In this document: positions 1 through 64,000 of the stretch, piece after piece
Position numbering within the stretch: the first letter of the stretch is position 1
Layout of the letters: every line of letters starts with the position of its first letter
The notes under the pieces: generated by a model
What the model was told of the DNA's origin: nothing
Database searches by the model: none
Seen by the model: the letters and a program-made list of their open reading frames with translations, nothing else
Position numbers and translations under genes: made by a program
Source: Sulfurimonas sp.
GTDB lineage: Bacteria; Campylobacterota; Campylobacteria; Campylobacterales; Sulfurimonadaceae
Reading direction: 5' to 3'
Assembly (NCBI RefSeq): GCF_026196735.1
Contig: NZ_JAPHUF010000012.1
Span: 248,001-312,000 of the forward strand
Length of the DNA: 64,000 nt

Positions 1-172
1 TATTAACTTTACAGATTTTAGCTTTACCATCAAAGTCTTCAGCCAACTCTTCGATTACAGGAGCGATCATACGACAAGGTCCACACCATGGAGCCCAGAA
101 GTCTACTAAAGATACGCCTTCGCTTAGTGTTGCTTCAAAATCTGAACCAGTTAATTCTATGTATTTACTCAT
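1..172 (-). CDS. trxA: Thioredoxin (C-terminus beyond the window)
   Basis: The first 57 residues of a thioredoxin are visible, read leftwards from an ATG at 172; the rest lies outside the window. The active-site motif WCGPC follows the family-typical [16 protein letters not shown] stretch. Thioredoxin is the cytoplasmic dithiol donor that reduces protein disulphides and supplies electrons to ribonucleotide reductase and peroxiredoxins. A GAGG-type ribosome site precedes the start, and a TATAAT box on this strand lies about 32 bases upstream, so the gene probably has its own promoter. Function is sure at family level; which thioredoxin paralogue this is cannot be told. Confidence 0.96.
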
Positions 173-203
173 TATTATTTCCTCATTTAAGTTTAATACG
201 GAC

Positions 204-209
204 ATTATA
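204..209 (-). promoter_or_regulatory. -10 box for trxA
   Basis: A perfect TATAAT on the minus strand, about 32 bases before the trxA start. Campylobacterota sigma-70 promoters usually show this box without a conserved -35, and none is evident here. Assignment is by position and consensus only. Confidence 0.55.
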
Positions 210-293
210 CAAGCCTAAGTCTTTGAAAATCCTTTATGACATTTTTATAAATAATTCTTAAAATAAAAAAAGACAAGCCTTATAAATAGCTAG

Positions 294-1073
294 TTAAAAA
301 CTTATAAATTCTCTTTTTCTTTTACGATATAAAGCACATTCAGAGTAGCCAATACTTTTTGCAATTGCTAAGACTTCATCACTAAATAGCCCAACTTGTT
401 CAGGCTTATGCGCATCCGAAGCAAAAGTTATAGGAATATCAAGTTTTTTTGCTTCTACTAAAAGTGATGTTGAAGGGTATATCTCACCTATGGGTTTTCT
501 GAGACCGGCAACATTTATCTCTATTGTCATATCAGCTTCTTTAATTGCTAAAAGAGCATTTTTTGCAATATCGTTTATATCTCTATTTGGCATATATTTA
601 AAAACTTTTATAAGGTCTAAATGACCGACAATGTCAAACAATCTACTCTGTGCCATTTCCTCTATTGCGTTGAAATACTTTTGCCAGATTTCATCTATAT
701 CTTGATGCTCATAGTTGCCTATAAACTCAGGATTGTCAAACCCCCACTCATCTATAAAATGCACAGAGCCTATGAGGTAATCAACATTTGCATTTAAGAC
801 TCTATCGTCCATATACCCTTTTAGATAGTCAACTTCATAGCCAAGTAGTACTTCTATCTTGTCTTTATATTTCTCTTTCGCGCTTAATACATCTTTTTCA
901 TATTTATACATGTCATCAAAACTCATACGGTATTTTGTATCAAAATCCATGGGTGCATGATCAGAAAAGCCAAAATATTTTATATTACACTCTATTGCTT
1001 TTTCAATATACTCATTAATATCACCATCTGCATGATTACAAAGTGAAGTGTGATTGTGTAAATCTACCAACAT
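294..1073 (-). CDS. PHP-family histidinol-phosphatase
   Basis: A 259-residue protein of the PHP phosphoesterase family. The N-terminus has the DLHNHT metal-binding motif (residues 4-9) and SDHAP near residue 37; the C-terminal part has the matching SDAHKPEQVG motif. These histidines and aspartates bind the metal centre in the PHP-type histidinol-phosphatases (HisJ/HisK, EC 3.1.3.15) that convert histidinol phosphate to histidinol in histidine synthesis. Length fits that family (about 260-280 residues). It is a single gene with divergent cheZ upstream and no other his gene nearby, so the substrate is inferred from family only; another sugar or nucleotide phosphate is possible. Confidence 0.82.
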   Translation of the reverse strand: MLVDLHNHTSLCNHADGDINEYIEKAIECNIKYFGFSDHAPMDFDTKYRMSFDDMYKYEKDVLSAKEKYKDKIEVLLGYEVDYLKGYMDDRVLNANVDYLIGSVHFIDEWGFDNPEFIGNYEHQDIDEIWQKYFNAIEEMAQSRLFDIVGHLDLIKVFKYMPNRDINDIAKNALLAIKEADMTIEINVAGLRKPIGEIYPSTSLLVEAKKLDIPITFASDAHKPEQVGLFSDEVLAIAKSIGYSECALYRKRKREFISF

Positions 1074-1150
1074 TTATGGACCTCTTAAAATTCTTTATAG
1101 ATATTTATGATATTATAGTGTTAAAAATTAAATTTAGCTAGGGATTTACG

Positions 1151-1837
1151 ATGACTCAAGAAGAATTAGATGCTTTGATGGATGGAGATGTTGAAGAGTT
1201 GGATTCATTGTCAGATGATGAGATAGATTCTTCATCGGATGAAGATTTAAATGAGAATGCTGAAGTAAAAGAATCACCAAAAGAAAATGACACATCTCAC
1301 CACTTGCCTCTTCCTGCTACAGATGAGCATAAAATGGTACATCAGCTTGATGATGTTACAAAAGAGAGTGAAGAGAAAGCTAGTGAGATTTTTGACATTA
1401 TTGAAGGTATCAGTACGGATTTGCTGGAAAAAGAAAAGAATGCAAATAATGTAATTGAAGTATTAAACAGCAATATTGAACTTTTTACAACTTTAAGTGA
1501 AAAATTCCCTGATGTTGAAGCTTTTAAGATTCAATTAGAGAAGAACAACTCTGCACTAAATGAGACTACAGAAGCTTTAGAGATGCTTCAAACAAGCGGC
1601 GATTCTATAATGAATGTTATGGATATTATGCAGTATCAAGATATTCACCGTCAAAAAATAGAGCGTGTTATAAATGTAATGCGAGCACTTTCAAACTATA
1701 TGAATAGTCTGTTTGAAGGCAAAATCGATGATAGTAAAAGAGCTTCATCTGCTCAACATATAGTTGGTGATACACATGATGACATAGCGTCAGTTGATGA
1801 TATAGAGGCACTTTTAGCACAATTCGGACAGAAATGA
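1151..1837 (+). CDS. cheZ: Chemotaxis phosphatase CheZ, remote epsilon type
   Basis: A 228-residue protein matching the remote CheZ homologues of Campylobacterota (H. pylori HP0170 type). It dephosphorylates CheY-P to end the motor-switching signal. The helical-hairpin region (about 65-205) holds the catalytic pair in YQDIHRQ: Asp164 and Gln168, spaced as in E. coli CheZ. The last 15 residues (DDIEALLAQFGQ) form the amphipathic tail that binds CheY in the family. The first 50 residues are very acidic and open with MTQEELDALM, resembling the CheY-binding N-terminus of FliM/FliY. It overlaps the downstream U32 gene by 4 bases (ATGA), an arrangement also known in Helicobacter. Confidence 0.87.
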   Translation: MTQEELDALMDGDVEELDSLSDDEIDSSSDEDLNENAEVKESPKENDTSHHLPLPATDEHKMVHQLDDVTKESEEKASEIFDIIEGISTDLLEKEKNANNVIEVLNSNIELFTTLSEKFPDVEAFKIQLEKNNSALNETTEALEMLQTSGDSIMNVMDIMQYQDIHRQKIERVINVMRALSNYMNSLFEGKIDDSKRASSAQHIVGDTHDDIASVDDIEALLAQFGQK

Positions 1838-3123
1838 AAAAAGTAGAACTACTCTCTCCCGCAGGAACACTCGAAAAATTAAAAATCGCTTTTGACTTTG
1901 GAGCTGACGCTGTTTATGGCGGTGTTAGCCACTTTTCTCTTCGCATACGCTCAGGTAAAGAGTTTAGTATGGAGGAGTTTGCTGAGGGTATAGAGTACGC
2001 TCATGCACGCGGTAAAAAAGTTTATGTAACAATAAACGGATTTCCATTTAATTCACAGCTTAATCTACTAAAAAAACATATATTGGCGATGGCAGAGTTA
2101 AAGCCTGATGCCTTTATTGTGGCAACTCCGGGAGTTTTAAAACTTGCTCATGAGTTAGCACCTGATATGCCTCTGCATCTCTCAACTCAAGCTAATGTCA
2201 TGAATGTTTTAGATGCTAAAGTCTACTATGATATGGGCGCTACTCGTATAATCACAGCTAGAGAAATCTCTCTTAAAGATTTAATGGAGATTAAAAAAGA
2301 GCTTCCTGACTTAGAACTCGAAGTCTTTGTTCACGGTTCTATGTGCTTTGCATATAGCGGAAGATGTCTTATATCTACGCTTCAGAGCGGTCGTGTTCCA
2401 AACCGTGGAAGTTGCGCGAATGACTGTCGCTTTCCTTATGAGATGTATGCGGCAAATCCTGAAACGGGAACGCTCTTTAGACTTGAAGAGGACGAAGGTG
2501 TCGGCACTTATATAATGAACTCTAAAGATTTAAACCTTGCTTCACATGTCAAAGAGATATTAGACAGCGGTGTTGTCGATTCTGTTAAGATAGAAGGTCG
2601 TACAAAAACAGCTTATTATACAGCGGTAACTGCAAAAGCTTATAGAATGGCGATAGATGATTACTACGAAGACAAGGTAGATGTAGATAGATATCAGTAT
2701 GAACTGCAATCTCTTCAAAACCGTGGATACACGGATGCATATTTAGTATCGCGTCCATTTGAAAAACATGATACTCAAAGTTTAGACTTTACTATGCAGC
2801 TTGGAACACATCAGGTAAGCGGAGTTGTAAACGAAGAGGGCAGCCACTTTTTATGTAAATATAAAACATTGCCGGGTGATGAACTTGAAATTGTTGCTCC
2901 GCTTAATTCACATGTAGAAATAATAGATAATGAAATCGGCAGTACATATGAAAGAGATGGAAGAGTTTATATGAAATTTAAGCAACTTCTAGCAGAGAAT
3001 AAAAAAGTTTGGGATGAGGTCCATAGCGGAAATCTAAATCCTATAACTCTTCCAACAAAATTTCCTGCATACACATTTTTTAGAATTCCGGCAAATGAAG
3101 AAATGGGAGTAAACACAAAATAA
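1834..3123 (+). CDS. U32 family peptidase (PrtC/TrhP-like)
   Basis: A 429-residue member of the U32 family. The N-terminus KKVELLSPAG and the VYGG motif begin the TIM-barrel domain. A cysteine cluster around residues 170-200 (HGSMC, SGRC, RGSCANDCRFPY) is the conserved iron-sulphur-like site of this family. Some members (TrhP/YegQ, RlhA/YdcP) hydroxylate tRNA or 23S rRNA pyrimidines using prephenate; others were described as collagenases (PrtC). The sequence does not decide between these, though an RNA-hydroxylation role is the better supported family function. It is translationally coupled to cheZ upstream and to the small SHOCT gene downstream. Confidence 0.85.
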   Translation: MKKVELLSPAGTLEKLKIAFDFGADAVYGGVSHFSLRIRSGKEFSMEEFAEGIEYAHARGKKVYVTINGFPFNSQLNLLKKHILAMAELKPDAFIVATPGVLKLAHELAPDMPLHLSTQANVMNVLDAKVYYDMGATRIITAREISLKDLMEIKKELPDLELEVFVHGSMCFAYSGRCLISTLQSGRVPNRGSCANDCRFPYEMYAANPETGTLFRLEEDEGVGTYIMNSKDLNLASHVKEILDSGVVDSVKIEGRTKTAYYTAVTAKAYRMAIDDYYEDKVDVDRYQYELQSLQNRGYTDAYLVSRPFEKHDTQSLDFTMQLGTHQVSGVVNEEGSHFLCKYKTLPGDELEIVAPLNSHVEIIDNEIGSTYERDGRVYMKFKQLLAENKKVWDEVHSGNLNPITLPTKFPAYTFFRIPANEEMGVNTK

Positions 3124-3407
3124 TGTTATCGCAAGAAAGTTTAAGCAGTATTTATATCGAAGCTACAGCTTTTGTTTTAGTAGTCCTAGTGATGTCAATC
3201 ATATCTTATAAAATCTCTTCAAGGCATGCAAGAGAGTATGCACTTAAAAATCAAAAGAACATAAATGCTAAAAAAGAAACCGCTAAAGAAAAGACAAAAT
3301 CAAAAGAAACTAGACTTAGCGAGTTGCAGCAAATGCTCGACAATAATATGATAACTGATGATGAATTTAAAGTTATGAAAAAGCGTTTGTATAATACAGA
3401 GGAATAA
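3123..3407 (+). CDS. Small membrane-anchored SHOCT-domain protein
   Basis: A 94-residue protein whose start overlaps the stop of the U32 gene by one base (TAATG). One transmembrane helix (about 10-30, AFVLVVLVMSIIS) is followed by a lysine-rich linker and a C-terminal SHOCT-like segment (about 64-92: LSELQQMLDNNMITDDEF). SHOCT is a short oligomerisation helix pair found at protein C-termini. No enzymatic function is visible. It probably sits on the inner face of the cytoplasmic membrane and is cotranscribed with cheZ-U32. Confidence 0.75.
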   Translation: MLSQESLSSIYIEATAFVLVVLVMSIISYKISSRHAREYALKNQKNINAKKETAKEKTKSKETRLSELQQMLDNNMITDDEFKVMKKRLYNTEE

Positions 3408-3423
3408 TAACTATTTGATATGT

Positions 3424-3429
3424 TATAAT
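3424..3429 (+). promoter_or_regulatory. -10 box for purE
   Basis: A perfect TATAAT 26 bases before the purE ATG, in the short gap after the SHOCT gene. It suggests purE begins a new transcription unit running through DUF3972 and DUF89. Confidence 0.55.
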
Positions 3430-3455
3430 TCTAAACAAAAATAATAGGAAAATAA

Positions 3456-3953
3456 ATGAAATTCGTATCAATCGTAATGGGTTCAAAAAGTGACTATGAG
3501 GTAATGAGATCGTGTTCAGACACATTTGAGGCATTTGGAGTTAATTATGAGTTAATTATCTCTTCAGCTCACCGTTCACCTGAGAGAACTGCACAGTATA
3601 TTCAAGATGCTGAGAAAAAAGGTGCTCAGGTATTTATTGCAGCTGCCGGTATGGCTGCACACTTAGCCGGTGTTTTATCTTCTAAAACTGTTAAGCCGAT
3701 TATCGGTGTACCAATGAGTGCGTCAGCTCTTTCTGGGATAGATGCGCTTCTTTCTACTGTTCAGATGCCAGCAGGGATGCCGGTTGCTACCGTTGCAATA
3801 GGAAAAGCAGGAGCAATAAACTCTGCTTATTTAGCTATGCAGATATTGGCACTAAACAATGAAGAGTTAGCTGTTAAGTTAAAAGAAGACCGTATTGCAA
3901 AAGCTAAAAAAGTTGAGATGGACTCTATGGAGATTGAAACTATTATTTCATAA
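3456..3953 (+). CDS. purE: N5-carboxyaminoimidazole ribonucleotide mutase PurE
   Basis: A 165-residue PurE (class I, EC 5.4.99.18), which moves the carboxyl group of N5-CAIR to give CAIR in purine synthesis. GSKSD (9-13) is the phosphate-binding loop, SAHRSP carries the catalytic histidine, and the GMAAHLAGV segment and the GVPMSASALSGIDALLS stretch complete the active site. Length is normal for the family. It is followed after 26 bases by the DUF3972 gene. Confidence 0.97.
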   Translation: MKFVSIVMGSKSDYEVMRSCSDTFEAFGVNYELIISSAHRSPERTAQYIQDAEKKGAQVFIAAAGMAAHLAGVLSSKTVKPIIGVPMSASALSGIDALLSTVQMPAGMPVATVAIGKAGAINSAYLAMQILALNNEELAVKLKEDRIAKAKKVEMDSMEIETIIS

Positions 3954-3979
3954 TAGTTTCTACTAAAAAGGCATACTGC

Positions 3980-4453
3980 ATGAAGTGGATGAGTGATGAA
4001 GAGTATATGGAACTTACAGGGCTAGAACTTTCAGCTATTGATGATTTGGCTGATAGAGGAAAGCTTACCTTGAAAGTTGAAGATGGTGTTAGGTATATAG
4101 ACCCATCAAAAGGCTCTCAAGATGTAGTTCCAACTCAACTTAAAGAACTCTCTGCTCATAATACTAAAGAGATGTTAGTACAGCCTCAGTTTGTTGAAAA
4201 AACCATAGGTACTATCATAAATCTGCATGAAAAAGTTCTTGATGCAAAAGATGAAACTCTTACAGCAGTAAGAGCAGAAAATGAGTTTTTAAGAGAAGCT
4301 CTAAGCTCTTTGCAAGAACTTTATGATGAAGATAGAAAAACAATACACACACTACAAGAGCAACTTAAGCTTTCACAACAAGAAGTTGAATTTATGAGAA
4401 GAAAATATAAACTTATGTGGAATAAAGCTATAGACGAACACACAGACAAGTAA
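3980..4453 (+). CDS. DUF3972 protein, Campylobacterota-specific
   Basis: A 157-residue protein of a family (DUF3972) found in Campylobacterota next to purE and glyQ. The first 55 residues look like a small helix-turn-helix or MerR-like domain (YMELTGLELSAIDDLADRGKL), and residues 85-150 form a long coiled coil rich in Glu, Leu and Lys. No enzyme motif is seen. A DNA-binding or scaffolding role is possible but unproven. It lies 3 bases before the DUF89 gene, so both are probably cotranscribed. Confidence 0.8.
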   Translation: MKWMSDEEYMELTGLELSAIDDLADRGKLTLKVEDGVRYIDPSKGSQDVVPTQLKELSAHNTKEMLVQPQFVEKTIGTIINLHEKVLDAKDETLTAVRAENEFLREALSSLQELYDEDRKTIHTLQEQLKLSQQEVEFMRRKYKLMWNKAIDEHTDK

Positions 4454-4456
4454 GCA

Positions 4457-5314
4457 ATGACAATTGATGAAGCTTGTGTTGGCTGTATAATAAACCAAAG
4501 TGTTAAAGTTGCAGATGCAATCCACGCCTCAGAAGCACTTTCAAATGAACTTGTATCTACAGTAACTAAGATGAGTAAAGATTTCTCGTTCGATGATACT
4601 CCTCCTGAAATAGCATCTTATGTTTATGAGAAAATGGCCCAAATTGCTAATAAAACTGACCTTTATGATGAGGTTAAAGTTGCCTCAACAAAAAAAGCAC
4701 TCTCTTTTGTTCCGCTGCTAAAAGAGAAACTCTTAACTTCGGATAATAAACTTTTAACAGCAACAAAAATAGCAGTAGCAGGAAATGTTATAGATTTGGC
4801 TGCGGCAGTAGAGTTTGATTTGAAAGAAGAATTAGAGAAGATATTTCATACACATTTTGCTTACAATGATTTTGACATGTTAAAAGAAAAACTAACAACT
4901 GCAAAATCTGTTTTAGTCATTGGAGATAATGTAGGCGAGCATATATTTGACTACATGTTTATAGAAACACTCAAAGAACTTTATCCACATGTCAAGTATT
5001 CTTACATGGTTAGAGGTAATCCAATAATAAACGATGTTACAATTGTCGAGGCAAAAGAGGCTGGATTTGATAAGCTTTGTGAGCTTGTTGACAGCGGAGT
5101 AAACACTCCCGGATTTACATACAATCGAGCTAACTCTTTCTCAAAAGAGCTTTTTGACAGCGTGGATTTGGTTATAAGCAAAGGGATGGGAAATTATGAA
5201 TGTCTTAGTCCATCTCATAGAAAAAATATCTGCTTTTTACTCAAAGTAAAGTGCGATGTTGTAGCCGCTTCACTTCAAAAACAAGTTGGTGATATAGTCT
5301 GTAAAATGGCGTAA
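4457..5314 (+). CDS. DUF89/ARMT1-like metal-dependent phosphatase
   Basis: A 285-residue DUF89 protein. Motifs match the family's metal site: GNVID (109-113), GDNVGEHIFD (156-165) and SKGMGNYE (241-248). The N-terminal CVGCIINQS motif is typical of the shorter bacterial and archaeal members. DUF89 proteins are cobalt- or manganese-dependent phosphatases proposed to clear damaged or overflow sugar and nucleotide phosphates (damage-control phosphatases). The actual substrate is unknown here. It is next to purE and upstream of glyQ, which suggests a housekeeping role. Confidence 0.85.
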   Translation: MTIDEACVGCIINQSVKVADAIHASEALSNELVSTVTKMSKDFSFDDTPPEIASYVYEKMAQIANKTDLYDEVKVASTKKALSFVPLLKEKLLTSDNKLLTATKIAVAGNVIDLAAAVEFDLKEELEKIFHTHFAYNDFDMLKEKLTTAKSVLVIGDNVGEHIFDYMFIETLKELYPHVKYSYMVRGNPIINDVTIVEAKEAGFDKLCELVDSGVNTPGFTYNRANSFSKELFDSVDLVISKGMGNYECLSPSHRKNICFLLKVKCDVVAASLQKQVGDIVCKMA

Positions 5315-5339
5315 TAATCTAATTTTTAACTCAGCTTGC

Positions 5340-5345
5340 TATAAT
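5340..5345 (+). promoter_or_regulatory. -10 box for glyQ
   Basis: TATAAT about 30 bases before the glyQ ATG in the gap following the DUF89 gene. A second TATAAT-like string lies closer to the start, so the exact start site is uncertain. Confidence 0.45.
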
Positions 5346-5375
5346 TGCATAAAATATAATTATATAGGTGCTTAA

Positions 5376-6257
5376 ATGATTACTTTTAGTGAGATGTTAC
5401 TAAAACTACAAGAATTTTGGATGAAGCAGGGTTGTAATATTGTTCAGCCTTACGATATCCCGGCAGGAGCCGGAACCTTTCATCCTGCTACATTTCTTCG
5501 CTCGTTAGATTCAACTCCATGGGCAACAGCTTATGTTGCACCATCTCGCCGTCCGACTGACGGAAGATATGGAGAAAACCCAAATAGACTAGGCTCATAC
5601 TACCAATTTCAAGCACTTATAAAACCATCACCGGATAATATTCAAGAGCTTTACTTAAAATCTTTGGAGTACTTAGGGCTTGATGTAAGTAAACATGATA
5701 TCCGCTTCGTAGAAGATAACTGGGAATCTCCAACACTTGGTGCCTGGGGTCTTGGCTGGGAAGTTTGGTTAAACGGCATGGAAGTTACTCAGTTTACTTA
5801 CTTTCAGCAAGTCGGAGGCATCGAGTGTAATCCTGTAGCTGTTGAGATTACTTACGGAACTGAGAGACTTGCTATGTATCTTCAGGGTGTAGATAATGTT
5901 TTTGATATCGTTTGGAACGAAAACGAGCATGGAAAAACTTACTATAGTGATGTTCATAAAGAGAGCGAAATAGAGTTTTCAAAATACAACTTTGAAGTAG
6001 CAGATACTGACATGTTGTTTGCAGATTTTAACGCAAAAAGCAAAGAGTGCCAAAGAGCTTTAGAAGCGGGACTTCCTTTACCTGCTTATGATTTGTGTAT
6101 GATGGCATCTAGCACATTCAATGTACTTGATGCAAGAAAAGCAATTAGTCAAACTGAGAGACAAAACTACATCCTAAAAATTCGCGAACTCTCAAAAGGG
6201 TGTGCTGAACTTTATAAAGAACAAGAGCCGGAGAGACTTAAAAGGGTTAAGGGGTAA
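5376..6257 (+). CDS. glyQ: Glycine-tRNA ligase alpha subunit
   Basis: A 293-residue GlyQ, the catalytic alpha subunit of the tetrameric bacterial glycyl-tRNA synthetase (EC 6.1.1.14). The class II core is visible: [11 protein letters not shown] and [10 protein letters not shown] near the N-terminus, [14 protein letters not shown] (about 58-71), and the [11 protein letters not shown] and [11 protein letters not shown] stretches of motifs 2 and 3. Length is normal. The beta subunit gene glyS is not next to it and is not in the window, which is common in Campylobacterota. A hairpin terminator overlaps its stop. Confidence 0.97.
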
Positions 6258-6280
6258 AATATTGCATAATGCAATATTTT
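6256..6280 (+). terminator. Terminator after glyQ
   Basis: Two 12-base arms, AAAATATTGCAT and ATGCAATATTTT, surround one central A and run into further Ts. The stem is AT-rich but perfect, begins inside the glyQ stop codon, and separates glyQ from the accessory segment. Confidence 0.65.
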
Positions 6281-6338
6281 TAAGTTATTAAAAAATATTT
6301 TATTAGACTTTCAATGATATAAAATAATAGGAGCTAAA

Positions 6339-7208
6339 ATGACCGTAGCTATCAATCAAACTAATTTTACAAAATATCAACCGTTTGTAAAATGGGTTGG
6401 CGGTAAAAGAGGTCTGCTCTCTCAGATTATTCCGCTTATTCCAAAAGAATTTAATAACTATTTTGAGCCTTTTGTCGGCGGCGGTGCACTCTTTTTTGAA
6501 CTTTACTCACTTGGACTTTTAAAAGATAAAAATGTTTATCTATTTGATATTAATACAGAGCTTATTAATACTTATAATGTTGTAAAAAATAATCCTACAG
6601 AACTTATAAAAAATCTTAAAGAGTTTAAAGCAAAACATTCTAAAGAGTTCTATTATGATGTAAGAGCTTGGGATAGAGAAGAAGGCTTTTCAAAAAGAGG
6701 CGATACTTTAAGAGCAACAAGGTTTATCTATCTCAACAAAACTTGCTTTAACGGACTTTATAGAGTTAATAGCAAAGGTTATTACAATGTACCGATAGGA
6801 AGTTATAAAAACCCAAATATTTGTGATGAACTTGTAATCTATAACGCTAGTGAAGCTCTGCAAAAAGCCACCATTTTAAATGCTTCATACAAAGATGTAA
6901 TTCTACATGTCAAAAAAAATGATTTCGTTTATTTTGATCCTCCATACTATCCACTAACGCCTACATCTAGCTTTACATCATATAGTGAGTTTAATTTTTT
7001 AGATAAAGAGCAGATTGAACTTTTTGAAGTTTTTAAAAAGTTAAATAAAAAAGATGTTTTTGTAGTACACTCAAACTCTGATACAGAGTTTATAAAAAAT
7101 CTATATGGTGAATTTCATATTGAAGAGATACAAGCGAATAGGTTTATCAATAGTAAAAGCAGTGGACGTGGAAAGATAAGTGAAATTTTAGTAAGGAGCT
7201 GTTTATGA
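6339..7208 (+). CDS. DNA adenine methyltransferase (Dam/DpnM type)
   Basis: A 289-residue class-alpha (D12) N6-adenine methyltransferase. KWVGGKRGLL (18-27) is motif X, FVGGG (45-49) the S-adenosylmethionine loop, and DPPY (200-203) the catalytic motif IV. This family methylates GATC and is the usual partner of MboI/DpnII-type nucleases, one of which is encoded two genes on. It overlaps the next gene by 4 bases, giving a tight three-gene restriction-modification operon. A GGAG ribosome site precedes the ATG. GATC specificity is inferred from family and neighbour. Confidence 0.92.
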   Translation: MTVAINQTNFTKYQPFVKWVGGKRGLLSQIIPLIPKEFNNYFEPFVGGGALFFELYSLGLLKDKNVYLFDINTELINTYNVVKNNPTELIKNLKEFKAKHSKEFYYDVRAWDREEGFSKRGDTLRATRFIYLNKTCFNGLYRVNSKGYYNVPIGSYKNPNICDELVIYNASEALQKATILNASYKDVILHVKKNDFVYFDPPYYPLTPTSSFTSYSEFNFLDKEQIELFEVFKKLNKKDVFVVHSNSDTEFIKNLYGEFHIEEIQANRFINSKSSGRGKISEILVRSCL

Positions 7209-7762
7209 TAAAAAATGGGATAGGCGGAACTAATACAAAGACCGGAATACTATTTGAAAAAAAAATTGAATTAGCAACTCGTTTAAATAAATTAAATGGG
7301 TATAAATGTGTTGAAGTTAAATATAAAAATATAATGAGTAAAAGCTATAAAATCTATTTTGAAAAAGAATTGGTTGCACAAACATTTCAAAAACATGCAT
7401 TGTATGCTTTTTTAGAAGAGCGAAAAATTGATTGGAAAAAAATATTATCAAAAAAACTTTTACCTGATGACACAATATATGTCATTAAAGATAATACAAT
7501 TTATATTTTAGAAATGAAATTTCAAGAAGTTGATGGTTCAGTTGATGAAAAACTGCAAACATGTGATTTTAAAAAGAAACAATATAAAAAACTTTTTTCT
7601 CAACTTAATTATGAAGTTGAGTATATTTATATATTATCAAATTACTATAAAGCAGTAAAATATAAAGATGTTTTAGATTATATAGTTTCTGTAAATTGTT
7701 CTTATTATTTTGAATATTTGCCATTACATAAAATAGGACTACCGGTACCTAATGAAAAATAA
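7205..7762 (+). CDS. PD-(D/E)XK-like protein between the methylase and the DpnII-type nuclease
   Basis: A 185-residue protein with no confident named function. Residues 88-105 (LPDDT then ILEMKFQ) give an acidic pair followed by E103-x-K105, the order expected of a PD-(D/E)XK nuclease core. The later stretch GSVDEKLQTCDFKKKQYKKL (111-130) resembles the helix after the core in such proteins. The alternatives are a degenerate nuclease, a specificity or accessory subunit, or a second endonuclease sharing the same methylase. It overlaps the methylase gene by 4 bases and the next gene by 11, so all three are translated together. It is clearly not a DpnA-type methylase. Confidence 0.62.
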   Translation: MIKNGIGGTNTKTGILFEKKIELATRLNKLNGYKCVEVKYKNIMSKSYKIYFEKELVAQTFQKHALYAFLEERKIDWKKILSKKLLPDDTIYVIKDNTIYILEMKFQEVDGSVDEKLQTCDFKKKQYKKLFSQLNYEVEYIYILSNYYKAVKYKDVLDYIVSVNCSYYFEYLPLHKIGLPVPNEK

Positions 7763-8642
7763 AAACTTTGAAAACTTAAAAAATACACTCCAAGACTCTA
7801 TTTTCACATGGGATTATTTTACAGACTTTGAAAAAGTAAAAAAGAATGTCAAAAAGATAGAAAAAGAGTTAAATCTTCTTAACTATCTCATTGGAAAAGA
7901 GAACCTTGAAAAGGAGTTTTTAACTTTAGTTGAAGAGTATCCAAAAGTCAGAAGAATACTTCCGATACTGATTGCTATTAGAGATGATAAACTATCATGT
8001 ACTCCAGTTATAACCGATATAGAAACCTTAGTGCCTGAAAATAAAAAATATATTTTCTATGATCCAATTGATGAAAATATAAAAAAAGAGTTACTCCTAT
8101 TTTTTAAAGAGAGTGGACTTAGAGATATTTTTGAAAGCAAAGCTATTAAAAATTTAGTTGATTACTGCTTTGGTGTTGAAGTTGGTTTTGACACAAATGC
8201 GAGAAAAAATAGAACTGGCGATATTATGGAAAAGCTTGTATCTAAGTTTTTGGAAGAGTTTTGTGAAGAAAATAGTAATTTTAAGTTTATAGAGCAAGCA
8301 ACACAAAAAAGAATAAAAGAAGTTTTTAATTACGATATAAAAATTGATAAAAATAGTAGAAGGTTTGATTTTGCTTTGTTGGATGAGATAAAAAATAAGC
8401 TTTTTTTGATTGAGGTAAACTACTATAGCGGTGGTGGTTCTAAGCTAAAAGCTACGGCAGGAGAATATCAATATTTAAATGATTTTGTTAAATCTCAAAA
8501 TATTAATTTCATCTGGATAACAGATGGCAAAGGTTGGCTTACATCGCTTAAACCTTTAGAGGAAACTTTTATTCATAATGATTATGTAATAAATTTAGAG
8601 ATGCTAAAAAATGACATATTGAAAGAAATATGCAATAAATAA
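7752..8642 (+). CDS. DpnII/MboI-type restriction endonuclease
   Basis: A 296-residue type II endonuclease of the DpnII/MboI family, which cleaves unmethylated GATC. The family signature GVEVGFDTNARKNRTGDIME spans residues 141-160. The PD-(D/E)XK core follows as D206 (RRFDFALLD) and E221-V-N223, the family replacing the usual lysine by asparagine. Length matches DpnII (288). It is preceded by its methylase and the nuclease-like gene with overlapping frames. GATC specificity is inferred from homology. Confidence 0.9.
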   Translation: MKNKNFENLKNTLQDSIFTWDYFTDFEKVKKNVKKIEKELNLLNYLIGKENLEKEFLTLVEEYPKVRRILPILIAIRDDKLSCTPVITDIETLVPENKKYIFYDPIDENIKKELLLFFKESGLRDIFESKAIKNLVDYCFGVEVGFDTNARKNRTGDIMEKLVSKFLEEFCEENSNFKFIEQATQKRIKEVFNYDIKIDKNSRRFDFALLDEIKNKLFLIEVNYYSGGGSKLKATAGEYQYLNDFVKSQNINFIWITDGKGWLTSLKPLEETFIHNDYVINLEMLKNDILKEICNK

Positions 8643-8726
8643 GATAATTATGACAAATTGACATATTTTTAAACCTTATTGACTTAAAACGCTATCATCT
8701 ATACAATTAATTGTAAGGATGTAGCT

Positions 8727-8999
8727 ATGAAAATAACTAATTTTAAATCACTTTATATACTTGATGTTGATGTTTTAGAAGATGATAAGCAAGATAATTT
8801 AATTATGTGTGGTTCACAAAATTGGGAACACTATTTTTCAGTAGATTTCAAAGAAGCAAATGTTGAAACTTTTTCAAATGTGAATATTATAGAGTTTCAA
8901 AATAACAATGACTTTGAAACTTTCGTAAAATTAAATCAAATTATTGATTACTCATTTGAGCATGATAATCTAATGGTATTAGTTTATGGCAAAGATTAA
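8727..8999 (+). CDS. Small hypothetical protein before the second methyltransferase
   Basis: A 90-residue acidic protein that I do not recognise; no membrane segment, signal or known motif. It has its own upstream region (TTGACT at 8679 and TATACA at 8700, about 15 bases apart) and a good GTAAGGATG ribosome site. Its last 14 bases overlap the start of the DNA methyltransferase gene, so the pair is cotranscribed and probably coupled. It could be a partner or controller of that methyltransferase, but nothing in the sequence proves this. Confidence 0.6.
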   Translation: MKITNFKSLYILDVDVLEDDKQDNLIMCGSQNWEHYFSVDFKEANVETFSNVNIIEFQNNNDFETFVKLNQIIDYSFEHDNLMVLVYGKD

Positions 9000-9735
9000 A
9001 AAACTTCATCCTGAAGAGTTTGAACAAGAGTGCACGACAGTTTGGAGTTTTAGGCGTCGTGGAAATTGGGCAACGCATAATTCAAAATACAGAGGAAATT
9101 GGGCTCCAGAAGTAGTTAGAAATTCACTTTTGAGATACTCTAAAGAAAAAGATTGTGTGCTTGACCCGATGATTGGTGGTGGAACTACTGCAATAGAATG
9201 TAAGCTTTTAAATCGCCATCTTTTGGCATTAGATATAAATCCAGATGCTGTTGAACTCACAAAAACAGCATTAAATTTTGAGTGCGAATATAACCCTAAA
9301 ATTAGAGTTGAACTTAACGATGCAAGAGATTTGTCAATACTAAAGGATGAAAGTATTGATTTTATTTTAAACCATCCACCCTATGCAGATATTATAAAAT
9401 ACAGCGAAAAACAAATTGAGCAAGATCTCTCAAATATTCATGACTTAGAAAAATTTTGTGATGAGATGGAAAAAGTGGCATATGAACTTTACAGAGTTTT
9501 AAAAAAAGATAAATATTGTGCTATTTTGATGGGAGATACAAGAAGAAATAAAATGTATCAACCATTAGCATTTATGGTCATGCAAAGATTTTTAAAAGTC
9601 GGTTTTGAACTAAAAGAAGATATTGTCAAACATCAACATAACTGTAAAGCTACCGGTTTTTGGGTAAACAAAAGCAAAGAAGCAAATTTTCTACTTATAA
9701 TGCATGAACATTTGTTCATATTTAAAAAGATATAA
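8986..9735 (+). CDS. DNA methyltransferase, N4/N6 family
   Basis: A 249-residue DNA methyltransferase. The SAM loop LDPMIGGGTT (59-68) comes before the catalytic motif NHPPYA (129-134), with an upstream block RGNWATHNSKYRGNWAP (25-41) typical of a group of N4-cytosine/N6-adenine enzymes. The motif order I then IV differs from the beta class, where IV comes first. The C-terminal third (about 185-249) may recognise the target. Target sequence and base are unknown. No matching endonuclease is adjacent, so it may be an orphan or work with the 90-residue protein upstream. Confidence 0.82.
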   Translation: MAKIKKLHPEEFEQECTTVWSFRRRGNWATHNSKYRGNWAPEVVRNSLLRYSKEKDCVLDPMIGGGTTAIECKLLNRHLLALDINPDAVELTKTALNFECEYNPKIRVELNDARDLSILKDESIDFILNHPPYADIIKYSEKQIEQDLSNIHDLEKFCDEMEKVAYELYRVLKKDKYCAILMGDTRRNKMYQPLAFMVMQRFLKVGFELKEDIVKHQHNCKATGFWVNKSKEANFLLIMHEHLFIFKKI

Positions 9736-9775
9736 ACATATTCCATATTAAAGCAAAAAATTCTTAAAAATAATG

Positions 9776-9781
9776 TATAAT
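9776..9781 (+). promoter_or_regulatory. -10 box for the ATPase gene
   Basis: TATAAT 31 bases before the ATG at 9813, in the gap after the methyltransferase gene. It suggests the ATPase gene is transcribed on its own. Confidence 0.45.
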
Positions 9782-9812
9782 TAGGAATACATTCTTTATT
9801 TTGGAGATAAAT

Positions 9813-11084
9813 ATGGATTCAGTTCTTTTAGAAGATAATGGGCATTGGGTAAATCAGGATATTTATGATAATTTTGTTTTAAGAGAAATTTTAGATAAGG
9901 CTATAACTTATCTCCATACAAAAGAGATTTTGGCTCTTATCGGTGCTAGAAGAGTGGGCAAAAGTACTTTGGCAAAATTGCTGATTAGCGAGCTTTTAAA
10001 AAGTATAGAAGCTAAAAATATATTTTTTATAAATTTGGAAAAACCAGAGTTTATACCTTATAAAGATGATGCTTCATACCTTGGAGTTATTTTTGACGCG
10101 TATTTAAAGCTAGCAAATCCAAACTTACAAAAAAAAGTTTATTTTTTTATAGATGAAGTGCAAATTTTTCAAAATTGGGAAGTTTTTATAAAATCAAAAT
10201 ATGAAAATAGTAATATAAAATTTATTATAACTGGTTCAAATTCATCACTTTTAACATCAAACTACGCAACTGTTTTAACAGGCAGAGTATTAAAGCTTCA
10301 AGTGCACAGCTTTAATTTTAGAGAATTTTTAAAATTTAAAAACATAGATTTTTCTACAAAAATTCAAAGAGCAACAAATAAAATTGAGATAGGTAGAGCA
10401 ATGGATGAGTATCTTAAATGGGGTGGATACTACTCTGTTATATCAAATGACGATGAAATGTTAAAAAAAGATTATCTAAAAAATGTGGCTGAAGATATTA
10501 TACTAAAAGATATAGTTCCAAGATACAATATAAAAAGTAGCCAAAGTATAAGAGATTTGTTTTATTATCTTGTTTCAAATGCTTCAGCTACACTAAATTA
10601 TAGCTCATTGGCTAAAAAACTTAATGTTGATCCAAAAACGATAAAAGAGTATATTGGTTATTTTGAAGACAATTTTTTGATACACACAATCTCAATGTAT
10701 CACGATAAACTGACATCACAAATCAAATCGGCAAAAAAACTATATGTTAGTGATAATGGTTTTTTAAATTTGGGAGTAAATAGAACAAAAAATTTAGGTA
10801 TAGCACTTGAGAATTTAGTATTTAACGAGTTATATAAAAAAGATGAAGAAATAACATATCTCAAAGATAATCAAGAGGTAGATTTTTACATGCAAGAGAG
10901 CTTGTATCAGGTGTCTTATGATATTAGTGATGAAAAAACAAGAAAAAGAGAATTAAATGCTTTTGGATATTTTAAAAAAGAAAACGATAAGTGTATCTTG
11001 ATAACTTATGGTGCAAATGAGCGTATTGACGATGTGGAAGTATTGAGTATAGAAAAATTTTTGCTTAAAGGTAAAGATGACTGA
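9813..11084 (+). CDS. AAA_14/DUF4143 ATPase
   Basis: A 423-residue P-loop ATPase of the AAA_14 plus DUF4143 type. Walker A GARRVGKS is at 44-51 and Walker B FFIDEVQ at 111-117. The C-terminal third carries the DUF4143 domain (VSDNGFLNLG, ALENLVFNELY) and ends in a nuclease-like fold segment (EVDFYM). The ATG at 9813 is chosen over an in-frame TTG at 9801 because GGAG at 9803-9806 lies 6 bases before the ATG. These ATPases are common and mobile in bacteria and archaea; their role is not known. Location beside two methylase loci suggests an accessory or defence setting, which is inference. Confidence 0.85.
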   Translation: MDSVLLEDNGHWVNQDIYDNFVLREILDKAITYLHTKEILALIGARRVGKSTLAKLLISELLKSIEAKNIFFINLEKPEFIPYKDDASYLGVIFDAYLKLANPNLQKKVYFFIDEVQIFQNWEVFIKSKYENSNIKFIITGSNSSLLTSNYATVLTGRVLKLQVHSFNFREFLKFKNIDFSTKIQRATNKIEIGRAMDEYLKWGGYYSVISNDDEMLKKDYLKNVAEDIILKDIVPRYNIKSSQSIRDLFYYLVSNASATLNYSSLAKKLNVDPKTIKEYIGYFEDNFLIHTISMYHDKLTSQIKSAKKLYVSDNGFLNLGVNRTKNLGIALENLVFNELYKKDEEITYLKDNQEVDFYMQESLYQVSYDISDEKTRKRELNAFGYFKKENDKCILITYGANERIDDVEVLSIEKFLLKGKDD

Positions 11085-11204
11085 TGGAATAGGGAGTTAA
11101 AGCATAAATATCTTCCTTAAAATCAATTATGATGGTAACATAAAAAGATGTCTTTAATGTGACAACGATTTTTTCAATTTGGAATTGGTTACCTTTTAAA
11201 GTGT

Positions 11205-11210
11205 TATAAT
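11205..11210 (+). promoter_or_regulatory. -10 box for hemD-recD2
   Basis: TATAAT 26 bases before the GTG start of the hemD gene, at the end of a 150-base non-coding stretch that closes the accessory segment. Confidence 0.5.
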
Positions 11211-11236
11211 GTAACATTTTATTTTAGGAGTAAGTT

Positions 11237-12124
11237 GTGAATATAGAAAAAATAATCAACCCGCTTAACTTGATATATTACGAGTATGATAAGAAAACTA
11301 AGACGCTTTTTTATGACACAAACTACTCAAATAGATTTATAGAGCTAGAATTTTTTAAAATCACTTACCATTTATCCAAGCAAAGAATTAAATTTAAAGT
11401 CCTAAAAGATAAATCTATAGAGTTTACAAAACAAAAATTTTCTTTAAGAGATAAGTTCGAAAAACTTCTAAAATATATAGATAATAAAAAACAAAATATC
11501 TACTTGTTAAATGATGCAAAAGTGAAGTTTGCAAAAAATATACCTCTTTTTGAGATAAAATATATAAAACAAAATATAAACTTTTCTGATTATGATGCCC
11601 TTGTTTTTAGCTCAAAAAATGGTGTTTTGGCTACAGAAAATATAGGTAAAGAGTGGAGAAAAGTGCCATCATATGCAATTTCAGAACAGACTGCAAAACT
11701 TATCAAAGATTTTGGCGGTCACTTAAAATATGCAGGTAAACAAAGACATGGCGATGAGTTTGCTTATGAGCTGTTAGACGAGTTAAAAGGCAAGAGAGTT
11801 TTGTATCTTAGAGCTAAAGAAGTAGTCTCTAATATGCTAGGTATTTTAAAGGACAATGGCATTAACTGTGATGATGCAGTTGTTTATGAAAATCATTTTA
11901 AAGCTCAAGCAGAGAAAAAAGCTTTACCAAAAAATTCTAAGATAATTTTTTCATCTCCATCAACAGTAAGGTACTTTTTTAAACTTTATACATGGGATGA
12001 GTCGTATAAAGCTATTTCCATAGGAAATACGACAGCAAAATACTTTCCAGAGGGTATAAAACCTATCATTGCAGAAAAAACATCTCTACAAGCTTGTGTT
12101 AATAAAGCTTTGGAGCTTGAGTAG
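11237..12124 (+). CDS. hemD: Uroporphyrinogen-III synthase with an N-terminal extension
   Basis: From about residue 88 (IYLLNDAKV) the protein reads as HemD, which closes hydroxymethylbilane to uroporphyrinogen III in haem synthesis: DALVFSSKNGV, then RVLYLRAKEVVS, then KIIFSSPSTVRYFF and AISIGNTTAKY. The first 85 residues are extra; a normal epsilon HemD would begin near the IYLLND segment, but no start codon is present there. The GTG at 11237 has AGGAG 6 bases upstream. The extension is lysine-rich and I do not recognise it. The gene borders the accessory segment. Its stop is immediately followed by the TTG start of recD2, so they are cotranscribed. Confidence 0.82.
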   Translation: MNIEKIINPLNLIYYEYDKKTKTLFYDTNYSNRFIELEFFKITYHLSKQRIKFKVLKDKSIEFTKQKFSLRDKFEKLLKYIDNKKQNIYLLNDAKVKFAKNIPLFEIKYIKQNINFSDYDALVFSSKNGVLATENIGKEWRKVPSYAISEQTAKLIKDFGGHLKYAGKQRHGDEFAYELLDELKGKRVLYLRAKEVVSNMLGILKDNGINCDDAVVYENHFKAQAEKKALPKNSKIIFSSPSTVRYFFKLYTWDESYKAISIGNTTAKYFPEGIKPIIAEKTSLQACVNKALELE

Positions 12125-14362
12125 TTGAGCGAAACTCTCATCGGTCAAATAGACAGAATTCTCTTTGAAGATGAGGCTTTTTTTATCGCAGTTTTAAAAA
12201 CCGGCGAGAAAGTAAGCGGCTCTTACCATGAGAGCGAGATTAAAAATTTAAAAGGTTCCGCTATAACTCTTAACGGGTACTGGGAGGAGCATAAAAAATA
12301 CGGCAAGACTTTCAAATTTGACTCCATTAAAGTAAATCAAAATCAACTTTTTTTCTTTTTAAACAAAATCGTAAAAGGTTTTACCAAAAAACTATCAGCT
12401 GAGCTAATCGAGCACTTTGGCAGTGAAAAACTCATAGATATTTTAGATAACGATATAGAGAGACTTTTAGAGTTTAGCGGTATAAAAGAGAAGCGTCTTA
12501 AAAAGATTCAGGCTTCTTGGAAGAAGTTTCGCTCCATGAGAGAACTTGGCGAGTTTTTAAGTCCGTTTGATGTCTCTCAAGCACTACTAACAACAATAGC
12601 AGGGGCAATGAAAGATGTTGATGAACCATGCACTAAAATAAAAAACAATCCTTACATACTTACTTCCATAAACTCTATAGGATTTAAAAGAGCAGATGAG
12701 TTGGCTCTTAAGATGGGCGTAGAGCCTGAAAATGACAACCGCATAAGCTCTGCTATGGATTATGTGCTTATGAACTACTGTGAACAGCAGGGTAACTCTT
12801 GTGTTGCAAAAGATATACTATTTAGAGAACTAAATGAGCTTTTGGGATTTAGTGATAAAGAGTATCTTTATGAAGCTGCTCTTGTAGAAAGGGTGGCTGA
12901 GCAGAGTATTGTGCTTATGAAAAATGACAGGGTATCGCCTGCAAGACTTTATGACTCTGAGAAATTTTTATATGATAACTTTAAAGAGCGTGCAAAAAAA
13001 GACAGCGGTGGTTTTGTTGGGGATTTGGATGAGTTTTTAAAAGACAAGGAACTTCAACTCGGCGAACAGCAAAAAGAAGCAGTTGCCAAGATAAATGACG
13101 GAGCATCGATACTTTTTTTGGTCGGTTATGCCGGAACAGGTAAAAGTACGACCTCTAAGACAATTCTTGATTTGCTAAACACCAGGTATGACAAAAAAGA
13201 GATAATGACATGTGCTCTTAGCGGTATAGCATCTCAGCGTATTGCAGATACGACAGGTTATGAGAGTGCGACTATACAATCTCTTTTAGTTAAGTTTGAA
13301 GAAAAAGACCACTTTCCTTATTCGGTAGTTTTGGTAGATGAAGCTTCGATGATAAACTCATCTCTATTTGCGCGTTTGGTACGCAAAATATCTAATAAAG
13401 CCATACTCATAGTAGTCGGTGATGATGCACAGCTTCCGCCTATCGGTGCAGGAAATATTTTGAGCGATGTTTTGACACTAAATTTGGCGCCTATTGTTAA
13501 GCTTACAAAGATTTACAGGCAGAGTGAAGATCAAGCCATAACACTCATAGCAAATGATATACGGCGAGGAGTTGTACCTGAGTATAGAGCAAAGTATGAT
13601 GATTTTGAGTTTATCGATGTGAGCATACAAAACTACTACGCTATAAAAAATCAACTCTCACAACAAGAACAGCAGGATATGCGAGAAGATAACGCAACAC
13701 AGATAGTTACTCAAATAGTGCATAAAGTTGTAGAGTCAATTGAAAAAGCAAGGTTGAGACTAAAAAATAAAGAGATAAAAGAGTATCTTAACTATTTTCA
13801 AGTCATTACACCAATGAAAGGCGGAACACTAGGCTCAAATAATCTTAATACTGTTTTGCAGGAGTATTTTAACCCGAACCCGAAAAAGTGTGTCAAAAAG
13901 GGCGGTAGTGAGTTTAGGCTTATGGATAAGGTAGTTCACACAAAAAATGAAAATATGACATCTTGGAGTGGAGACGGTTTTAAAGTTGGGGAAGAATCTG
14001 CAACAAGACGAATTTTTAACGGGATGAGCGGTCTTCTTTTTAGGATAGATGAGGATGAAGAACAAGTGTTCGTTTTTTACCCAAATGAGGATGTTGTGGT
14101 AGTTTATGAGTATGAGGAACTGAAATCTCATCTAATGTTGTCGTATGCTTTGACTATTCACAAAGTCCAAGGAATGGAGTATGATATCGTCGTTATACCT
14201 ATGAGTTTTTCTCACTTTATCATGCATAATACAAAGCTGATTTATACAGCCGTGACAAGAGCTAAGCATAAATGTGTTTTAATAGGTGAGAGTGGAGCAT
14301 TTGAGAGTGCGTGCAAAAAGTTTGAAATTACAAGAAGAGATACTGTACTTTTAGAGTTATAA
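12125..14362 (+). CDS. recD2: RecD2-like ATP-dependent DNA helicase
   Basis: A 745-residue superfamily 1B 5'-3' helicase. The N-terminus (1-75) looks like the OB domain of RecD2, residues 85-200 contain helix-hairpin-helix repeats (SGIKEKRLKKI, NSIGFKRADELA), and the helicase core begins near 310. Walker A GYAGTGKS is at 334-341, Walker B LVDEAS at 404-409, and LSYALTIHKVQGMEYD near the C-terminus is motif V/VI. RecD2 helicases act without RecBC in DNA repair and fork processing. The start is TTG directly after the hemD stop. Confidence 0.9.
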   Translation: MSETLIGQIDRILFEDEAFFIAVLKTGEKVSGSYHESEIKNLKGSAITLNGYWEEHKKYGKTFKFDSIKVNQNQLFFFLNKIVKGFTKKLSAELIEHFGSEKLIDILDNDIERLLEFSGIKEKRLKKIQASWKKFRSMRELGEFLSPFDVSQALLTTIAGAMKDVDEPCTKIKNNPYILTSINSIGFKRADELALKMGVEPENDNRISSAMDYVLMNYCEQQGNSCVAKDILFRELNELLGFSDKEYLYEAALVERVAEQSIVLMKNDRVSPARLYDSEKFLYDNFKERAKKDSGGFVGDLDEFLKDKELQLGEQQKEAVAKINDGASILFLVGYAGTGKSTTSKTILDLLNTRYDKKEIMTCALSGIASQRIADTTGYESATIQSLLVKFEEKDHFPYSVVLVDEASMINSSLFARLVRKISNKAILIVVGDDAQLPPIGAGNILSDVLTLNLAPIVKLTKIYRQSEDQAITLIANDIRRGVVPEYRAKYDDFEFIDVSIQNYYAIKNQLSQQEQQDMREDNATQIVTQIVHKVVESIEKARLRLKNKEIKEYLNYFQVITPMKGGTLGSNNLNTVLQEYFNPNPKKCVKKGGSEFRLMDKVVHTKNENMTSWSGDGFKVGEESATRRIFNGMSGLLFRIDEDEEQVFVFYPNEDVVVVYEYEELKSHLMLSYALTIHKVQGMEYDIVVIPMSFSHFIMHNTKLIYTAVTRAKHKCVLIGESGAFESACKKFEITRRDTVLLEL

Positions 14363-14396
14363 AAAAATACTAAGGGCTCTTTTACGAATATAAATC

Positions 14397-14402
14397 TATA
14401 AT
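14397..14402 (+). promoter_or_regulatory. -10 box for the epimerase gene
   Basis: TATAAT 30 bases before the ATG at 14432; a second TATTATACT string lies a little closer, so the functional box is not certain. Confidence 0.4.
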
Positions 14403-14431
14403 TGTTCCATATATTATACTAGGAGTTTTAC

Positions 14432-15304
14432 ATGTCAATCGGAAACAGACTTAAAGTAGCGATTTGTGGCAAAAGTGGTTTAGTAGGCTCTAAACTCCAA
14501 GAGATGTTCAGCTCACAACATAATGAAGTAGTAGGCATAAAAGTACGAGAAAATACAGATATCGAAACTCTAGCCCGCGAGTTGGAAAACTGCGATATAT
14601 TGATTAACCTTAGCGGTACTACTATCTTGGCTCCATGGAGTGAATCTTATAAAAAAACTCTTTACAGCAGTCGTATTGATACAACAAATAAATTAGTCCA
14701 AGCAATGACTTTGTGCAAAGAAAAACCAAAGCTTTTTTTATCGGCTTCTGCCGTTGGCATATATGACTCAAAAAGCATGCATGATGATGAATCAGAGGAT
14801 TATGCAGATGATTTTTTATCAAATTTGTGTAAAGATTGGGAAGCAGAGGCTAAAAAAGCAGAGGCTCTTGGTGTTAGATGTGTACAGATGAGGTTTGGAG
14901 TTATATTTGCCAAAGAGGGTGGCGCAATGCAGAAGATACTTCCTCCTTTTAAAATGTTTGTGGGCGGAAAGCTTGGCAGCGGTGAGCAGATTGTATCATG
15001 GATTCATATAGATGACCTGTTAAGAGCTGTAGAGTTTATTGTAAAAACCCCCGGCATTAATGGCTCTGTAAATTTTACGGCTCCATATCCTTTATCGAAT
15101 TCTGAGCAGACTGAAATACTAGGTAAAGTGTTAAACCGTCCTACATTTTTTGGTGTTCCGTCATTTATGGTCAAACTGATATTTGGAGAAGGAGCTAAGG
15201 TTGTGCTAGATTCAAAAAATGTTATTCCGACAAAGTTGATAAAGCACGGTTTTGTTTTTGATTATGAAAATTTCGAGGATGCATTAAAAGATATAGTACA
15301 ATAG
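14432..15304 (+). CDS. TIGR01777-type NAD(P)-dependent epimerase (YfcH-like)
   Basis: A 290-residue short-chain dehydrogenase-like protein. GKSGLVGSKL (about 13-22) is the nucleotide-binding loop, NLSGTTI and SRIDTTNKLV follow in the TIGR01777 pattern, and the C-terminus has the DUF1731-like segment (GVPSFMVKLIFGEGAKVVLDS). Members include E. coli YfcH; the substrate is not known. It stands alone between recD2 and the AMMECR1 gene. Confidence 0.88.
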   Translation: MSIGNRLKVAICGKSGLVGSKLQEMFSSQHNEVVGIKVRENTDIETLARELENCDILINLSGTTILAPWSESYKKTLYSSRIDTTNKLVQAMTLCKEKPKLFLSASAVGIYDSKSMHDDESEDYADDFLSNLCKDWEAEAKKAEALGVRCVQMRFGVIFAKEGGAMQKILPPFKMFVGGKLGSGEQIVSWIHIDDLLRAVEFIVKTPGINGSVNFTAPYPLSNSEQTEILGKVLNRPTFFGVPSFMVKLIFGEGAKVVLDSKNVIPTKLIKHGFVFDYENFEDALKDIVQ

Positions 15305-15380
15305 ATACAAAGTAGAGTTTATTATTTTATAAAGTGAAAAGTTGTATGATTGGTGCTAAGGTAAAAAGATAGGAGTTGAC

Positions 15381-15953
15381 ATGTTAGACTCTGTATTACT
15401 GCGAATTGCAAAAAGTGCAATACTTAGCAGGCTTGATGATAGTTACTCTTTTGATAAAGAGAAACTTTTAGATGAGTATCCTTTTTTAAAAAAAGAGGGT
15501 GCGGCGTTTGTAACGCTTAAGTGCAACAATGATTTACGAGGTTGTATAGGCTCGGTTGTTGCATATAGAATCCTTTTAGACGATGTTATAAGCAATGCTG
15601 TATCAGCTGGTTTTAGTGACCCAAGATTTCAACCCCTGACCGCAGACGAACTTCCATATCTTACACTTGAAGTTTCAGTTTTAAGTGAGCCTGAGATTTT
15701 AGAGTATGAAGGTTTTGAAGATTTGTGCAAAAAAATCACGCCTCATGTCGATGGTCTTATTTTAAAACATGAGATTTATCAAGGGACATTTTTACCTCAG
15801 GTTTGGAAACAACTTCCAACTCCAAAACTTTTTTTAGAACATCTCAGCATGAAAGCCGGTTCATCCTTGGCTATTTATGAAGAGCATCCGACAATATATA
15901 GATATAGTGTCGATGCAATAGAGGAGGATTTTGATGAAGTACTACCGCTATGA
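15381..15953 (+). CDS. AmmeMemoRadiSam system protein A (AMMECR1 domain)
   Basis: A 190-residue AMMECR1-domain protein. The invariant LRGCIG hexapeptide is at 52-57, and the rest of the domain (GFSDPRFQPLTADELPYL, LEVSVLSEPE, GTFLPQVWKQLP) is intact. It is the first gene of a three-gene set (A, radical SAM, Memo/B) that is widely conserved but of unknown chemistry. It overlaps the radical SAM gene by 20 bases and is probably its functional partner. Confidence 0.92.
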   Translation: MLDSVLLRIAKSAILSRLDDSYSFDKEKLLDEYPFLKKEGAAFVTLKCNNDLRGCIGSVVAYRILLDDVISNAVSAGFSDPRFQPLTADELPYLTLEVSVLSEPEILEYEGFEDLCKKITPHVDGLILKHEIYQGTFLPQVWKQLPTPKLFLEHLSMKAGSSLAIYEEHPTIYRYSVDAIEEDFDEVLPL

Positions 15954-16923
15954 AGATGAAGATCACATCACATGTATTTTATGTAAACACTACTGCTCTT
16001 TAAAAAAAGATGCGCACGGTATATGTGGAATTAACTTTAACATAGACTCAAAACTTGTCAATAAAACCTACGGTCATCCAAGCGCACTTCACATAGACCC
16101 TATAGAGAAAAAGCCTCTTTATCATTTTTTACCATCGTCGCGTTCACTCTCTTTGGGAACAGTTGGATGTAATTTTAGGTGTCCATTTTGTCAGAACTAC
16201 ACAATATCTCAAACAACAGAAATTGATGAGAGTGTTGAGTATTCTCCAGAAGATATTGTAAAGCTTGCAGTTGAAAACAAGACTGAGAGTATCAGTTATA
16301 CATACAACGAACCGACAATCTGGTACCCTTACGCTAAAGATATCGGTGTTTTGGCAAAAGCTAAAGGTATAAAGAATGTTTTTGTATCAAGCGGATATGA
16401 ATCTCATGAAGTTTTAGAGGACATGAAATCTTGGCTAGATGCTGCAAATATTGACCTAAAAAGCTTTTCACATGATTACTATAAAAAAGTTTTAAAGACA
16501 AATCTGGATGGTGTTTTAGAGTCACTTATAGCATTTGCAAAAAGTGATATATGGCTCGAAATTACAACTTTGCTTATTCCAGGTGTAAATGACTCCGAAG
16601 AAGAGATAGATAAGATGGCAGAGTTTATCTCTACAAAACTTGGAAGAGATGTTCCGTGGCATTTTAGTGCTTTTCATCCTGATTATAAAATGCTTGATAC
16701 TCCAAGTACAAGCTTAAAAAGTATGCTTAAAGCCAAAGAGATAGCACATGGTCATGGTATCAAATATGTATATCTTGGAAATATTCAAAATGACAGCTCT
16801 ACATATTGCCCAAAATGCAAAAGCAAGCTGGTAGACAGAGCTGGATTTCGTTCACATATGGAGACAATCGTAGATTCAAAATGCGCATCATGCGGTGAGT
16901 TTATACAAGGAGTTTGGTCATGA
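15934..16923 (+). CDS. amrS: AmmeMemoRadiSam system radical SAM enzyme
   Basis: A 329-residue radical SAM protein. The cluster motif C79-x3-C83-x2-C86 (GCNFRCPFCQNY) binds the catalytic iron-sulphur cluster. Extra cysteines at 14, 17 and 21 and two CxxC pairs near the C-terminus (CPKC, CASC) could bind zinc or a second cluster. It resembles pyruvate formate-lyase activating enzymes, but no glycyl radical enzyme is encoded nearby. The ATG at 15934 is preferred to the TTG at 15931 because GGAGG ends 6 bases before it. Confidence 0.92.
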   Translation: MKYYRYEDEDHITCILCKHYCSLKKDAHGICGINFNIDSKLVNKTYGHPSALHIDPIEKKPLYHFLPSSRSLSLGTVGCNFRCPFCQNYTISQTTEIDESVEYSPEDIVKLAVENKTESISYTYNEPTIWYPYAKDIGVLAKAKGIKNVFVSSGYESHEVLEDMKSWLDAANIDLKSFSHDYYKKVLKTNLDGVLESLIAFAKSDIWLEITTLLIPGVNDSEEEIDKMAEFISTKLGRDVPWHFSAFHPDYKMLDTPSTSLKSMLKAKEIAHGHGIKYVYLGNIQNDSSTYCPKCKSKLVDRAGFRSHMETIVDSKCASCGEFIQGVWS

Positions 16924-17708
16924 AAAGAGATATGAGTGTAGCAGGTAGCTTTTATCCGGCAAGAGCAGTTGAACTTGAGAGGTATTTCGAGCATTTTAGT
17001 GGGGTTTATGACGAAGATTTCACATTACCAAAACTACAAAGCCGCGCAGTAATTGTTCCGCATGCCGGTTATATTTACTCTGGCTATACTGCAAATATTG
17101 CATACAGAATTTTACAAAATTCCGGCATAAAAAATATCTTGGTTATTGGACCATCGCATAGAGTGGCTTTTGAGGGTGCAAGTCTTTGTGATTATTCAAG
17201 CTATGAAACTCCTTTTGGAGATATAAAAAGTTCACAAAATCTATATGAAAGTTTAAACGACAACTTCTCTTTAGAGTGCATAACAAGTGCGCATCAAGAG
17301 CACTCTACGGAAGTACAGTTTCCTTTTATAAAGCATTATTTAGATGATACTAATATAGTTGAAATAGTATATAGCAATGCAAAACCGGAATACATTTCAG
17401 AGATTATAGATTTTGTTTTAGAGCAAAAAGATTGCGGAGTGATAATTAGTACAGACTTAAGCCATTTTTATGATTTGGATGACGCAAACAAACTTGACAA
17501 TATATGTCTGTCTGCTATTGATGAGTTAGATGTAGATATGCTTGGCAAAGGGTGTGAGGCATGCGGTATGATTGGTGTCCAAGCAATGATTTCAAGTGCT
17601 AAAAAATTGGGATTATCTTCAAATATACTTGACTATAGAACAAGCGCAGATGCCAGTGGAGATGAGAGTAGAGTCGTTGGATATGTGAGTGCATGTTTTG
17701 TTGGATAA
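16920..17708 (+). CDS. amrB: AmmeMemoRadiSam system protein B (Memo family)
   Basis: A 262-residue Memo-family protein, related in fold to extradiol dioxygenases. Metal-type histidines lie in VPHAGYIYSG, GPSHRV and the SAHQEHSTE stretch; STDLSHFYD follows. Its role with proteins A and S is undefined; Memo proteins have been shown to bind copper or act in redox chemistry. The ATG at 16920 overlaps the amrS stop by 4 bases and has AAGGAG 7 bases upstream; an in-frame TTG at 16914 is too close to that site. Confidence 0.9.
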   Translation: MKRDMSVAGSFYPARAVELERYFEHFSGVYDEDFTLPKLQSRAVIVPHAGYIYSGYTANIAYRILQNSGIKNILVIGPSHRVAFEGASLCDYSSYETPFGDIKSSQNLYESLNDNFSLECITSAHQEHSTEVQFPFIKHYLDDTNIVEIVYSNAKPEYISEIIDFVLEQKDCGVIISTDLSHFYDLDDANKLDNICLSAIDELDVDMLGKGCEACGMIGVQAMISSAKKLGLSSNILDYRTSADASGDESRVVGYVSACFVG

Positions 17709-18018
17709 ATCAAATATATTTGAAGCAATACCAAGCAATTTAAAAGAGGAGTTATTTGAAGAGATAGTTTCAAAAGATGGCATAAAAATAGAGCGAATAA
17801 TCTCTTACGGACATACAACAGCACAAAATGAGTGGTATAACCAAGATAGTGACGAGTGGGTGATTTTACTTCAAGGTGAGGCTGTTATTTCTTTTGAAAA
17901 CAGAGATGAAGTTAGATTAAAAGCAGGGGATTATCTTAATATCACAGCCAATACAAAACACAGAGTCTCTTGGACAAAACCCAATGCACAGACTATTTGG
18001 CTGGCTGTGCATTATTAG
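17689..18018 (+). CDS. Cupin-domain protein
   Basis: A small single-domain cupin of about 105-109 residues. [13 protein letters not shown] and [19 protein letters not shown] form the two cupin motifs, with the terminal histidine-containing HRVSW. Such proteins bind a metal and often a small ligand. The start is uncertain: GTG at 17689 or TTG at 17698/17701, all overlapping the Memo gene. The overlap suggests cotranscription with the AmmeMemoRadiSam genes. Its last 26 bases overlap the convergent sodium-channel gene. Confidence 0.8.
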
Positions 18019-18805
18019 CCAAAAGAAGTGTTTTTAGTTCGCTAATCTCTTCTCTTAGTTTTATTAATTCATTTTTTGTGCTGTTATCACAGGTATGCAC
18101 TTCATCTATAATGTTGGTCTCTTCACTTTTATTTATTTCCGCCATAGCATCAACTACAACAGCGACAATAAGATTTATCATAATGAAAGTTACCATAAAT
18201 ATAAATGGAACAAAAAATGTCCATGCATATGGATGTACTTCCATTAAAGGTCTAACAATACCCATTGACCACGATTCTAGAGTCATAATTTGAAATAAAG
18301 TATAAAAAGACTCGCCTAAGCTACCAAACCACAAAGGAAAAGTGTCTCCATAAAGTTCTGTTGCCATAATAGCAAATATATAAAAGAACAACATAAGCAG
18401 TGCAGCTATAGAGGTCATCCCTGGAATTACGCTAATTAAAGCCATAAGCACTTTTCTCATTTGCGGAACAACCGTTATAAGCCTAAGCAGTCTTAATACT
18501 CTTAAAATTCTTAGTATTTCAAATCCAGCACTTGCAGGAACAAGGGATATAGCTACAATAGTAAAATCAAATAAACTCCAACCATCTTTAAAAAAGGATA
18601 GCCTGTGGGCGTATATTCTTAAAATAATTTCTATCGTAAACACACTCACTACAAACATGTCAAATGTTTCTATAAAGACTCCAACGCTGAGCATCATGGA
18701 GTCTGATGTAGAAATACCCATCGTAATGCCGTTTAAAACGATAAGTAAAATGATAAAGTTAATAAACTTACTGTTTTGTACAAGCTGTAAAACTTTCTCT
18801 TGCAT
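17993..18805 (-). CDS. Voltage-gated sodium channel, NavAb-like
   Basis: A 270-residue bacterial one-domain voltage-gated sodium channel. Six transmembrane segments are visible. S4 has arginines at 99, 102, 105 and 108, every third residue ([15 protein letters not shown]). The pore filter TLESWSM lies at 175-181, identical to the filter of NavAb from Arcobacter butzleri as I recall it. The tail (about 240-265) is a heptad coiled coil ([15 protein letters not shown]), which assembles the tetramer. It sits in the inner membrane. The ATG at 18805 has an upstream gap of 69 bases to the NDH-2-like gene on the same strand. Confidence 0.93.
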
Positions 18806-18874
18806 ATTAAACCTCTGTATAATTTTCGAGATTTTAGCGAAGTTAGTTAAACTAAAAATCTTTATCTTTGCTTA

Positions 18875-20077
18875 CTAATTTTTTATTCTGTTTTTAAATC
18901 CGGTATTTATGCGTAAGCGAAGACCAAAGTGGTAAGCACTTGTTATTGCTTTTTTAAGTAAGTAAGCTTTGTAGCCTTTTACTTTTATGAATCCAAACAT
19001 CTCTCCAACAGCATAATTGCCGCCAAGTGCAACAAACACACCTTCAACCTTGCCGTTGAATGGTTTTGATTTATGGCCGTCTATTCTCTGTCTGATAGTT
19101 TTTGCCGCATACTCCGCACTTTTTTCCGCTATCTGCGCTGTTGGCGGCAGTATATTGCCATTGTTGTCTTTTATTTCAACACAATCACCCAAGGCAAAGA
19201 CATTTTTTTTGCCTTGGATATTGAGCTGAGAGTCTGGAATAAACTGATCAACTTTGTTTTTTTCACTTTCTATTGAAGAGTTAAGAGTGCTTGCTTTGAT
19301 TCCGCCTGTAAAAACCATAAAAGAGTACTTGAGTTTTTGAGCGTCTTTGAAGTAGATAAATGATTCATCAAGGTTATTGATAAAAGTATTTGTTAGGATT
19401 TTAATATCAAGTTTTTCTAATCTTTTATGTGTGTTGGTGATAGTGTATTTTCCCATGCCCGGCAGGATTGTATCACTTGCATCTATAAGGTAAATCTTAA
19501 GGTCTTTTGCCGCTTCGCCTATGGTCTTGGTGTGAACTTGAATAACATGCGCCATTTCTGCTGCAACTTCCACACCGCTGAGTCCTGCACCGCCTATGAC
19601 AATGTTTATCTCATCTTCATCAGACTCTTTTGTAGCAAGTAATTTTTTGTATATCAAATCTTCAAATTTTTGTCTAAAAGAGTGGGCTCTTTGTAAATCT
19701 TTAATACCGAGACTATGCTCTTTTAAACCATCAATAAATGAAAAAAAGTTAGTCTCTGCTCCCGTTGCTATGATGAGATAATCATAAAATATATCCGTTT
19801 TATTTAAACTCACACTCTGTTTTTCAAAGTCGATGAGCTTTACCTCTTCATGTATAAAATTGACTCTATCTTTAAAGCCTGTGCACCAACTGCTTAGATT
19901 GATAGCAACATCATGCAGATCAAACCTTCCTGCAATATATCCGTAAGCTTCCGTTTGAAGATAATGGTATGGATTTTTATCTATTAAAGTTACATGTACA
20001 TCTTCATATTTGTGTAAAAACTCTATGGCTCTAAGACCGCCATATCCACCGCCGATTACTACTACATGTTTAGTCAA
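18875..20077 (-). CDS. NDH-2-like FAD/NAD(P) oxidoreductase
   Basis: A 400-residue two-dinucleotide-binding flavoprotein of the NDH-2 family. FAD is bound by VVVIGGGYGGLRA (4-16) and NAD(P)H by INIVIGGAGLSGVEVA near 160; the C-terminal VFALGDCVEI contacts FAD. NDH-2 enzymes pass electrons from NADH to quinone without pumping. A sulphide:quinone reductase is less likely because the characteristic paired cysteines are not apparent. Start is a TTG with AGGA 8 bases upstream, 17 bases after the modC stop, so it may be cotranscribed with the mod genes. Confidence 0.82.
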   Translation of the reverse strand: MTKHVVVIGGGYGGLRAIEFLHKYEDVHVTLIDKNPYHYLQTEAYGYIAGRFDLHDVAINLSSWCTGFKDRVNFIHEEVKLIDFEKQSVSLNKTDIFYDYLIIATGAETNFFSFIDGLKEHSLGIKDLQRAHSFRQKFEDLIYKKLLATKESDEDEINIVIGGAGLSGVEVAAEMAHVIQVHTKTIGEAAKDLKIYLIDASDTILPGMGKYTITNTHKRLEKLDIKILTNTFINNLDESFIYFKDAQKLKYSFMVFTGGIKASTLNSSIESEKNKVDQFIPDSQLNIQGKKNVFALGDCVEIKDNNGNILPPTAQIAEKSAEYAAKTIRQRIDGHKSKPFNGKVEGVFVALGGNYAVGEMFGFIKVKGYKAYLLKKAITSAYHFGLRLRINTGFKNRIKN

Positions 20078-20094
20078 TATTTGTTTCCTGCACT

Positions 20095-20946
20095 TTATTG
20101 GGTAATTGTAGGGCTAAAAGCTTTTGTGCTGACATTTACAACATCACCGATATTTAAATTTTTTGTTTCATCTTCACCCACTACTACTTCAACTAGCTGT
20201 TGTCCTATGGCTATAATGGCTATAAAAATCACATCAACTTTTTTTATCTCTAAAAGCTCACCTTCAAAAGAAAATTTTTGACTTCCTTTAGTGCGAAGAA
20301 GTACATCTTTTGTAGAACCATCATTTATGATTTTGCCATCTTCTAAAACAAGAACACGGTTGCTAAGTCTATATATCTCACTAGGGTCGTGACTAACCAT
20401 AATAGTAGTAGTTTTAAACTCTTTATGAAGAGCGATGATTTCGTTTTGAAGTTTGCTTCTCATGACTGGATCAAGGGCAGAGAGCGGCTCATCTAACAGT
20501 AGGATTTTTGGTCTTTTCATCATAGCACGACACAGAGCAACTCTTTGTTTTTGTCCGCCGCTTAGTGTGCTTGGGCTTCTATCTTTTAGCTCGGTTAACT
20601 CTGTTACATGTAAAAGATGATTAGCTAGGACTAAATCCTTTTTTACATACAGCAGATTTTGCAAAACACTCATATTATCAAACAGCGCATAGTCCTGAAA
20701 TACAAAACCGATTTCTCTTTTTTGAACTGCTTTGCATATGTTATTATCAAGCCAGATTTCTTCTTCTACATGTATAATGCCATTAGCTTCTTCAAGTCCG
20801 GCTAAAATTCGTAAAAGTGTAGTTTTTCCACTTCCGCTTTTTCCGCTTAGTGCTACAAAATCGCCATCTTTTATTTCAAAATTTACATCTAACTGCATAT
20901 CTGCACTAGCACCGTGAAGTTTTTTGTTTATAGCTATATGTATCAT
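20095..20946 (-). CDS. modC: Molybdate ABC transporter ATP-binding protein
   Basis: A 283-residue ABC ATPase. Walker A GKSGSGKT (35-42), Q-loop FVFQDYALF, signature LSGGQKQRV and Walker B ILLLDEP are intact; residues after about 215 form a TOBE (mop-like) regulatory domain. It energises molybdate uptake through ModB and ModA. The gene overlaps modB by 4 bases, so the pair is coupled. Confidence 0.92.
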   Translation of the reverse strand: MIHIAINKKLHGASADMQLDVNFEIKDGDFVALSGKSGSGKTTLLRILAGLEEANGIIHVEEEIWLDNNICKAVQKREIGFVFQDYALFDNMSVLQNLLYVKKDLVLANHLLHVTELTELKDRSPSTLSGGQKQRVALCRAMMKRPKILLLDEPLSALDPVMRSKLQNEIIALHKEFKTTTIMVSHDPSEIYRLSNRVLVLEDGKIINDGSTKDVLLRTKGSQKFSFEGELLEIKKVDVIFIAIIAIGQQLVEVVVGEDETKNLNIGDVVNVSTKAFSPTITQ

Positions 20947-21638
20947 TTTATAAATCCGGAAAACTTCTGTTTTTGGTTAAAAGTGTAAACACCAAGAAGA
21001 ACTAAAAAGCTCATAACAAGCATAATCCCACTATAAATATGAGCAGATGTATAGTCCATAATCTCAACCATCTCATAGATAGCGACAGAAGCAACTTTTG
21101 TCTCATCAGGTATGCTCCCGCCAATCATAAGAACAACTCCAAATTCTCCGACCGTATGAGCAAATGTAACGATTATGGCAGTCATAAGAGCCGGCTTGAT
21201 ATTTGGCAAGGCAACTTTTAAAACTGTAGTAAATCTACTTTTGCCACTTATGTATGATGCTTCAAGCATATTTTTATTGAGACTTTCAAAACCGCTTTGA
21301 AGTGGTTGGACCATAAATGGAAGAGAGTAAAAGCAGCTTGCAATTACAAGACCGGTGAAATTGAAGATTAAATCAATCCCTAGAGTTTCTTTAAAAAACG
21401 CTCCGATAGGAGAGTTGTAAGAGAGTGCATAGAGTATATAAAATCCTATAACTGAGGGAGGTAAAACAATAGGTAATGCTGTGATTGCCTCTAAAAACGG
21501 TTTTGATTTTGAAGTAGTTTGCGATAGGTACCAAGCAAGAGGCAGACACAAAATAAAAAGAATAAGAGTCGTTATGCCAGCAAGTTTAAATGATAATAAA
21601 AATGGTGTATAGTTAATGCTGTTTAAAATATCAATCAT
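20943..21638 (-). CDS. modB: Molybdate ABC transporter permease
   Basis: About 231 residues with five to six membrane helices and the ABC permease EAA-type loop (EASYISGKSRFTTVLKVALP) that contacts ModC. ATG at 21638 is preferred to a GTG one codon upstream: GGAAG lies 7 bases before it and it overlaps the mop gene stop as TGATG. Length is normal for ModB (about 225-230). Confidence 0.92.
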   Translation of the reverse strand: MIDILNSINYTPFLLSFKLAGITTLILFILCLPLAWYLSQTTSKSKPFLEAITALPIVLPPSVIGFYILYALSYNSPIGAFFKETLGIDLIFNFTGLVIASCFYSLPFMVQPLQSGFESLNKNMLEASYISGKSRFTTVLKVALPNIKPALMTAIIVTFAHTVGEFGVVLMIGGSIPDETKVASVAIYEMVEIMDYTSAHIYSGIMLVMSFLVLLGVYTFNQKQKFSGFIK

Positions 21639-22033
21639 CACAACACTTCCACTATCGAGAGCTCATTTGCTTTTATAAAAGCAGTAACTTCATCATCTAC
21701 ATGTAGATTCATTCTATCACTAGAGTCTCGTGTAATAATAGACTCCAAACTTGTACTTTCTGCTTGTAGTTTTATGCTGCTTAAAAGTTCGCCGTTGTCT
21801 ACATGTATGATTTTTACATGTAGTTGATTTGAGTAGGAAACTTCACCGCTAAAACCTTTGGCAATTGCTATATGTGTTGCTTTTGTGCCAAGTTTGACTT
21901 TCGCTCCAACTTTTACACTCTCAGGAAGTTCCAAGCTCATCATACTTAGGGTTACACCCTCAAAATCAAACTTTACAATGTTGAGGTTCTCAACACTTTT
22001 TATCTCTTTTACATGGGCTACAAGGGTGTTCAT
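21638..22033 (-). CDS. Tandem TOBE/Mop molybdate-binding protein
   Basis: A 131-residue protein made of two Mop/TOBE-like beta-barrel halves (about 1-65 and 66-131). The first half reads like a molbindin (VKVGAKVKLGTKATHIAIAKG); the second ends DEVTAFIKANELSIVEV, the typical Mop motif. Molbindins bind molybdate or tungstate in the cytoplasm as storage or sensor. It lies between modA and modB with overlapping ends, in one operon with them. Confidence 0.83.
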   Translation of the reverse strand: MNTLVAHVKEIKSVENLNIVKFDFEGVTLSMMSLELPESVKVGAKVKLGTKATHIAIAKGFSGEVSYSNQLHVKIIHVDNGELLSSIKLQAESTSLESIITRDSSDRMNLHVDDEVTAFIKANELSIVEVL

Positions 22034-22767
22034 GGTGTTAAGTATCCATAATTTAGAAATATTTTTTTTGCTTTTTCGCTCAAGATAAAATCATAAAAAG
22101 CTTTTGCCTCTTTTGAGGTTTTTAGTATCACTATACCTTGGTTTATCGGAGTGTATAGTTTTGAATCTATTTCTATCCAGTTAACACCTCTTTTAAATTT
22201 TGACATACGAGATGAGTAAAGAGATGATTTAGCAATAATTCCGATGTCAGTTGCCGTTAAAGTGTAAGAGACTGTTTGAGCAATTGATTCACCGTAAACA
22301 AGTTTATGTTTTATACTTTGAAGTATTTTTGCATTTTGTAAAGCTTCAAATGCTGCTTTTCCATATGGAGCGGTTTTAGGATTTGCAATAGCTATTCTTC
22401 GTATTCTTTCATCTTTTAAAAAGTTTATACCCTTAGAAAAATCAATATTTTTATTACTCAGCATTGCTAGCGAGCCTTGAGCGTAAACAACAGGTTCAAT
22501 GAGTGCTATTTTGTCTTCATAAAGCCTGTTTGGATATTTCATATTTGCAGACATAAATAGATCAAATGACGCACCGTTAGATATTTGTGCTGTTAGTTTT
22601 CCGCTACTTCCAAGTGTTACTACTACTTTTACATCTGGGTGAGTTTTATTGAACTCTTTTATCAAATCATCAATTGCGTAGCTGACATTTGCTGCAACAG
22701 CTATTTTTATATCTGAAGCATTTATTGAAGTTAGTATTGTAAAAAGTAGTAAAAAAAGATACTTCAA
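22030..22767 (-). CDS. modA: Molybdate ABC transporter substrate-binding protein
   Basis: A 245-residue periplasmic binding protein with a signal peptide (KYLFLLLFTILTSINA, cut near residue 17). AAANVSYAIDDLIKEF and TLGSSGKLTAQI form the oxyanion-binding loops, and NPKTAPYGKAA and TATDIGIIAKS are typical of ModA. It begins with TTG at 22767, preceded by AGGA at 6 bases. It is the first gene of modA-mop-modB-modC. It binds molybdate, or tungstate, in the periplasm. Confidence 0.92.
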   Translation of the reverse strand: MKYLFLLLFTILTSINASDIKIAVAANVSYAIDDLIKEFNKTHPDVKVVVTLGSSGKLTAQISNGASFDLFMSANMKYPNRLYEDKIALIEPVVYAQGSLAMLSNKNIDFSKGINFLKDERIRRIAIANPKTAPYGKAAFEALQNAKILQSIKHKLVYGESIAQTVSYTLTATDIGIIAKSSLYSSRMSKFKRGVNWIEIDSKLYTPINQGIVILKTSKEAKAFYDFILSEKAKKIFLNYGYLTP

Positions 22768-22785
22768 TGCGTGTCCTGATGTAAT

Positions 22786-22799
22786 ATTATTTGAATAAT
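22786..22799. promoter_or_regulatory. Palindrome in the modA/parvulin divergent region
   Basis: ATTATT-TG-AATAAT, a perfect 6-base inverted repeat that lies 19-32 bases upstream of the modA start and 50 bases before the parvulin gene. The position suits an operator for modA. It is not the classical ModE sequence, and AT-rich repeats arise easily by chance, so this is weak. Confidence 0.3.
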
Positions 22800-22848
22800 A
22801 ACATTAATAGAGTAAAATAACGAAATTATTCAACAAAGGAAAATAATT

Positions 22849-23127
22849 ATGGCAAGAGCAACGGCGAGACACATATTGGTAGATAGCGAAGAAAAATGTA
22901 ATGAGTTGAAAACAGAGATAGAAAACGGCGCTTCATTTGAAGAAGCTGCACAGCAAAATTCTCAATGTCCATCAGGTGCACAAGGCGGAGATTTAGGTGA
23001 GTTTGGACCGGGCCAAATGGTTCCTGAGTTTGATAAAGCGGTATTTAGCGGTGAGGTAGGAGTTGTTCAAGGTCCTATACAAACACAGTTTGGATACCAC
23101 CTTTTAGAAGTTACAAGTAGAAGTTAA
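22849..23127 (+). CDS. Parvulin-type peptidyl-prolyl isomerase
   Basis: A 92-residue stand-alone parvulin (PpiC-like). RHILVDSEEKC near the start, PSGAQGGDLGEFGPGQMVPEF in the middle and TQFGYHLLEV at the end are the domain's standard blocks. It has no signal peptide, so it acts in the cytoplasm as a folding catalyst at proline bonds. The amidase gene follows after 10 bases and is probably cotranscribed. Confidence 0.93.
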   Translation: MARATARHILVDSEEKCNELKTEIENGASFEEAAQQNSQCPSGAQGGDLGEFGPGQMVPEFDKAVFSGEVGVVQGPIQTQFGYHLLEVTSRS

Positions 23128-23137
23128 GGGTAAAAAA

Positions 23138-23983
23138 ATGGTAAAAGTATCTGCAATTCAAATGAGTATGAGCGAAGATAAAGAGGCTAATGTTTCTAAA
23201 GCGGAAGATTTAGTCAAAGAAGCTCATAAAAATGGTGCGCAGATAATACTTTTACCAGAACTCTTTGAAGGTTTGTACTTTTGTAAAGATATGGATAGTA
23301 AGTATTTTTCTTGGGCAAAACCTCTAGAAAATAACGAGTTAATACAACGCTTTGCTGTTTTGGCAAAAGAGTTACATGTAGTTATATTAGTTAGTTATTT
23401 TGAAAAAAGTGAAGATAAATATTTTAATTCACTCGTAGTTATAGATGCCGATGGAAGTGTTATGGATAACTACCGCAAAACACACATACCAGATGGTCCT
23501 GGATATGAAGAAAAATTTTACTTCAAACCGGGTGATAGCGGTTTTAAAGTTTATGATACAGCTTACGGGAAGATAGGTGCAGGCATATGCTGGGACCAGT
23601 GGTTTTGTGAGACAGCAAGAGCCTTAACTCTTATGGGAGCTGAGATTATATTTTATCCGACCGCCATAGGAAGTGAACCGGAAATCAAACTTGATTCAAA
23701 AGAGCACTGGCAGAGAGTTCAGATGGGTCATGCTGCTACAAATACAGTGCCGGTTGTAGTTGCCAACCGGATTGGCAAAGAGATTGGTGAGAGTTGCTCT
23801 TTGACCTTTTACGGCTCATCATTTATAACCGACTATACAGGTGCCAAGATTGCAGAAGCTTCTCGTGATAAAGAGGAGATAATCTACGCTGATTTTGATT
23901 TGCAAGATAACAAAAAACAAAGAGAGTACTGGGGTCTCATAAGAGATAGACGACCTGAAACTTATGAAATTTTGTGCAAGTAA
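23138..23983 (+). CDS. aguB: N-carbamoylputrescine amidase (nitrilase family)
   Basis: A 281-residue carbon-nitrogen hydrolase. The catalytic triad is Glu41 (LLPELF), Lys114 (YRKTHIP) and Cys151 (GICWDQW). GYEEKFYF and the end block RDRRPETY match the N-carbamoylputrescine amidases (AguB), which release putrescine from N-carbamoylputrescine in the arginine-agmatine polyamine route. No agmatine deiminase gene is adjacent. The mobile element at 24003 lies just past its stop, with the 8-base target copy starting 12 bases after the stop. Confidence 0.88.
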   Translation: MVKVSAIQMSMSEDKEANVSKAEDLVKEAHKNGAQIILLPELFEGLYFCKDMDSKYFSWAKPLENNELIQRFAVLAKELHVVILVSYFEKSEDKYFNSLVVIDADGSVMDNYRKTHIPDGPGYEEKFYFKPGDSGFKVYDTAYGKIGAGICWDQWFCETARALTLMGAEIIFYPTAIGSEPEIKLDSKEHWQRVQMGHAATNTVPVVVANRIGKEIGESCSLTFYGSSFITDYTGAKIAEASRDKEEIIYADFDLQDNKKQREYWGLIRDRRPETYEILCK

Positions 23984-23994
23984 TACATCAAGAG

Positions 23995-24002
23995 TATAGT
24001 TA
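23995..24002. repeat. Target-site duplication, left copy
   Basis: TATAGTTA immediately before the left inverted repeat of the element. The identical 8 bases follow the right inverted repeat at 26287-26294. IS256-family transposases make 8- or 9-base duplications, so this fits insertion of the whole segment. Confidence 0.82.
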
Positions 24003-24026
24003 GGAAATGTTCAAAACTTTGTGTCA
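24003..24026 (+). repeat. Left terminal inverted repeat
   Basis: Begins GGAAATGTTCAAAAC and ends TTTGTGTCA. It pairs with the right end in inverted orientation at 17 of 24 positions, best in GTTCA and TTTGTGTCA. The transposase fragment begins 36 bases inside. Confidence 0.78.
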
Positions 24027-24061
24027 GATCGATAGAATATTAAATTCTAAAGGAATGACTT

Positions 24062-24187
24062 ATGAAACAACAGTTCAATATGAATGAGGCACTTGAACTC
24101 GTAAAGCAAGGTGCCAGGATGGATGGTAAAGATGAAATATTTGCTTTACTGATTAAAGAACCTACTGAAGCAGCTCAAGAAGTTTAA
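24062..24187 (+). pseudogene. IS256-family transposase, N-terminal remnant
   Basis: A 41-codon open frame ending at TAA. NEALELVKQGARMDGKDEIF followed by ALLIKEPTEAAQE follows the opening of IS256-type transposases, where the ALLxxGxxxxGKDG and PLIKxLxEAALExE blocks occur; the frame then stops where a full transposase (about 400 residues) would continue. No DDE catalytic region is present anywhere in the element. It begins at the expected distance inside the left repeat, with an AAAGGAA ribosome site before it. Confidence 0.72.
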
Positions 24188-24194
24188 CTTTTTT

Positions 24195-24223
24195 GTTCCA
24201 TGATCCCTTAAGGTTTGCGGAAC
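24195..24223. repeat. Hairpin repeat, left copy (inside the element)
   Basis: GTTCC and GGAAC arms enclose CCTTAAGG. A related 26-base hairpin lies at 26176-26201, and the two align best in opposite orientations (shared pattern GTTCCA, CC, AGGTT, GGAACT). The left copy is directly after the truncated transposase. They may be ends of a nested element or copies of a genome repeat. The remaining stretch to 24370 shows no gene that I can support. Confidence 0.5.
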
Positions 24224-24370
24224 TTTGCAGTTTTTACTTTTTAAACATTTTGTAGAACACGGAGAGCCAATATGAGTGCTTCATGTACCAAATATAAGAA
24301 GTTGTGCAATGGTTGTTTCACATAAAGGTATCACACAATAGGACTGCTACAATAAGTGATTAATATACTT

Positions 24371-24802
24371 TCAATAAATTATTTCCCACTCTTCTATATT
24401 TCCTTCAATTCTAACAAAGAGTGGATGAATTTCTATCTTTTTTTGGTTTTTTAATTTATCATAGCGGCTTGGATCACGATCCTTCAGTTTAATCAATAGA
24501 TGTTTAAATTCATATGTAATCTGACCTTCAGTAACTTCTATTTGATGACAGTTTCCATTTTTAACTATTTTATTTCTGTTAAAGTTATACTCTCTACTAT
24601 CAGCTTCATCAACAATATAATGAAGATAGCATGAAATAGCATTTATAGGATCTTCCAAATTTTTAAATCTATTAAGTTGTGGATGATTTTTATATCCTTT
24701 GGTTTTACCAAGCAAAACATTTTGTGCTAATAGTGTTTCTCTCCATAATGCAACCAAACCTTTTGAATCTAAATAAGATGGATGTATAGACCATAATCTC
24801 AA
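24371..24802 (-). CDS. Pyrimidine-dimer DNA glycosylase/endonuclease V family protein
   Basis: A 143-residue protein starting MRLWSIHPSYLDSKGLVALW, the opening of the T4 endonuclease V-like (Pyr_excise) family; LLAQNVLLGKTKGYKNHPQL follows as in those proteins. In T4 the N-terminal amine and an acidic residue cut DNA at pyrimidine dimers. Many bacterial members are shorter or unstudied, so activity is inferred. It runs opposite to the rest of the cargo, within the mobile segment. The 247 bases to the next gene hold its upstream region and the promoter and operator of the wHTH gene. Confidence 0.8.
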   Translation of the reverse strand: MRLWSIHPSYLDSKGLVALWRETLLAQNVLLGKTKGYKNHPQLNRFKNLEDPINAISCYLHYIVDEADSREYNFNRNKIVKNGNCHQIEVTEGQITYEFKHLLIKLKDRDPSRYDKLKNQKKIEIHPLFVRIEGNIEEWEIIY

Positions 24803-24996
24803 AAATCAACCTTTTTCAATTTGTAAAAAATTACCATAATACATCAATCGAGTTTAATATAATATAACTTTTCTTTTTAATCAAATTTAATTATGCTGCA
24901 AAAACTGTTCTTTCTGGAGCAAAAAATATAACATATTTATACTATAACAAGACTCTAAAGAAAAACTATTGTATCTATTAATTAGTTTTATTTATC

Positions 24997-25002
24997 TATA
25001 AT
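24997..25002 (+). promoter_or_regulatory. -10 box for the wHTH-nucleotidyltransferase pair
   Basis: TATAAT 9 bases before the perfect palindrome at 25011, so transcription would begin at the palindrome's edge. No good -35 is seen. Confidence 0.55.
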
Positions 25003-25010
25003 AAAGTTTA

Positions 25011-25033
25011 TATTAACTACAATATAGTTAATA
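25011..25033. promoter_or_regulatory. Operator-like palindrome before the wHTH gene
   Basis: TATTAACTA-caata-TAGTTAATA: perfect 9-base arms with a 5-base spacer, set between the -10 box and the ribosome site. This is where a repressor would block transcription, and the first gene encodes a winged-helix protein, so autoregulation is likely. Note that TAGTTA is also part of the target duplication sequence, probably by chance. Confidence 0.6.
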
Positions 25034-25049
25034 AATAAAAGGAGTTATT

Positions 25050-25412
25050 ATGCTAAAAGCTTTATTTGGTTCTAAAGATAAAGAACTTGTATTGCAGTAT
25101 CTTCTTTCAAAACAAGAGGGTTATGCAAGTAAAATCGCAAGATTTTATAATCTAAAACCATCTCAAATTTTAAAACAGTTAGAAGCATTAGAAGATGGAG
25201 ATGTCCTTGTGAGTTTTCAAGTTGGAAGAACAAGGTTATATAAATTTAATCCTAGATATTATTTTTACCCTGAATTAGAAGCTCTTTTAAAAAAATCAAG
25301 AGATACTTATCCTGATGATTTAAAAGAAAATCTTTTGTTCAATAGAACTGCTCCAAGAAAGAAAAACAAAAAATATATCTTAAAAGGTGACACAGTTGAA
25401 ACCGAACTTTAA
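25050..25412 (+). CDS. Winged helix-turn-helix protein, probable antitoxin/regulator
   Basis: A 120-residue protein with an ArsR/MarR-like winged helix (about 8-70): YASKIARFYNLKPSQILKQL is the recognition helix region and LVSFQVGRTRLYKFN the wing. It precedes a nucleotidyltransferase, as in AbiEi/AbiEii and MNT-type toxin-antitoxin pairs, where the HTH protein represses the operon and neutralises the partner. It is smaller than typical AbiEi (about 190). GGAG lies 7 bases before the ATG. Role is inferred from the pairing and the operator. Confidence 0.75.
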   Translation: MLKALFGSKDKELVLQYLLSKQEGYASKIARFYNLKPSQILKQLEALEDGDVLVSFQVGRTRLYKFNPRYYFYPELEALLKKSRDTYPDDLKENLLFNRTAPRKKNKKYILKGDTVETEL

Positions 25413-25941
25413 AAAAATGAAGCCTATTGAGATAGCTTCTTATGTATGTGAAGAGCTTTTAAAAATAGATGTGAAAACAACTTTATCAGGTGGTTTTTGT
25501 GTTGAAGTGTACAGCTTTGGTGAATATACATCTATGGATATTGATTTAATAGATCAAAGTATAAATAAGCACAATGAAATCAAGAAAAAAATGCAGCAAC
25601 TTGGCTTCAAACAAGAGGGTAAAAATTATAGACACCCAGACACTCCATATACAGTTGAGTTCCCATCTAGCCCTTTAGCCATAGGTCAAGAACTAATACA
25701 TGAAAAGGATATAGCTGAAATAGAAACAGAATATGGAGTTTTAAGAATTATTACACCTACTGATAGTGTTAAGGACAGGTTAGCGGCATATTATCATTGG
25801 AAAGATGAACGTTCATTAGAACAAGCTATTTTGGTTGCTACTAAACATAAAGTAGATTTTGAGTCTATTAGAAAATGGAGTGTTTTAGAAGATTCGGAAG
25901 ATAAATTTAAAGAATTTATTAAACTATTTAATAAAAGATAA
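25396..25941 (+). CDS. Nucleotidyltransferase-fold protein (AbiEii/DUF6036-like)
   Basis: About 181 residues. LSGGFCVEVY (30-39, with the GG pair) followed by TSMDIDLI (D48, D50) is the GG...DxD core of the nucleotidyltransferase superfamily. Members of this group serve as toxins in AbiE-like systems or as unknown transferases. TTG at 25396 is preferred because GGTGA lies 5 bases before it; a GTG at 25387 and an ATG at 25417 are alternatives. It overlaps the wHTH gene by 17 bases, so the two are coupled. Confidence 0.75.
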   Translation: MKPNFKKMKPIEIASYVCEELLKIDVKTTLSGGFCVEVYSFGEYTSMDIDLIDQSINKHNEIKKKMQQLGFKQEGKNYRHPDTPYTVEFPSSPLAIGQELIHEKDIAEIETEYGVLRIITPTDSVKDRLAAYYHWKDERSLEQAILVATKHKVDFESIRKWSVLEDSEDKFKEFIKLFNKR

Positions 25942-26006
25942 AAAAATATTTCCATAAATTGATTATAAAGTTATAGTTGTTCCTATTCAAAAGAAAGGAG
26001 TCAACT

Positions 26007-26069
26007 ATGAATGTTGGTTATGCAAGAGTTTCTACTTCTAGCCAAAATCTTGAGAATCAAATGGAGTAA
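26007..26069 (+). pseudogene. Serine recombinase (resolvase) N-terminal stub
   Basis: MNVGYARVSTSSQNLENQME then TAA. YARVST contains the catalytic serine of resolvases and invertases; a normal protein has 180 or more residues, so this is a broken remnant. It has a strong AAGGAG ribosome site 6 bases upstream. The next 190 bases contain the second hairpin repeat but no recognisable continuation of the recombinase. Confidence 0.75.
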
Positions 26070-26175
26070 GTAGTAAAGTATTGAATAGATTTCACAATTT
26101 TCTTCTAGCTATTTATTCAAGGAACATTGTAGCGAAAACACATAAATTATTAGTGATTAACAGAATATGGGGCGA

Positions 26176-26201
26176 GTTCCACAACCTGTAGGTTTTGGAA
26201 C
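26176..26201. repeat. Hairpin repeat, right copy (inside the element)
   Basis: GTTCC ACAACCT GT AGGTTTT GGAAC, a near-perfect palindrome with a single mismatched pair. It mirrors the copy at 24195-24223 in inverted orientation and lies 62 bases before the right inverted repeat. Confidence 0.5.
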
Positions 26202-26262
26202 ATTCTCTAAGTTTCAAACTAAATTGTTGAACTATAATATAATTTTAATGATTATCGGTTAT

Positions 26263-26286
26263 TGACACAAAACTCTGAACGGTCTC
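26263..26286 (-). repeat. Right terminal inverted repeat
   Basis: Reads GAGACCGTTCAGAGT...TTTGTGTCA on the minus strand, the partner of 24003-24026. The target copy TATAGTTA follows directly at 26287. Confidence 0.78.
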
Positions 26287-26294
26287 TATAGTTA
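26287..26294. repeat. Target-site duplication, right copy
   Basis: TATAGTTA, identical to 23995-24002. It abuts the stop codon of the 85-residue gene on the minus strand, so the insertion just missed that gene. Confidence 0.82.
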
Positions 26295-26552
26295 CTAACT
26301 CTTTGAGTAATGGTTGAGTTTATTTAGTAACTTTTGACCTTTTTCTATCTGCAGAGATATGATGTCAAGTTCTTCTTGTAAGTCGATTTTTTCATTCAAA
26401 CTTAAAGCGCTGTGAAATGACTTATAAATTTTTACTCTTCGTTTTTTCAGCTTTTTTAGAAGCTTTTTTATAGATTTCTTTTTTCCGCTTATCTTGAAAT
26501 CATCTAGTCCTAAAGTCTCTGTGACCATATTGACAAATTTTTTTATTCCCAT
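26295..26552 (-). CDS. Small basic hypothetical protein
   Basis: An 85-residue lysine-rich protein (KKKSIKKLLKKLKKRRVK at about 24-41) without recognised domain; helical throughout and probably soluble. It starts 2 bases after the stop of the Na/Pi transporter gene, so it is the second gene of that operon. The insertion at 24003-26286 ends beside its stop codon, possibly separating it from its original terminator. A role in nucleic-acid or phosphate binding would be a guess. Confidence 0.65.
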   Translation of the reverse strand: MGIKKFVNMVTETLGLDDFKISGKKKSIKKLLKKLKKRRVKIYKSFHSALSLNEKIDLQEELDIISLQIEKGQKLLNKLNHYSKS

Positions 26553-26554
26553 TT

Positions 26555-28375
26555 CTAATCCTTTTTGTCTAAAATCAAATTAACATCACTATCGCTGATA
26601 ATCATATCTTCATGTAAGCTTTTTATATCGCTGCTTTTATCTATAAATAGGATTTCTGCCATAGCAATCAAATTTTTTCTTATATTGTATGCATAGGTGC
26701 TGTCGTTCATCAATGAAGTTGCCATTTGGTTTGTGATAAGACGATTTCTAATCAAATTATCCAGAGTTCCGTTGGCAATTATGTCGTATTTTTCGGTATG
26801 AACTTTAGCTTTTGAGATTAACAAGACTATCTCATCTTCTTCACTACTGATAGAGATTGTATTGATATGTCTTAAGAGTTCTGCCAGATTTCTTTTTATA
26901 TTGTTATACTCCTCTTTTATGTGTTTATTTGGGTTGGCAGAGTATTTGATGATATTTTTTTGTAGATGTTTTGTATCTTTTATGGCTTCAACCATATCTC
27001 TATTTGCTATTTTTAGCTTATATAACTGCTCTACATGTTCGGGTTGTATATTGGCATTTGATTGTGCTTTTGTACAAAAATCTATTATTTCGCCGTAAAT
27101 ATCTTTTATCTTGTGATGATAAAATTTTTCAATATCTATATATTTTTTAGAGTAGTGCTCTTTTACTACTTCGTCTAAATCCATGGAGGATGTTATATTG
27201 GACCTTTTTAAATTCAGTCCATGAGCTATGATTTCAAAAGCATTTTCATACAGATGTTTTGTCTCCATTATAATTGCTCCGATGGAAGCCTCAGGAAATT
27301 CTAGCGCAGAATCATTAAGGTATTTAACACTGTCAAAACCTATGTCATCTTTTGATGGTTTTTCTTTAAAGGTAGTCTCTAAAACTTTAACCAGCTTGTT
27401 TATAAACGGCAGCATCAACAAAACACCAAGTGTATTGAAAATTGTATGAAAAATCGCAAGCTTTATAGTGTAGTTATCATCAGCTATACCAAGCTTAAGT
27501 GCTATAAAATCTACCATATAGATTAATTGATATATAAAAATAATTGCTATTAATCCCGTAGAAGCATTGAAGATAAGATGAGCAGCGGCGAGTCTTTTAC
27601 CGCTTATATTTGAGCTAAGCGAGCCAATAATCGCGGTTACAGTTGTACCTATGTTTGCTCCTATTGCCAATGCTAAAGCATTCTCATAACTGATTTGTCC
27701 AGCTGCCAAAGCGGTTATAATCAATACTAACGAAGCGTGAGATGACTGCATGATTACAGTTGCTAATACGCCCATAGCGGTAAATATAAGTAATCCTTTT
27801 ATCCCACCGACTGAATAGCTTGAAAGATCAATGATATTTTTAAAAGCTTCAAATCCTTCTTTCATGTAGTGGATTCCAAGAAACAAAAATCCCAAACCGG
27901 TGAGTATATAACCAACACCCTTTAAAGATGAGCTTTTTTGAAAGATAAAAATTACACCAAAAACAAGCATGGGCATAGCGTACGATGCTATATCAACTTT
28001 AAGACCAAGTGCCGCTACCAGCCACGCTCCCGTAGTTGTTCCTAGATTGGCTCCAAAGACTATACCTATTCCTTGAGAAAGCCCAATCAATCCTGCACCC
28101 AAAAAGGAGATAGTCAGTATGGAAACTAAAGAACTTGACTGCATAAAAGTCGTACTTATTACGCCAAAGAGTATACTTTTGTAAGTTTTGTCAGTATAGT
28201 TTTTTAAAAAGCGCTCTAGTATGCCACCTGAAAAGGCTTTGAACCCTTGTTCCATAGATAACATACCAAGTAGAAATATTGCCACTCCACTGGAAATCTC
28301 TTTAAAATCCGGACTCATCCAAAATCCATATGCCAGCACAAGCAAAATAGCAGGTAAAAATACATTTTTTAGCAC
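26555..28375 (-). CDS. Na/Pi cotransporter family protein with PhoU-like tail
   Basis: A 606-residue membrane protein. The two inverted transport repeats carry the QSSS signature (79-82) and its partner QSS (210-212), and the family GANLGTT loops are near 108 and in the second repeat (GANIGTT). After about residue 350 a soluble helical PhoU-like domain follows. These transporters (NptA/YjbB type) move phosphate with sodium, in some cases outwards. GTG start at 28375 with an AGGATGG ribosome site. Confidence 0.9.
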   Translation of the reverse strand: MLKNVFLPAILLVLAYGFWMSPDFKEISSGVAIFLLGMLSMEQGFKAFSGGILERFLKNYTDKTYKSILFGVISTTFMQSSSLVSILTISFLGAGLIGLSQGIGIVFGANLGTTTGAWLVAALGLKVDIASYAMPMLVFGVIFIFQKSSSLKGVGYILTGLGFLFLGIHYMKEGFEAFKNIIDLSSYSVGGIKGLLIFTAMGVLATVIMQSSHASLVLIITALAAGQISYENALALAIGANIGTTVTAIIGSLSSNISGKRLAAAHLIFNASTGLIAIIFIYQLIYMVDFIALKLGIADDNYTIKLAIFHTIFNTLGVLLMLPFINKLVKVLETTFKEKPSKDDIGFDSVKYLNDSALEFPEASIGAIIMETKHLYENAFEIIAHGLNLKRSNITSSMDLDEVVKEHYSKKYIDIEKFYHHKIKDIYGEIIDFCTKAQSNANIQPEHVEQLYKLKIANRDMVEAIKDTKHLQKNIIKYSANPNKHIKEEYNNIKRNLAELLRHINTISISSEEDEIVLLISKAKVHTEKYDIIANGTLDNLIRNRLITNQMATSLMNDSTYAYNIRKNLIAMAEILFIDKSSDIKSLHEDMIISDSDVNLILDKKD

Positions 28376-28405
28376 AGCAAAACCATCCTATAATTATCGA
28401 TATTT

Positions 28406-28437
28406 AAAGTATAGCTTTTTAAAGCTTGTGATACTTT
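28406..28437. promoter_or_regulatory. Imperfect hairpin in divergent promoter region
   Basis: AAAGTATAGCTTT-tt-AAAGCT-tgtg-ATACTTT: inner arms of 6 and outer arms of 7, with a 4-base bulge on one side. It lies between the divergent Na/Pi transporter and J-domain genes, 31 bases before the former. It could be a regulator site or a leader structure of the transporter mRNA. Not a terminator by position. Confidence 0.35.
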
Positions 28438-28499
28438 GATAAAAATAATGATGATGCATGCACTACTCGTAAATTGGTACTGTTTTTGCTATGATTTGG

Positions 28500-28505
28500 T
28501 ATAAT
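28500..28505 (+). promoter_or_regulatory. -10 box for the J-domain gene
   Basis: TATAAT 22 bases before the ATG at 28528. Confidence 0.45.
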
Positions 28506-28527
28506 AATTCAATAAAGGCTAAAGTAG

Positions 28528-29331
28528 ATGAAGATTGTATTGCGCAATAATCTTATTCTCATTACTACGGAATTTGAAGAATTAAGTATAAAATGGATGC
28601 AGGATTTTTTAAACCATCACACTAGAGGTATGCTTTTTTTATCAAAGTCTGTATTGGTTTTTAAAAATGAAACATTAACAAAAGTTAGAGAAACTTTTAT
28701 AAGAGAATTAAGTCAATACCATGCGGACAAATATAATCTCTCACATGATTTTTTTCTGCGCTCGATGCTAAAATATGGAAATCAACCCATAAAAATAGAA
28801 TTAAATAAACTTCAAAATCCGCAAATTGTTAAAGTCAACCTTTATGCTTATGACAAAAATACGGTGCTGATTACTTTGGATTATCCTAACTCATGGGTGA
28901 TGAACTATCTTCGTTCTCAACTGGAAGTTTATGTTGAGAGGGGCACAGATATTTCTTTAGTGCTTGAAGTCTCAGACAATAAGGCAAAGGCTAGACTAGA
29001 GAGAGCTTTAAACAAACGCCATATACTGCATTATCAGATTCAATATACATATGACAACCATTTCATGAGTAAGCTTTATAGTGATTTTGCAAACTTTAGT
29101 TTTGGCGACCTTTGCAAAGTGGAAGAAGAGGAGTTAAATACTCGCTTTTATACCGTCTTAGAGTGCCCTATCGGAGCAAGCCAAGATGCACTTAAGAAAA
29201 GTTATAAGAAGTTAGCAAAAGTTTACCACCCTGATAAAATCGTGCATGAAACACCAACTATGGTAAAAAAATACACTCAAAAATTCCAACTTCTACAAGA
29301 AGCATATACGGCGTTAAGAATTCTTAGTTAA
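28528..29331 (+). CDS. J-domain protein with a Campylobacterota-type N-terminus
   Basis: A 267-residue protein whose last 65 residues form a J-domain: FYTVLECPIGASQDALKKSY and HPD at 234-236 (VYHPDKI), then LLQEAYTALR. J-domains stimulate DnaK/Hsp70 ATPase. The first 200 residues match no domain that I know; they have no membrane segment. The gene is followed by an 8-base overlap with a convergent gene. Partner and client are unknown. Confidence 0.8.
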   Translation: MKIVLRNNLILITTEFEELSIKWMQDFLNHHTRGMLFLSKSVLVFKNETLTKVRETFIRELSQYHADKYNLSHDFFLRSMLKYGNQPIKIELNKLQNPQIVKVNLYAYDKNTVLITLDYPNSWVMNYLRSQLEVYVERGTDISLVLEVSDNKAKARLERALNKRHILHYQIQYTYDNHFMSKLYSDFANFSFGDLCKVEEEELNTRFYTVLECPIGASQDALKKSYKKLAKVYHPDKIVHETPTMVKKYTQKFQLLQEAYTALRILS

Positions 29332-30265
29332 ACAGTCCATCTATTAACTCATCTTTTCTGGTGCTTTTTACAAGTGCTTCGAAGTCATTTGAAGTATAAA
29401 GAGCAAGTTCTTTGCTCTGTAGTTGTAATAACTCCTTAGAGAATCCTCGTTTTGAGAAGAAGATTATTTGAGTCGGTTCTATCTCAAGTTTTTCACACTT
29501 TTCACGAAGTTTATGCAACTCTTTTTTATTTACAAAATGGTTAGTCCATTTACACTCTGATACATAGACTTTTTCATCATCGGTGACAGTTAAGATATCT
29601 ATCTCGATATTTGCATCCCAATAGCTGCCTGAACTTAAAATTTGTGAGTCACGAAGGTTATAATTTAAAAGTACTTCTGAGAGTTCTTCAAAAACTAAAC
29701 TTGTATAACTGTTTTGTCTTTTTTGAAAGTCTTTAAAAAAGTTCTCATACTCGCCGCTCATTATATCTTTGATATGTGGAACTATAAAATAAAACCAAAA
29801 CCTTATAAACGGGTATGTAAAGAGGACTTTATGTGATATACGGTGTCTTGCAACCTCTCTTTTTAGTTTACCGTTTGGATTTAGACTTTTGGCAGGTTCT
29901 TCTCTTGAGAACTCTATTTGGATTAAACCTTTTTCTTGCAGGTGGTTAAGGGCAATACCGCCATTTTGGTTGTTTAATCCAGCTTTGTTAAAAGCAGAAA
30001 ATATCCTTCTGTCTCCGACAGCAAGGGCATACAACAGTCTTGAGTACTCTTTGTTTTCCAATGTAAGCTCTGTAATTTGCTTGTTAAGAGACTCAAAATT
30101 TTCCAACACTAGCTCTTGTATTAAAAATGGAAGTTCTTTAGAAGTATCTATCTCCCAGCCGACACCGCCAAATATTGCAAAGTACTCAATCTGAATCTCC
30201 ATGTCATCAGGATAATTTCTAACATAGAATGAACGGAATTGTTCTAAGAGTTTAAAATTTTTCAT
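29324..30265 (-). CDS. DUF234 protein without ATPase domain
   Basis: A 313-residue protein resembling the C-terminal DUF234 half of the archaeal-type ATPases, which has a PD-(D/E)XK-like fold: IEIDILT and VYVSECKW (the D...ExK pattern) near residues 225-240. No P-loop is present, so the usual N-terminal ATPase half is missing, and the start MKNFKLLEQFRS is preceded by no further open frame. Middle blocks (FSAFNKAGLNNQ, LQEKGLIQIEF) look like a winged helix. Function unknown. It lies 11 bases after the polymerase gene stop. Confidence 0.72.
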   Translation of the reverse strand: MKNFKLLEQFRSFYVRNYPDDMEIQIEYFAIFGGVGWEIDTSKELPFLIQELVLENFESLNKQITELTLENKEYSRLLYALAVGDRRIFSAFNKAGLNNQNGGIALNHLQEKGLIQIEFSREEPAKSLNPNGKLKREVARHRISHKVLFTYPFIRFWFYFIVPHIKDIMSGEYENFFKDFQKRQNSYTSLVFEELSEVLLNYNLRDSQILSSGSYWDANIEIDILTVTDDEKVYVSECKWTNHFVNKKELHKLREKCEKLEIEPTQIIFFSKRGFSKELLQLQSKELALYTSNDFEALVKSTRKDELIDGLFN

Positions 30266-30276
30266 AAGCTATTCTA

Positions 30277-31548
30277 TCATAATTCGCTGCCCCATTTCAA
30301 CATATCTATCCCGTATTTTTCTCTTATCTCTTGCGAGTATTTTGTGAGTTTTTGCATTTTTGCTTCATCAGAGAAACCTATCAGAGAGAGCTCTTTTTTA
30401 GAGTCTCTTGTAAAGCTCGAACAGTTTATGCTGATTCTTATGACATGTAGTCTTTTGTGTATATCTGCTTCGTTAAAAAGTCTTAAACATAAAGAGTCAA
30501 ACTTCTTCTCTGTGAAAACCTCGCTAAGAGAGATATTTTTATGAGATTTTTGATTCATCTCATAAGTAATAGAGAGATGAAATACAGTAGGGATTACATC
30601 AAGTTTTAAAATGGCAAAACTAAGATGACGAGTAAGTACATGTACTCTTCTGCTTAACTCACTTCTATCAAACTGCGGGTCAAAAGTTCGCGATATACCA
30701 ATGCTTTTTCTTTTATGTTTTGTCTGAATCGGAGCATCACTCTCGCCATTTACTCTTGCAAATAGTTCTTTTGCATAGGGTCCCCAAGACTCAATCGTAC
30801 CGCGTCTTTTTTTTAAATCTCCAAGTGTGTGGATTTGAGCAGAGTTAAGCTTTTCTTTCATACTTTTACCAATTCCCGCAAACTCCCCAACAGGCATTTT
30901 ATCTATAAACTTATCAATCTCATGTGGATATATTATCTTAGAGCCAAAAGGTTTTGCAGCAGTAGTTGCCAACTTTGCGATGTATTTTGTTTTGGCAGCG
31001 CCGATAGATACCGGAAGTTTTACAACCTTTTTAATCTCATGTCTCAAATCATCTATGAAACGAGCCACATCTTCATCTTCAACCCAACCACTCAAATCCC
31101 CGTAAAACTCATCTATACTGGCTTGTTCGATAAGCGGTATTTTTGTTTGCAAAAATTCATGCAGCTCATGAGAGAGTTTTTGATAGAGTGACATGTTGGG
31201 TGCTTTTATGATTAAATCTGGACACAGACCTAAAGCCTCTTTTATGCTCATAGCAGTTTTTACTCCGTATGAACGAGCTTCATAAGAAGAAGTTGTAAGT
31301 ATTCCTCTGACTCGACCATCATCATCTTTAAAGGCATCCAAATCGTCATCACTTTCTTCGTAAGTTTTATAAAATGTTGGAACAAATGAACCGGAGTTTT
31401 CAAAATTGACTGTCTGTTTTTTTGCATCTTTAGTAAAAATCTTTGTATCACTTCGCCCGCCGATTGCCACAGGCTTATGTTCAAGTGAAGGATCTTTGAT
31501 GCGAGCGGCACTTACAAAAAAGCAGTCTATATCTATGTGTATTTTCAT
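30277..31548 (-). CDS. Y-family DNA polymerase (DinB/UmuC type)
   Basis: A 423-residue translesion polymerase. HIDIDCFFVSAA (4-15) and the SIDEFYGDLSG block carry the catalytic acidic residues, KLPVSIGAAKTKYIAKLAT is the fingers segment, and a helix-hairpin-helix (EFAGIGKSMKEKLN) and little-finger domain follow. The ATG at 31548 fits the family; an upstream in-frame start would add 32 unrelated residues. It makes DNA past lesions at the cost of errors. No UmuD is nearby. It diverges from the hemerythrin gene. Confidence 0.9.
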   Translation of the reverse strand: MKIHIDIDCFFVSAARIKDPSLEHKPVAIGGRSDTKIFTKDAKKQTVNFENSGSFVPTFYKTYEESDDDLDAFKDDDGRVRGILTTSSYEARSYGVKTAMSIKEALGLCPDLIIKAPNMSLYQKLSHELHEFLQTKIPLIEQASIDEFYGDLSGWVEDEDVARFIDDLRHEIKKVVKLPVSIGAAKTKYIAKLATTAAKPFGSKIIYPHEIDKFIDKMPVGEFAGIGKSMKEKLNSAQIHTLGDLKKRRGTIESWGPYAKELFARVNGESDAPIQTKHKRKSIGISRTFDPQFDRSELSRRVHVLTRHLSFAILKLDVIPTVFHLSITYEMNQKSHKNISLSEVFTEKKFDSLCLRLFNEADIHKRLHVIRISINCSSFTRDSKKELSLIGFSDEAKMQKLTKYSQEIREKYGIDMLKWGSEL

Positions 31549-31630
31549 AAATTGATTATATATTAATCTACATGTATATGTTAAAAGCATGGCAAATTGC
31601 CATAAAACTTCTTGGCAATAAACATCTCCC

Positions 31631-31644
31631 TTGATAATTATCAA
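31631..31644. promoter_or_regulatory. FNR/CRP-type box before hemerythrin
   Basis: TTGAT-AATT-ATCAA, exactly the FNR consensus. Its centre (31637.5) lies 41.5 bases before the start site predicted from the TATCAT box at 31667-31672, the position of a class II activator. The same palindrome could be read as a Fur box (GATAAT/ATTATC), which would also fit an iron protein. Confidence 0.55.
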
Positions 31645-31666
31645 TTAGCAATTTAGTCAAAGAGGT

Positions 31667-31672
31667 TATCAT
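31667..31672 (+). promoter_or_regulatory. -10 box for the hemerythrin gene
   Basis: TATCAT 27 bases before the ATG at 31700, placed to suit the FNR-type box upstream. Confidence 0.45.
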
Positions 31673-31699
31673 TACATTAAAACTAAATTAGGATAAAAA

Positions 31700-32137
31700 A
31701 TGTCTAATATTAAAGAATTTATGACTCAAGACCATAAACATTGTGATGAGATTTTTGCACAGATGGAAGATGCCATTGCAAATAAAAGTACGGAGGCATT
31801 ATCAAAATTTGAAGAATTTCAGGATGCTTTGACAAACCATTTCAAGATGGAAGAGATGGTTCTTTTCCCACAGTTTGAACATGCATCAGGCATGACGCAG
31901 GGACCAACTCAGGTTATGGTAATGGAGCATGAGCAGATGAGAGAGCTTCTTTCAAAGATGGAAATTGCAGTTCAAGAAAATGACAACGATAAATTTTTTG
32001 GTTTGTCTGAAACTCTTATGATTTTAATGCAACAGCATAATATGAAAGAAGAACAAATGCTTTATACTATGATTCAAGAACACTTGGGTGATGACGCAGA
32101 CCATATCATTTCGCGTATGAGAACTGTCGCGTACTAG
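31700..32137 (+). CDS. Hemerythrin-like (HHE) di-iron protein
   Basis: A 145-residue HHE-domain protein. Metal-type residues: His12 or His14 (DHKHCD), His47 and Glu51 (HFKMEE), His77 (EHEQM), His113 and Glu117/118 (HNMKEE). These bind a di-iron centre for oxygen or nitric oxide sensing, storage or detoxification. It is alone, behind a perfect FNR-type box, so it is probably made when oxygen is low. The exact role is not known. Confidence 0.9.
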   Translation: MSNIKEFMTQDHKHCDEIFAQMEDAIANKSTEALSKFEEFQDALTNHFKMEEMVLFPQFEHASGMTQGPTQVMVMEHEQMRELLSKMEIAVQENDNDKFFGLSETLMILMQQHNMKEEQMLYTMIQEHLGDDADHIISRMRTVAY

Positions 32138-32174
32138 TTGAATCAAATCTAAGCAAAATATTTAACAATAGAGT

Positions 32175-32180
32175 TATAAT
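32175..32180 (+). promoter_or_regulatory. -10 box for the lipoprotein gene
   Basis: TATAAT 21 bases before the ATG at 32201. A second TATAAT at 32188 is too near the start codon to serve. Confidence 0.45.
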
Positions 32181-32200
32181 TTACCGCTATAATTTCTCTC

Positions 32201-32689
32201 ATGAAATATGTACTATTAATATTTATGCTTTTTTTCAGTGCTTGTAGTCTAAAAGACTACGAGATTACTCAAACAAAAATCATCATCATAAAATCACCAA
32301 AGATAAAGTTTTCAGATCTTGGATATTTAAGAAACAGTAGTGAAAAAATAGAGTTAGAACTATTTATAGCTGGTAAAACTGTAGAAAAAATCACTATCAA
32401 TCATCTTATCTGTACCAGCGAAGGATGTATGAGCAAAAGTGGATTTAATGAAGATTATTTAAGCAAGTCATATCCTGATGAATTACTTCAAAACATACTT
32501 TTATCTCGTCCTATTTATGAGGGGATAAATCTGCAAAAAACAGCAGATGGGTTTGAACAACATGTACAAAATCAACATGTAGATATTTTATACAAAGTAG
32601 AGTCACATGTGACTTTTTTCAAAGATAGAAAAAACAATATAATTTTTAAGATAAAAGATACACAAATAAGGAAAGATATTGAGCAATAA
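32201..32689 (+). CDS. Hypothetical lipoprotein
   Basis: A 162-residue protein with a lipoprotein signal: hydrophobic stretch LLIFMLFF followed by FSAC, lipid cysteine at 15. The mature part has two further cysteines ([12 protein letters not shown] near 70) that could form a disulphide. I do not recognise the domain. Its 3' end overlaps the endonuclease IV gene by 11 bases, so they are cotranscribed. Confidence 0.8.
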
Positions 32690-33566
32690 ATTTGTAGGAG
32701 CACACACTTCATCTAGCGGCGGTGTTTTTAACGCTATAACCCATGCACAGGAGATAGGTGCAAAAGCATTTGCACTTTTTACTAAAAACCAGAGACAGTG
32801 GGTGGCTAAAGATTTAGATACCCAAACTATTGATAAGTTTAAAAGATTACTTGATGAGAGCGGTATTTTGCCCAAACATGTACTTCCACACGATTCATAC
32901 CTTATAAACCTTGGTCATCCAGAAATAGATAAACTGGAAAAATCAAGAGCGGCGTTTATCGATGAGTTGCAAAGATGTGAACAATTGGGTCTAGATAGAC
33001 TAAACTTTCACCCTGGAAGTCATTTGGCAAAACTTAGTAAAAAAGACAAAGAAAATCCGCAAATAATGAAGCCAATCGAAGATAAATGCCTTGATATTAT
33101 TGCAGAGTCAATCAACATAGCACTTGATAAAACAAGTGGAGTAAGTGCAGTTTTGGAAAATACAGCCGGTCAGGGAAGTAACCTTGGTTGGAAGTTTGAG
33201 CATTTAGCGCATATTATAGACAGGGTAGAAGATAAGTCTCGCGTGGGTGTCTGTATAGATACATGTCATATGTTTACAGCAGGTTATGACATTAGAACTA
33301 AAGAGGTTTATGAGAAGACTTGGGATGAGTTTGAAAAAATTGTCGGCTTTAAATATTTGATGGGTATGCATATAAATGATTCTAAAAAAGAGTTGGGTAC
33401 ACATGTAGATAGACATGATTCTATAGGTAAAGGATTTATCGGGCTAGATGCCTTTAAGTACATTATGAATGATGAGCGAATGGATGATATCCCTTTGATA
33501 CTAGAGACGATAGATAGCAGTATTTGGAAAGAAGAGATAGAACTTTTATACTCTTTGGAGAATTAA
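32679..33566 (+). CDS. nfo: Endonuclease IV (AP endonuclease)
   Basis: A 295-residue endonuclease IV (EC 3.1.21.2), which nicks DNA 5' to abasic sites in base excision repair. [10 protein letters not shown] at the start, [34 protein letters not shown] and [21 protein letters not shown] hold the three-zinc site. TTG start at 32679 with AAGGAA 5 bases upstream. Confidence 0.95.
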
Positions 33567-33617
33567 GTAAATTTTGTGTAGAATCGATAAATTAAAATTA
33601 TAAAGAGTAGGTATTTT

Positions 33618-34850
33618 ATGAAAAAAATCACTTTATTATCGCTAGCTGCAACTTCTATGTTGATGGCAGGCGGATACAAAATACCTGAACTCTCTTTGAA
33701 TGCTACTGCTCTTAGTTCTGCAAATGTTGCACACTCTAGTGGCGCTGATACAGCGTACTACAATCCTGCAAATATGGCCTTTATGAAAGATGAAAATCTT
33801 TTAGAAGCTGACTTGACTTACATTGGTCTTAGTGATACAAACTATAAAGGTACAGTTTCAGGAGTCGGTCCGCATGATTTAAGTGCAAAAAGAGAGAATT
33901 TTTTAGTTCCATCACTATTTTATGTATCTGGGGATGTAGACGGCGCTCGTTTTGGACTAAGTGTTGTGACTCCTTTTGGTTTGACAAAAAGATGGAATGA
34001 AGAACCGGCAAAAACTTCTGCAGAGGAGTTTACACTTGAGACAATTGAACTTAATCCAACCGTGGCACTTCCTATCAATGATAAACTGGCTATTGCAATT
34101 GGTCTTAGAGTAGTACATTCAAAAGGAATAGTTAAGAGTTACGGTACGACAGTTATTACACCTCCCGGTGCGCCGGCTGTTGTCTCTCGTGATATGGATG
34201 GTGACTCAATAGACTTTGGATATAACTTGGCACTGGCATATAAACCAACTTCTGAATTAGAGTTCGGTTTGACTTATCGTTCAAAAATTGATTTAAACTT
34301 AGAGGGAAATGCAAAACTCTCTGAGTCTCTTGGAAGTACAACATATGATGGTGGAACCAATCTATCTGTACCGTTGCCATCTGCATTAAACATAGCAGCA
34401 GCATATACATTTGCATCTAAGACTACTGTGGAATTTGTTTATGAGAGAACTTTCTGGTCTGAATATAAAGAGTTAGACTTTAATTATTCAGGAACGCTCT
34501 CTGCAGTTTTAACCGGTATATTTGACGATGCAGTAGCAAAAAATTGGAAAGATGTAAGTGCATACCGTTTGGGTATTACACAAAAAATGGATAAAGCAAC
34601 TTTGATGTGCGGTATCGTATATGATGAAACACCCATACCTGAGTCAACATTGGGATTCGACCTGCCGGACTCTAATTCTCTGTCAGTTTCACTCGGTGGG
34701 CGATATCAGATAAATGAAAAAATGAACCTTGGTCTATCGGCTCTTTACTCGATGAGAGAGGATAGAACAGTCTCTAGCTCTTCATTGACGGGTGAGTTTA
34801 CGGACTCGACAGCATTGCTTGTCTCTGTCGGTTTAGAATATAAATTTTAA
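33618..34850 (+). CDS. FadL/OmpP1/TodX-family outer membrane protein
   Basis: A 410-residue outer membrane beta-barrel with a signal peptide (KKITLLSLAATSMLMAG). The mature N-terminus YKIPELSLNATALSSA and AYYNPANM are the FadL-family hatch motifs, and the C-terminus ends in Phe (GLEYKF), the usual outer-membrane insertion signal. FadL proteins take up hydrophobic compounds such as fatty acids or aromatic hydrocarbons; the substrate is unknown here. Confidence 0.92.
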   Translation: MKKITLLSLAATSMLMAGGYKIPELSLNATALSSANVAHSSGADTAYYNPANMAFMKDENLLEADLTYIGLSDTNYKGTVSGVGPHDLSAKRENFLVPSLFYVSGDVDGARFGLSVVTPFGLTKRWNEEPAKTSAEEFTLETIELNPTVALPINDKLAIAIGLRVVHSKGIVKSYGTTVITPPGAPAVVSRDMDGDSIDFGYNLALAYKPTSELEFGLTYRSKIDLNLEGNAKLSESLGSTTYDGGTNLSVPLPSALNIAAAYTFASKTTVEFVYERTFWSEYKELDFNYSGTLSAVLTGIFDDAVAKNWKDVSAYRLGITQKMDKATLMCGIVYDETPIPESTLGFDLPDSNSLSVSLGGRYQINEKMNLGLSALYSMREDRTVSSSSLTGEFTDSTALLVSVGLEYKF

Positions 34851-34858
34851 GGAAATCT

Positions 34859-36595
34859 TTGGAAGCATTAATAAATTTTTTAGAGACCAAAAATGTTGAA
34901 AAATCTACAATATTTGAACAACTAAAATGTGATAAAAACGAAGCGCTAATACTTCAAGCTTTAGCAAAAAAATATATGCAAGGTCAAGATGATGTACTGA
35001 TACTTGAGGTACTTCAAGAACTTTACGGCGACAAAGAGTATAAAATAGTCAATCATCTAAAAGATGTTAAAGTACTTTTAGAACTTGGATGGTTGCATCA
35101 ACAAAGTTTTACTCCGATTAAAATATCTGAGGTTACGCCTTTAGAACTTTTAAGCTCTGCTGTAGGTCTTTCTCCCTCTATGTTGAAACTTCTGCAAGAT
35201 GGAACACTGGAGAGTGATTTGCCAGACATCAAACCTTACTCTGATCATCTGGAATATCTTCAAGACCAATTTTTTCGCATAGAACTTTATCAAAAGATGA
35301 GTACAATCCGTCAAAATGTTCATGAACATTCGCTTGGCATTGATAGAACAAGACATAAGCTTAAACTTCTAGAACAGAGAATTGCAGAGAGAGTAGAACA
35401 GACTTCAGAGAAACTTGTTTTAGATAAATTTTTTAAACAAAAAAAGATGGATTCTAAAGAGCAGGTTATATTTTTAGCTCTGCTTCGTGAAGAGTACAGT
35501 GCCACTGATGCTTCTCTTCGTGAGATGAACAACCTTATAGAATTGATTTCATTAGATGAGTATGAACGCATTAAAAATCGCTCACTTTTAGAAGACGGTT
35601 CAAACCTTATTAATGAAGGAATTATTGATTATGAAGAAATGTTGAATCCATTTGGTGGAATTTCTCGGGCATTTTACATAGTTGATGATGTGCTTCAAAG
35701 TATCATCCATCCTCATAAAAACAAAAAAGTCCGCCGTTTGAAACTAAATGCATTGATAGACGAACAAGACATTTTTGAACTGGTTGAGCCTGAAACTTCT
35801 TTAGAAGATGTTGTTTTAGCAAATGAGACACAAGAGACACTTGGAAATCTTATGAGACAGCTTGACAAGGAAGTTATTGGCAGACTTGTTGAGTGGGGCA
35901 TAAAAGACAAAAAACATGGGATAGATGCAAGGATAATTTTTTACGGTGCAGCCGGTACCGGTAAGACAATGACAGCTTATTCATTGGCAAAATCACTCAA
36001 GCGCCAAGTCCTTGCTTTTGACTGTTCAAAGATTTTATCTATGTATGTCGGTGAGAGTGAAAAAAATGTGCGTAAAATATTTGATACATTTTATGATCTT
36101 TGTGAAAAAACAAAGAGTGAGCCGATTTTGCTTTTAAACGAGGCAGACCAGTTTTTAGGTGCTCGTTCAAGCGGTGTAACCTCTGGAGCCGATCAGATGC
36201 ACAATCAAATGCAAAATATCTTTTTAGAGCAGATTGAAAACTTTAAGGGAATGCTTATAGCAACTACTAACCTACTTGAAAATATAGACAAAGCATTCTC
36301 AAGAAGATTCAATTACAAAATAGAGTTTAAAAAACCAAACAAAGAGCAGAGACAAGAACTGTGGAAAAAAATGCTTCCCGCGGGTGCACCGTATGAGAAA
36401 AATTTTGATGTAAATGTGTTGGCAGAGTATGGCTTAACAGGCGGACAGATTAATCTAATCATAAAAAATACTGCGTATAGAGTTGCTGTTAGTGAAGAAC
36501 CGCTATTTACATTAGAGGATTTCAAAAAAGAAATCAACAAAGAAAAAGATGCTAACTTTGACAGTGAAAAATCTATGGGGTTTTTAAATACATAA
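34859..36595 (+). CDS. AAA+ ATPase with N-terminal helical region
   Basis: A 578-residue AAA+ protein. Residues 1-320 are mostly helical with a coiled-coil part (about 140-190). Walker A GAAGTGKT is at 363-370; Walker B reads LLLNEAD (424-430), with Asn427 in place of the usual aspartate; AFSRRFNYKIEF near 475-486 is the arginine-finger or sensor region. It resembles Campylobacterota proteins annotated only as ATPase. It follows the FadL gene by 8 bases (TTG start), and the deaminase gene follows after 1 base, so the three may form an operon. Confidence 0.8.
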   Translation: MEALINFLETKNVEKSTIFEQLKCDKNEALILQALAKKYMQGQDDVLILEVLQELYGDKEYKIVNHLKDVKVLLELGWLHQQSFTPIKISEVTPLELLSSAVGLSPSMLKLLQDGTLESDLPDIKPYSDHLEYLQDQFFRIELYQKMSTIRQNVHEHSLGIDRTRHKLKLLEQRIAERVEQTSEKLVLDKFFKQKKMDSKEQVIFLALLREEYSATDASLREMNNLIELISLDEYERIKNRSLLEDGSNLINEGIIDYEEMLNPFGGISRAFYIVDDVLQSIIHPHKNKKVRRLKLNALIDEQDIFELVEPETSLEDVVLANETQETLGNLMRQLDKEVIGRLVEWGIKDKKHGIDARIIFYGAAGTGKTMTAYSLAKSLKRQVLAFDCSKILSMYVGESEKNVRKIFDTFYDLCEKTKSEPILLLNEADQFLGARSSGVTSGADQMHNQMQNIFLEQIENFKGMLIATTNLLENIDKAFSRRFNYKIEFKKPNKEQRQELWKKMLPAGAPYEKNFDVNVLAEYGLTGGQINLIIKNTAYRVAVSEEPLFTLEDFKKEINKEKDANFDSEKSMGFLNT

Positions 36596-36596
36596 G

Positions 36597-37040
36597 ATGA
36601 ATGAATTTATGCTCCAAGCTGTAAAAGAGGCGTTAAAAGGGGTTCATAGCAATTATGGTGGACCTTTTGGAGCAGTTGTAGTAAACAACGGTAAGATTAT
36701 CTCAAAGGCTCATAATCAAGTTATTAAAACAAATGACCCAACTGCCCATGCAGAGATAAATGCCATAAGAAAAGCCTCAAAAAAGCTTAACACTTTTGAT
36801 TTAAGCGGATGTGAACTTTACACTACATGTATGCCGTGTCCGATGTGTTTGGGTGCTATAAAATGGGCAAATATAAAAACCGTATATTATGGGGCAACAA
36901 GCGAAGATGCTGATAAGATAGGTTTTAGAGACAAAGACTTTTATGACAAAGAGTTTTTAGAGCTAAAAAATATCGATAGGCAAGAGTGCTTAAAACCCTT
37001 TGTAGCATGGCAAAAAAAAGAGGATAAAATACTCTACTAA
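36597..37040 (+). CDS. Nucleoside/guanine deaminase (cytidine-deaminase fold)
   Basis: A 147-residue zinc deaminase. His51 and Glu53 (TAHAEIN) and Cys81 and Cys84 (MPCPMCLGA) are the catalytic zinc motif. The C-terminal stretch (TSEDADKIGFRDKDFY) is like that of guanine deaminase (GuaD) rather than tRNA adenosine deaminase TadA. It would turn guanine to xanthine. Substrate not proven. Confidence 0.86.
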   Translation: MNEFMLQAVKEALKGVHSNYGGPFGAVVVNNGKIISKAHNQVIKTNDPTAHAEINAIRKASKKLNTFDLSGCELYTTCMPCPMCLGAIKWANIKTVYYGATSEDADKIGFRDKDFYDKEFLELKNIDRQECLKPFVAWQKKEDKILY

Positions 37041-37151
37041 AATAGCAATTTTTGGATTGTTAAATCTTTTTAATTCGGTTATTATTTGAAAAAGAGCTAA
37101 AGAGACAAACCAAAAATCATAGTTGATGGTGCAAACACTACTGGTGAAAAC

Positions 37152-37577
37152 CTAGCTGTCCACAACAACTTTAACTTTTGCTAAATCTTCCAAAGAATAA
37201 CCCATTAAACCATTGATTTTCTCATCTATTGCATCAATGTTTTCACTGTTATCGTATCCGTGAGCCAAGGCAAATTTTAAAAGATATTTTTTTTCACTAT
37301 TATAAATTTTTTCATTGAGAAAAAATGAATTTGGAACATTTAGTTTTTTCATAGCTTTTTGTTTCATGCTAAAGAGTTGGTTTACAGAAGCCTCAACAAG
37401 ACCTAACTCTTCTATCTTTTTTTTATGTTGTGTATATTCTTGGGAATTTTTGTAGTTGGCAGCTTCAACTCTTTTAATCTCTTTATTTATAGATTTTATA
37501 TATCTCTTTTTATCTTGAATAAGAATAAATACACTTGTGACAATGACTACAAATGAAAAAATTATTAACAATTCCAT
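37152..37577 (-). CDS. Membrane-anchored coiled-coil hypothetical protein
   Basis: A 141-residue protein with one N-terminal transmembrane helix (LLIIFSFVVIVTSVFILI, 3-20) and then a basic, helical cytoplasmic part (35-75 likely coiled coil). No domain is recognised. It is monocistronic, facing away from the nuo operon. Confidence 0.6.
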   Translation of the reverse strand: MELLIIFSFVVIVTSVFILIQDKKRYIKSINKEIKRVEAANYKNSQEYTQHKKKIEELGLVEASVNQLFSMKQKAMKKLNVPNSFFLNEKIYNSEKKYLLKFALAHGYDNSENIDAIDEKINGLMGYSLEDLAKVKVVVDS

Positions 37578-37852
37578 ATTATATATTTTCCTTTTTTTTT
37601 GAATTTTTATGATTATATCTTTGCAAAAACTGTGTTTAGCTCAACAGAGTATTATCTTCATAGGTTTTCTTTTTGTTGGGTATAATAACAAAAAAAAGTG
37701 CTAGTAGTGTAAATAGAGGTTATAATGCCAATTCTAATAAAATGTATTACAATTCTACACACTTCTTCTAATGTTGATAAATGTTGTGTAGTATTTAGTA
37801 ACAGCTGCCGGCTCAATTTTCCTTAAATACTTTCATTTAATACTCTTTTTGT

Positions 37853-37858
37853 TATAAT
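37853..37858 (+). promoter_or_regulatory. -10 box for the nuo operon
   Basis: TATAAT with a T-rich stretch before it, about 100 bases upstream of the nuoA ATG. This would make a leader of roughly 93 bases. It is the nearest good box to the operon. Confidence 0.6.
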
Positions 37859-37887
37859 CCGACTAACTGTTTTTTGTAAAAACATTT

Positions 37888-37919
37888 AAAAACATTACAG
37901 TTCAACGACTGATGTTTTT
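37888..37919 (+). promoter_or_regulatory. Leader hairpin before nuoA
   Basis: AAAAACAT-ta-CAGT-tcaacg-ACTG-ATGTTTTT: 8-base and 4-base stems separated by a 2-base bulge. It ends in a T run, so it could act as an attenuator in the nuo leader. Its purpose is unknown. Confidence 0.4.
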
Positions 37920-37957
37920 AAGTGTTTGAAAACAATAATAATTAAAAGGTAGGTTAT

Positions 37958-38347
37958 ATGGAGCATATTAGTACTGCAAATCCGTATTTTGGGGTATTTG
38001 TACTTTTTCTTGTAACATTTGGTGCATTTACAGCAACGACGATAATAGCTCGTTTAGCAAGTCGCGCTTTAGCAGCTAAAGATACTGAAAAAATCAAGTT
38101 ATCAGTTTATGAGTGTGGACCTGAGGTTACTAGACAACCAAATAGAATTTCACCACAGTTTTATCTATTCGCATTACTGTTTTTACTATTTGATGTAGAG
38201 ATAGTTTTTATGTTCCCATGGGCAGTAGACTTTAAACTACTTGGATGGTTTGGTTTCGCTGAGATGTTAATGTTTATTTTATTGTTAACAGTAGGTTTCG
38301 TATATGCATGGAAAAAAGGAGCGCTTGAATGGCACAGCATAAAGTAA
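37958..38347 (+). CDS. nuoA: Complex I subunit NuoA
   Basis: A 129-residue membrane subunit with three transmembrane helices. YECGPEV (after the first helix) and the [14 protein letters not shown] stretch are the family signatures; the glutamates line the path between quinone site and pump. First gene of the nuo operon; overlaps nuoB by 19 bases. Confidence 0.97.
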
Positions 38348-38838
38348 ATTATACACAAGATGGTGGCTTACCTGTAGCACTTACAAGTATAGATAAAATC
38401 GTAAACTGGGGTCGTTCAAATTCTATTTGGGCACTTACTTACGGTCTTGCTTGTTGTGGTATTGAGATGATGGCTTCTGGAGCTTCAAGATATGACTTTG
38501 ACCGTTTTGGAACAATCTTTAGAGCGTCTCCTCGTCAGGCAGATGTTATGATTGTAGCAGGAACTCTTACGAAAAAGCACGCTGAGTTTATTAAAAGACT
38601 TTATGACCAGATGACAGAACCTAAATGGGTAATATCTATGGGTTCATGTGCAAACACAGGTGGTATGTTTAACACTTACGCAACTGTTCAGGGTGTTGAT
38701 AGAATTATTCCTGTTGATTTATATCTTCCTGGTTGTGCTCCTCGTCCTGAAACACTTCAGTATGGAGTTATGTTACTACAGAAAAAAATCCGTGCTAATG
38801 AAGCTTCAAGAGCTCAAAAAGCAAAAAGGTTAATGTAA
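38329..38838 (+). CDS. nuoB: Complex I subunit NuoB (N2 cluster)
   Basis: A 169-residue peripheral subunit that carries cluster N2, the electron donor to quinone. The ligands are in [10 protein letters not shown] (paired cysteines), GSCANTGG and PGCAPRPE. Start ATG 38329 has AGGAG 7 bases upstream, inside nuoA. Confidence 0.97.
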
Positions 38839-39644
38839 TGAGAGCATATACACCTAAAGATGATGTACAAGCAAAAGCATATTATACTGATAGATTTTAT
38901 GTTTCCCCTCAAGTTCCTAAGCAAAAGCCAGAGAGCGATGAAGTATTCAACGCTGATTTAGAAGCTATAAAAGCTAAGTTTGAAGTTACCGATGCTTATA
39001 TCCAAGTTGAACAATTGGTTATCTATATAAATGCTAATGATATATATGGTGTACTTGAATTGATGAGAGACGAGCTAGAATATACACAACTTTCAGAAAT
39101 GAGTGCAATAGATTGGTTAGCAAAAGGGAACAAATTTGAGATTTTTTACCAAATGTTGAGTATGAATAAGCGTAAGAGAATTCGTGTTAAGTATTTTATA
39201 GAAAATGGTCAAGCTGTTGACTCTGTTGAAAAGCTTTTCCGTTCTGCTGACTGGTCTGAGCGTGAAATGTTTGACATGTTCGGTATCGAAGCAAACGGTC
39301 ATCCATTTATGAAAAGAATCCTTATGCCTTATGACTGGCAAGGTTTCCCTCTACTTAAAACTTACCCACTACAAGGTGATGAGTTTGCTGCATGGTATGA
39401 AGTAGATAAGATTTATGGAAAAGAAGCAAGAGATATTATCGGGCCAGAACTTCGTGATACCGCTAAGGTAGATAGATATGATAGTGAGAGATTTGCTCGT
39501 TTAGGACATGAAGTGCCTAAGGGGACTAAAATCACTGGTAATGAGCCTAAAAATGAGCAAAATTATCAAGAAGATGATGGTGTTTTCATGATTAAAAAAT
39601 TCGATAAAAAAGATTCGGTCGTTATTGACGACCCTCAAAGATAG
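38838..39644 (+). CDS. nuoC: Complex I subunit NuoC
   Basis: A 268-residue 30-kDa-type subunit. The core (about 60-200) has the family block [21 protein letters not shown], followed by [19 protein letters not shown]. Its start shares one base with the nuoB stop. The extended charged tail (about 205-268) is lineage-typical. Separate from nuoD, unlike the NuoCD fusion of enterobacteria. Confidence 0.95.
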
Positions 39645-39652
39645 GTAGAGAT

Positions 39653-40894
39653 ATGGCACAAATAAAAAATAGATTAACACCGTTTTTTGAAAATATCACT
39701 TTTGACAGAGAAGATAATGAGATGATCTTAAACTTCGGTCCACAGCACCCTTCGGCGCATGGACAGCTTCGTTTAATGCTTCATCTGCAACAAGAGCAGA
39801 TTACAAAAGCTCATCCGGATGTAGGTTATCTTCATCGTGGTATGGAGAAGATGGCTGAAAATATGATATACAACGAGTTCATGCCGACAACTGACCGTAT
39901 GGACTATATTGCATCATCTTCAAACAACTACGGTTTTGCACTAGCAGTTGAGAAACTCGTAGGATTAGATGTTCCTCGTCGTGCTCAAGTTATCCGTATG
40001 ATGCTTTTAGAGATTAACCGTCTTATGTCTCACCTTTTCTGGTTAGCTACTACAGCACTGGATATCGGGGCTATGACAGTATTTCTTTTTGCATTCCGTG
40101 AAAGAGAATATCTTATGGATATTATTGAAGGTTACTGTGGAGCTAGACTTACTCATGCGGCTATTCGTATTGGCGGGGTTCCTTTAGATATTCAAGACAG
40201 CTTCATTTCTCAACTAAGAATATTTTTAGATAAATTACCTCAAAATATTAAAGATTATGAAGACCTTCTTGATACTAACCGTATCTGGTTAATGAGAATG
40301 GAAGAAGTAGGAACTATACCAACTGAGATGGCACTTTCTTGGGGTTGTACAGGTCCAATGCTTAGAGCTTCAGGAGTTAAATGGGACATTCGTAAAGAAG
40401 AGCCATATGAGCTTTATGACGAAGTAGAGTTTGATGTACCTTGGTCTGACAAAGGCGATAACTTTGCAAGATACCGTATATATATGGAAGAGATGAGAGA
40501 GTCTGCAAAGATTCTTTATCAAACGATTGACATGTATCAAAAGTGTGTTAAAGATGGTCAAACTGAGTTGATGGCTCACTCGCCGAAATATATCTCAGCT
40601 CCAAAGCTTGATATTATGACTCAAAACTATTCGCTTATGCAACACTTTGTTCTTGTTACTCAAGGTATGAGACCACCGGTAGGTGAAGTTTATGTTGCTA
40701 CTGAATCGCCAAAAGGTGAACTTGGTTTTTACATCAATTCTCAGGGTGGACCTTATCCATATAGACTAAAGATGCGTGCACCGTCTTTTTGGCATACAGG
40801 AATTTTAACTGACCTTTTACCTGGTCACTATATTCCGGATGTTGTTTCTATCATTGGTACAACAAATATCGTATTTGGTGAGGTTGACAGATAA
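39653..40894 (+). CDS. nuoD: Complex I subunit NuoD
   Basis: A 413-residue 49-kDa-type subunit that forms the quinone pocket with Nuo[17 protein letters not shown] (about 29-44), [10 protein letters not shown], and the [15 protein letters not shown] stretch are conserved. It overlaps the next gene by one base (TAATG). Confidence 0.97.
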
Positions 40895-41115
40895 TGAAAA
40901 GATATGATTTAAGACACTTAAAAACTGAGTTTGAACCTAGAATGAAAGAAATTTTAGGAACTCATAATGCAGGCGAGGTAGCAATCTTTTTATTTGAAAT
41001 CGGAGATTTTACTCCTATTCAAAAATCAGCAGATTTAGTAAAAGAGTGTGGTTATGAGTTAATGAACTCTTTAAAGTTTAACGAAGTCGACTGGACTATC
41101 GTAGTAAAAAAATAG
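40894..41115 (+). CDS. Short NuoE-position protein of complex I
   Basis: A 73-residue protein in the place of nuoE. It has only one cysteine (near residue 47), so it cannot carry the [2Fe-2S] cluster N1a of true NuoE, which needs four. Equivalent short proteins occur at this site in Campylobacter and relatives (Cj1575c type). It overlaps nuoD by one base and may link the input module to NuoCD. Function inferred from position. Confidence 0.85.
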   Translation: MKRYDLRHLKTEFEPRMKEILGTHNAGEVAIFLFEIGDFTPIQKSADLVKECGYELMNSLKFNEVDWTIVVKK

Positions 41116-41128
41116 TTAGGGATATAAT

Positions 41129-43123
41129 TTGAGTAAAGTATATTTTTCTACTTGGAACGGTGAATCTATAAACAATATAGGCAAGCCAGAAGAAGAGTGG
41201 GAAGAATCAGCATATGATTTACCGGCACAATATGATGACCATCGAGATTCTAAGGCCTTTATTGGTTGGGATGGTGTTGCATTATTTAATGCTGATGTAG
41301 ATGTAATCCGTTTAGCAATGGAGTATGCTGCACAGTATCAAGAGTATTCTGAAGCATGTGGAAGATGTGCACCTGGAAGATGGGGTGGACGGATTCTATA
41401 TGACCAATTAGATAAAATTGCTCGTGGTGAAGGCGCAGTAGCTGATTTAGACCACTTAAAAGAGATTGGTAAAAGTATGCAAATCACTTCAAAATGTGAG
41501 ATTGGAAAAACAGTTCCAAACCCTATTATTGATTTGATGACACACTTTGAAGATGTGTTTATGGATTGTATAACAAACCAAAAGCAATCAAAACATTATA
41601 ATGAGAGTGTTGGTTATATTGCCAAAATAACAGCACCTTGTACAGATGCATGTCCATCTCATGTTGACATTCCCGGCTATATAGAGGGTGTTAGAGATTT
41701 GAGAATGGATGACTCGCTGATAGCTACTCGTCAGACTATGCCTCTTGCACATGTTTGTGGTCGTGTTTGTCCACATCCGTGTGAAGATGCATGTCGTCGT
41801 ACAAACCTTGATGAGCCTATTTCTATTATGGCACTTAAAAGACTTGGTGCTGATTGGGAAACTGATCACGGCTTTGATTTTTTCCATCCAATGGAGAAAA
41901 AACCCGATAATGGCAAAAAAGTTGCAATTATCGGAGCAGGTCCTGCAGGTTTAACTACGGCTTACTATTTAGCAGCTGATGGTGTGCAATGTGATGTTTA
42001 TGAAGAGCTTCCGGTTCTTGGTGGTGAAGTTGCTGTCGGTGTACCTGAATACAGAATGCCCATAGATAAATACAACCAAGATATTGAGTGTGTTAAAGAT
42101 ATGGGTGTTAATTTTATTACTAATACTAGAATTAATGCTGATGATATGAGAAGATTTGAGAAAGAGTATGATGCGACTATGGTTGCAACAGGGACTCGTA
42201 TCTCGAAAAAAGTTCGTTGTGATAATGAAAGACCTGAAATTAAAGGTTATTGGTCTGCTATAGAGATGCTTGACCAGATTAATCTTTGGGATAAGTATGA
42301 GATAGGTGAGAAAGTAGACTTAACGGGTAAAACAGTTGTTTGTGTTGGTGGTGGATTTACATCTATGGATGTTGTTCGTTGTGCAATTCGTGCAAATGCA
42401 AAAAAAGTTTATATGATTTATCGTAGAGATGAAAAAACAATTATCCGTAATACTACTTATGAAGAGTACCATGAAGCTGTAGAAGAGGGTGTTGAGTTTT
42501 TATTTCACTCAGCTGTAAATACTATGGTTGATGAAAATGATGTTTTAAAGTCACTTGTGATAGACAAATTTGAATTAGTGCCTGATCCAGACGGTGGACG
42601 CCCAAGTTTAGAGTTGATAGAAGGCGCTTCTTATACAATTGAAACAGATTTTTTAATTCCTGCAGTTTCTCAGTCAGCTGACTTAAAGTTGCTTCCTGAG
42701 GAGTGGGAAATTGAGATGACTTCATGGGGAACAATCAAAACAAACGGCAAAGACTACATGACATCTCGCAAAGGTATTTTTGCTTCTGGAGATTGTGAAT
42801 ATGGTCCTATGACTATTGTAAACGCTGTTGGCCAAGCTAAACGCGGTGCTTCAGTTATGAGTAGATATATTCATACCGGAGAGATTACTCTTACTGATGA
42901 TGAGATTATGGAAGACCACCTTCGTAAGCTTAAGGTTTATGATAAAAAAGAGAAAGTAACTGGTTGGTTACCGGGATTACCAAGAGAACATAGCGAAGTA
43001 CTTGGTGTTGATGATCGTAAATACAACAACAAAGAAGTTAATTTAGGATTCACTCAAGAAGAAGCTATGAGTGAAGCTGATCGTTGTATGCGCTGTTATT
43101 ACATTGCTATGGTAGCTACTTAG
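41129..43123 (+). CDS. NuoF-domain/GltD-like flavoprotein fusion
   Basis: A 664-residue protein in place of NuoF. Residues 45-145 match the C-terminal N3 cluster domain of NuoF, but its motif reads C77-G-R-C80-A-P-G83, with the third ligand replaced by glycine; the fourth, Cys123, is present at normal spacing. Residues 160-240 have the GltD-type cysteines (171, 175, 210, 214, 218, 222). FAD binding follows (AIIGAGPAGLTTAYY, 267-281) and NAD(P) binding GGGFTSMD (407-414); a CxxC is at 653-656. The FMN/NADH-binding half of NuoF is absent. It probably feeds electrons from NAD(P)H or reduced ferredoxin/flavodoxin to NuoG. TTG start. Confidence 0.88.
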   Translation: MSKVYFSTWNGESINNIGKPEEEWEESAYDLPAQYDDHRDSKAFIGWDGVALFNADVDVIRLAMEYAAQYQEYSEACGRCAPGRWGGRILYDQLDKIARGEGAVADLDHLKEIGKSMQITSKCEIGKTVPNPIIDLMTHFEDVFMDCITNQKQSKHYNESVGYIAKITAPCTDACPSHVDIPGYIEGVRDLRMDDSLIATRQTMPLAHVCGRVCPHPCEDACRRTNLDEPISIMALKRLGADWETDHGFDFFHPMEKKPDNGKKVAIIGAGPAGLTTAYYLAADGVQCDVYEELPVLGGEVAVGVPEYRMPIDKYNQDIECVKDMGVNFITNTRINADDMRRFEKEYDATMVATGTRISKKVRCDNERPEIKGYWSAIEMLDQINLWDKYEIGEKVDLTGKTVVCVGGGFTSMDVVRCAIRANAKKVYMIYRRDEKTIIRNTTYEEYHEAVEEGVEFLFHSAVNTMVDENDVLKSLVIDKFELVPDPDGGRPSLELIEGASYTIETDFLIPAVSQSADLKLLPEEWEIEMTSWGTIKTNGKDYMTSRKGIFASGDCEYGPMTIVNAVGQAKRGASVMSRYIHTGEITLTDDEIMEDHLRKLKVYDKKEKVTGWLPGLPREHSEVLGVDDRKYNNKEVNLGFTQEEAMSEADRCMRCYYIAMVAT

Positions 43124-43134
43124 GAGGTATGGAT

Positions 43135-45378
43135 ATGGATAAAATAATTAATTTTAAAATTAACGGTATCTCTGTAGAAGCTCAAAAGGGCGAGACTATT
43201 TTAACTGTAGCCCGCAAAAATGACATCTATATTCCTACAATGTGTTATATCTCTAAAACTACTCCATGCGCATCTTGTCGTATGTGTGTTGTTGAAGCTT
43301 CGGGAGTTGAAGGTTTTGTACTTTCATGTAATACTCCTCCGACTGAAGGCATAGAGATTACTACTAATAATGCAGAGTTAGAGAATGAACGAATAAACAT
43401 TATGAAGCTTTATGATGTAAATCACCCTTTAGAGTGTGGTGTTTGCGATAAATCAGGTGAATGTGATTTACAAAATAAGACTTTAGAATTTGATATACAA
43501 AAACAAAACTTTTCTGCTCGTGATCAGGCTCGTCCGATACAGCAGTGGGGACTTATCAATTATGACCCTGCTTTATGTATTTTATGCGAAAAGTGTGTAC
43601 ATGTATGTAATGAAGTAATCGGTGATGATGCTATTGAAGTCAAGTTTGGCGGATACAGTTCTGTGATTATTCCAAAAAATGCTGATACGCTTGATTGTAC
43701 ATTTTGTGGAGAGTGTATCGCGGTTTGTCCGGTTGGTGCACTAATTAGCTCTGACTTTCAGTACAAAGCAAATTCATGGGAACTTTCTCGTGTTCCTGCT
43801 ACATGTGCGCACTGTTCTGCAGGTTGTTCACTTGAGTATGAAACAAGACATATGGGTATAAACGGTGCAGATGAACTCTATAGAGTTAAAAATAACTTTG
43901 AGTTTACATCACTGTGTGGAGCTGGACGCTTTGGATTTGATTTTGACAATAAAGCTACTAAAGATGATGCCGCATTTCATAAGGCAGTTGAAGCTCTTAA
44001 AAATGCTGCCGCTATTAGATTTTCTTCGATTATTACTAATGAAGAGGCTCATATCTTACAACTCTTGAAAGAGAAACTTGGGATTAAGCTTTTCAATGAA
44101 GATGCAAGAAAATTTGCAGAGTTTATGAAATCGTACAGTTCTGTTAGTGGAAAACTTCATCACAGCGGTTCACTTGATGCGATTAAACAATCCGATGCTG
44201 CAATAATTCTTGGAAGTAGAATAGCAACTGATAACCCTGGCGTAAGATATGCTCTAACAACCGCTGCTCGCCATAATGGAGCAAAAATAGTTTATGCTCA
44301 TCCTATGGAAGATGTTTTAATGCAAAATGTTACTACTCAGATGATGAAATACGAAGTAGGAACAGAAGAGGGCGTTATAGCACTTTTAGCTAGTGCAATC
44401 TTGAGCGATGCTGATTTAGATGAGAGTGAAAAAGCTTTCTTTGATGATTTAGACTTAGGTTATATTTATGCTGAAACAAACTTAGGTGAAGAAGAATTTT
44501 CATTGATGATGAAGTCATTCTCAAGAGCAAAAAACCGTGTACTTATAGTCGGTAACGATTTAATCGCACACGAGCGTTCAGATAATATAGCCAAATTAGT
44601 AGCACTGATAGAAAAATACAGTGACTTCTCTATAGTTGTAGTTCCTCGTGAGGTAAATACTCTTGGTGTTTCACTAATAAACACACTTGATATTGATGAA
44701 GATATTATTGATGTTGTAGGGTATAACGACAATGGTAACTTTGTAATCTCTTCTTTAGAGTATGCAAATTTATCAGTTCCTGCGTTAAATCAACAAGAAG
44801 GAACGGTAGTTAGCATAGACAACAGAGTCCTTCCGACAAATGCCGCACTGGGATTTGATGGGTATAATTTAAATGACCTGGCAAATGCTCTTGGCATTCA
44901 TAAAAAGAATACAATTGATTATACGAAAGAGTTAAATACAAATGCCGGTTTTAAAGATATAGAGTTTGATAATTTAGAGAATTTCTTGTCAAAAATGGGT
45001 GATGATGTGCGTGGTTATCTTCTTGATGAAGTTACATGTCAAGCTGATGGTCAACTTGAAGAACTTGATGACTTACCTGAGTTCAACGGTACTATTATTT
45101 ATCATGCAGACCCTGTTCTTCAGTTTAATGCATACACAAATAAAACTAAACAGTTAGAAAAAGATAATTTTTTAAGAGGTTCCGCTCAGTTTAGTGTAGC
45201 TGCTAAAATCTCAGATGGAGATATAGTAGATATTACTTTTGGGTCTACTACAATCCAAAGAGAGTTTAAGCTAGATTCAGAACTTAAAGGAACGATAGCA
45301 CTAAATCCTACATTTGATATAAATGTAGATCCTAGTAGATATAGGTTTGAAAAATCCAAAATAGTGAGAGTAATGTAA
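43135..45378 (+). CDS. nuoG: Complex I subunit NuoG, first copy
   Basis: A 747-residue NuoG. It has the [2Fe-2S] set (Cys37, 48, 51, 65 with MCYISKTTPCASCRMC), the His97/Cys101-104-110 set, two ferredoxin motifs (148-158 and 188-198), the N7-type set (CAHCSAGC near 224-231, CGAGRFG at 261), and a molybdopterin-like fold after 270. ATG at 43135 is chosen: AGGAGG lies 7 bases upstream, while 43129 would be one base from it. It is one of two NuoG genes side by side. Confidence 0.92.
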   Translation: MDKIINFKINGISVEAQKGETILTVARKNDIYIPTMCYISKTTPCASCRMCVVEASGVEGFVLSCNTPPTEGIEITTNNAELENERINIMKLYDVNHPLECGVCDKSGECDLQNKTLEFDIQKQNFSARDQARPIQQWGLINYDPALCILCEKCVHVCNEVIGDDAIEVKFGGYSSVIIPKNADTLDCTFCGECIAVCPVGALISSDFQYKANSWELSRVPATCAHCSAGCSLEYETRHMGINGADELYRVKNNFEFTSLCGAGRFGFDFDNKATKDDAAFHKAVEALKNAAAIRFSSIITNEEAHILQLLKEKLGIKLFNEDARKFAEFMKSYSSVSGKLHHSGSLDAIKQSDAAIILGSRIATDNPGVRYALTTAARHNGAKIVYAHPMEDVLMQNVTTQMMKYEVGTEEGVIALLASAILSDADLDESEKAFFDDLDLGYIYAETNLGEEEFSLMMKSFSRAKNRVLIVGNDLIAHERSDNIAKLVALIEKYSDFSIVVVPREVNTLGVSLINTLDIDEDIIDVVGYNDNGNFVISSLEYANLSVPALNQQEGTVVSIDNRVLPTNAALGFDGYNLNDLANALGIHKKNTIDYTKELNTNAGFKDIEFDNLENFLSKMGDDVRGYLLDEVTCQADGQLEELDDLPEFNGTIIYHADPVLQFNAYTNKTKQLEKDNFLRGSAQFSVAAKISDGDIVDITFGSTTIQREFKLDSELKGTIALNPTFDINVDPSRYRFEKSKIVRVM

Positions 45379-47864
45379 TGAGTAAAATTACTATAAATAT
45401 TGATGGTAAAGAAGTTGAGACACAAGAGGGTGAATATATACTTAATGCCGCTCGTGCAAACGATATTTTTATACCCGCAATTTGTTATTTGACAAGGTGT
45501 AGCCCTACCTTAGCTTGTCGTATATGTCTTGTTGAAGCTGATGGAAAACAAGTTTATGCTTGTAATGCAAAAAGTAAAGATGGCATGGAAATCACGACTT
45601 CGACAGAAAATATCGAAAAAGAGCGTCGTGCAATTATGGAAGTTTATGATGTAAATCATCCTCTTCAATGCGGCGTTTGTGACCAGTCTGGTGAGTGTGA
45701 ATTGCAAAACTATACTTTAGAAATGGGTGTTGATTCACAGAGTTACGCTGTTAAAGATGTAGATAGAAGTGACATAGATTGGGGGCACTTACACTATAAC
45801 CCTGGTTTGTGTATAGTTTGTGAAAGATGTGTAACTGCATGTAAAGATATGATAGGTGATAACTCTCTAAAGACTGTTCCTCGCGGTGCTGATGCACTTG
45901 AAGCTGAGTACAAAGAGAATATGCCTAAAGATGCATACGCAATGTGGAACAAACTTAACAAATCTCTAATTGGTTTGACTTCCGGCGAAGAGATGCTTGA
46001 CTGTACATCATGTGGTGAATGTGCCGCTGTATGTCCGGTTGGTGCTTTAGTTGATACTCACTATATCTATAAAACAAATGCTTGGGAATGTAAACAGATA
46101 CCTGCTACATGTGGACACTGTTCTGCCGGATGTCAAATATCTTATGATGTTAAGCATACAAGTATCGAAAATACAGAAGATAAAATATATCGTGTTATGA
46201 ATGAGTGGAATTATGTCTCTCTTTGTGGTGCCGGCCGTTATGGTTTTGATTATGAAAACAGAGTTGAATCTAAAGACAAAGATGCATTTGCTAAGGCGAT
46301 AGAAGCATTTAAAAAAGCTGATACAATTGAGTTTACTTCTACTATTACAAACGAAGAAGCTTTTATTCTTCAATCACTCAAAGAAAAACTTGGTGTTAAG
46401 CTTGTAAACTCTGAAGCAAAAGCATTTCAAACTTTTTTAAATAACTATAGTGAGATAAGTGGAACTAGGCTTTACGGCAATGACCTTGAAGCTACTCATG
46501 ATGCTAACTTTGTTATATCGGTTGGAACGGCACTAAAAAGTGACAATCCAAATGCAAGATATGCTTTAAATAACTCAATGAAAGTAAATAAAGGTGCTGG
46601 ACTTTACTTCCATCCTGTAAAAGACCCTATTATTGAAGGTCTTGGAAAAAGTATTATGACAGTTTATCATGCTCCACTCCAAGAAGAAGCAGCGCTTTAT
46701 TTGGTGCTTGACCTATTTGGAGATAAAGAAAAACTTCCATCAGATGTTACTGATTATCTAGCTTCGTTTCATTCTGAGAAAACTATTACAGTTACAGAGA
46801 CTATTAAAGAAGAAGTAGTAGAGATTGTAAAAGTTATGAAAAAGAACGAAGAGACAGGCGAAGAGGAAGAAGTAGAAGAAGAGAAGAAAAAGATGGTTCC
46901 TAAAAAAATCGAAAAAGAAGTTGTTGTCGATGATAACAAACTTTTAGAAATTTTGGGTGCTGATGATAATTTTATGGAAGATCTGGATAAAAACCTTAAG
47001 AAGAAAGATTCTTTTGCTTTGATGGCGGGACCGGACTTATATACTCATCCAAATTCTAAAAACCTTGCTCGTCTTTTAGGGCTAATTGAAAAATATAGTG
47101 ATATCAAAATTACTATGATACCGACATTAACTAACTCACTTGGTGTTGCACTTATTTGTGACCTTGATGATACTAAAGGTTCATATAGCGTTGGCTACAA
47201 CACTAAAGCAGACTTTACTCTTAGTGCATTAGGTGACGGCGACTTGGATATGCCTGCAATTAATCAGCAAGAGGGAACTCTAACAAGTGTCAATAAAAGA
47301 GTTAATCCTACAAATGCGGCACTCTCATATAAAGGCTACACTCTTAATGATATCGCAAATGAGTTGGGATTAAAAGCTGTGAACACTATAGATTATACAG
47401 CTCTGCTTCCTGTTGCATCAGGATTTAAAGCTCAAGACTTTGACAGCTTACCGAATCATTATGACAATGATGGTACTGAGCATCGTGGATATCTTTTAGA
47501 CAATGTAAAAGTTAAAGCATCTTCTGATGAGTCAGTAGAGAAGTTTAGTGATGCAAAAATGCAAGGAACTCTTATATATATGGCTAACCCTGTAAGACAA
47601 TTTACTGAATTTACATATAAAACTACTAACTTGGATGAAGTTAGCGGTATCTATATGAGTGAAGAGTTCTTAAGTAAGTCTGATTTAAATGAAGGAGACA
47701 GTGTGAGAGTTAAGAGCGAGAATGGTGAACTTGTTGTTAATATAGTAAGTGATAACAAAATTAGTGGGGATGTCGCACTTTTACCAACATTTGATTCTAA
47801 AATAAATTCAGAGGCATTGTTTAGCTCATACCGCTTTGCAACAGCTTCGATTGAAAAGGTGTAA
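45378..47864 (+). CDS. nuoG2: Complex I subunit NuoG, second copy
   Basis: An 828-residue NuoG paralogue overlapping the first by one base. All clusters remain: Cys37/47/50/62; His94 with Cys98/101/107; Cys145/148/151/155 and Cys209/212/215/219; and Cys245/248/252/283 (N7-type). It has a strongly charged Lys/Glu-rich insertion (about 466-519, such as EETGEEEEVEEEKKKM) that the first copy lacks. The two may both sit in complex I, or serve alternative complexes. Symbol is provisional. Confidence 0.9.
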   Translation: MSKITINIDGKEVETQEGEYILNAARANDIFIPAICYLTRCSPTLACRICLVEADGKQVYACNAKSKDGMEITTSTENIEKERRAIMEVYDVNHPLQCGVCDQSGECELQNYTLEMGVDSQSYAVKDVDRSDIDWGHLHYNPGLCIVCERCVTACKDMIGDNSLKTVPRGADALEAEYKENMPKDAYAMWNKLNKSLIGLTSGEEMLDCTSCGECAAVCPVGALVDTHYIYKTNAWECKQIPATCGHCSAGCQISYDVKHTSIENTEDKIYRVMNEWNYVSLCGAGRYGFDYENRVESKDKDAFAKAIEAFKKADTIEFTSTITNEEAFILQSLKEKLGVKLVNSEAKAFQTFLNNYSEISGTRLYGNDLEATHDANFVISVGTALKSDNPNARYALNNSMKVNKGAGLYFHPVKDPIIEGLGKSIMTVYHAPLQEEAALYLVLDLFGDKEKLPSDVTDYLASFHSEKTITVTETIKEEVVEIVKVMKKNEETGEEEEVEEEKKKMVPKKIEKEVVVDDNKLLEILGADDNFMEDLDKNLKKKDSFALMAGPDLYTHPNSKNLARLLGLIEKYSDIKITMIPTLTNSLGVALICDLDDTKGSYSVGYNTKADFTLSALGDGDLDMPAINQQEGTLTSVNKRVNPTNAALSYKGYTLNDIANELGLKAVNTIDYTALLPVASGFKAQDFDSLPNHYDNDGTEHRGYLLDNVKVKASSDESVEKFSDAKMQGTLIYMANPVRQFTEFTYKTTNLDEVSGIYMSEEFLSKSDLNEGDSVRVKSENGELVVNIVSDNKISGDVALLPTFDSKINSEALFSSYRFATASIEKV

Positions 47865-47867
47865 TAT

Positions 47868-48848
47868 ATGGAAACAGCATATTTAATTGAGACAGTTATA
47901 AAAATTGTCGTTATTCTACTTATATTTTCAGCTCTTGCGGGTATAGGTACATATTTTGAAAGAAAGGTTCTTGCCTTTATGCAACGCCGTCTTGGACCGA
48001 CAAATGTTGGTCCTTTTGGACTACTGCAAGTTGCAGCTGATGGTATAAAACTATTTACTAAAGAGGATATCGTTCCATCTGGTGTAGTTGGGCGTATCTT
48101 TAAGTTTGCACCTGTCATTACTGCAGCAACTGCATTTATGGCAGCAGCAGCGATACCATTTTTACCGTCATTTACATTGTTTGGATATGAAGTTCATCCA
48201 ATAGTTGCTGACATAAATATTGGTATTTTATATATTTTAGGAATTATGGGTATTGGTCTTTACGGTCCACTTCTTGGCGGTATGGCATCAGCAAATAAGT
48301 TTGCACTTCTCTCTGCTGCTCGTGGTGCTGCAGTATTTATCTCTTATGAGGTAATCACTGGTCTGTCAATACTTGCTCCTATTATGATGGTTGGCTCACT
48401 TTCACTAATTGACTTTAATAATTATCAGATTGACAATGGTTGGATTATGTTTGCTCAACCAGTTGCTTTTGTTCTATTTTGGATAGCTGCATTTGCAGAG
48501 ACTGGTCGTACGCCATTTCACCTTATCGCAAATGACCATGAGATTATTGATGGTTTTGGTACAGAGTACTCTGGTATGAGATGGGGACTTTTCTTTATCG
48601 GAGAGTATGCAAATATGTTCTTTATCTCTTTTGTAATTTCTCTGATTTTCTTAGGTGGATATGGAGACGGAAGTCTGTTGGGTGCTTTAGGATTTTTAGC
48701 AAAAGTTGCATTCTTTTTCTTTTTCTTTTTGTGGACTAGAGCAGCTTGGCCGGATGTAAGACCAGACCAACTAATGTGGTTATGTTGGAAAGTTCTAATG
48801 CCAATAGCAGTGATTAATATTATAATCACTGGTATAGTGATGATGTAA
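47868..48848 (+). CDS. nuoH: Complex I subunit NuoH
   Basis: A 326-residue membrane subunit of the quinone site, with about eight helices. GTYFERKVLAFMQRRLGP and the GRTPFHLIANDHEIIDGFGTEYSGM block are conserved. Starts 3 bases after the second nuoG. Confidence 0.97.
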   Translation: METAYLIETVIKIVVILLIFSALAGIGTYFERKVLAFMQRRLGPTNVGPFGLLQVAADGIKLFTKEDIVPSGVVGRIFKFAPVITAATAFMAAAAIPFLPSFTLFGYEVHPIVADINIGILYILGIMGIGLYGPLLGGMASANKFALLSAARGAAVFISYEVITGLSILAPIMMVGSLSLIDFNNYQIDNGWIMFAQPVAFVLFWIAAFAETGRTPFHLIANDHEIIDGFGTEYSGMRWGLFFIGEYANMFFISFVISLIFLGGYGDGSLLGALGFLAKVAFFFFFFLWTRAAWPDVRPDQLMWLCWKVLMPIAVINIIITGIVMM

Positions 48849-48857
48849 GGAGTCATG

Positions 48858-49472
48858 ATGAATAATGAACAATTAAATGATAGAAATGTCTCTGACGGTT
48901 ACTTCTTAGTAGATATCGAAGATTATCCAACAGATGGTTGGGGTAAGTTTAAAAGAGTAATAAAGAGAACTTTTAGAGGCGAACTTTTTGTCGGTCTATG
49001 GGTAGTTCTTCGCGAGATGATAAGATTTGATACACATACGATTAAATATCCTGAGGAGAAGATGCCAATAGGTCCAAGATATCGTGCTGTGCATGAAATG
49101 AAAAGACTTTGGGAATCAGATGCTGAGAGATGTATCGGTTGTGGACTTTGTGAAAAAATATGTATAAGTAACTGTATTAGAATTGATACGAGACTTGATG
49201 AAAATTCTCGTAAAGAAGTTAGCGAATACACTATCAATCTAGGTCGTTGTATCTTCTGTGGTTATTGTGCAGAAGTTTGTCCTGAGCTTGCGATTACTCA
49301 CGGCGGTGAGTATGAAAATGCCTCTGATCAAAGAGAACACTTTGTTGATTATGCGGGTATGTTGACGCCATTAGATAAGATGAAAGCTGGTACACAGGTT
49401 GAGTTTGAAGGTTTTGGTGCTATTACACCACATGAAGATGAGCGTGTTAAAAAAACACCTCTAGCATATTAA
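48858..49472 (+). CDS. nuoI: Complex I subunit NuoI
   Basis: A 204-residue ferredoxin-like subunit with two [4Fe-4S] motifs: CIGCGLCEKICISNC and CIFCGYCAEVCPEL (N6a and N6b). ATG 48858 is preferred to 48855 by its 5-base distance from AAGGAG; the two differ by one codon. Confidence 0.96.
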   Translation: MNNEQLNDRNVSDGYFLVDIEDYPTDGWGKFKRVIKRTFRGELFVGLWVVLREMIRFDTHTIKYPEEKMPIGPRYRAVHEMKRLWESDAERCIGCGLCEKICISNCIRIDTRLDENSRKEVSEYTINLGRCIFCGYCAEVCPELAITHGGEYENASDQREHFVDYAGMLTPLDKMKAGTQVEFEGFGAITPHEDERVKKTPLAY

Positions 49473-49483
49473 GGAGATTGAGT

Positions 49484-50059
49484 ATGTTTGAAGCAATTGC
49501 ATTTTATCTATTTGCGTTTTTAACTATTGCGATGTTTTATATTACAGTAACAACATCACAAGCGCTATATGCCCTAACAGCATTAGCAGCAGGAATGATT
49601 TTTATATCAGCATTTTTCTTTATATTGGGAGCTGATTTTTTAGGTGCTGTACAAATCGTTGTTTACTCAGGTGCCGTTATGGCTTTATATGCTTTTGGTA
49701 TGATGTTTTTTGATACCACAAGAGAAGTAAAAGAGAAACAAGGCAATAAGCTTATTATCTTTGGTTTAAGTTCTGTTGCTGCTGTTTTATTGGTTGTTAT
49801 ATTTGCTACACCGATAGTAAGCGATAATATTACTGCTTTATATCCTATGACAGAAGGTGCCGGTAATACGCAAGAAGTCGGTATGGTTTTATTTACTAAA
49901 TATCTTGTTCCTTTTGAAATTGCAGCAGTTATGCTTCTTGTTGCGATGATTGCAGGTATTGTTCTTGCAGGTAAAAAGATGGATCAATCATTAACTCTTA
50001 TGGAAGAAGATGAGATTAGACATATGAGAGATGAGCAAAATAAGAAGGTGTTACTATGA
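49484..50059 (+). CDS. nuoJ: Complex I subunit NuoJ
   Basis: A 191-residue membrane subunit with five helices; GADFLGAVQIVVYSGAVMAL is the conserved third helix. ATG at 49484 with AAGGAG 7 bases upstream; an in-frame TTG at 49478 is too close to that site. Overlaps nuoK by 4 bases. Confidence 0.95.
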   Translation: MFEAIAFYLFAFLTIAMFYITVTTSQALYALTALAAGMIFISAFFFILGADFLGAVQIVVYSGAVMALYAFGMMFFDTTREVKEKQGNKLIIFGLSSVAAVLLVVIFATPIVSDNITALYPMTEGAGNTQEVGMVLFTKYLVPFEIAAVMLLVAMIAGIVLAGKKMDQSLTLMEEDEIRHMRDEQNKKVLL

Positions 50060-50364
50060 TGGAAATTGGATTAAATCACTATCTTGTACTTTCAACTATT
50101 CTTTTTGCGATAGGTTTAGTTGGTGTTATGAGAAGAAAGAATCTTCTTATGCTGTTTTTCGCAACTGAGATACTTCTTAACTCTGTTAATATCTCTTTTG
50201 CTGCGATTTCACACTACTACGGTGACTTAACTGGACAGATGTTTGCATTTTTTGTAATTGCAATCGCTGCTTCAGAAGTTGCAGTAGGACTTGGTTTATT
50301 AATTGTTTGGCACAAAAAACATAATAATATTGACCTTGAACAAATGTCAACGATGAGAGGATAA
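50056..50364 (+). CDS. nuoK: Complex I subunit NuoK
   Basis: A 102-residue membrane subunit with three helices. GLNHYLVLSTILFAIG and the MLFFATEILLNSVNI stretch carry the conserved glutamates needed for pumping. Confidence 0.97.
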   Translation: MMEIGLNHYLVLSTILFAIGLVGVMRRKNLLMLFFATEILLNSVNISFAAISHYYGDLTGQMFAFFVIAIAASEVAVGLGLLIVWHKKHNNIDLEQMSTMRG

Positions 50365-50367
50365 AAG

Positions 50368-52290
50368 ATGGAACTGTTTTTATATACGGCACTATTTGCA
50401 CCGCTTGTTGGTTCTTTGTTTGCAGCAATGTTTGGCGCACGCCCAAAAACGAAGATAGCTGGCATTGTTCCAAGTATAATGCTTGGTGTTTCACTTATAA
50501 GTAGTACGATACTTCTTGTTTTAGTTCTAACTACTGGACATACTGTACATGTAGAGATGATGACATGGATGGCAACTGGAGATTTATATATTCCATTTGG
50601 ATTTGTTGTTGATCAAGTAAGTGTTACTATGATGATGGTTGTAACTTTAGTTTCAACTGTTGTACATGTATATGCTATTGGTTATATGGATCATGACGCT
50701 GGATTTAATCGTTTCTTTGCTTGGCTATCAGCGTTTGTGTTTTCTATGATGATTCTTGTAATGAGCGACAACTTCGCCGGCTTATTTATTGGTTGGGAAG
50801 GTGTTGGTCTTTGTTCATGGGGACTTATTGGTTTTTGGTACAAAAAAGAGAGCGCTACATGGGCAGCTAACGAAGCATTTATTATGAACCGTATTGCTGA
50901 CCTTGGTATGCTTATCGGTATTTTCTTAGTCTACTGGAACACTGGAACACTTCAATATGATGGTGCTTTCGCAGCGATGCCAGGTCTTGATACTGCTACT
51001 CTTACTTGGATCGGTATCTTCTTATTTGTAGGTGCTATGGGTAAATCGGCTCAGTTTCCATTACACACATGGCTTGCTGATGCGATGGAGGGACCAACTC
51101 CGGTTTCTGCACTTATTCACGCAGCAACAATGGTAACGGCTGGTGTTTATCTTGTTGTAAGATCAAACGAGTTATACGCACTAATTCCTAATGTTGGATT
51201 GTTTATAGCAAGTCTTGGAGCATTTGTTGCAATTTTTGCAGCTACTATGGCATTAGTTAATCGTGATATTAAAAGAGTTATTGCTTACTCTACACTTTCA
51301 CAGTTAGGATATATGTTTGCTGCAGCTGGACTTGGTGCTTACTGGGTTGCACTGTTTCACCTAATGGCACACGCATTCTTTAAAGCACTACTATTTCTTG
51401 GTGGTGGTAATGTTATGCATGCTATGAATGATGAGCTTGATCCATTTAAGATGGGTGGTTTAGGTAAGACTATGAAAGGTACAATGATTCTAATGACTCT
51501 TGCATCTGTTGCTCTTGCTGGAATTTTTCCACTTGCAGGTTTCTTCTCTAAAGATTTAATCTTAGAGGTTGCATTTATTGATCATCACTTTATTATCTAT
51601 ACAGTACTTTTATTAACTGCTGGTTTAACCGCATTTTATTCATTTAGAATTATCGCTTTAATCTTCCATGGAGAGGATCGTCATACTGCTTTAGGTTTTC
51701 ATCCGCATGAAGCATATAAGTTTATGTTGTGGGCAATGGCACCTCTTGCTGTACTGGCTGTAATCGCCGGTGCATTAAAAGGTTCTTACTTTGAGATGGT
51801 TACATATGTACTACCGGCTACTGAGTACCATGTACATAGTGCAACTACATACTGGATTATGACAATCGGAACTCAGCTTTTTGTTATTGGAGCAATATAT
51901 TTTGCATATAAAAAATATATGAGCAAAGATATTAAAGTACCAGATGGAACTTCTAAAATGGAAAATAGTTTTGCATATAAATTATTGATTAATCAATACT
52001 ATATTCCTTATTTTTATGAAGAGTATCTTGTAAAACCATATAGAGAGCTTTCAACTTTATGTTGGACACATATAGATCAGAAAGTTGTTGATGCTTCTGT
52101 TGATGGAATTGCAAAAGCATTCTATGCAACTGGTGAAAATACAAGAGCAATGCAAAGTGGTAATCTATCAACTATGCTTAAGTGGATGGTAGCGGGCACG
52201 GTTGCCTTGTTATCATTAGCTGTAGTTTTTGGACTAGCAGCTAAATATTCTGGAGAAATAAAGTTATTTCTTTCAGGTTTAGGAGTTTAA
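50368..52290 (+). CDS. nuoL: Complex I subunit NuoL
   Basis: A 640-residue antiporter-like proton-pumping subunit with the long lateral helix at its C-terminus. GWEGVGLCSW, AMEGPTPVSALIHAATMVTAG and AYSTLSQLGYMFAA are conserved blocks. Follows nuoK by 3 bases. Confidence 0.97.
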   Translation: MELFLYTALFAPLVGSLFAAMFGARPKTKIAGIVPSIMLGVSLISSTILLVLVLTTGHTVHVEMMTWMATGDLYIPFGFVVDQVSVTMMMVVTLVSTVVHVYAIGYMDHDAGFNRFFAWLSAFVFSMMILVMSDNFAGLFIGWEGVGLCSWGLIGFWYKKESATWAANEAFIMNRIADLGMLIGIFLVYWNTGTLQYDGAFAAMPGLDTATLTWIGIFLFVGAMGKSAQFPLHTWLADAMEGPTPVSALIHAATMVTAGVYLVVRSNELYALIPNVGLFIASLGAFVAIFAATMALVNRDIKRVIAYSTLSQLGYMFAAAGLGAYWVALFHLMAHAFFKALLFLGGGNVMHAMNDELDPFKMGGLGKTMKGTMILMTLASVALAGIFPLAGFFSKDLILEVAFIDHHFIIYTVLLLTAGLTAFYSFRIIALIFHGEDRHTALGFHPHEAYKFMLWAMAPLAVLAVIAGALKGSYFEMVTYVLPATEYHVHSATTYWIMTIGTQLFVIGAIYFAYKKYMSKDIKVPDGTSKMENSFAYKLLINQYYIPYFYEEYLVKPYRELSTLCWTHIDQKVVDASVDGIAKAFYATGENTRAMQSGNLSTMLKWMVAGTVALLSLAVVFGLAAKYSGEIKLFLSGLGV

Positions 52291-52293
52291 TAG

Positions 52294-53841
52294 ATGTTAG
52301 ATCATATCTTATCAATTTTAGTTTTCTTCCCGGCACTTGCTGCACTACTGGGATTTGTTGTTCATAAAGACAGCATGCGCTCTTACGGTGTAGCAGTAGC
52401 TGCAATAGAGTTCGCATTAGCTTTATGGCTTTGGTTTGCTTTTGACAATAATGTCTCCGGCATGCAATTTATGGAAACTATCGCATTAATTCCAACATTT
52501 GGTATCAACTACATAGTTGGTGTTGATGGTATATCACTGTTTATTATTATCTTAGCATCATTCTTTACGATGATTGGTATCGCATCACTTACAGATACTA
52601 AAGATGTAAAAAATATGATAATCACACTTCTGTTTTTACAGATGACTATGGTTGGTGTATTCGTTGCTCTTGATGCTATGGTGTTTTATGTATTTTGGGA
52701 ACTTTCACTTGTTCCAATGTTATATATCATTGGTGCATGGGGTGGACCTCTTAGAATTTACGCTTCTGTAAAATTCTTCTTATATACATTTGCAGGTTCA
52801 TTGGTAATGCTTGTTGGTATGCTGTTTATGGCATATTTTTATTATCAAGCAACCGGTCAATGGAGCTTTGCAATTCTTGATTGGTACCGTCTGATTCTTC
52901 CGGAGTCATTCCAGCTTTGGTTATTTGTAGCATTCTTTATAGGTTTTGCTATCAAAGTTCCAATGTTTCCATTTCATACTTGGTTGCCATATGCTCACGG
53001 TCAAGCACCGACTATCGGTTCTGTAATACTAGCGGCGATTTTACTTAAAATGGGTACATATGCGTTTATCCGTTTTTCACTGCCATTATTCCCGGATGCG
53101 TCAGTATTTTTTATGTTCCCAATTGCGATTTTAGCAATTATTATGATTATCTACACAGCGATGGTAGCATATGCTCAAAAAGATATTAAGCAAGTTGTTG
53201 CATATTCATCTGTATCACACATGGGTGTTATCATCATTGGTACATTTGCACTAAATGTTGAAGGTATCTCTGGTTCAATCTTTTTAATGATTGCTCACGG
53301 TGTTGTTTCTGGTGCGCTATTCCTTCTGGTTGGTGTCATTTATGATAGAAGACACACTAAGCTTATGAGTGAATTTGGTGGTCTTGCCTCAGTAATGCCA
53401 AGGTTTGCAACTATCTTTGGGATTATGATGATGGCTTCTGTTGGTATGCCGCTGACTATCAACTTTGTTGGTGAGTTCTTGAGCTTACTTGGTTTTTATC
53501 AGCAGTCACACATATTGACTCTTTTAGCAGGTATTGCAATTATCGTAGGTGCTATCTACATGTTAGCAGCTTACAAGAAAATGTTCTTTGGCGAAGTTAC
53601 AAAAGAAGAGAACAAAAATCTTCCGGATGTAAACAAGAGAGAGCTTATTGCATTAGTTCCATTGGTAATTATTACTATTTGGTTGGGTATTTATCCTAAG
53701 CCGGTTTTAGGACCAATAAATACTAGCGTAGAAGCTGTTGTTCAGTTAATGCACGAAAAAGCTATAACTGAAGAAGCAAAATCTAGAATTCCTAGTCTGG
53801 ATATTATTATTAATAAAGCTTCAGCTAAGGAGGTACAATAA
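52294..53841 (+). CDS. nuoM: Complex I subunit NuoM
   Basis: A 515-residue antiporter-like subunit. FYVFWELSLVPMLYIIGAWG, FHTWLPYAHGQAPT and VVAYSSVSHMGV are typical of NuoM. Shares one base with nuoN. Confidence 0.97.
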   Translation: MLDHILSILVFFPALAALLGFVVHKDSMRSYGVAVAAIEFALALWLWFAFDNNVSGMQFMETIALIPTFGINYIVGVDGISLFIIILASFFTMIGIASLTDTKDVKNMIITLLFLQMTMVGVFVALDAMVFYVFWELSLVPMLYIIGAWGGPLRIYASVKFFLYTFAGSLVMLVGMLFMAYFYYQATGQWSFAILDWYRLILPESFQLWLFVAFFIGFAIKVPMFPFHTWLPYAHGQAPTIGSVILAAILLKMGTYAFIRFSLPLFPDASVFFMFPIAILAIIMIIYTAMVAYAQKDIKQVVAYSSVSHMGVIIIGTFALNVEGISGSIFLMIAHGVVSGALFLLVGVIYDRRHTKLMSEFGGLASVMPRFATIFGIMMMASVGMPLTINFVGEFLSLLGFYQQSHILTLLAGIAIIVGAIYMLAAYKKMFFGEVTKEENKNLPDVNKRELIALVPLVIITIWLGIYPKPVLGPINTSVEAVVQLMHEKAITEEAKSRIPSLDIIINKASAKEVQ

Positions 53842-55349
53842 TGTTGTCACCAGTAAATGTTTCAATTGAGTCGTTAAACTTAATGACTCTGGTCCCAATG
53901 CTTATACCAATTGTAGGGGCGCTATTAATCTTAGTTGTAGATATGTTTAAAAGCGAACAAGATAAGTCTATGTATGTAATGTTAAGTCTTCTTGTTTTAA
54001 GTATTGACTTTGCATTTCTATTAGAATCAGCTGGTATATTTGAGCAAAATGGCACCGTAATGGGTGTTTTTGATGTAATGCTTATAGACGGTTTGGCTAT
54101 TTTATCTCAGTTTATAATTGTAGGTGCTTCTATACTCTTCATACCATTAGCGCTTACTAAAAAAAGGTTCCACGAGTTTGCTTATCCTGAGTTCTTTGCA
54201 CTGTTTTTATTTATGATTGCAGGCTTCCAGTTTATGGTTGCAACTGATAATCTAATTCTTATCTTTGTAGGACTTGAGACTGCATCTTTAGCACTATATA
54301 CTTTGATTGCTATGCATAACCGTAATAAATCATTTGAAGCGGCTGTTAAGTACTTTACAATGGGTGCTCTAGCTGCAGGTTTTTACAGTTTTGGTTCAAT
54401 GGTGTTTTATGCACTTACAGGTTCTGTTGAGATTAATCAGATAGCTTCTGTATTGGCTGCAAATAATTATGCTGATATCGGTTTTGTACTAATCGCTGTA
54501 GTTTTTATGCTGGCATCATTTGGTTTCAAACTATCAATGGTTCCGTTTCATACATGGACTCCTGATGTTTATGAAGGTAGTTCAGCAGCGTTAGCAGGTT
54601 ACATGTCAATTGTTCCAAAAATTGCGGCATTTGTTGTTGCAATGAGACTCTTTGAGTTCTTGATTCACAGTGGAGTAGTTTGGTTAGAAGTTATTCTTTA
54701 TATCGGTGTCGTTGTTACAATGACTATGGCAAATATTTGGGCTTTAGTGCAAAATGATGTTAAAAGAATGCTTGCGTATAGTTCAATCTCTCATGCCGGT
54801 TTTGTTATGGCAGCTATATTGATAGGAACTACACAATCAAACAGTGCTCTGTTTTTGTATTGGATTTTATTTAGTTTTACTAACTTAGGATCATTTTCTA
54901 TGTTATGGATTTCAAGACAGAAAAATCTTCCAAAAGGACAAAGCTCAGACCATAGTTATGATAAATTTGCAGGACTTGTAAAAACATCTCCGATTGCTGC
55001 TTCTATCATGGCTCTGTTTATGCTAAGTTTAGCGGGTATTCCTCCATTTGCACTATTTTGGGGTAAAATGTATATGATAAGCTCGGCGGTAACAGGCGGG
55101 TATACAGTTTTAGCTCTTATCATGGCACTAAACTCTGCAGTAGCGGGGTACTACTACCTAAAACTAATAGTATATATGTTTATGAAAGAACCGGTTGTTG
55201 GTTTGGCTGGAGATGTAAGCGCTGTTAATGCAACTCTCTCTTTAAAAACAATTATCGGTATCGCAACTATAGGAACTATATTTGCTTTTTTAGCTCTAAA
55301 CCAACTTCTAGAGTTCGTTACAGTATTTGTATACAATAGTGGTTACTAA
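53841..55349 (+). CDS. nuoN: Complex I subunit NuoN
   Basis: A 502-residue antiporter-like subunit and the last nuo gene. GLETASLALYTLIAM, PFHTWTPDVYEGSSAALAGY and RMLAYSSISHAGFV are conserved. The pflA gene follows after a 147-base GC-rich spacer. Confidence 0.97.
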   Translation: MLSPVNVSIESLNLMTLVPMLIPIVGALLILVVDMFKSEQDKSMYVMLSLLVLSIDFAFLLESAGIFEQNGTVMGVFDVMLIDGLAILSQFIIVGASILFIPLALTKKRFHEFAYPEFFALFLFMIAGFQFMVATDNLILIFVGLETASLALYTLIAMHNRNKSFEAAVKYFTMGALAAGFYSFGSMVFYALTGSVEINQIASVLAANNYADIGFVLIAVVFMLASFGFKLSMVPFHTWTPDVYEGSSAALAGYMSIVPKIAAFVVAMRLFEFLIHSGVVWLEVILYIGVVVTMTMANIWALVQNDVKRMLAYSSISHAGFVMAAILIGTTQSNSALFLYWILFSFTNLGSFSMLWISRQKNLPKGQSSDHSYDKFAGLVKTSPIAASIMALFMLSLAGIPPFALFWGKMYMISSAVTGGYTVLALIMALNSAVAGYYYLKLIVYMFMKEPVVGLAGDVSAVNATLSLKTIIGIATIGTIFAFLALNQLLEFVTVFVYNSGY

Positions 55350-55361
55350 TAATTTAGTACA

Positions 55362-55480
55362 GACAAGGAACCAAGTCCCTTGTCTTACGCTGACGCTGAG
55401 TTTTACCAACTGAGGCACTACGCCTTCGGCAGGAAGCCCGCGCACAGTAAGCCGTGCTATAAAAGAGTTCAAGAAGTGAA
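55362..55480 (-). repeat. GC-rich tRNA-like spacer sequence after nuoN
   Basis: This 120-base stretch is far richer in GC than its surroundings and on the minus strand contains GTGCCTCAGTTGGTAAAAC, much like a tRNA D-arm, followed later by GGTTCCTTGTC, T-arm-like. No full cloverleaf can be folded by eye. GACAAGG and CCTTGTC (55362-55384) form a perfect hairpin, but no T run follows. It may be a tRNA-derived remnant or a dispersed repeat of the genome. Confidence 0.4.
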
Positions 55481-55496
55481 ATAAGGAGAGTGACAT

Positions 55497-57854
55497 TTGT
55501 TAAAAGCTGTGCTCTTTGCCCTTATATCAATAAATATATTTGCTCTTGAAGTCTCGCTTCAAGGTGCAAAAGAAAACCATCAAGCTTATTCTACATTTCA
55601 TTTAAAAGATAAAGATAAATTTTTATGTCAAGAGATAAAAAATGATTTTGATATTGTAGAAAAAATAGTTTGTGCTTTTTCAAAATCACCATCAAAAAAA
55701 CTTCAAAAAATTCAAAATAATTTTTTCGAGATAACAACACAAGTAAATAAAAAAACTTTTTTCCTTATAATCAAGCCATTTGAAAAAATAAAACTCTATC
55801 CAATGATATTTGATTTAACACAAGATGACACTGTTTTTAGTTCCAATGTTGAACTCTCCCGTCATTGGATGATAGTTGGATATAAAGATAAAATTCCGTA
55901 TATGAAAGAAAACACTAAAACTGATGTCTCTATAAACTTCCCGTTTACTTTTTCAAAAGACAAGTTTCCATATGTCGGCAGTTTAGATATAAAAGGTAAT
56001 CCGGTACATGTAGAAAGAGTTGGGGATGTGACCGAGTATATAAAAATAAAACAACTTTATAAAGATGAAAAATATGATTTTTGTCTAGAGTTAATAGATC
56101 AGATTATGTATAGTTATCCAAATTCGCTTTTTACTGCAGAATTACTGTTTTATAAGATTAAAGTACATTCAAAATTAAAAGATTATGATAATGTAATTGA
56201 AGTGTCAAAAACTTACTTAAGTGATTATTCGGCTGATGAAAATGTTCCGGAAGTTTTATCGCTGGTGGCAAAAGCATACTTTAAAACTGGTTTAACTACA
56301 GATGCTGACTACTTTTTTGATCGTCTCTTTAGTGAACATCCAGACTCTCTTTATACAAAATGGGGATATGTATATAAGGGAGAAATGTTAATCTCATCGG
56401 GGAGTTCAACAAACGCTAGAGCTCTTTTTGAAAAAGCGATTAAAACAACTGATAATATTGATGTAGCGGTTGAAGCTGCGTATAGATTAGCGCATAATCT
56501 ATTAGCAAATGTTAGAACAAAAGAGGCAGCTGAGTATATACAAAAAATAGTAAAGGCTAAGCCTGAATACTTTTTTGAAACTATGGATAAATCAATGGGC
56601 ATGATGTATGATTTCATAGATAATTCAGATTTTATAACAGGCTCTGCAATTGCTCAAGCCATACTAAATGAGATCAATACAAATTATGATGAGTATGAAG
56701 AGATGTTAAGAGATATTGGTATATGGCTGAGTAAAACACCAATGAAACAAGAGTCTTTGACATCATTGAATATGTATCTAACAAATTTTGCAGGCGGAAT
56801 GTATGAAGAAGAGGTTCGCATCGCCAAAGATTCTCTCTTTTTTGATGTCAGCGATGCCAATATTACAACTAAACTTAGCAACTATGATAGGTTAATGCAA
56901 GAGTATAGCGGAGATAGTATAGGCAACAAAGCTACATATGAAAAAGCTAAACTTCTAATAGAAAATGAGCAGTTCGTTGATGCTCTTGATTTGGAGGATA
57001 GACTTCTGACTCTTGATAAGCAAGAGTATAAAGATGTTGAACAATTGATAACTGATGCAGCGATAGGTACGATGAAGCAAGCCCTAGATCAAAAAGAGTG
57101 TAATAGCGTGCTTGTTATTTCTTCTAAATATAAAATAGATTTGTCTGATGAGTGGGATGACGGAGTTTATGAGTGTGCCATGAAAGGTGCCGACTTTACT
57201 CTTGCGCAAAAGATTGCAGATAAAAATTTAAAATCAAAAGATTTGCAAGAGAGAAAAAAGTGGATATACAGAGCTATAAAAATTGACTTTGCTACTGGAA
57301 ATTACAGTGATGTTTTAGGAGCTTCAAAAGATCTCATCAGCTTAATACAAGAGGATAAAAATTCACCATACATAGATGTATATAGATATATTTTTGACAC
57401 TTACAAAAGACTTGAAAATAGTGACAAATTGATAGATGCAATTGTTGATATAGAAAAAGTATATAGTCAAGACTACTTAGATATAGACAGGTATGTGGCT
57501 GTAATGGCAGTAGGAAGCGACAAAAAAGATTCTAACATTGTTATAAAGTACGGTGAAAAAGTTATGAATATGCAAAAAGCATCTGATTCACATGCACAGA
57601 GCCCTTTTATAGAATTCACGCTTTATCAGGCTTACATAGATAAAGAGGACAACAACAAAGCTCTTGAAGTTATAAAATCGTTAGATACTATTGAATTAAG
57701 TAACAGTGACAGAGCAAGACAGAAGTATCTACAAGGTAGTGTGTTAGATAAACTTTGGAGAGGTGATGATGCACAAATTGCTTATCAAGAAGCAATTAAT
57801 GCTGATAAAGATTCTGCTTGGGCAAAACTAGCAGAGGGTGCAAAAGAGATTTAG
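55497..57854 (+). CDS. pflA: PflA-like flagellar motor protein (TPR-rich)
   Basis: A 785-residue secreted protein: a signal peptide (LKAVLFALISINIFA), an N-terminal beta-rich domain (to about 180), then tetratricopeptide-like helical repeats to the end. Campylobacter PflA, encoded directly beside nuoN as here, has 788 residues and forms part of the periplasmic disk that holds the stators of the polar motor. Identification rests on synteny, length and architecture. TTG start with AAGGAG 8 bases upstream. Confidence 0.82.
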   Translation: MLKAVLFALISINIFALEVSLQGAKENHQAYSTFHLKDKDKFLCQEIKNDFDIVEKIVCAFSKSPSKKLQKIQNNFFEITTQVNKKTFFLIIKPFEKIKLYPMIFDLTQDDTVFSSNVELSRHWMIVGYKDKIPYMKENTKTDVSINFPFTFSKDKFPYVGSLDIKGNPVHVERVGDVTEYIKIKQLYKDEKYDFCLELIDQIMYSYPNSLFTAELLFYKIKVHSKLKDYDNVIEVSKTYLSDYSADENVPEVLSLVAKAYFKTGLTTDADYFFDRLFSEHPDSLYTKWGYVYKGEMLISSGSSTNARALFEKAIKTTDNIDVAVEAAYRLAHNLLANVRTKEAAEYIQKIVKAKPEYFFETMDKSMGMMYDFIDNSDFITGSAIAQAILNEINTNYDEYEEMLRDIGIWLSKTPMKQESLTSLNMYLTNFAGGMYEEEVRIAKDSLFFDVSDANITTKLSNYDRLMQEYSGDSIGNKATYEKAKLLIENEQFVDALDLEDRLLTLDKQEYKDVEQLITDAAIGTMKQALDQKECNSVLVISSKYKIDLSDEWDDGVYECAMKGADFTLAQKIADKNLKSKDLQERKKWIYRAIKIDFATGNYSDVLGASKDLISLIQEDKNSPYIDVYRYIFDTYKRLENSDKLIDAIVDIEKVYSQDYLDIDRYVAVMAVGSDKKDSNIVIKYGEKVMNMQKASDSHAQSPFIEFTLYQAYIDKEDNNKALEVIKSLDTIELSNSDRARQKYLQGSVLDKLWRGDDAQIAYQEAINADKDSAWAKLAEGAKEI

Positions 57855-58571
57855 ATGGCAAGGGTAGTTCTTTTTAGTGGTGCGGGCATCAGTGCGGAGT
57901 CTGGAATAAGTACATTTAGAGAGAGTGGCGGACTTTGGGATAGGTATGATGTCAATGTTGTGTGTAACTATGACAGTATGCAAAAGAATGAAGCGATTAC
58001 CATCGAGTTTTATGATAAAAGAAGAGCAGACTTGGAAGATAAAGAGCCAAATTATGCGCATGATGTTATAGCTGACTTAAAAGAAAAATATCCCGATGAT
58101 ATTGCAGTAATCACACAAAATGTAGATAATCTTTTTGAAAAAGCCGGATTAAAACATGAAGATGTCATTCATCTGCATGGATTTATGACAGAAGTAAGAT
58201 GTCAAAACCAACAATGCAATAAAATATTTGATATTGGATATAAAAGCCTATATGATGCTCATAACGGTTTTTGCCCAAGATGCGGTACTGGATTTAGACC
58301 AAATATTGTATTCTTTGGCGAGGCAGTTCCTATGTATGAGGAGCTAAATAGACAAATTCAAGATTGCGAACTTTTTGTAGTTATAGGCACTAGCGGAAAT
58401 GTTGTAGGCGTAAATACTATTGCTCAATATGTCCAGCGCTCAATTTTGAATAACTATGAACCAAGTCCGGCAATTGAAGATGCACTGTTTTCAAAAGTGC
58501 TTTACAAAAAAGCTACAGATGCTATTGAAGAGATAGCCGAGGAGATAGAAGCCGTATTAGAATCTAGATAA
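57855..58571 (+). CDS. cobB: NAD-dependent protein deacylase CobB (sirtuin)
   Basis: A 238-residue sirtuin. GAGISAESGISTFRE (10-24) binds NAD, TQNVDNLFE and VIHLHG hold the catalytic histidine, and Cys pairs (CQNQQC, CPRCG) bind zinc. Tyr53 and Arg56 (FYDKRR) form the YxxR pair of class III sirtuins that remove succinyl or malonyl groups. It begins one base after the pflA stop; its end overlaps miaA, which is convergent, by 15 bases. Confidence 0.93.
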   Translation: MARVVLFSGAGISAESGISTFRESGGLWDRYDVNVVCNYDSMQKNEAITIEFYDKRRADLEDKEPNYAHDVIADLKEKYPDDIAVITQNVDNLFEKAGLKHEDVIHLHGFMTEVRCQNQQCNKIFDIGYKSLYDAHNGFCPRCGTGFRPNIVFFGEAVPMYEELNRQIQDCELFVVIGTSGNVVGVNTIAQYVQRSILNNYEPSPAIEDALFSKVLYKKATDAIEEIAEEIEAVLESR

Positions 58572-59459
58572 GATAATTTTTTCTAGTTCTTCTAGCGGTG
58601 CGCTTGTGATATTGTCAAATTGAGTGCGGTTGAAAGTTTGCTGTCTTTTTGCAAGTTGAGCTGTATGAATTGAGATGTTCTCAATCATCTGCTCTTTTGT
58701 GACATATCCATCTAAATACTCCAATACTTCTACAATACCGATAGAATTCATAGAGTGTGGAAGTCTAGTGTATCGCTTCTCTAAGTCACATACTTCATCT
58801 ATAAGTCCTAAACTCAGCATTTTAGCGGTTCTTTTTGAGATTCTATCTCTTAGAACTTTTCTATCGACATCTATATTGTATATATCAAGATTCTCTATAA
58901 TTGGCTTAGGAGGATTTTGTTGAAACCATTCACTTGGAGTAAGATTTGAAGCTTCATAAATAAGCAGTGCTTTTTCTATCCTGTAGCTATCGTTAGGAGA
59001 AATATTTTTCATATATTCACTATCTTTTTTGAGAAGAAACTCATAGCACTCTTGCAAATTTTTCAGCCTCAACTCTACTTTTTTTGATATATCTTCACTT
59101 GTTTTTGCAAGGGCAGATAAGCCCTGCATAAGTGATTTTAGGTAAAAAGATGTTCCACCTACAATAACCAGATTTTTATTGTTTTTTTGACATGTAAAAA
59201 CAACATCTTTGTATAAGTTTATAAATATATCAACACTAAAATAATCACTAGGTTTTAAAATGTCTATACCAAAGTGTTTAACAGAATTTAGCTCATATTT
59301 GGAAGGTTTTGCAGATACAATATCAATGCCGGTGTATATACTAAGCGAGTCAATGGAGAGTATATAAGCATTGATTTTTTTTGCAATTTTTATAGCCAAA
59401 TCACTTTTTCCTGATGCGGTAGGACCAATGATAGCGAGCTGTTTTATAACTGAATTCAT
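58557..59459 (-). CDS. miaA: tRNA dimethylallyltransferase MiaA
   Basis: A 300-residue enzyme that adds a dimethylallyl group to A37 of tRNAs reading UNN codons (EC 2.5.1.75). GPTASGKSDLA (about 12-22) is the P-loop; IVGGTSFYLKSLMQG and the VDRKVLRDRI block are conserved. Family-normal length. Confidence 0.95.
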   Translation of the reverse strand: MNSVIKQLAIIGPTASGKSDLAIKIAKKINAYILSIDSLSIYTGIDIVSAKPSKYELNSVKHFGIDILKPSDYFSVDIFINLYKDVVFTCQKNNKNLVIVGGTSFYLKSLMQGLSALAKTSEDISKKVELRLKNLQECYEFLLKKDSEYMKNISPNDSYRIEKALLIYEASNLTPSEWFQQNPPKPIIENLDIYNIDVDRKVLRDRISKRTAKMLSLGLIDEVCDLEKRYTRLPHSMNSIGIVEVLEYLDGYVTKEQMIENISIHTAQLAKRQQTFNRTQFDNITSAPLEELEKIILSRF

Positions 59460-59525
59460 TGTGAAATTATATCATTTTAAATCAACTTTAGATAAAATAG
59501 CTTTTAATTATACAAAGGGTCAAGA

Positions 59526-60383
59526 TTGCAACGATATATAAATAAAATAAAAGATTTTAACGAATTGGTAATGTTTGAACACTCTATCTTTTCACTTCCA
59601 TTTATTTTTATTGCTATGATAGTTGCTGCAGATGGTTGGTTTGGGTTCACTCTGCTTATTTTGGGAGTCTTTGCCGCAGTAAGTGCTAGAAATTTTGCAA
59701 TGGGACTTAATAGATTTGCAGATAGAGATGTAGATGCCCAAAATCCAAGAACTTCTTCAAGACCAAATGTTGATGGAAGATTAGACGGCACAAGCATTAT
59801 GATCTTTACTCTTGTTAATGCTTTTGTTTTTGTGGCAGTTGCATATATTATAAACCCTTTGGCTTTTTATCTAAGTTTTCCTATTCTTTTAGTGCTTGGA
59901 AGCTATTCATATTTTAAACGCTTCTCTTCATTGGCACATGTAGTTTTAGGAATATCCCTTGGTCTTGCTCCAATTGCCGGTGTTGTAGCGGTCCTAGCTG
60001 AAATTACACCTTGGTCAGTTATGCTTAGCCTTGGTGTTATTTTTTGGGTTGCCGGTTTTGATCTTCTTTACTCTTTACAGGATATGGAGTTTGATAAAGA
60101 AAAAGGTCTGCACTCTATTCCATCTAAGTATGGTCACGAAGCCACACTTTTACTCTCAGCCTTGTTTCATGTTTTAACCATAGTGTTTTGGGGAATGTTT
60201 GCATGGACGGCAGAATTAGGAAGTTTTGCATATTTTGCAGTAATCTTAAGTGCTATAATGCTTAGTTATGAGCACTATCTGGTTAGAAAAGATTTTACTA
60301 AGATAGACAAAGCTTTTTTTACAGTCAATGGATATCTTGGTATTGCATTTTTTATATTAATAGTTTTAGATAAGGTTTTATAA
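59526..60383 (+). CDS. mqnP: UbiA-family prenyltransferase, probably menaquinone (MqnP)
   Basis: A 285-residue integral membrane enzyme with eight to nine helices. The prenyl-diphosphate motifs are NRFADRDVD (62-70) and the second SLQDMEFDKEKG. Campylobacterota make menaquinone by the futalosine route, so the substrate is probably 1,4-dihydroxy-6-naphthoate (MqnP); a 4-hydroxybenzoate role (UbiA) is less likely. TTG start at 59526. Confidence 0.85.
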   Translation: MQRYINKIKDFNELVMFEHSIFSLPFIFIAMIVAADGWFGFTLLILGVFAAVSARNFAMGLNRFADRDVDAQNPRTSSRPNVDGRLDGTSIMIFTLVNAFVFVAVAYIINPLAFYLSFPILLVLGSYSYFKRFSSLAHVVLGISLGLAPIAGVVAVLAEITPWSVMLSLGVIFWVAGFDLLYSLQDMEFDKEKGLHSIPSKYGHEATLLLSALFHVLTIVFWGMFAWTAELGSFAYFAVILSAIMLSYEHYLVRKDFTKIDKAFFTVNGYLGIAFFILIVLDKVL

Positions 60384-60901
60384 TGAGTGTTCGTTTAGTA
60401 AATGCACCAATCAGTTTAGTTTTTAGTAAGGCTAATGTAGATGAAGAAGCTTTTTTAAAAGAGTATCAGCAGCTAAGTGAAAGTGATGATGATCCAATAA
60501 GTCACTGGCTAAAACTCGCACGCGCAAAAGGTGATACTGCAGATACAGACCCGGTATTACTGAACCTTATGGTAGAGCTGCATAGAAAGATAGATGGATT
60601 AGAACGATTCATAAAAAATGAAGAGCCAAAAAGATTATCTTTGGAAAATGAGGTTGAGATAGAGTCCATAGGGTTTGAACACTTTAAACTCTCAAGCGAT
60701 ATTTTAGAAGAAGGCATGGTCTATTATGCAAGAGTAGAGATGCCTGTTCACCCAAAAAGAGATGTACCGGTTTTTTTTAAAGCAGTTGATAAATCTTTGG
60801 CAAAAATAACCAAAATACATGATAGAGATGAGAAAGAGTGGGGTGCTTATCTGACCGCAAGAGAAAGAGTACTTATCCGAGAAGCAAGAGAGAATAGATA
60901 A
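60383..60901 (+). CDS. Conserved Campylobacterota protein, PilZ-like C-terminus
   Basis: A 172-residue soluble protein overlapping mqnP by one base. Residues 95-150 (EVEIESIGFEHFKLS, EGMVYYARVEMPVHPKRDVPVF) look like a PilZ-type beta-barrel, but the RxxxR c-di-GMP motif is not convincing. N-terminal 70 residues are helical. No assigned function. It is in one transcription unit from mqnP to murG. Confidence 0.68.
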   Translation: MSVRLVNAPISLVFSKANVDEEAFLKEYQQLSESDDDPISHWLKLARAKGDTADTDPVLLNLMVELHRKIDGLERFIKNEEPKRLSLENEVEIESIGFEHFKLSSDILEEGMVYYARVEMPVHPKRDVPVFFKAVDKSLAKITKIHDRDEKEWGAYLTARERVLIREARENR

Positions 60902-61419
60902 TGAATTTAGATTATATAAGTGTAGAGTATCTAGTTGTTGCTATGGCGGCAATGATTTTGTACCTTATCTATTATGTTTTTACCAAAGACTCTGAATATA
61001 ACAAAAATATTCGTTCAGTAGCAACAGTAGCAGAAGAGTTAAACAGAGAGATTTTTTATCTTAAGAAAAAACTCTCTGATACTCAAAAAAATATAAAAAG
61101 CAACACCAGTCGTATGAGTGACGATGATATTTATCAAGAAGTAGAAAGAACTGTTTATGATATGGTTAAACCTATCTCACTTGGTTTAAAGCGATTAGAA
61201 GAGAGTGTTCAAAGCATAGATGAACACATAGACTCTAGAATTTCATCTTTAGAGAGCGGTGTTAAGCAAATATCTATACCATCTTCTGTTCATGGTAATG
61301 ATGATGAAAAAATCATCTCACTATTTAAGCAAGGAGTTCCTCTTGAGACTATCTCAAAAGAGTTACATATATCTAAAGCTGAAGTTGAGTTTGTTTTAAA
61401 AATCAACAAAATAAAGTAA
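60901..61419 (+). CDS. Membrane-anchored coiled-coil protein with C-terminal HTH
   Basis: A 172-residue protein. One transmembrane helix (about 10-28), a coiled coil (35-115), and a C-terminal helix-turn-helix (about 137-172: LFKQGVPLETISKELHISKAEVEFVLKI), of the kind seen in Campylobacterota proteins of unknown function. Starts on the last base of the previous gene. It might tether DNA to the membrane near the cell-wall genes, but this is speculation. Confidence 0.66.
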   Translation: MNLDYISVEYLVVAMAAMILYLIYYVFTKDSEYNKNIRSVATVAEELNREIFYLKKKLSDTQKNIKSNTSRMSDDDIYQEVERTVYDMVKPISLGLKRLEESVQSIDEHIDSRISSLESGVKQISIPSSVHGNDDEKIISLFKQGVPLETISKELHISKAEVEFVLKINKIK

Positions 61420-61423
61420 GATA

Positions 61424-62590
61424 TTGACAGCAGATAGAAAACTATTTACACTTGTATCTATACTTATAGGCATAAGTATTGTTTTGACATACTCTCTATC
61501 TACCTATGTAACGCTGCTCTTTGATGTAAACGAATTTCATTTTGCTATCAGACAAACGGCTTTTGGTTTTTTGAGCATACTAATAATTTGGTTATTGTCT
61601 CAAGGAAACCCCGATAAACTATTAGCTCCAATAGGTTTTTCTCTATTTATCGGTTCAGCAATTTTAATGGTTGCGATGCCGTTTTTACCAGAGTTTTTAG
61701 TATCTGCGGTTGGTGGAGCAAAAAGATGGATAAAGCTGTTTGGATTCTCTTTGGCACCTGTTGAGTTTTTTAAAATTGGCTTTGTATATTTTTTAGCATG
61801 GAGTTTTTCTAGAAAACTTGGACATCATGACGGGATGGGCATAAAACAAGAATACATTAGATTTGCACCGTACGGAGTTGTTTTTATAGGAGCAATGTTT
61901 GTTATTGCTTTTGTTCAAAATGATTTAGGACAAGTTGTTGTACTTGGGCTTACTCTTCTTTTTATGCTTATGTTTGCAGGAAGCAGTTTTAGGTTTTTCT
62001 TGACTTTGCTTGCGGGCGCATTGATGTTTTTTATATTTTTTATTTTTACAGCAGAACACAGAATACTTCGTATAAAATCTTGGTGGGCGCTGGCACAAAA
62101 CAGTGTTTTGGAACTTTTACCGGCCTCAATCGCTGAACAGTTAAGAGTTCCGACAGTAGAAGAACCATATCAAATAGGACACTCACTAAATGCAATTCAT
62201 AACGGTGGTTTCTTTGGCACAGGTATTTCAAACGGAACTTTTAAACTTGGTTTTTTAAGTGAAGTCCATACAGATTTTGTTTTAGCAGGTTTAGCTGAAG
62301 AGTTTGGATTTATTGGAGTTTCGTTTGTTGTTTTTATATTTTTGTGGATGCTTCAAAGAATATTTAAAATAGCAAACCGTGTGGAAAATTCTTCACTTTA
62401 CCTCTTTAGTATCGGTGTTGGACTTTTACTCTCATTTTCATTTTTGGTTAATGCTTATGGAATTAGTGGGATTACCCCCATAAAAGGGATATCAGTTCCA
62501 TTTTTAAGCTACGGCGGCTCATCTATAATAGCTGCTTCAATCGGAGTCGGCATGGTCTTGATGGCATCAAAAAAAGCGAAGATGGATTGA
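61424..62590 (+). CDS. ftsW: FtsW-like lipid II polymerase
   Basis: A 388-residue SEDS-family protein with about ten membrane helices. GGAKRWI, the GLAEEFGFIG stretch and GISGITPIKGISVPFLSYGGSS are signatures of FtsW/RodA/SpoVE. FtsW is favoured over RodA because murG follows after one base. It polymerises septal peptidoglycan. TTG start. Confidence 0.87.
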   Translation: MTADRKLFTLVSILIGISIVLTYSLSTYVTLLFDVNEFHFAIRQTAFGFLSILIIWLLSQGNPDKLLAPIGFSLFIGSAILMVAMPFLPEFLVSAVGGAKRWIKLFGFSLAPVEFFKIGFVYFLAWSFSRKLGHHDGMGIKQEYIRFAPYGVVFIGAMFVIAFVQNDLGQVVVLGLTLLFMLMFAGSSFRFFLTLLAGALMFFIFFIFTAEHRILRIKSWWALAQNSVLELLPASIAEQLRVPTVEEPYQIGHSLNAIHNGGFFGTGISNGTFKLGFLSEVHTDFVLAGLAEEFGFIGVSFVVFIFLWMLQRIFKIANRVENSSLYLFSIGVGLLLSFSFLVNAYGISGITPIKGISVPFLSYGGSSIIAASIGVGMVLMASKKAKMD

Positions 62591-62591
62591 T

Positions 62592-63614
62592 ATGAAGTTA
62601 TGTATTACAGGCGGTGGAACAGGCGGTCATTTGATGATAGCAGAAGCGTTGGTAGAAGCTGGGGTAAATGATGGGCATGAAGTGATATTTATAGGCTCAA
62701 CCAGCGGACAAGATAGAAAATACTTCCAAGAACACAGCGCTTTTTCACATGTATATTTTTTAGAAACTACAGGCGTAGTAAACCAAAAAGGATTTGGTAA
62801 ACTAAAAGCACTGTATAAAGTTTTTAAAGCCTTTTTCATCTCAAGAGCTATCTTGAAAAAACATAAAATTGTGGCGACTTACAGTGTTGGTGGTTTCTCT
62901 GCTGCTGCGGCATCAATGGCGAGTTTGAGCAGGTTTATCCCTCTTTTTATGCATGAACAAAATGCCGTAATTGGAAAATTAAACTCAATACTAAAACCAT
63001 TTTCTACAAGATTTATATCCGCTTATGATAAGAACTCGCCTATAAAAGGTTATCCGCTAAAAGAAGAGTTTTTTGCAAACGCCAGAGTTAGAAAAGAACT
63101 AAAAACTATCATATTTCTTGGCGGTTCTCATGGAGCCAAGGCTATTAATGATTTAGCTTTGAGTGTTGCTAAAGAGCTTAAAGATTTGGGCATTAAAATT
63201 ATTCATCAAACCGGTGAAAAAGATTTTCAAAGAGTAAAAAAAGAGTATGAAGCCTTAGATGTACATGTAGAACTTTACGCCTTTACAAAAGAGCTGCATA
63301 CTTTAATAAGCAGTGCTGATTTGGCAGTAAGCCGTGCAGGAGCAAGTACACTTTGGGAACTTTGTGCAAACGGATTACCGGCTCTTTTTATCCCATATCC
63401 ATATGCCGCAGCAGATCATCAGTTTTACAATGCAAGATTTATAGTTGATAATAACCTTGGCTGGTGTGAGAGAGAAAGTGAAGATTTAAAAGCTAAACTA
63501 ATTTCTATTTTAAATGAAGAACTTGAAGATAAGAGCAGGGCACTTTTAGAGTACGCTAACAAAGATGTAGCTAAAAAGATGATTCAAGATGTGCAAAAGG
63601 TTATAAATGATTAG
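62592..63614 (+). CDS. murG: UDP-GlcNAc transferase MurG
   Basis: A 340-residue glycosyltransferase (EC 2.4.1.227) that makes lipid II from lipid I. GGGTGGH (7-13), HEQNAVIGKLN, LGGSHGAKAIND and SRAGASTLWEL, then PYPYAAADHQ hold the donor site. Directly after ftsW, as is common; overlaps the dedA gene by 8 bases. Confidence 0.96.
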   Translation: MKLCITGGGTGGHLMIAEALVEAGVNDGHEVIFIGSTSGQDRKYFQEHSAFSHVYFLETTGVVNQKGFGKLKALYKVFKAFFISRAILKKHKIVATYSVGGFSAAAASMASLSRFIPLFMHEQNAVIGKLNSILKPFSTRFISAYDKNSPIKGYPLKEEFFANARVRKELKTIIFLGGSHGAKAINDLALSVAKELKDLGIKIIHQTGEKDFQRVKKEYEALDVHVELYAFTKELHTLISSADLAVSRAGASTLWELCANGLPALFIPYPYAAADHQFYNARFIVDNNLGWCERESEDLKAKLISILNEELEDKSRALLEYANKDVAKKMIQDVQKVIND

Positions 63615-64000
63615 AGAATTAGCACAAGACTTGGTAGATTTGATATTTGAGTGGGGTTATTTGGGCATCTTTTTGCTTATGACGGTTGAGAGTTCATTTA
63701 TACCATTCCCAAGCGAAGTAGTCCTTGTTCCGGCTGGCTACTTAGCATCTAAAGGTGACATGAGCATTAGTATGATAATGGCCAGTGCATTGGGTGGGTC
63801 TATGGTTGGAGCTTTAATAAACTACTACTTAGCTCTTAGTCTTGGAAGAAGAGTTCTTGCCAAATATGGAAAATATTTTTTTATAAAAGAGAATGCTTTA
63901 GATAAGATGGACAGCTACTTTGCCAAGCATGGACATATCTCTACTTTTATAGGAAGGCTAATTCCCGGAATCCGTCAGCTTATCTCAATACCCGCAGGGC
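63607..64000 (+). CDS. DedA-family membrane protein (3' end beyond window)
   Basis: The first 131 residues of a DedA/VTT-domain protein starting at ATG 63607. ESSFIPFPSEVVLVPAGYLA and FIGRLIPGIRQLISIPAG are the diagnostic blocks. DedA proteins move undecaprenyl phosphate or similar lipids across the inner membrane, which suits its place after murG. The C-terminus is outside the window. Confidence 0.9.
   Translation, partial: MIRELAQDLVDLIFEWGYLGIFLLMTVESSFIPFPSEVVLVPAGYLASKGDMSISMIMASALGGSMVGALINYYLALSLGRRVLAKYGKYFFIKENALDKMDSYFAKHGHISTFIGRLIPGIRQLISIPAG

Follow-up and report, generated by a model that had tools for sequence, protein, structure and literature searches.

The operon analysed here lies on the + strand of a 64-kb stretch of DNA, called the window in what follows, by which we mean that stretch at its full length. 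Three open reading frames (6339–7208, 7205–7762 and 7752–8642) overlap one another on this strand, as an earlier sequence-only reading of the same DNA had claimed, and the ORF listing confirmed their coordinates. The first encodes a DpnM/Dam-type adenine methylase of 289 aa (PF02086, 1.3e-65; TIGR00571, 4.2e-85), the putative shared protector, whose best solved relative is DpnM (2dpm, 8.8e-75), and the third encodes a DpnII-type restriction endonuclease of 296 aa (PF04556, 2.7e-93; PADLOC REase_II, 4.8e-97) that spans positions 1–277 of the 278 in the PF04556 profile. Between them lies the gene of a 185-aa protein, hereafter Mid, a putative PD-(D/E)XK-type nuclease judging by its motif, its relation to PF20472 and its AF2 model, which we propose as a GATC restriction endonuclease. 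Further 3′, a small ORF of 90 aa (8727–8999, +) overlaps the start of the gene for a second methylase, Mt2 (8986–9735, +), of the N6_N4_Mtase family (PF01555, 7.4e-24; PADLOC type II MTase PDLC03376, 1.4e-90). The overlaps amount to 4 bp (ATGA) between the Dam-type methylase and Mid, 11 bp between Mid and DpnII and 14 bp between the 90-aa ORF and Mt2, and an AAGGAG site precedes Mid; a single transcript is likely, and the genes would then be co-expressed. The gene upstream of the operon (5376–6257) is presumably glyQ, judging by its sequence family.

The operon has the DpnM-like methylase and the DpnII nuclease of a DpnII-type three-gene system, but not the beta-class DpnA second methylase, as Mt2 is built differently. 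The sequence-only reading, which had noticed that no second methylase occupies the middle position, was right in that Mid stands there; the locus nevertheless has a second methylase, Mt2, 3′ of DpnII, which that reading had overlooked together with the 90-aa ORF. Within Mt2, our reading of the sequence finds a glycine-rich SAM-type motif preceding an NHPPY motif, an order and a letter that look unusual for the family. The 90-aa ORF, for which Pfam and NCBIfam searches returned no matches, is fast-evolving (26–77% identity in the relatives of the operon) and is retained in many sister operons. In L001, whose operon is the closest to that of the window, a frameshift breaks DpnII in two (5548–6428) and Mid is open; the frameshift could be an assembly error in this metagenome bin.

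Mid carries the catalytic motif of the PD-(D/E)XK superfamily. In a family alignment of 40 rows including the window copy, P87, D88, E103, K105, Q107, G111, S112, D114, E115 and K116 are invariant; the D...E-x-K pattern from which the sequence-only reading had started is therefore more than chance, since P87, D88, E103, K105 and Q107 are identical in 40 of 40 rows. The window protein matches Pfam PF20472 (PDDEXK_11) at 6.6e-4 with 19.9 bits, under the cut-off of 23.7, and all 41 of the 41 family members match the profile at E ≤ 0.1 (best 6.6e-7), relatives above the cut-off being found at L123 (24.3 bits), L226 (24.0) and L227 (27.1). The name of this Pfam family implies no restriction role. 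The AlphaFold (AF2) model of Mid (pLDDT 85.5) places P-D and E-x-K on one hairpin (strands 90–95 and 98–105), and its top VIA-align matches are BstEII (Z 7.4, 3.9 Å over 135), Bse634I (Z 7.2, 4.4 Å over 142) and BsoBI (Z 7.1, 4.3 Å over 143), followed further down the list by many other PD-(D/E)XK enzymes, every one with Z below 8. In the fold check suggested for this protein, PD-(D/E)XK enzymes thus head the list with Z no higher than 7.4, and a Foldseek search with the model gave no matches at E ≤ 0.001; the predicted structure is in line with the motif but is not decisive for membership of the family. Mid has no profile match at E ≤ 1 to the DpnII family PF04556 or to the MutH families in Pfam; MutH is also absent from the VIA-align list, which alone shows nothing. 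PADLOC and NCBIfam name no family for Mid, searches of solved-structure sequences with Mid or its profile as query gave nothing usable, a PHROGs search gave nothing convincing, and the phage records searched held no match.

Relatives of Mid were drawn from the best 80 of 92 loci in the genome collection, one viral contig, 18 of the 397 class genomes (including one marginal match and several broken genes) and seven records of the plasmid collection. The neighbourhood count comprises 99 loci with a Mid reading frame, around which a methylase was sought within 3.5 kb; the L001 and G448 contigs, very probably the same, form one entry among them. Three loci where no ORF passed the caller (L028, L035 and L119) belong to a separate count of 105 loci, which also adds L213, L226 and L227, while the marginal matches L099 (G167, E 5e-4) and L225/L228 (G481, E 3.6e-4) are in neither. 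The sequence-only reading had regarded homologues lying mostly outside restriction-modification loci as evidence against its proposal, and the survey found the reverse: a DpnM-, DpnA- or Mt2-type methylase lies within 3.5 kb of Mid in 95 of the 99 loci, the pairing of nuclease and methylase seen in type II restriction-modification, and the gap between the two genes is zero or an overlap in 59 loci and at most 50 bp in another 28. The commonest loci consist of one or more methylases and Mid, without DpnII: DpnA-Mid (19 loci), Dam-Mid-Mt2 (15), Dam-DpnA-Mid (13), Dam-Mid (12), DpnA-Dam-Mid (12) and Mid-DpnA (7), plus rarer architectures. Two Lactobacillaceae plasmids carry Dam and Mid with no DpnII annotated. 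DpnII accompanies Mid in 8 of the 99 loci, in at least four different arrangements, and is not found within the examined stretch at the other 91. Of the 397 class genomes, 92 have DpnII, 18 have Mid and four have both; in three of these four, the two genes are adjacent. On the Mid tree, from which L122 and rows outside 150–260 aa were left out, the label 'with DpnII' applies to 9 of 97 rows and needs seven changes; Mid has been joined to DpnII recurrently.

Several of these loci hold further genes. In clostridial and other Mid operons, the genes that separate Dam from Mid encode the PADLOC candidates PDC-S14 or PDC-S18 or an Mrr-type nuclease (one member per cluster scanned), and TIR (PDC-S35) genes lie downstream; PDC, Mrr-type or TIR extras were seen in L019, L052, L075, L077, L078, L110, L057 and L065, with the PDC-S14/PDC-S18/Mrr-type extra of L110 lying after DpnII. 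A PADLOC scan of 58 genes flanking Mid, covering 31 of 34 representative loci (all but L110, L121 and L122) and proteins of up to 900 aa, showed no type II nuclease among the 25 of 116 families listed, and further nucleases may be present. A gonococcal record labelled as a plasmid yet 2.17 Mb long (L122, NZ_CP119140.1, 5981–16467) holds a broken Mid beside a DpnA-type fragment.

Mid is intact in 97 of the 105 loci. A complete methylase accompanies it within the stretch in 94 of these 97, and the remaining three (L024, L039 and L041) are all cut by a contig end. Among the eight loci where Mid was not scored intact (L062 by matched length only), a complete methylase is present in two and absent in six (Fisher p 1.4e-6, uncorrected for kinship). 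Such a pattern, the trace expected from a nuclease that needs its methylase, is a sign of toxicity, although some of these loci may be wholly decayed.

The genus of the window offers the decisive comparison. Among 135 genomes, DpnII occurs in 15 and Mid in six, one of them marginal. The slot between Dam and DpnII in these 15 operons contains Mid in two (G000 and G448), AIPR followed by Mid in one (G399, where the order is inferred across two contigs), AIPR/AbiU in three (G289, G386 and G432), GmrSD in one (G311), a DndB-like protein with a 279-aa partner in one (G477), a protein of a further family, here called the x-family, in three (G455, G472 and G357, the last split over two contigs) and nothing in four (G361, G319, G413 and G451). 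The slot loci with AIPR/AbiU, GmrSD (HEC-06) or the DndB-like pair are L159, L160, L164, L165, L214 and L215. Two further genomes have Dam-Mid without DpnII: in G454 an Mt2 that is 83% identical to that of the window adjoins the pair, and in G442 the pair is followed by a cytosine-methylase gene. One operon therefore exists in three forms within the genus, Dam-DpnII-Mt2, Dam-Mid-Mt2 and Dam-Mid-DpnII-Mt2, the same methylases standing with DpnII alone, with Mid alone or with both; in this genus, Mid and DpnII are exchangeable. The Mid of G399 is only 55% identical to that of the window, whereas identity is 90% for the neighbouring DpnII and 88% for Mt2; in the tree, this Mid falls with those of G442 and G454, which have no DpnII. 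Its divergence beside more similar neighbours, together with the grouping, suggests from sequence comparison that Mid entered the Dam-DpnII slot at least twice in the genus.

The methylases bear on the target of Mid, although only indirectly. The DpnA-type partners are 44–57% identical to the second methylase of the restriction-modification locus of Lactococcus plasmid pSRQ700, which we take to be LlaDCHI with GATC as its target; outliers are L013 (77%, a canonical DpnII operon that also has Mid) and the L122 fragment (60%). These partners resemble CcrM too (197 bits for L025), and we favour GATC over another A-methylation site because the pSRQ700 enzyme is the closer match and because other partners are of DpnM type. 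The window Mt2 is 30% identical to the same pSRQ700 methylase over 42%. It is conserved in the relatives of the operon, at 80–92% identity across the DpnII-operon copies of the genus, and copies 51–60% identical to it come after Mid in other phyla. Across phyla, Mt2 comes after Mid or after DpnII.

Avoidance of GATC provides mixed evidence on the target of Mid, which neither confirms nor excludes this site. These values were obtained from 12–144 kb read per genome, uncorrected for relatedness. In the genus of the window, the observed/expected ratio of GATC is lower in eight DpnII genomes (0.15–0.45; two also with Mid) than in 11 genomes with neither nuclease (0.25–0.95; p = 0.003). The Mid-only genome G442 has the lowest ratio of the 21 genomes (0.08), and G454, also Mid-only, shows little avoidance (0.84). 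In two other genera, the ratios of seven Mid-only genomes (0.49–0.96) were no lower than those of 13 peers with neither gene (0.45–1.01; one-sided p = 0.32). In a further Mid-only genome, G076, GATC is absent from 20 kb in which 39 are expected, and the 10.5 kb surrounding its Mid locus contain three. In the 64 kb of the window, ACGT is seen twice against 59 expected, and the counts of GGCC and GATC are each about a quarter of expectation; GATC avoidance is not specific, since the other two sites are depleted to the same or a greater degree, and the scarcity of all three suggests further restriction pressures.

Mid is probably a family of small (~175–185 aa) PD-(D/E)XK type II restriction endonucleases, which would most likely cut unmethylated GATC and could be exchanged with DpnII; both cleavage and target are what we infer here. 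Mid would perform the job of DpnII through a different protein, one without a sequence-family match to it, and would presumably cut both strands and be sensitive to methylation, so that DpnM-, DpnA- or Mt2-type methylases would hold it in check. In most Mid-bearing genomes, such a system shows no nuclease other than Mid. The window operon would make both nucleases, and the Dam-type methylase, perhaps with Mt2, would block both. Having the two might guard against inhibitors of one enzyme, and so be of benefit against phages that escape one nuclease, or might serve different substrates, such as hemimethylated or single-stranded GATC; alternatively, their coexistence could reflect drift once a gene had inserted at a position where defence genes often arrive.

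The varied contents of the Dam-DpnII slot are also what would be expected if Mid were defence cargo that uses the slot and its promoter as AIPR and GmrSD do, acting on another target or trigger rather than on GATC, and the clostridial operons in which PDC-S14, PDC-S18 or Mrr-type genes separate Dam from Mid point the same way. Indeed, position in the slot is by itself no proof of a restriction role, because AIPR and GmrSD, which are not GATC nucleases, use it as well. However, most Mid loci are composed of methylases and Mid without DpnII, and the only loci with an intact Mid but no complete methylase are those truncated by a contig end, which makes cargo an unlikely explanation. Somewhat less likely still is a MutH-like role, in which Mid would nick DNA or cut hemimethylated GATC, in repair or in finishing restriction. 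Mid is a small single-domain nuclease adjoining Dam-type methylases, and its E-x-K motif is also typical of MutH; against this, no MutH family in Pfam matches it, and it occurs with DpnA-type methylases alone and on small plasmids, unlike a repair gene. The sequence-only reading had proposed a second nuclease sharing one protective methylase, for instance a nicking or modified-DNA enzyme. Its general part is supported, as Mid is nuclease-like by motif and model and sits with methylases that could be shared, but the nicking or modified-DNA role is unsupported, because the relatives mostly stand with methylases and without DpnII, as expected of an ordinary restriction enzyme of a two- or three-gene system. 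We also set aside Mid as a subunit or regulator of DpnII, forming a heterodimer as in two-subunit restriction enzymes: the two genes share a locus in 8 of 99 cases, but each protein is found without the other, Mid in the 91 remaining loci and DpnII in 12 of the 15 operons of the genus, and this arrangement is very improbable.

The x-family comprises proteins of 175–197 aa with conserved RPxxLNKGFDF and WxFIEQDxxYWxxxGR motifs, present in 11 of the 397 genomes of the class. Its members precede DpnII in L168 (4049–4570), L211 (2502–3092), L212 (2789–3346) and G357, and stand alone with Dam, DpnA or Mt2 in L331–L335. Pfam, PADLOC and NCBIfam give no match for them, and a model of the family (pLDDT 71) has no PDB match at Z 5 or more; it is possibly a third GATC nuclease family. 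As a tentative extension, somewhat less likely than not, GATC methylases could be a platform for unrelated nucleases (DpnII, Mid and the x-family), taken up in turn or together, and two-nuclease operons could layer the restriction of one site, in which case a phage that inhibits one enzyme would still face the other.

By kind, Mid would be a type II restriction nuclease, whereas the family, the way it changes places with DpnII and the operon with two nucleases appear to be new: in the open-access literature, which does not extend to REBASE and most subscription papers, we found no description of the Mid family and no paper mentioning PF20472. If our interpretation is right, it reveals a small, widespread restriction-enzyme family missed by current defence annotation, and some GATC methylases at present regarded as orphans may turn out to have a nuclease partner. 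The reasons why bacteria stack several enzymes on one site could then be tested directly in an operon where unrelated nucleases, two in number, share their methylases. In a C. coli methylome study, a dpnA-type gene and GATC methylation are reported and the authors list no GATC nuclease (PMC4687069). General background to the topic is given in a review (PMC4081073).

Among known systems, that of Streptococcus pneumoniae (DpnM, DpnA and DpnB) is similar in its DpnM-like methylase and DpnII-family nuclease; there, DpnM provides protection of double-stranded DNA, whereas DpnII cleaves GATC in double strands that lack methylation (PMC3573125). In contrast, the window operon has Mid in the middle and a downstream Mt2 in place of the beta-class DpnA. 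An Acinetobacter system is different, being BglII-like (PMC10287943). The pSRQ700 locus shares a Dam-type methylase, a second methylase and a DpnII-family nuclease with the window operon, but it has no Mid, and its second methylase, unlike the window Mt2, belongs to the type that accompanies Mid in 57 of the 99 loci. Finally, genes embedded in restriction-modification operons (PADLOC PDC candidates, AIPR/AbiU and GmrSD) resemble Mid in occupying the same methylase-nuclease slot in sister operons, whereas Mid is also the sole nuclease seen in stand-alone loci.
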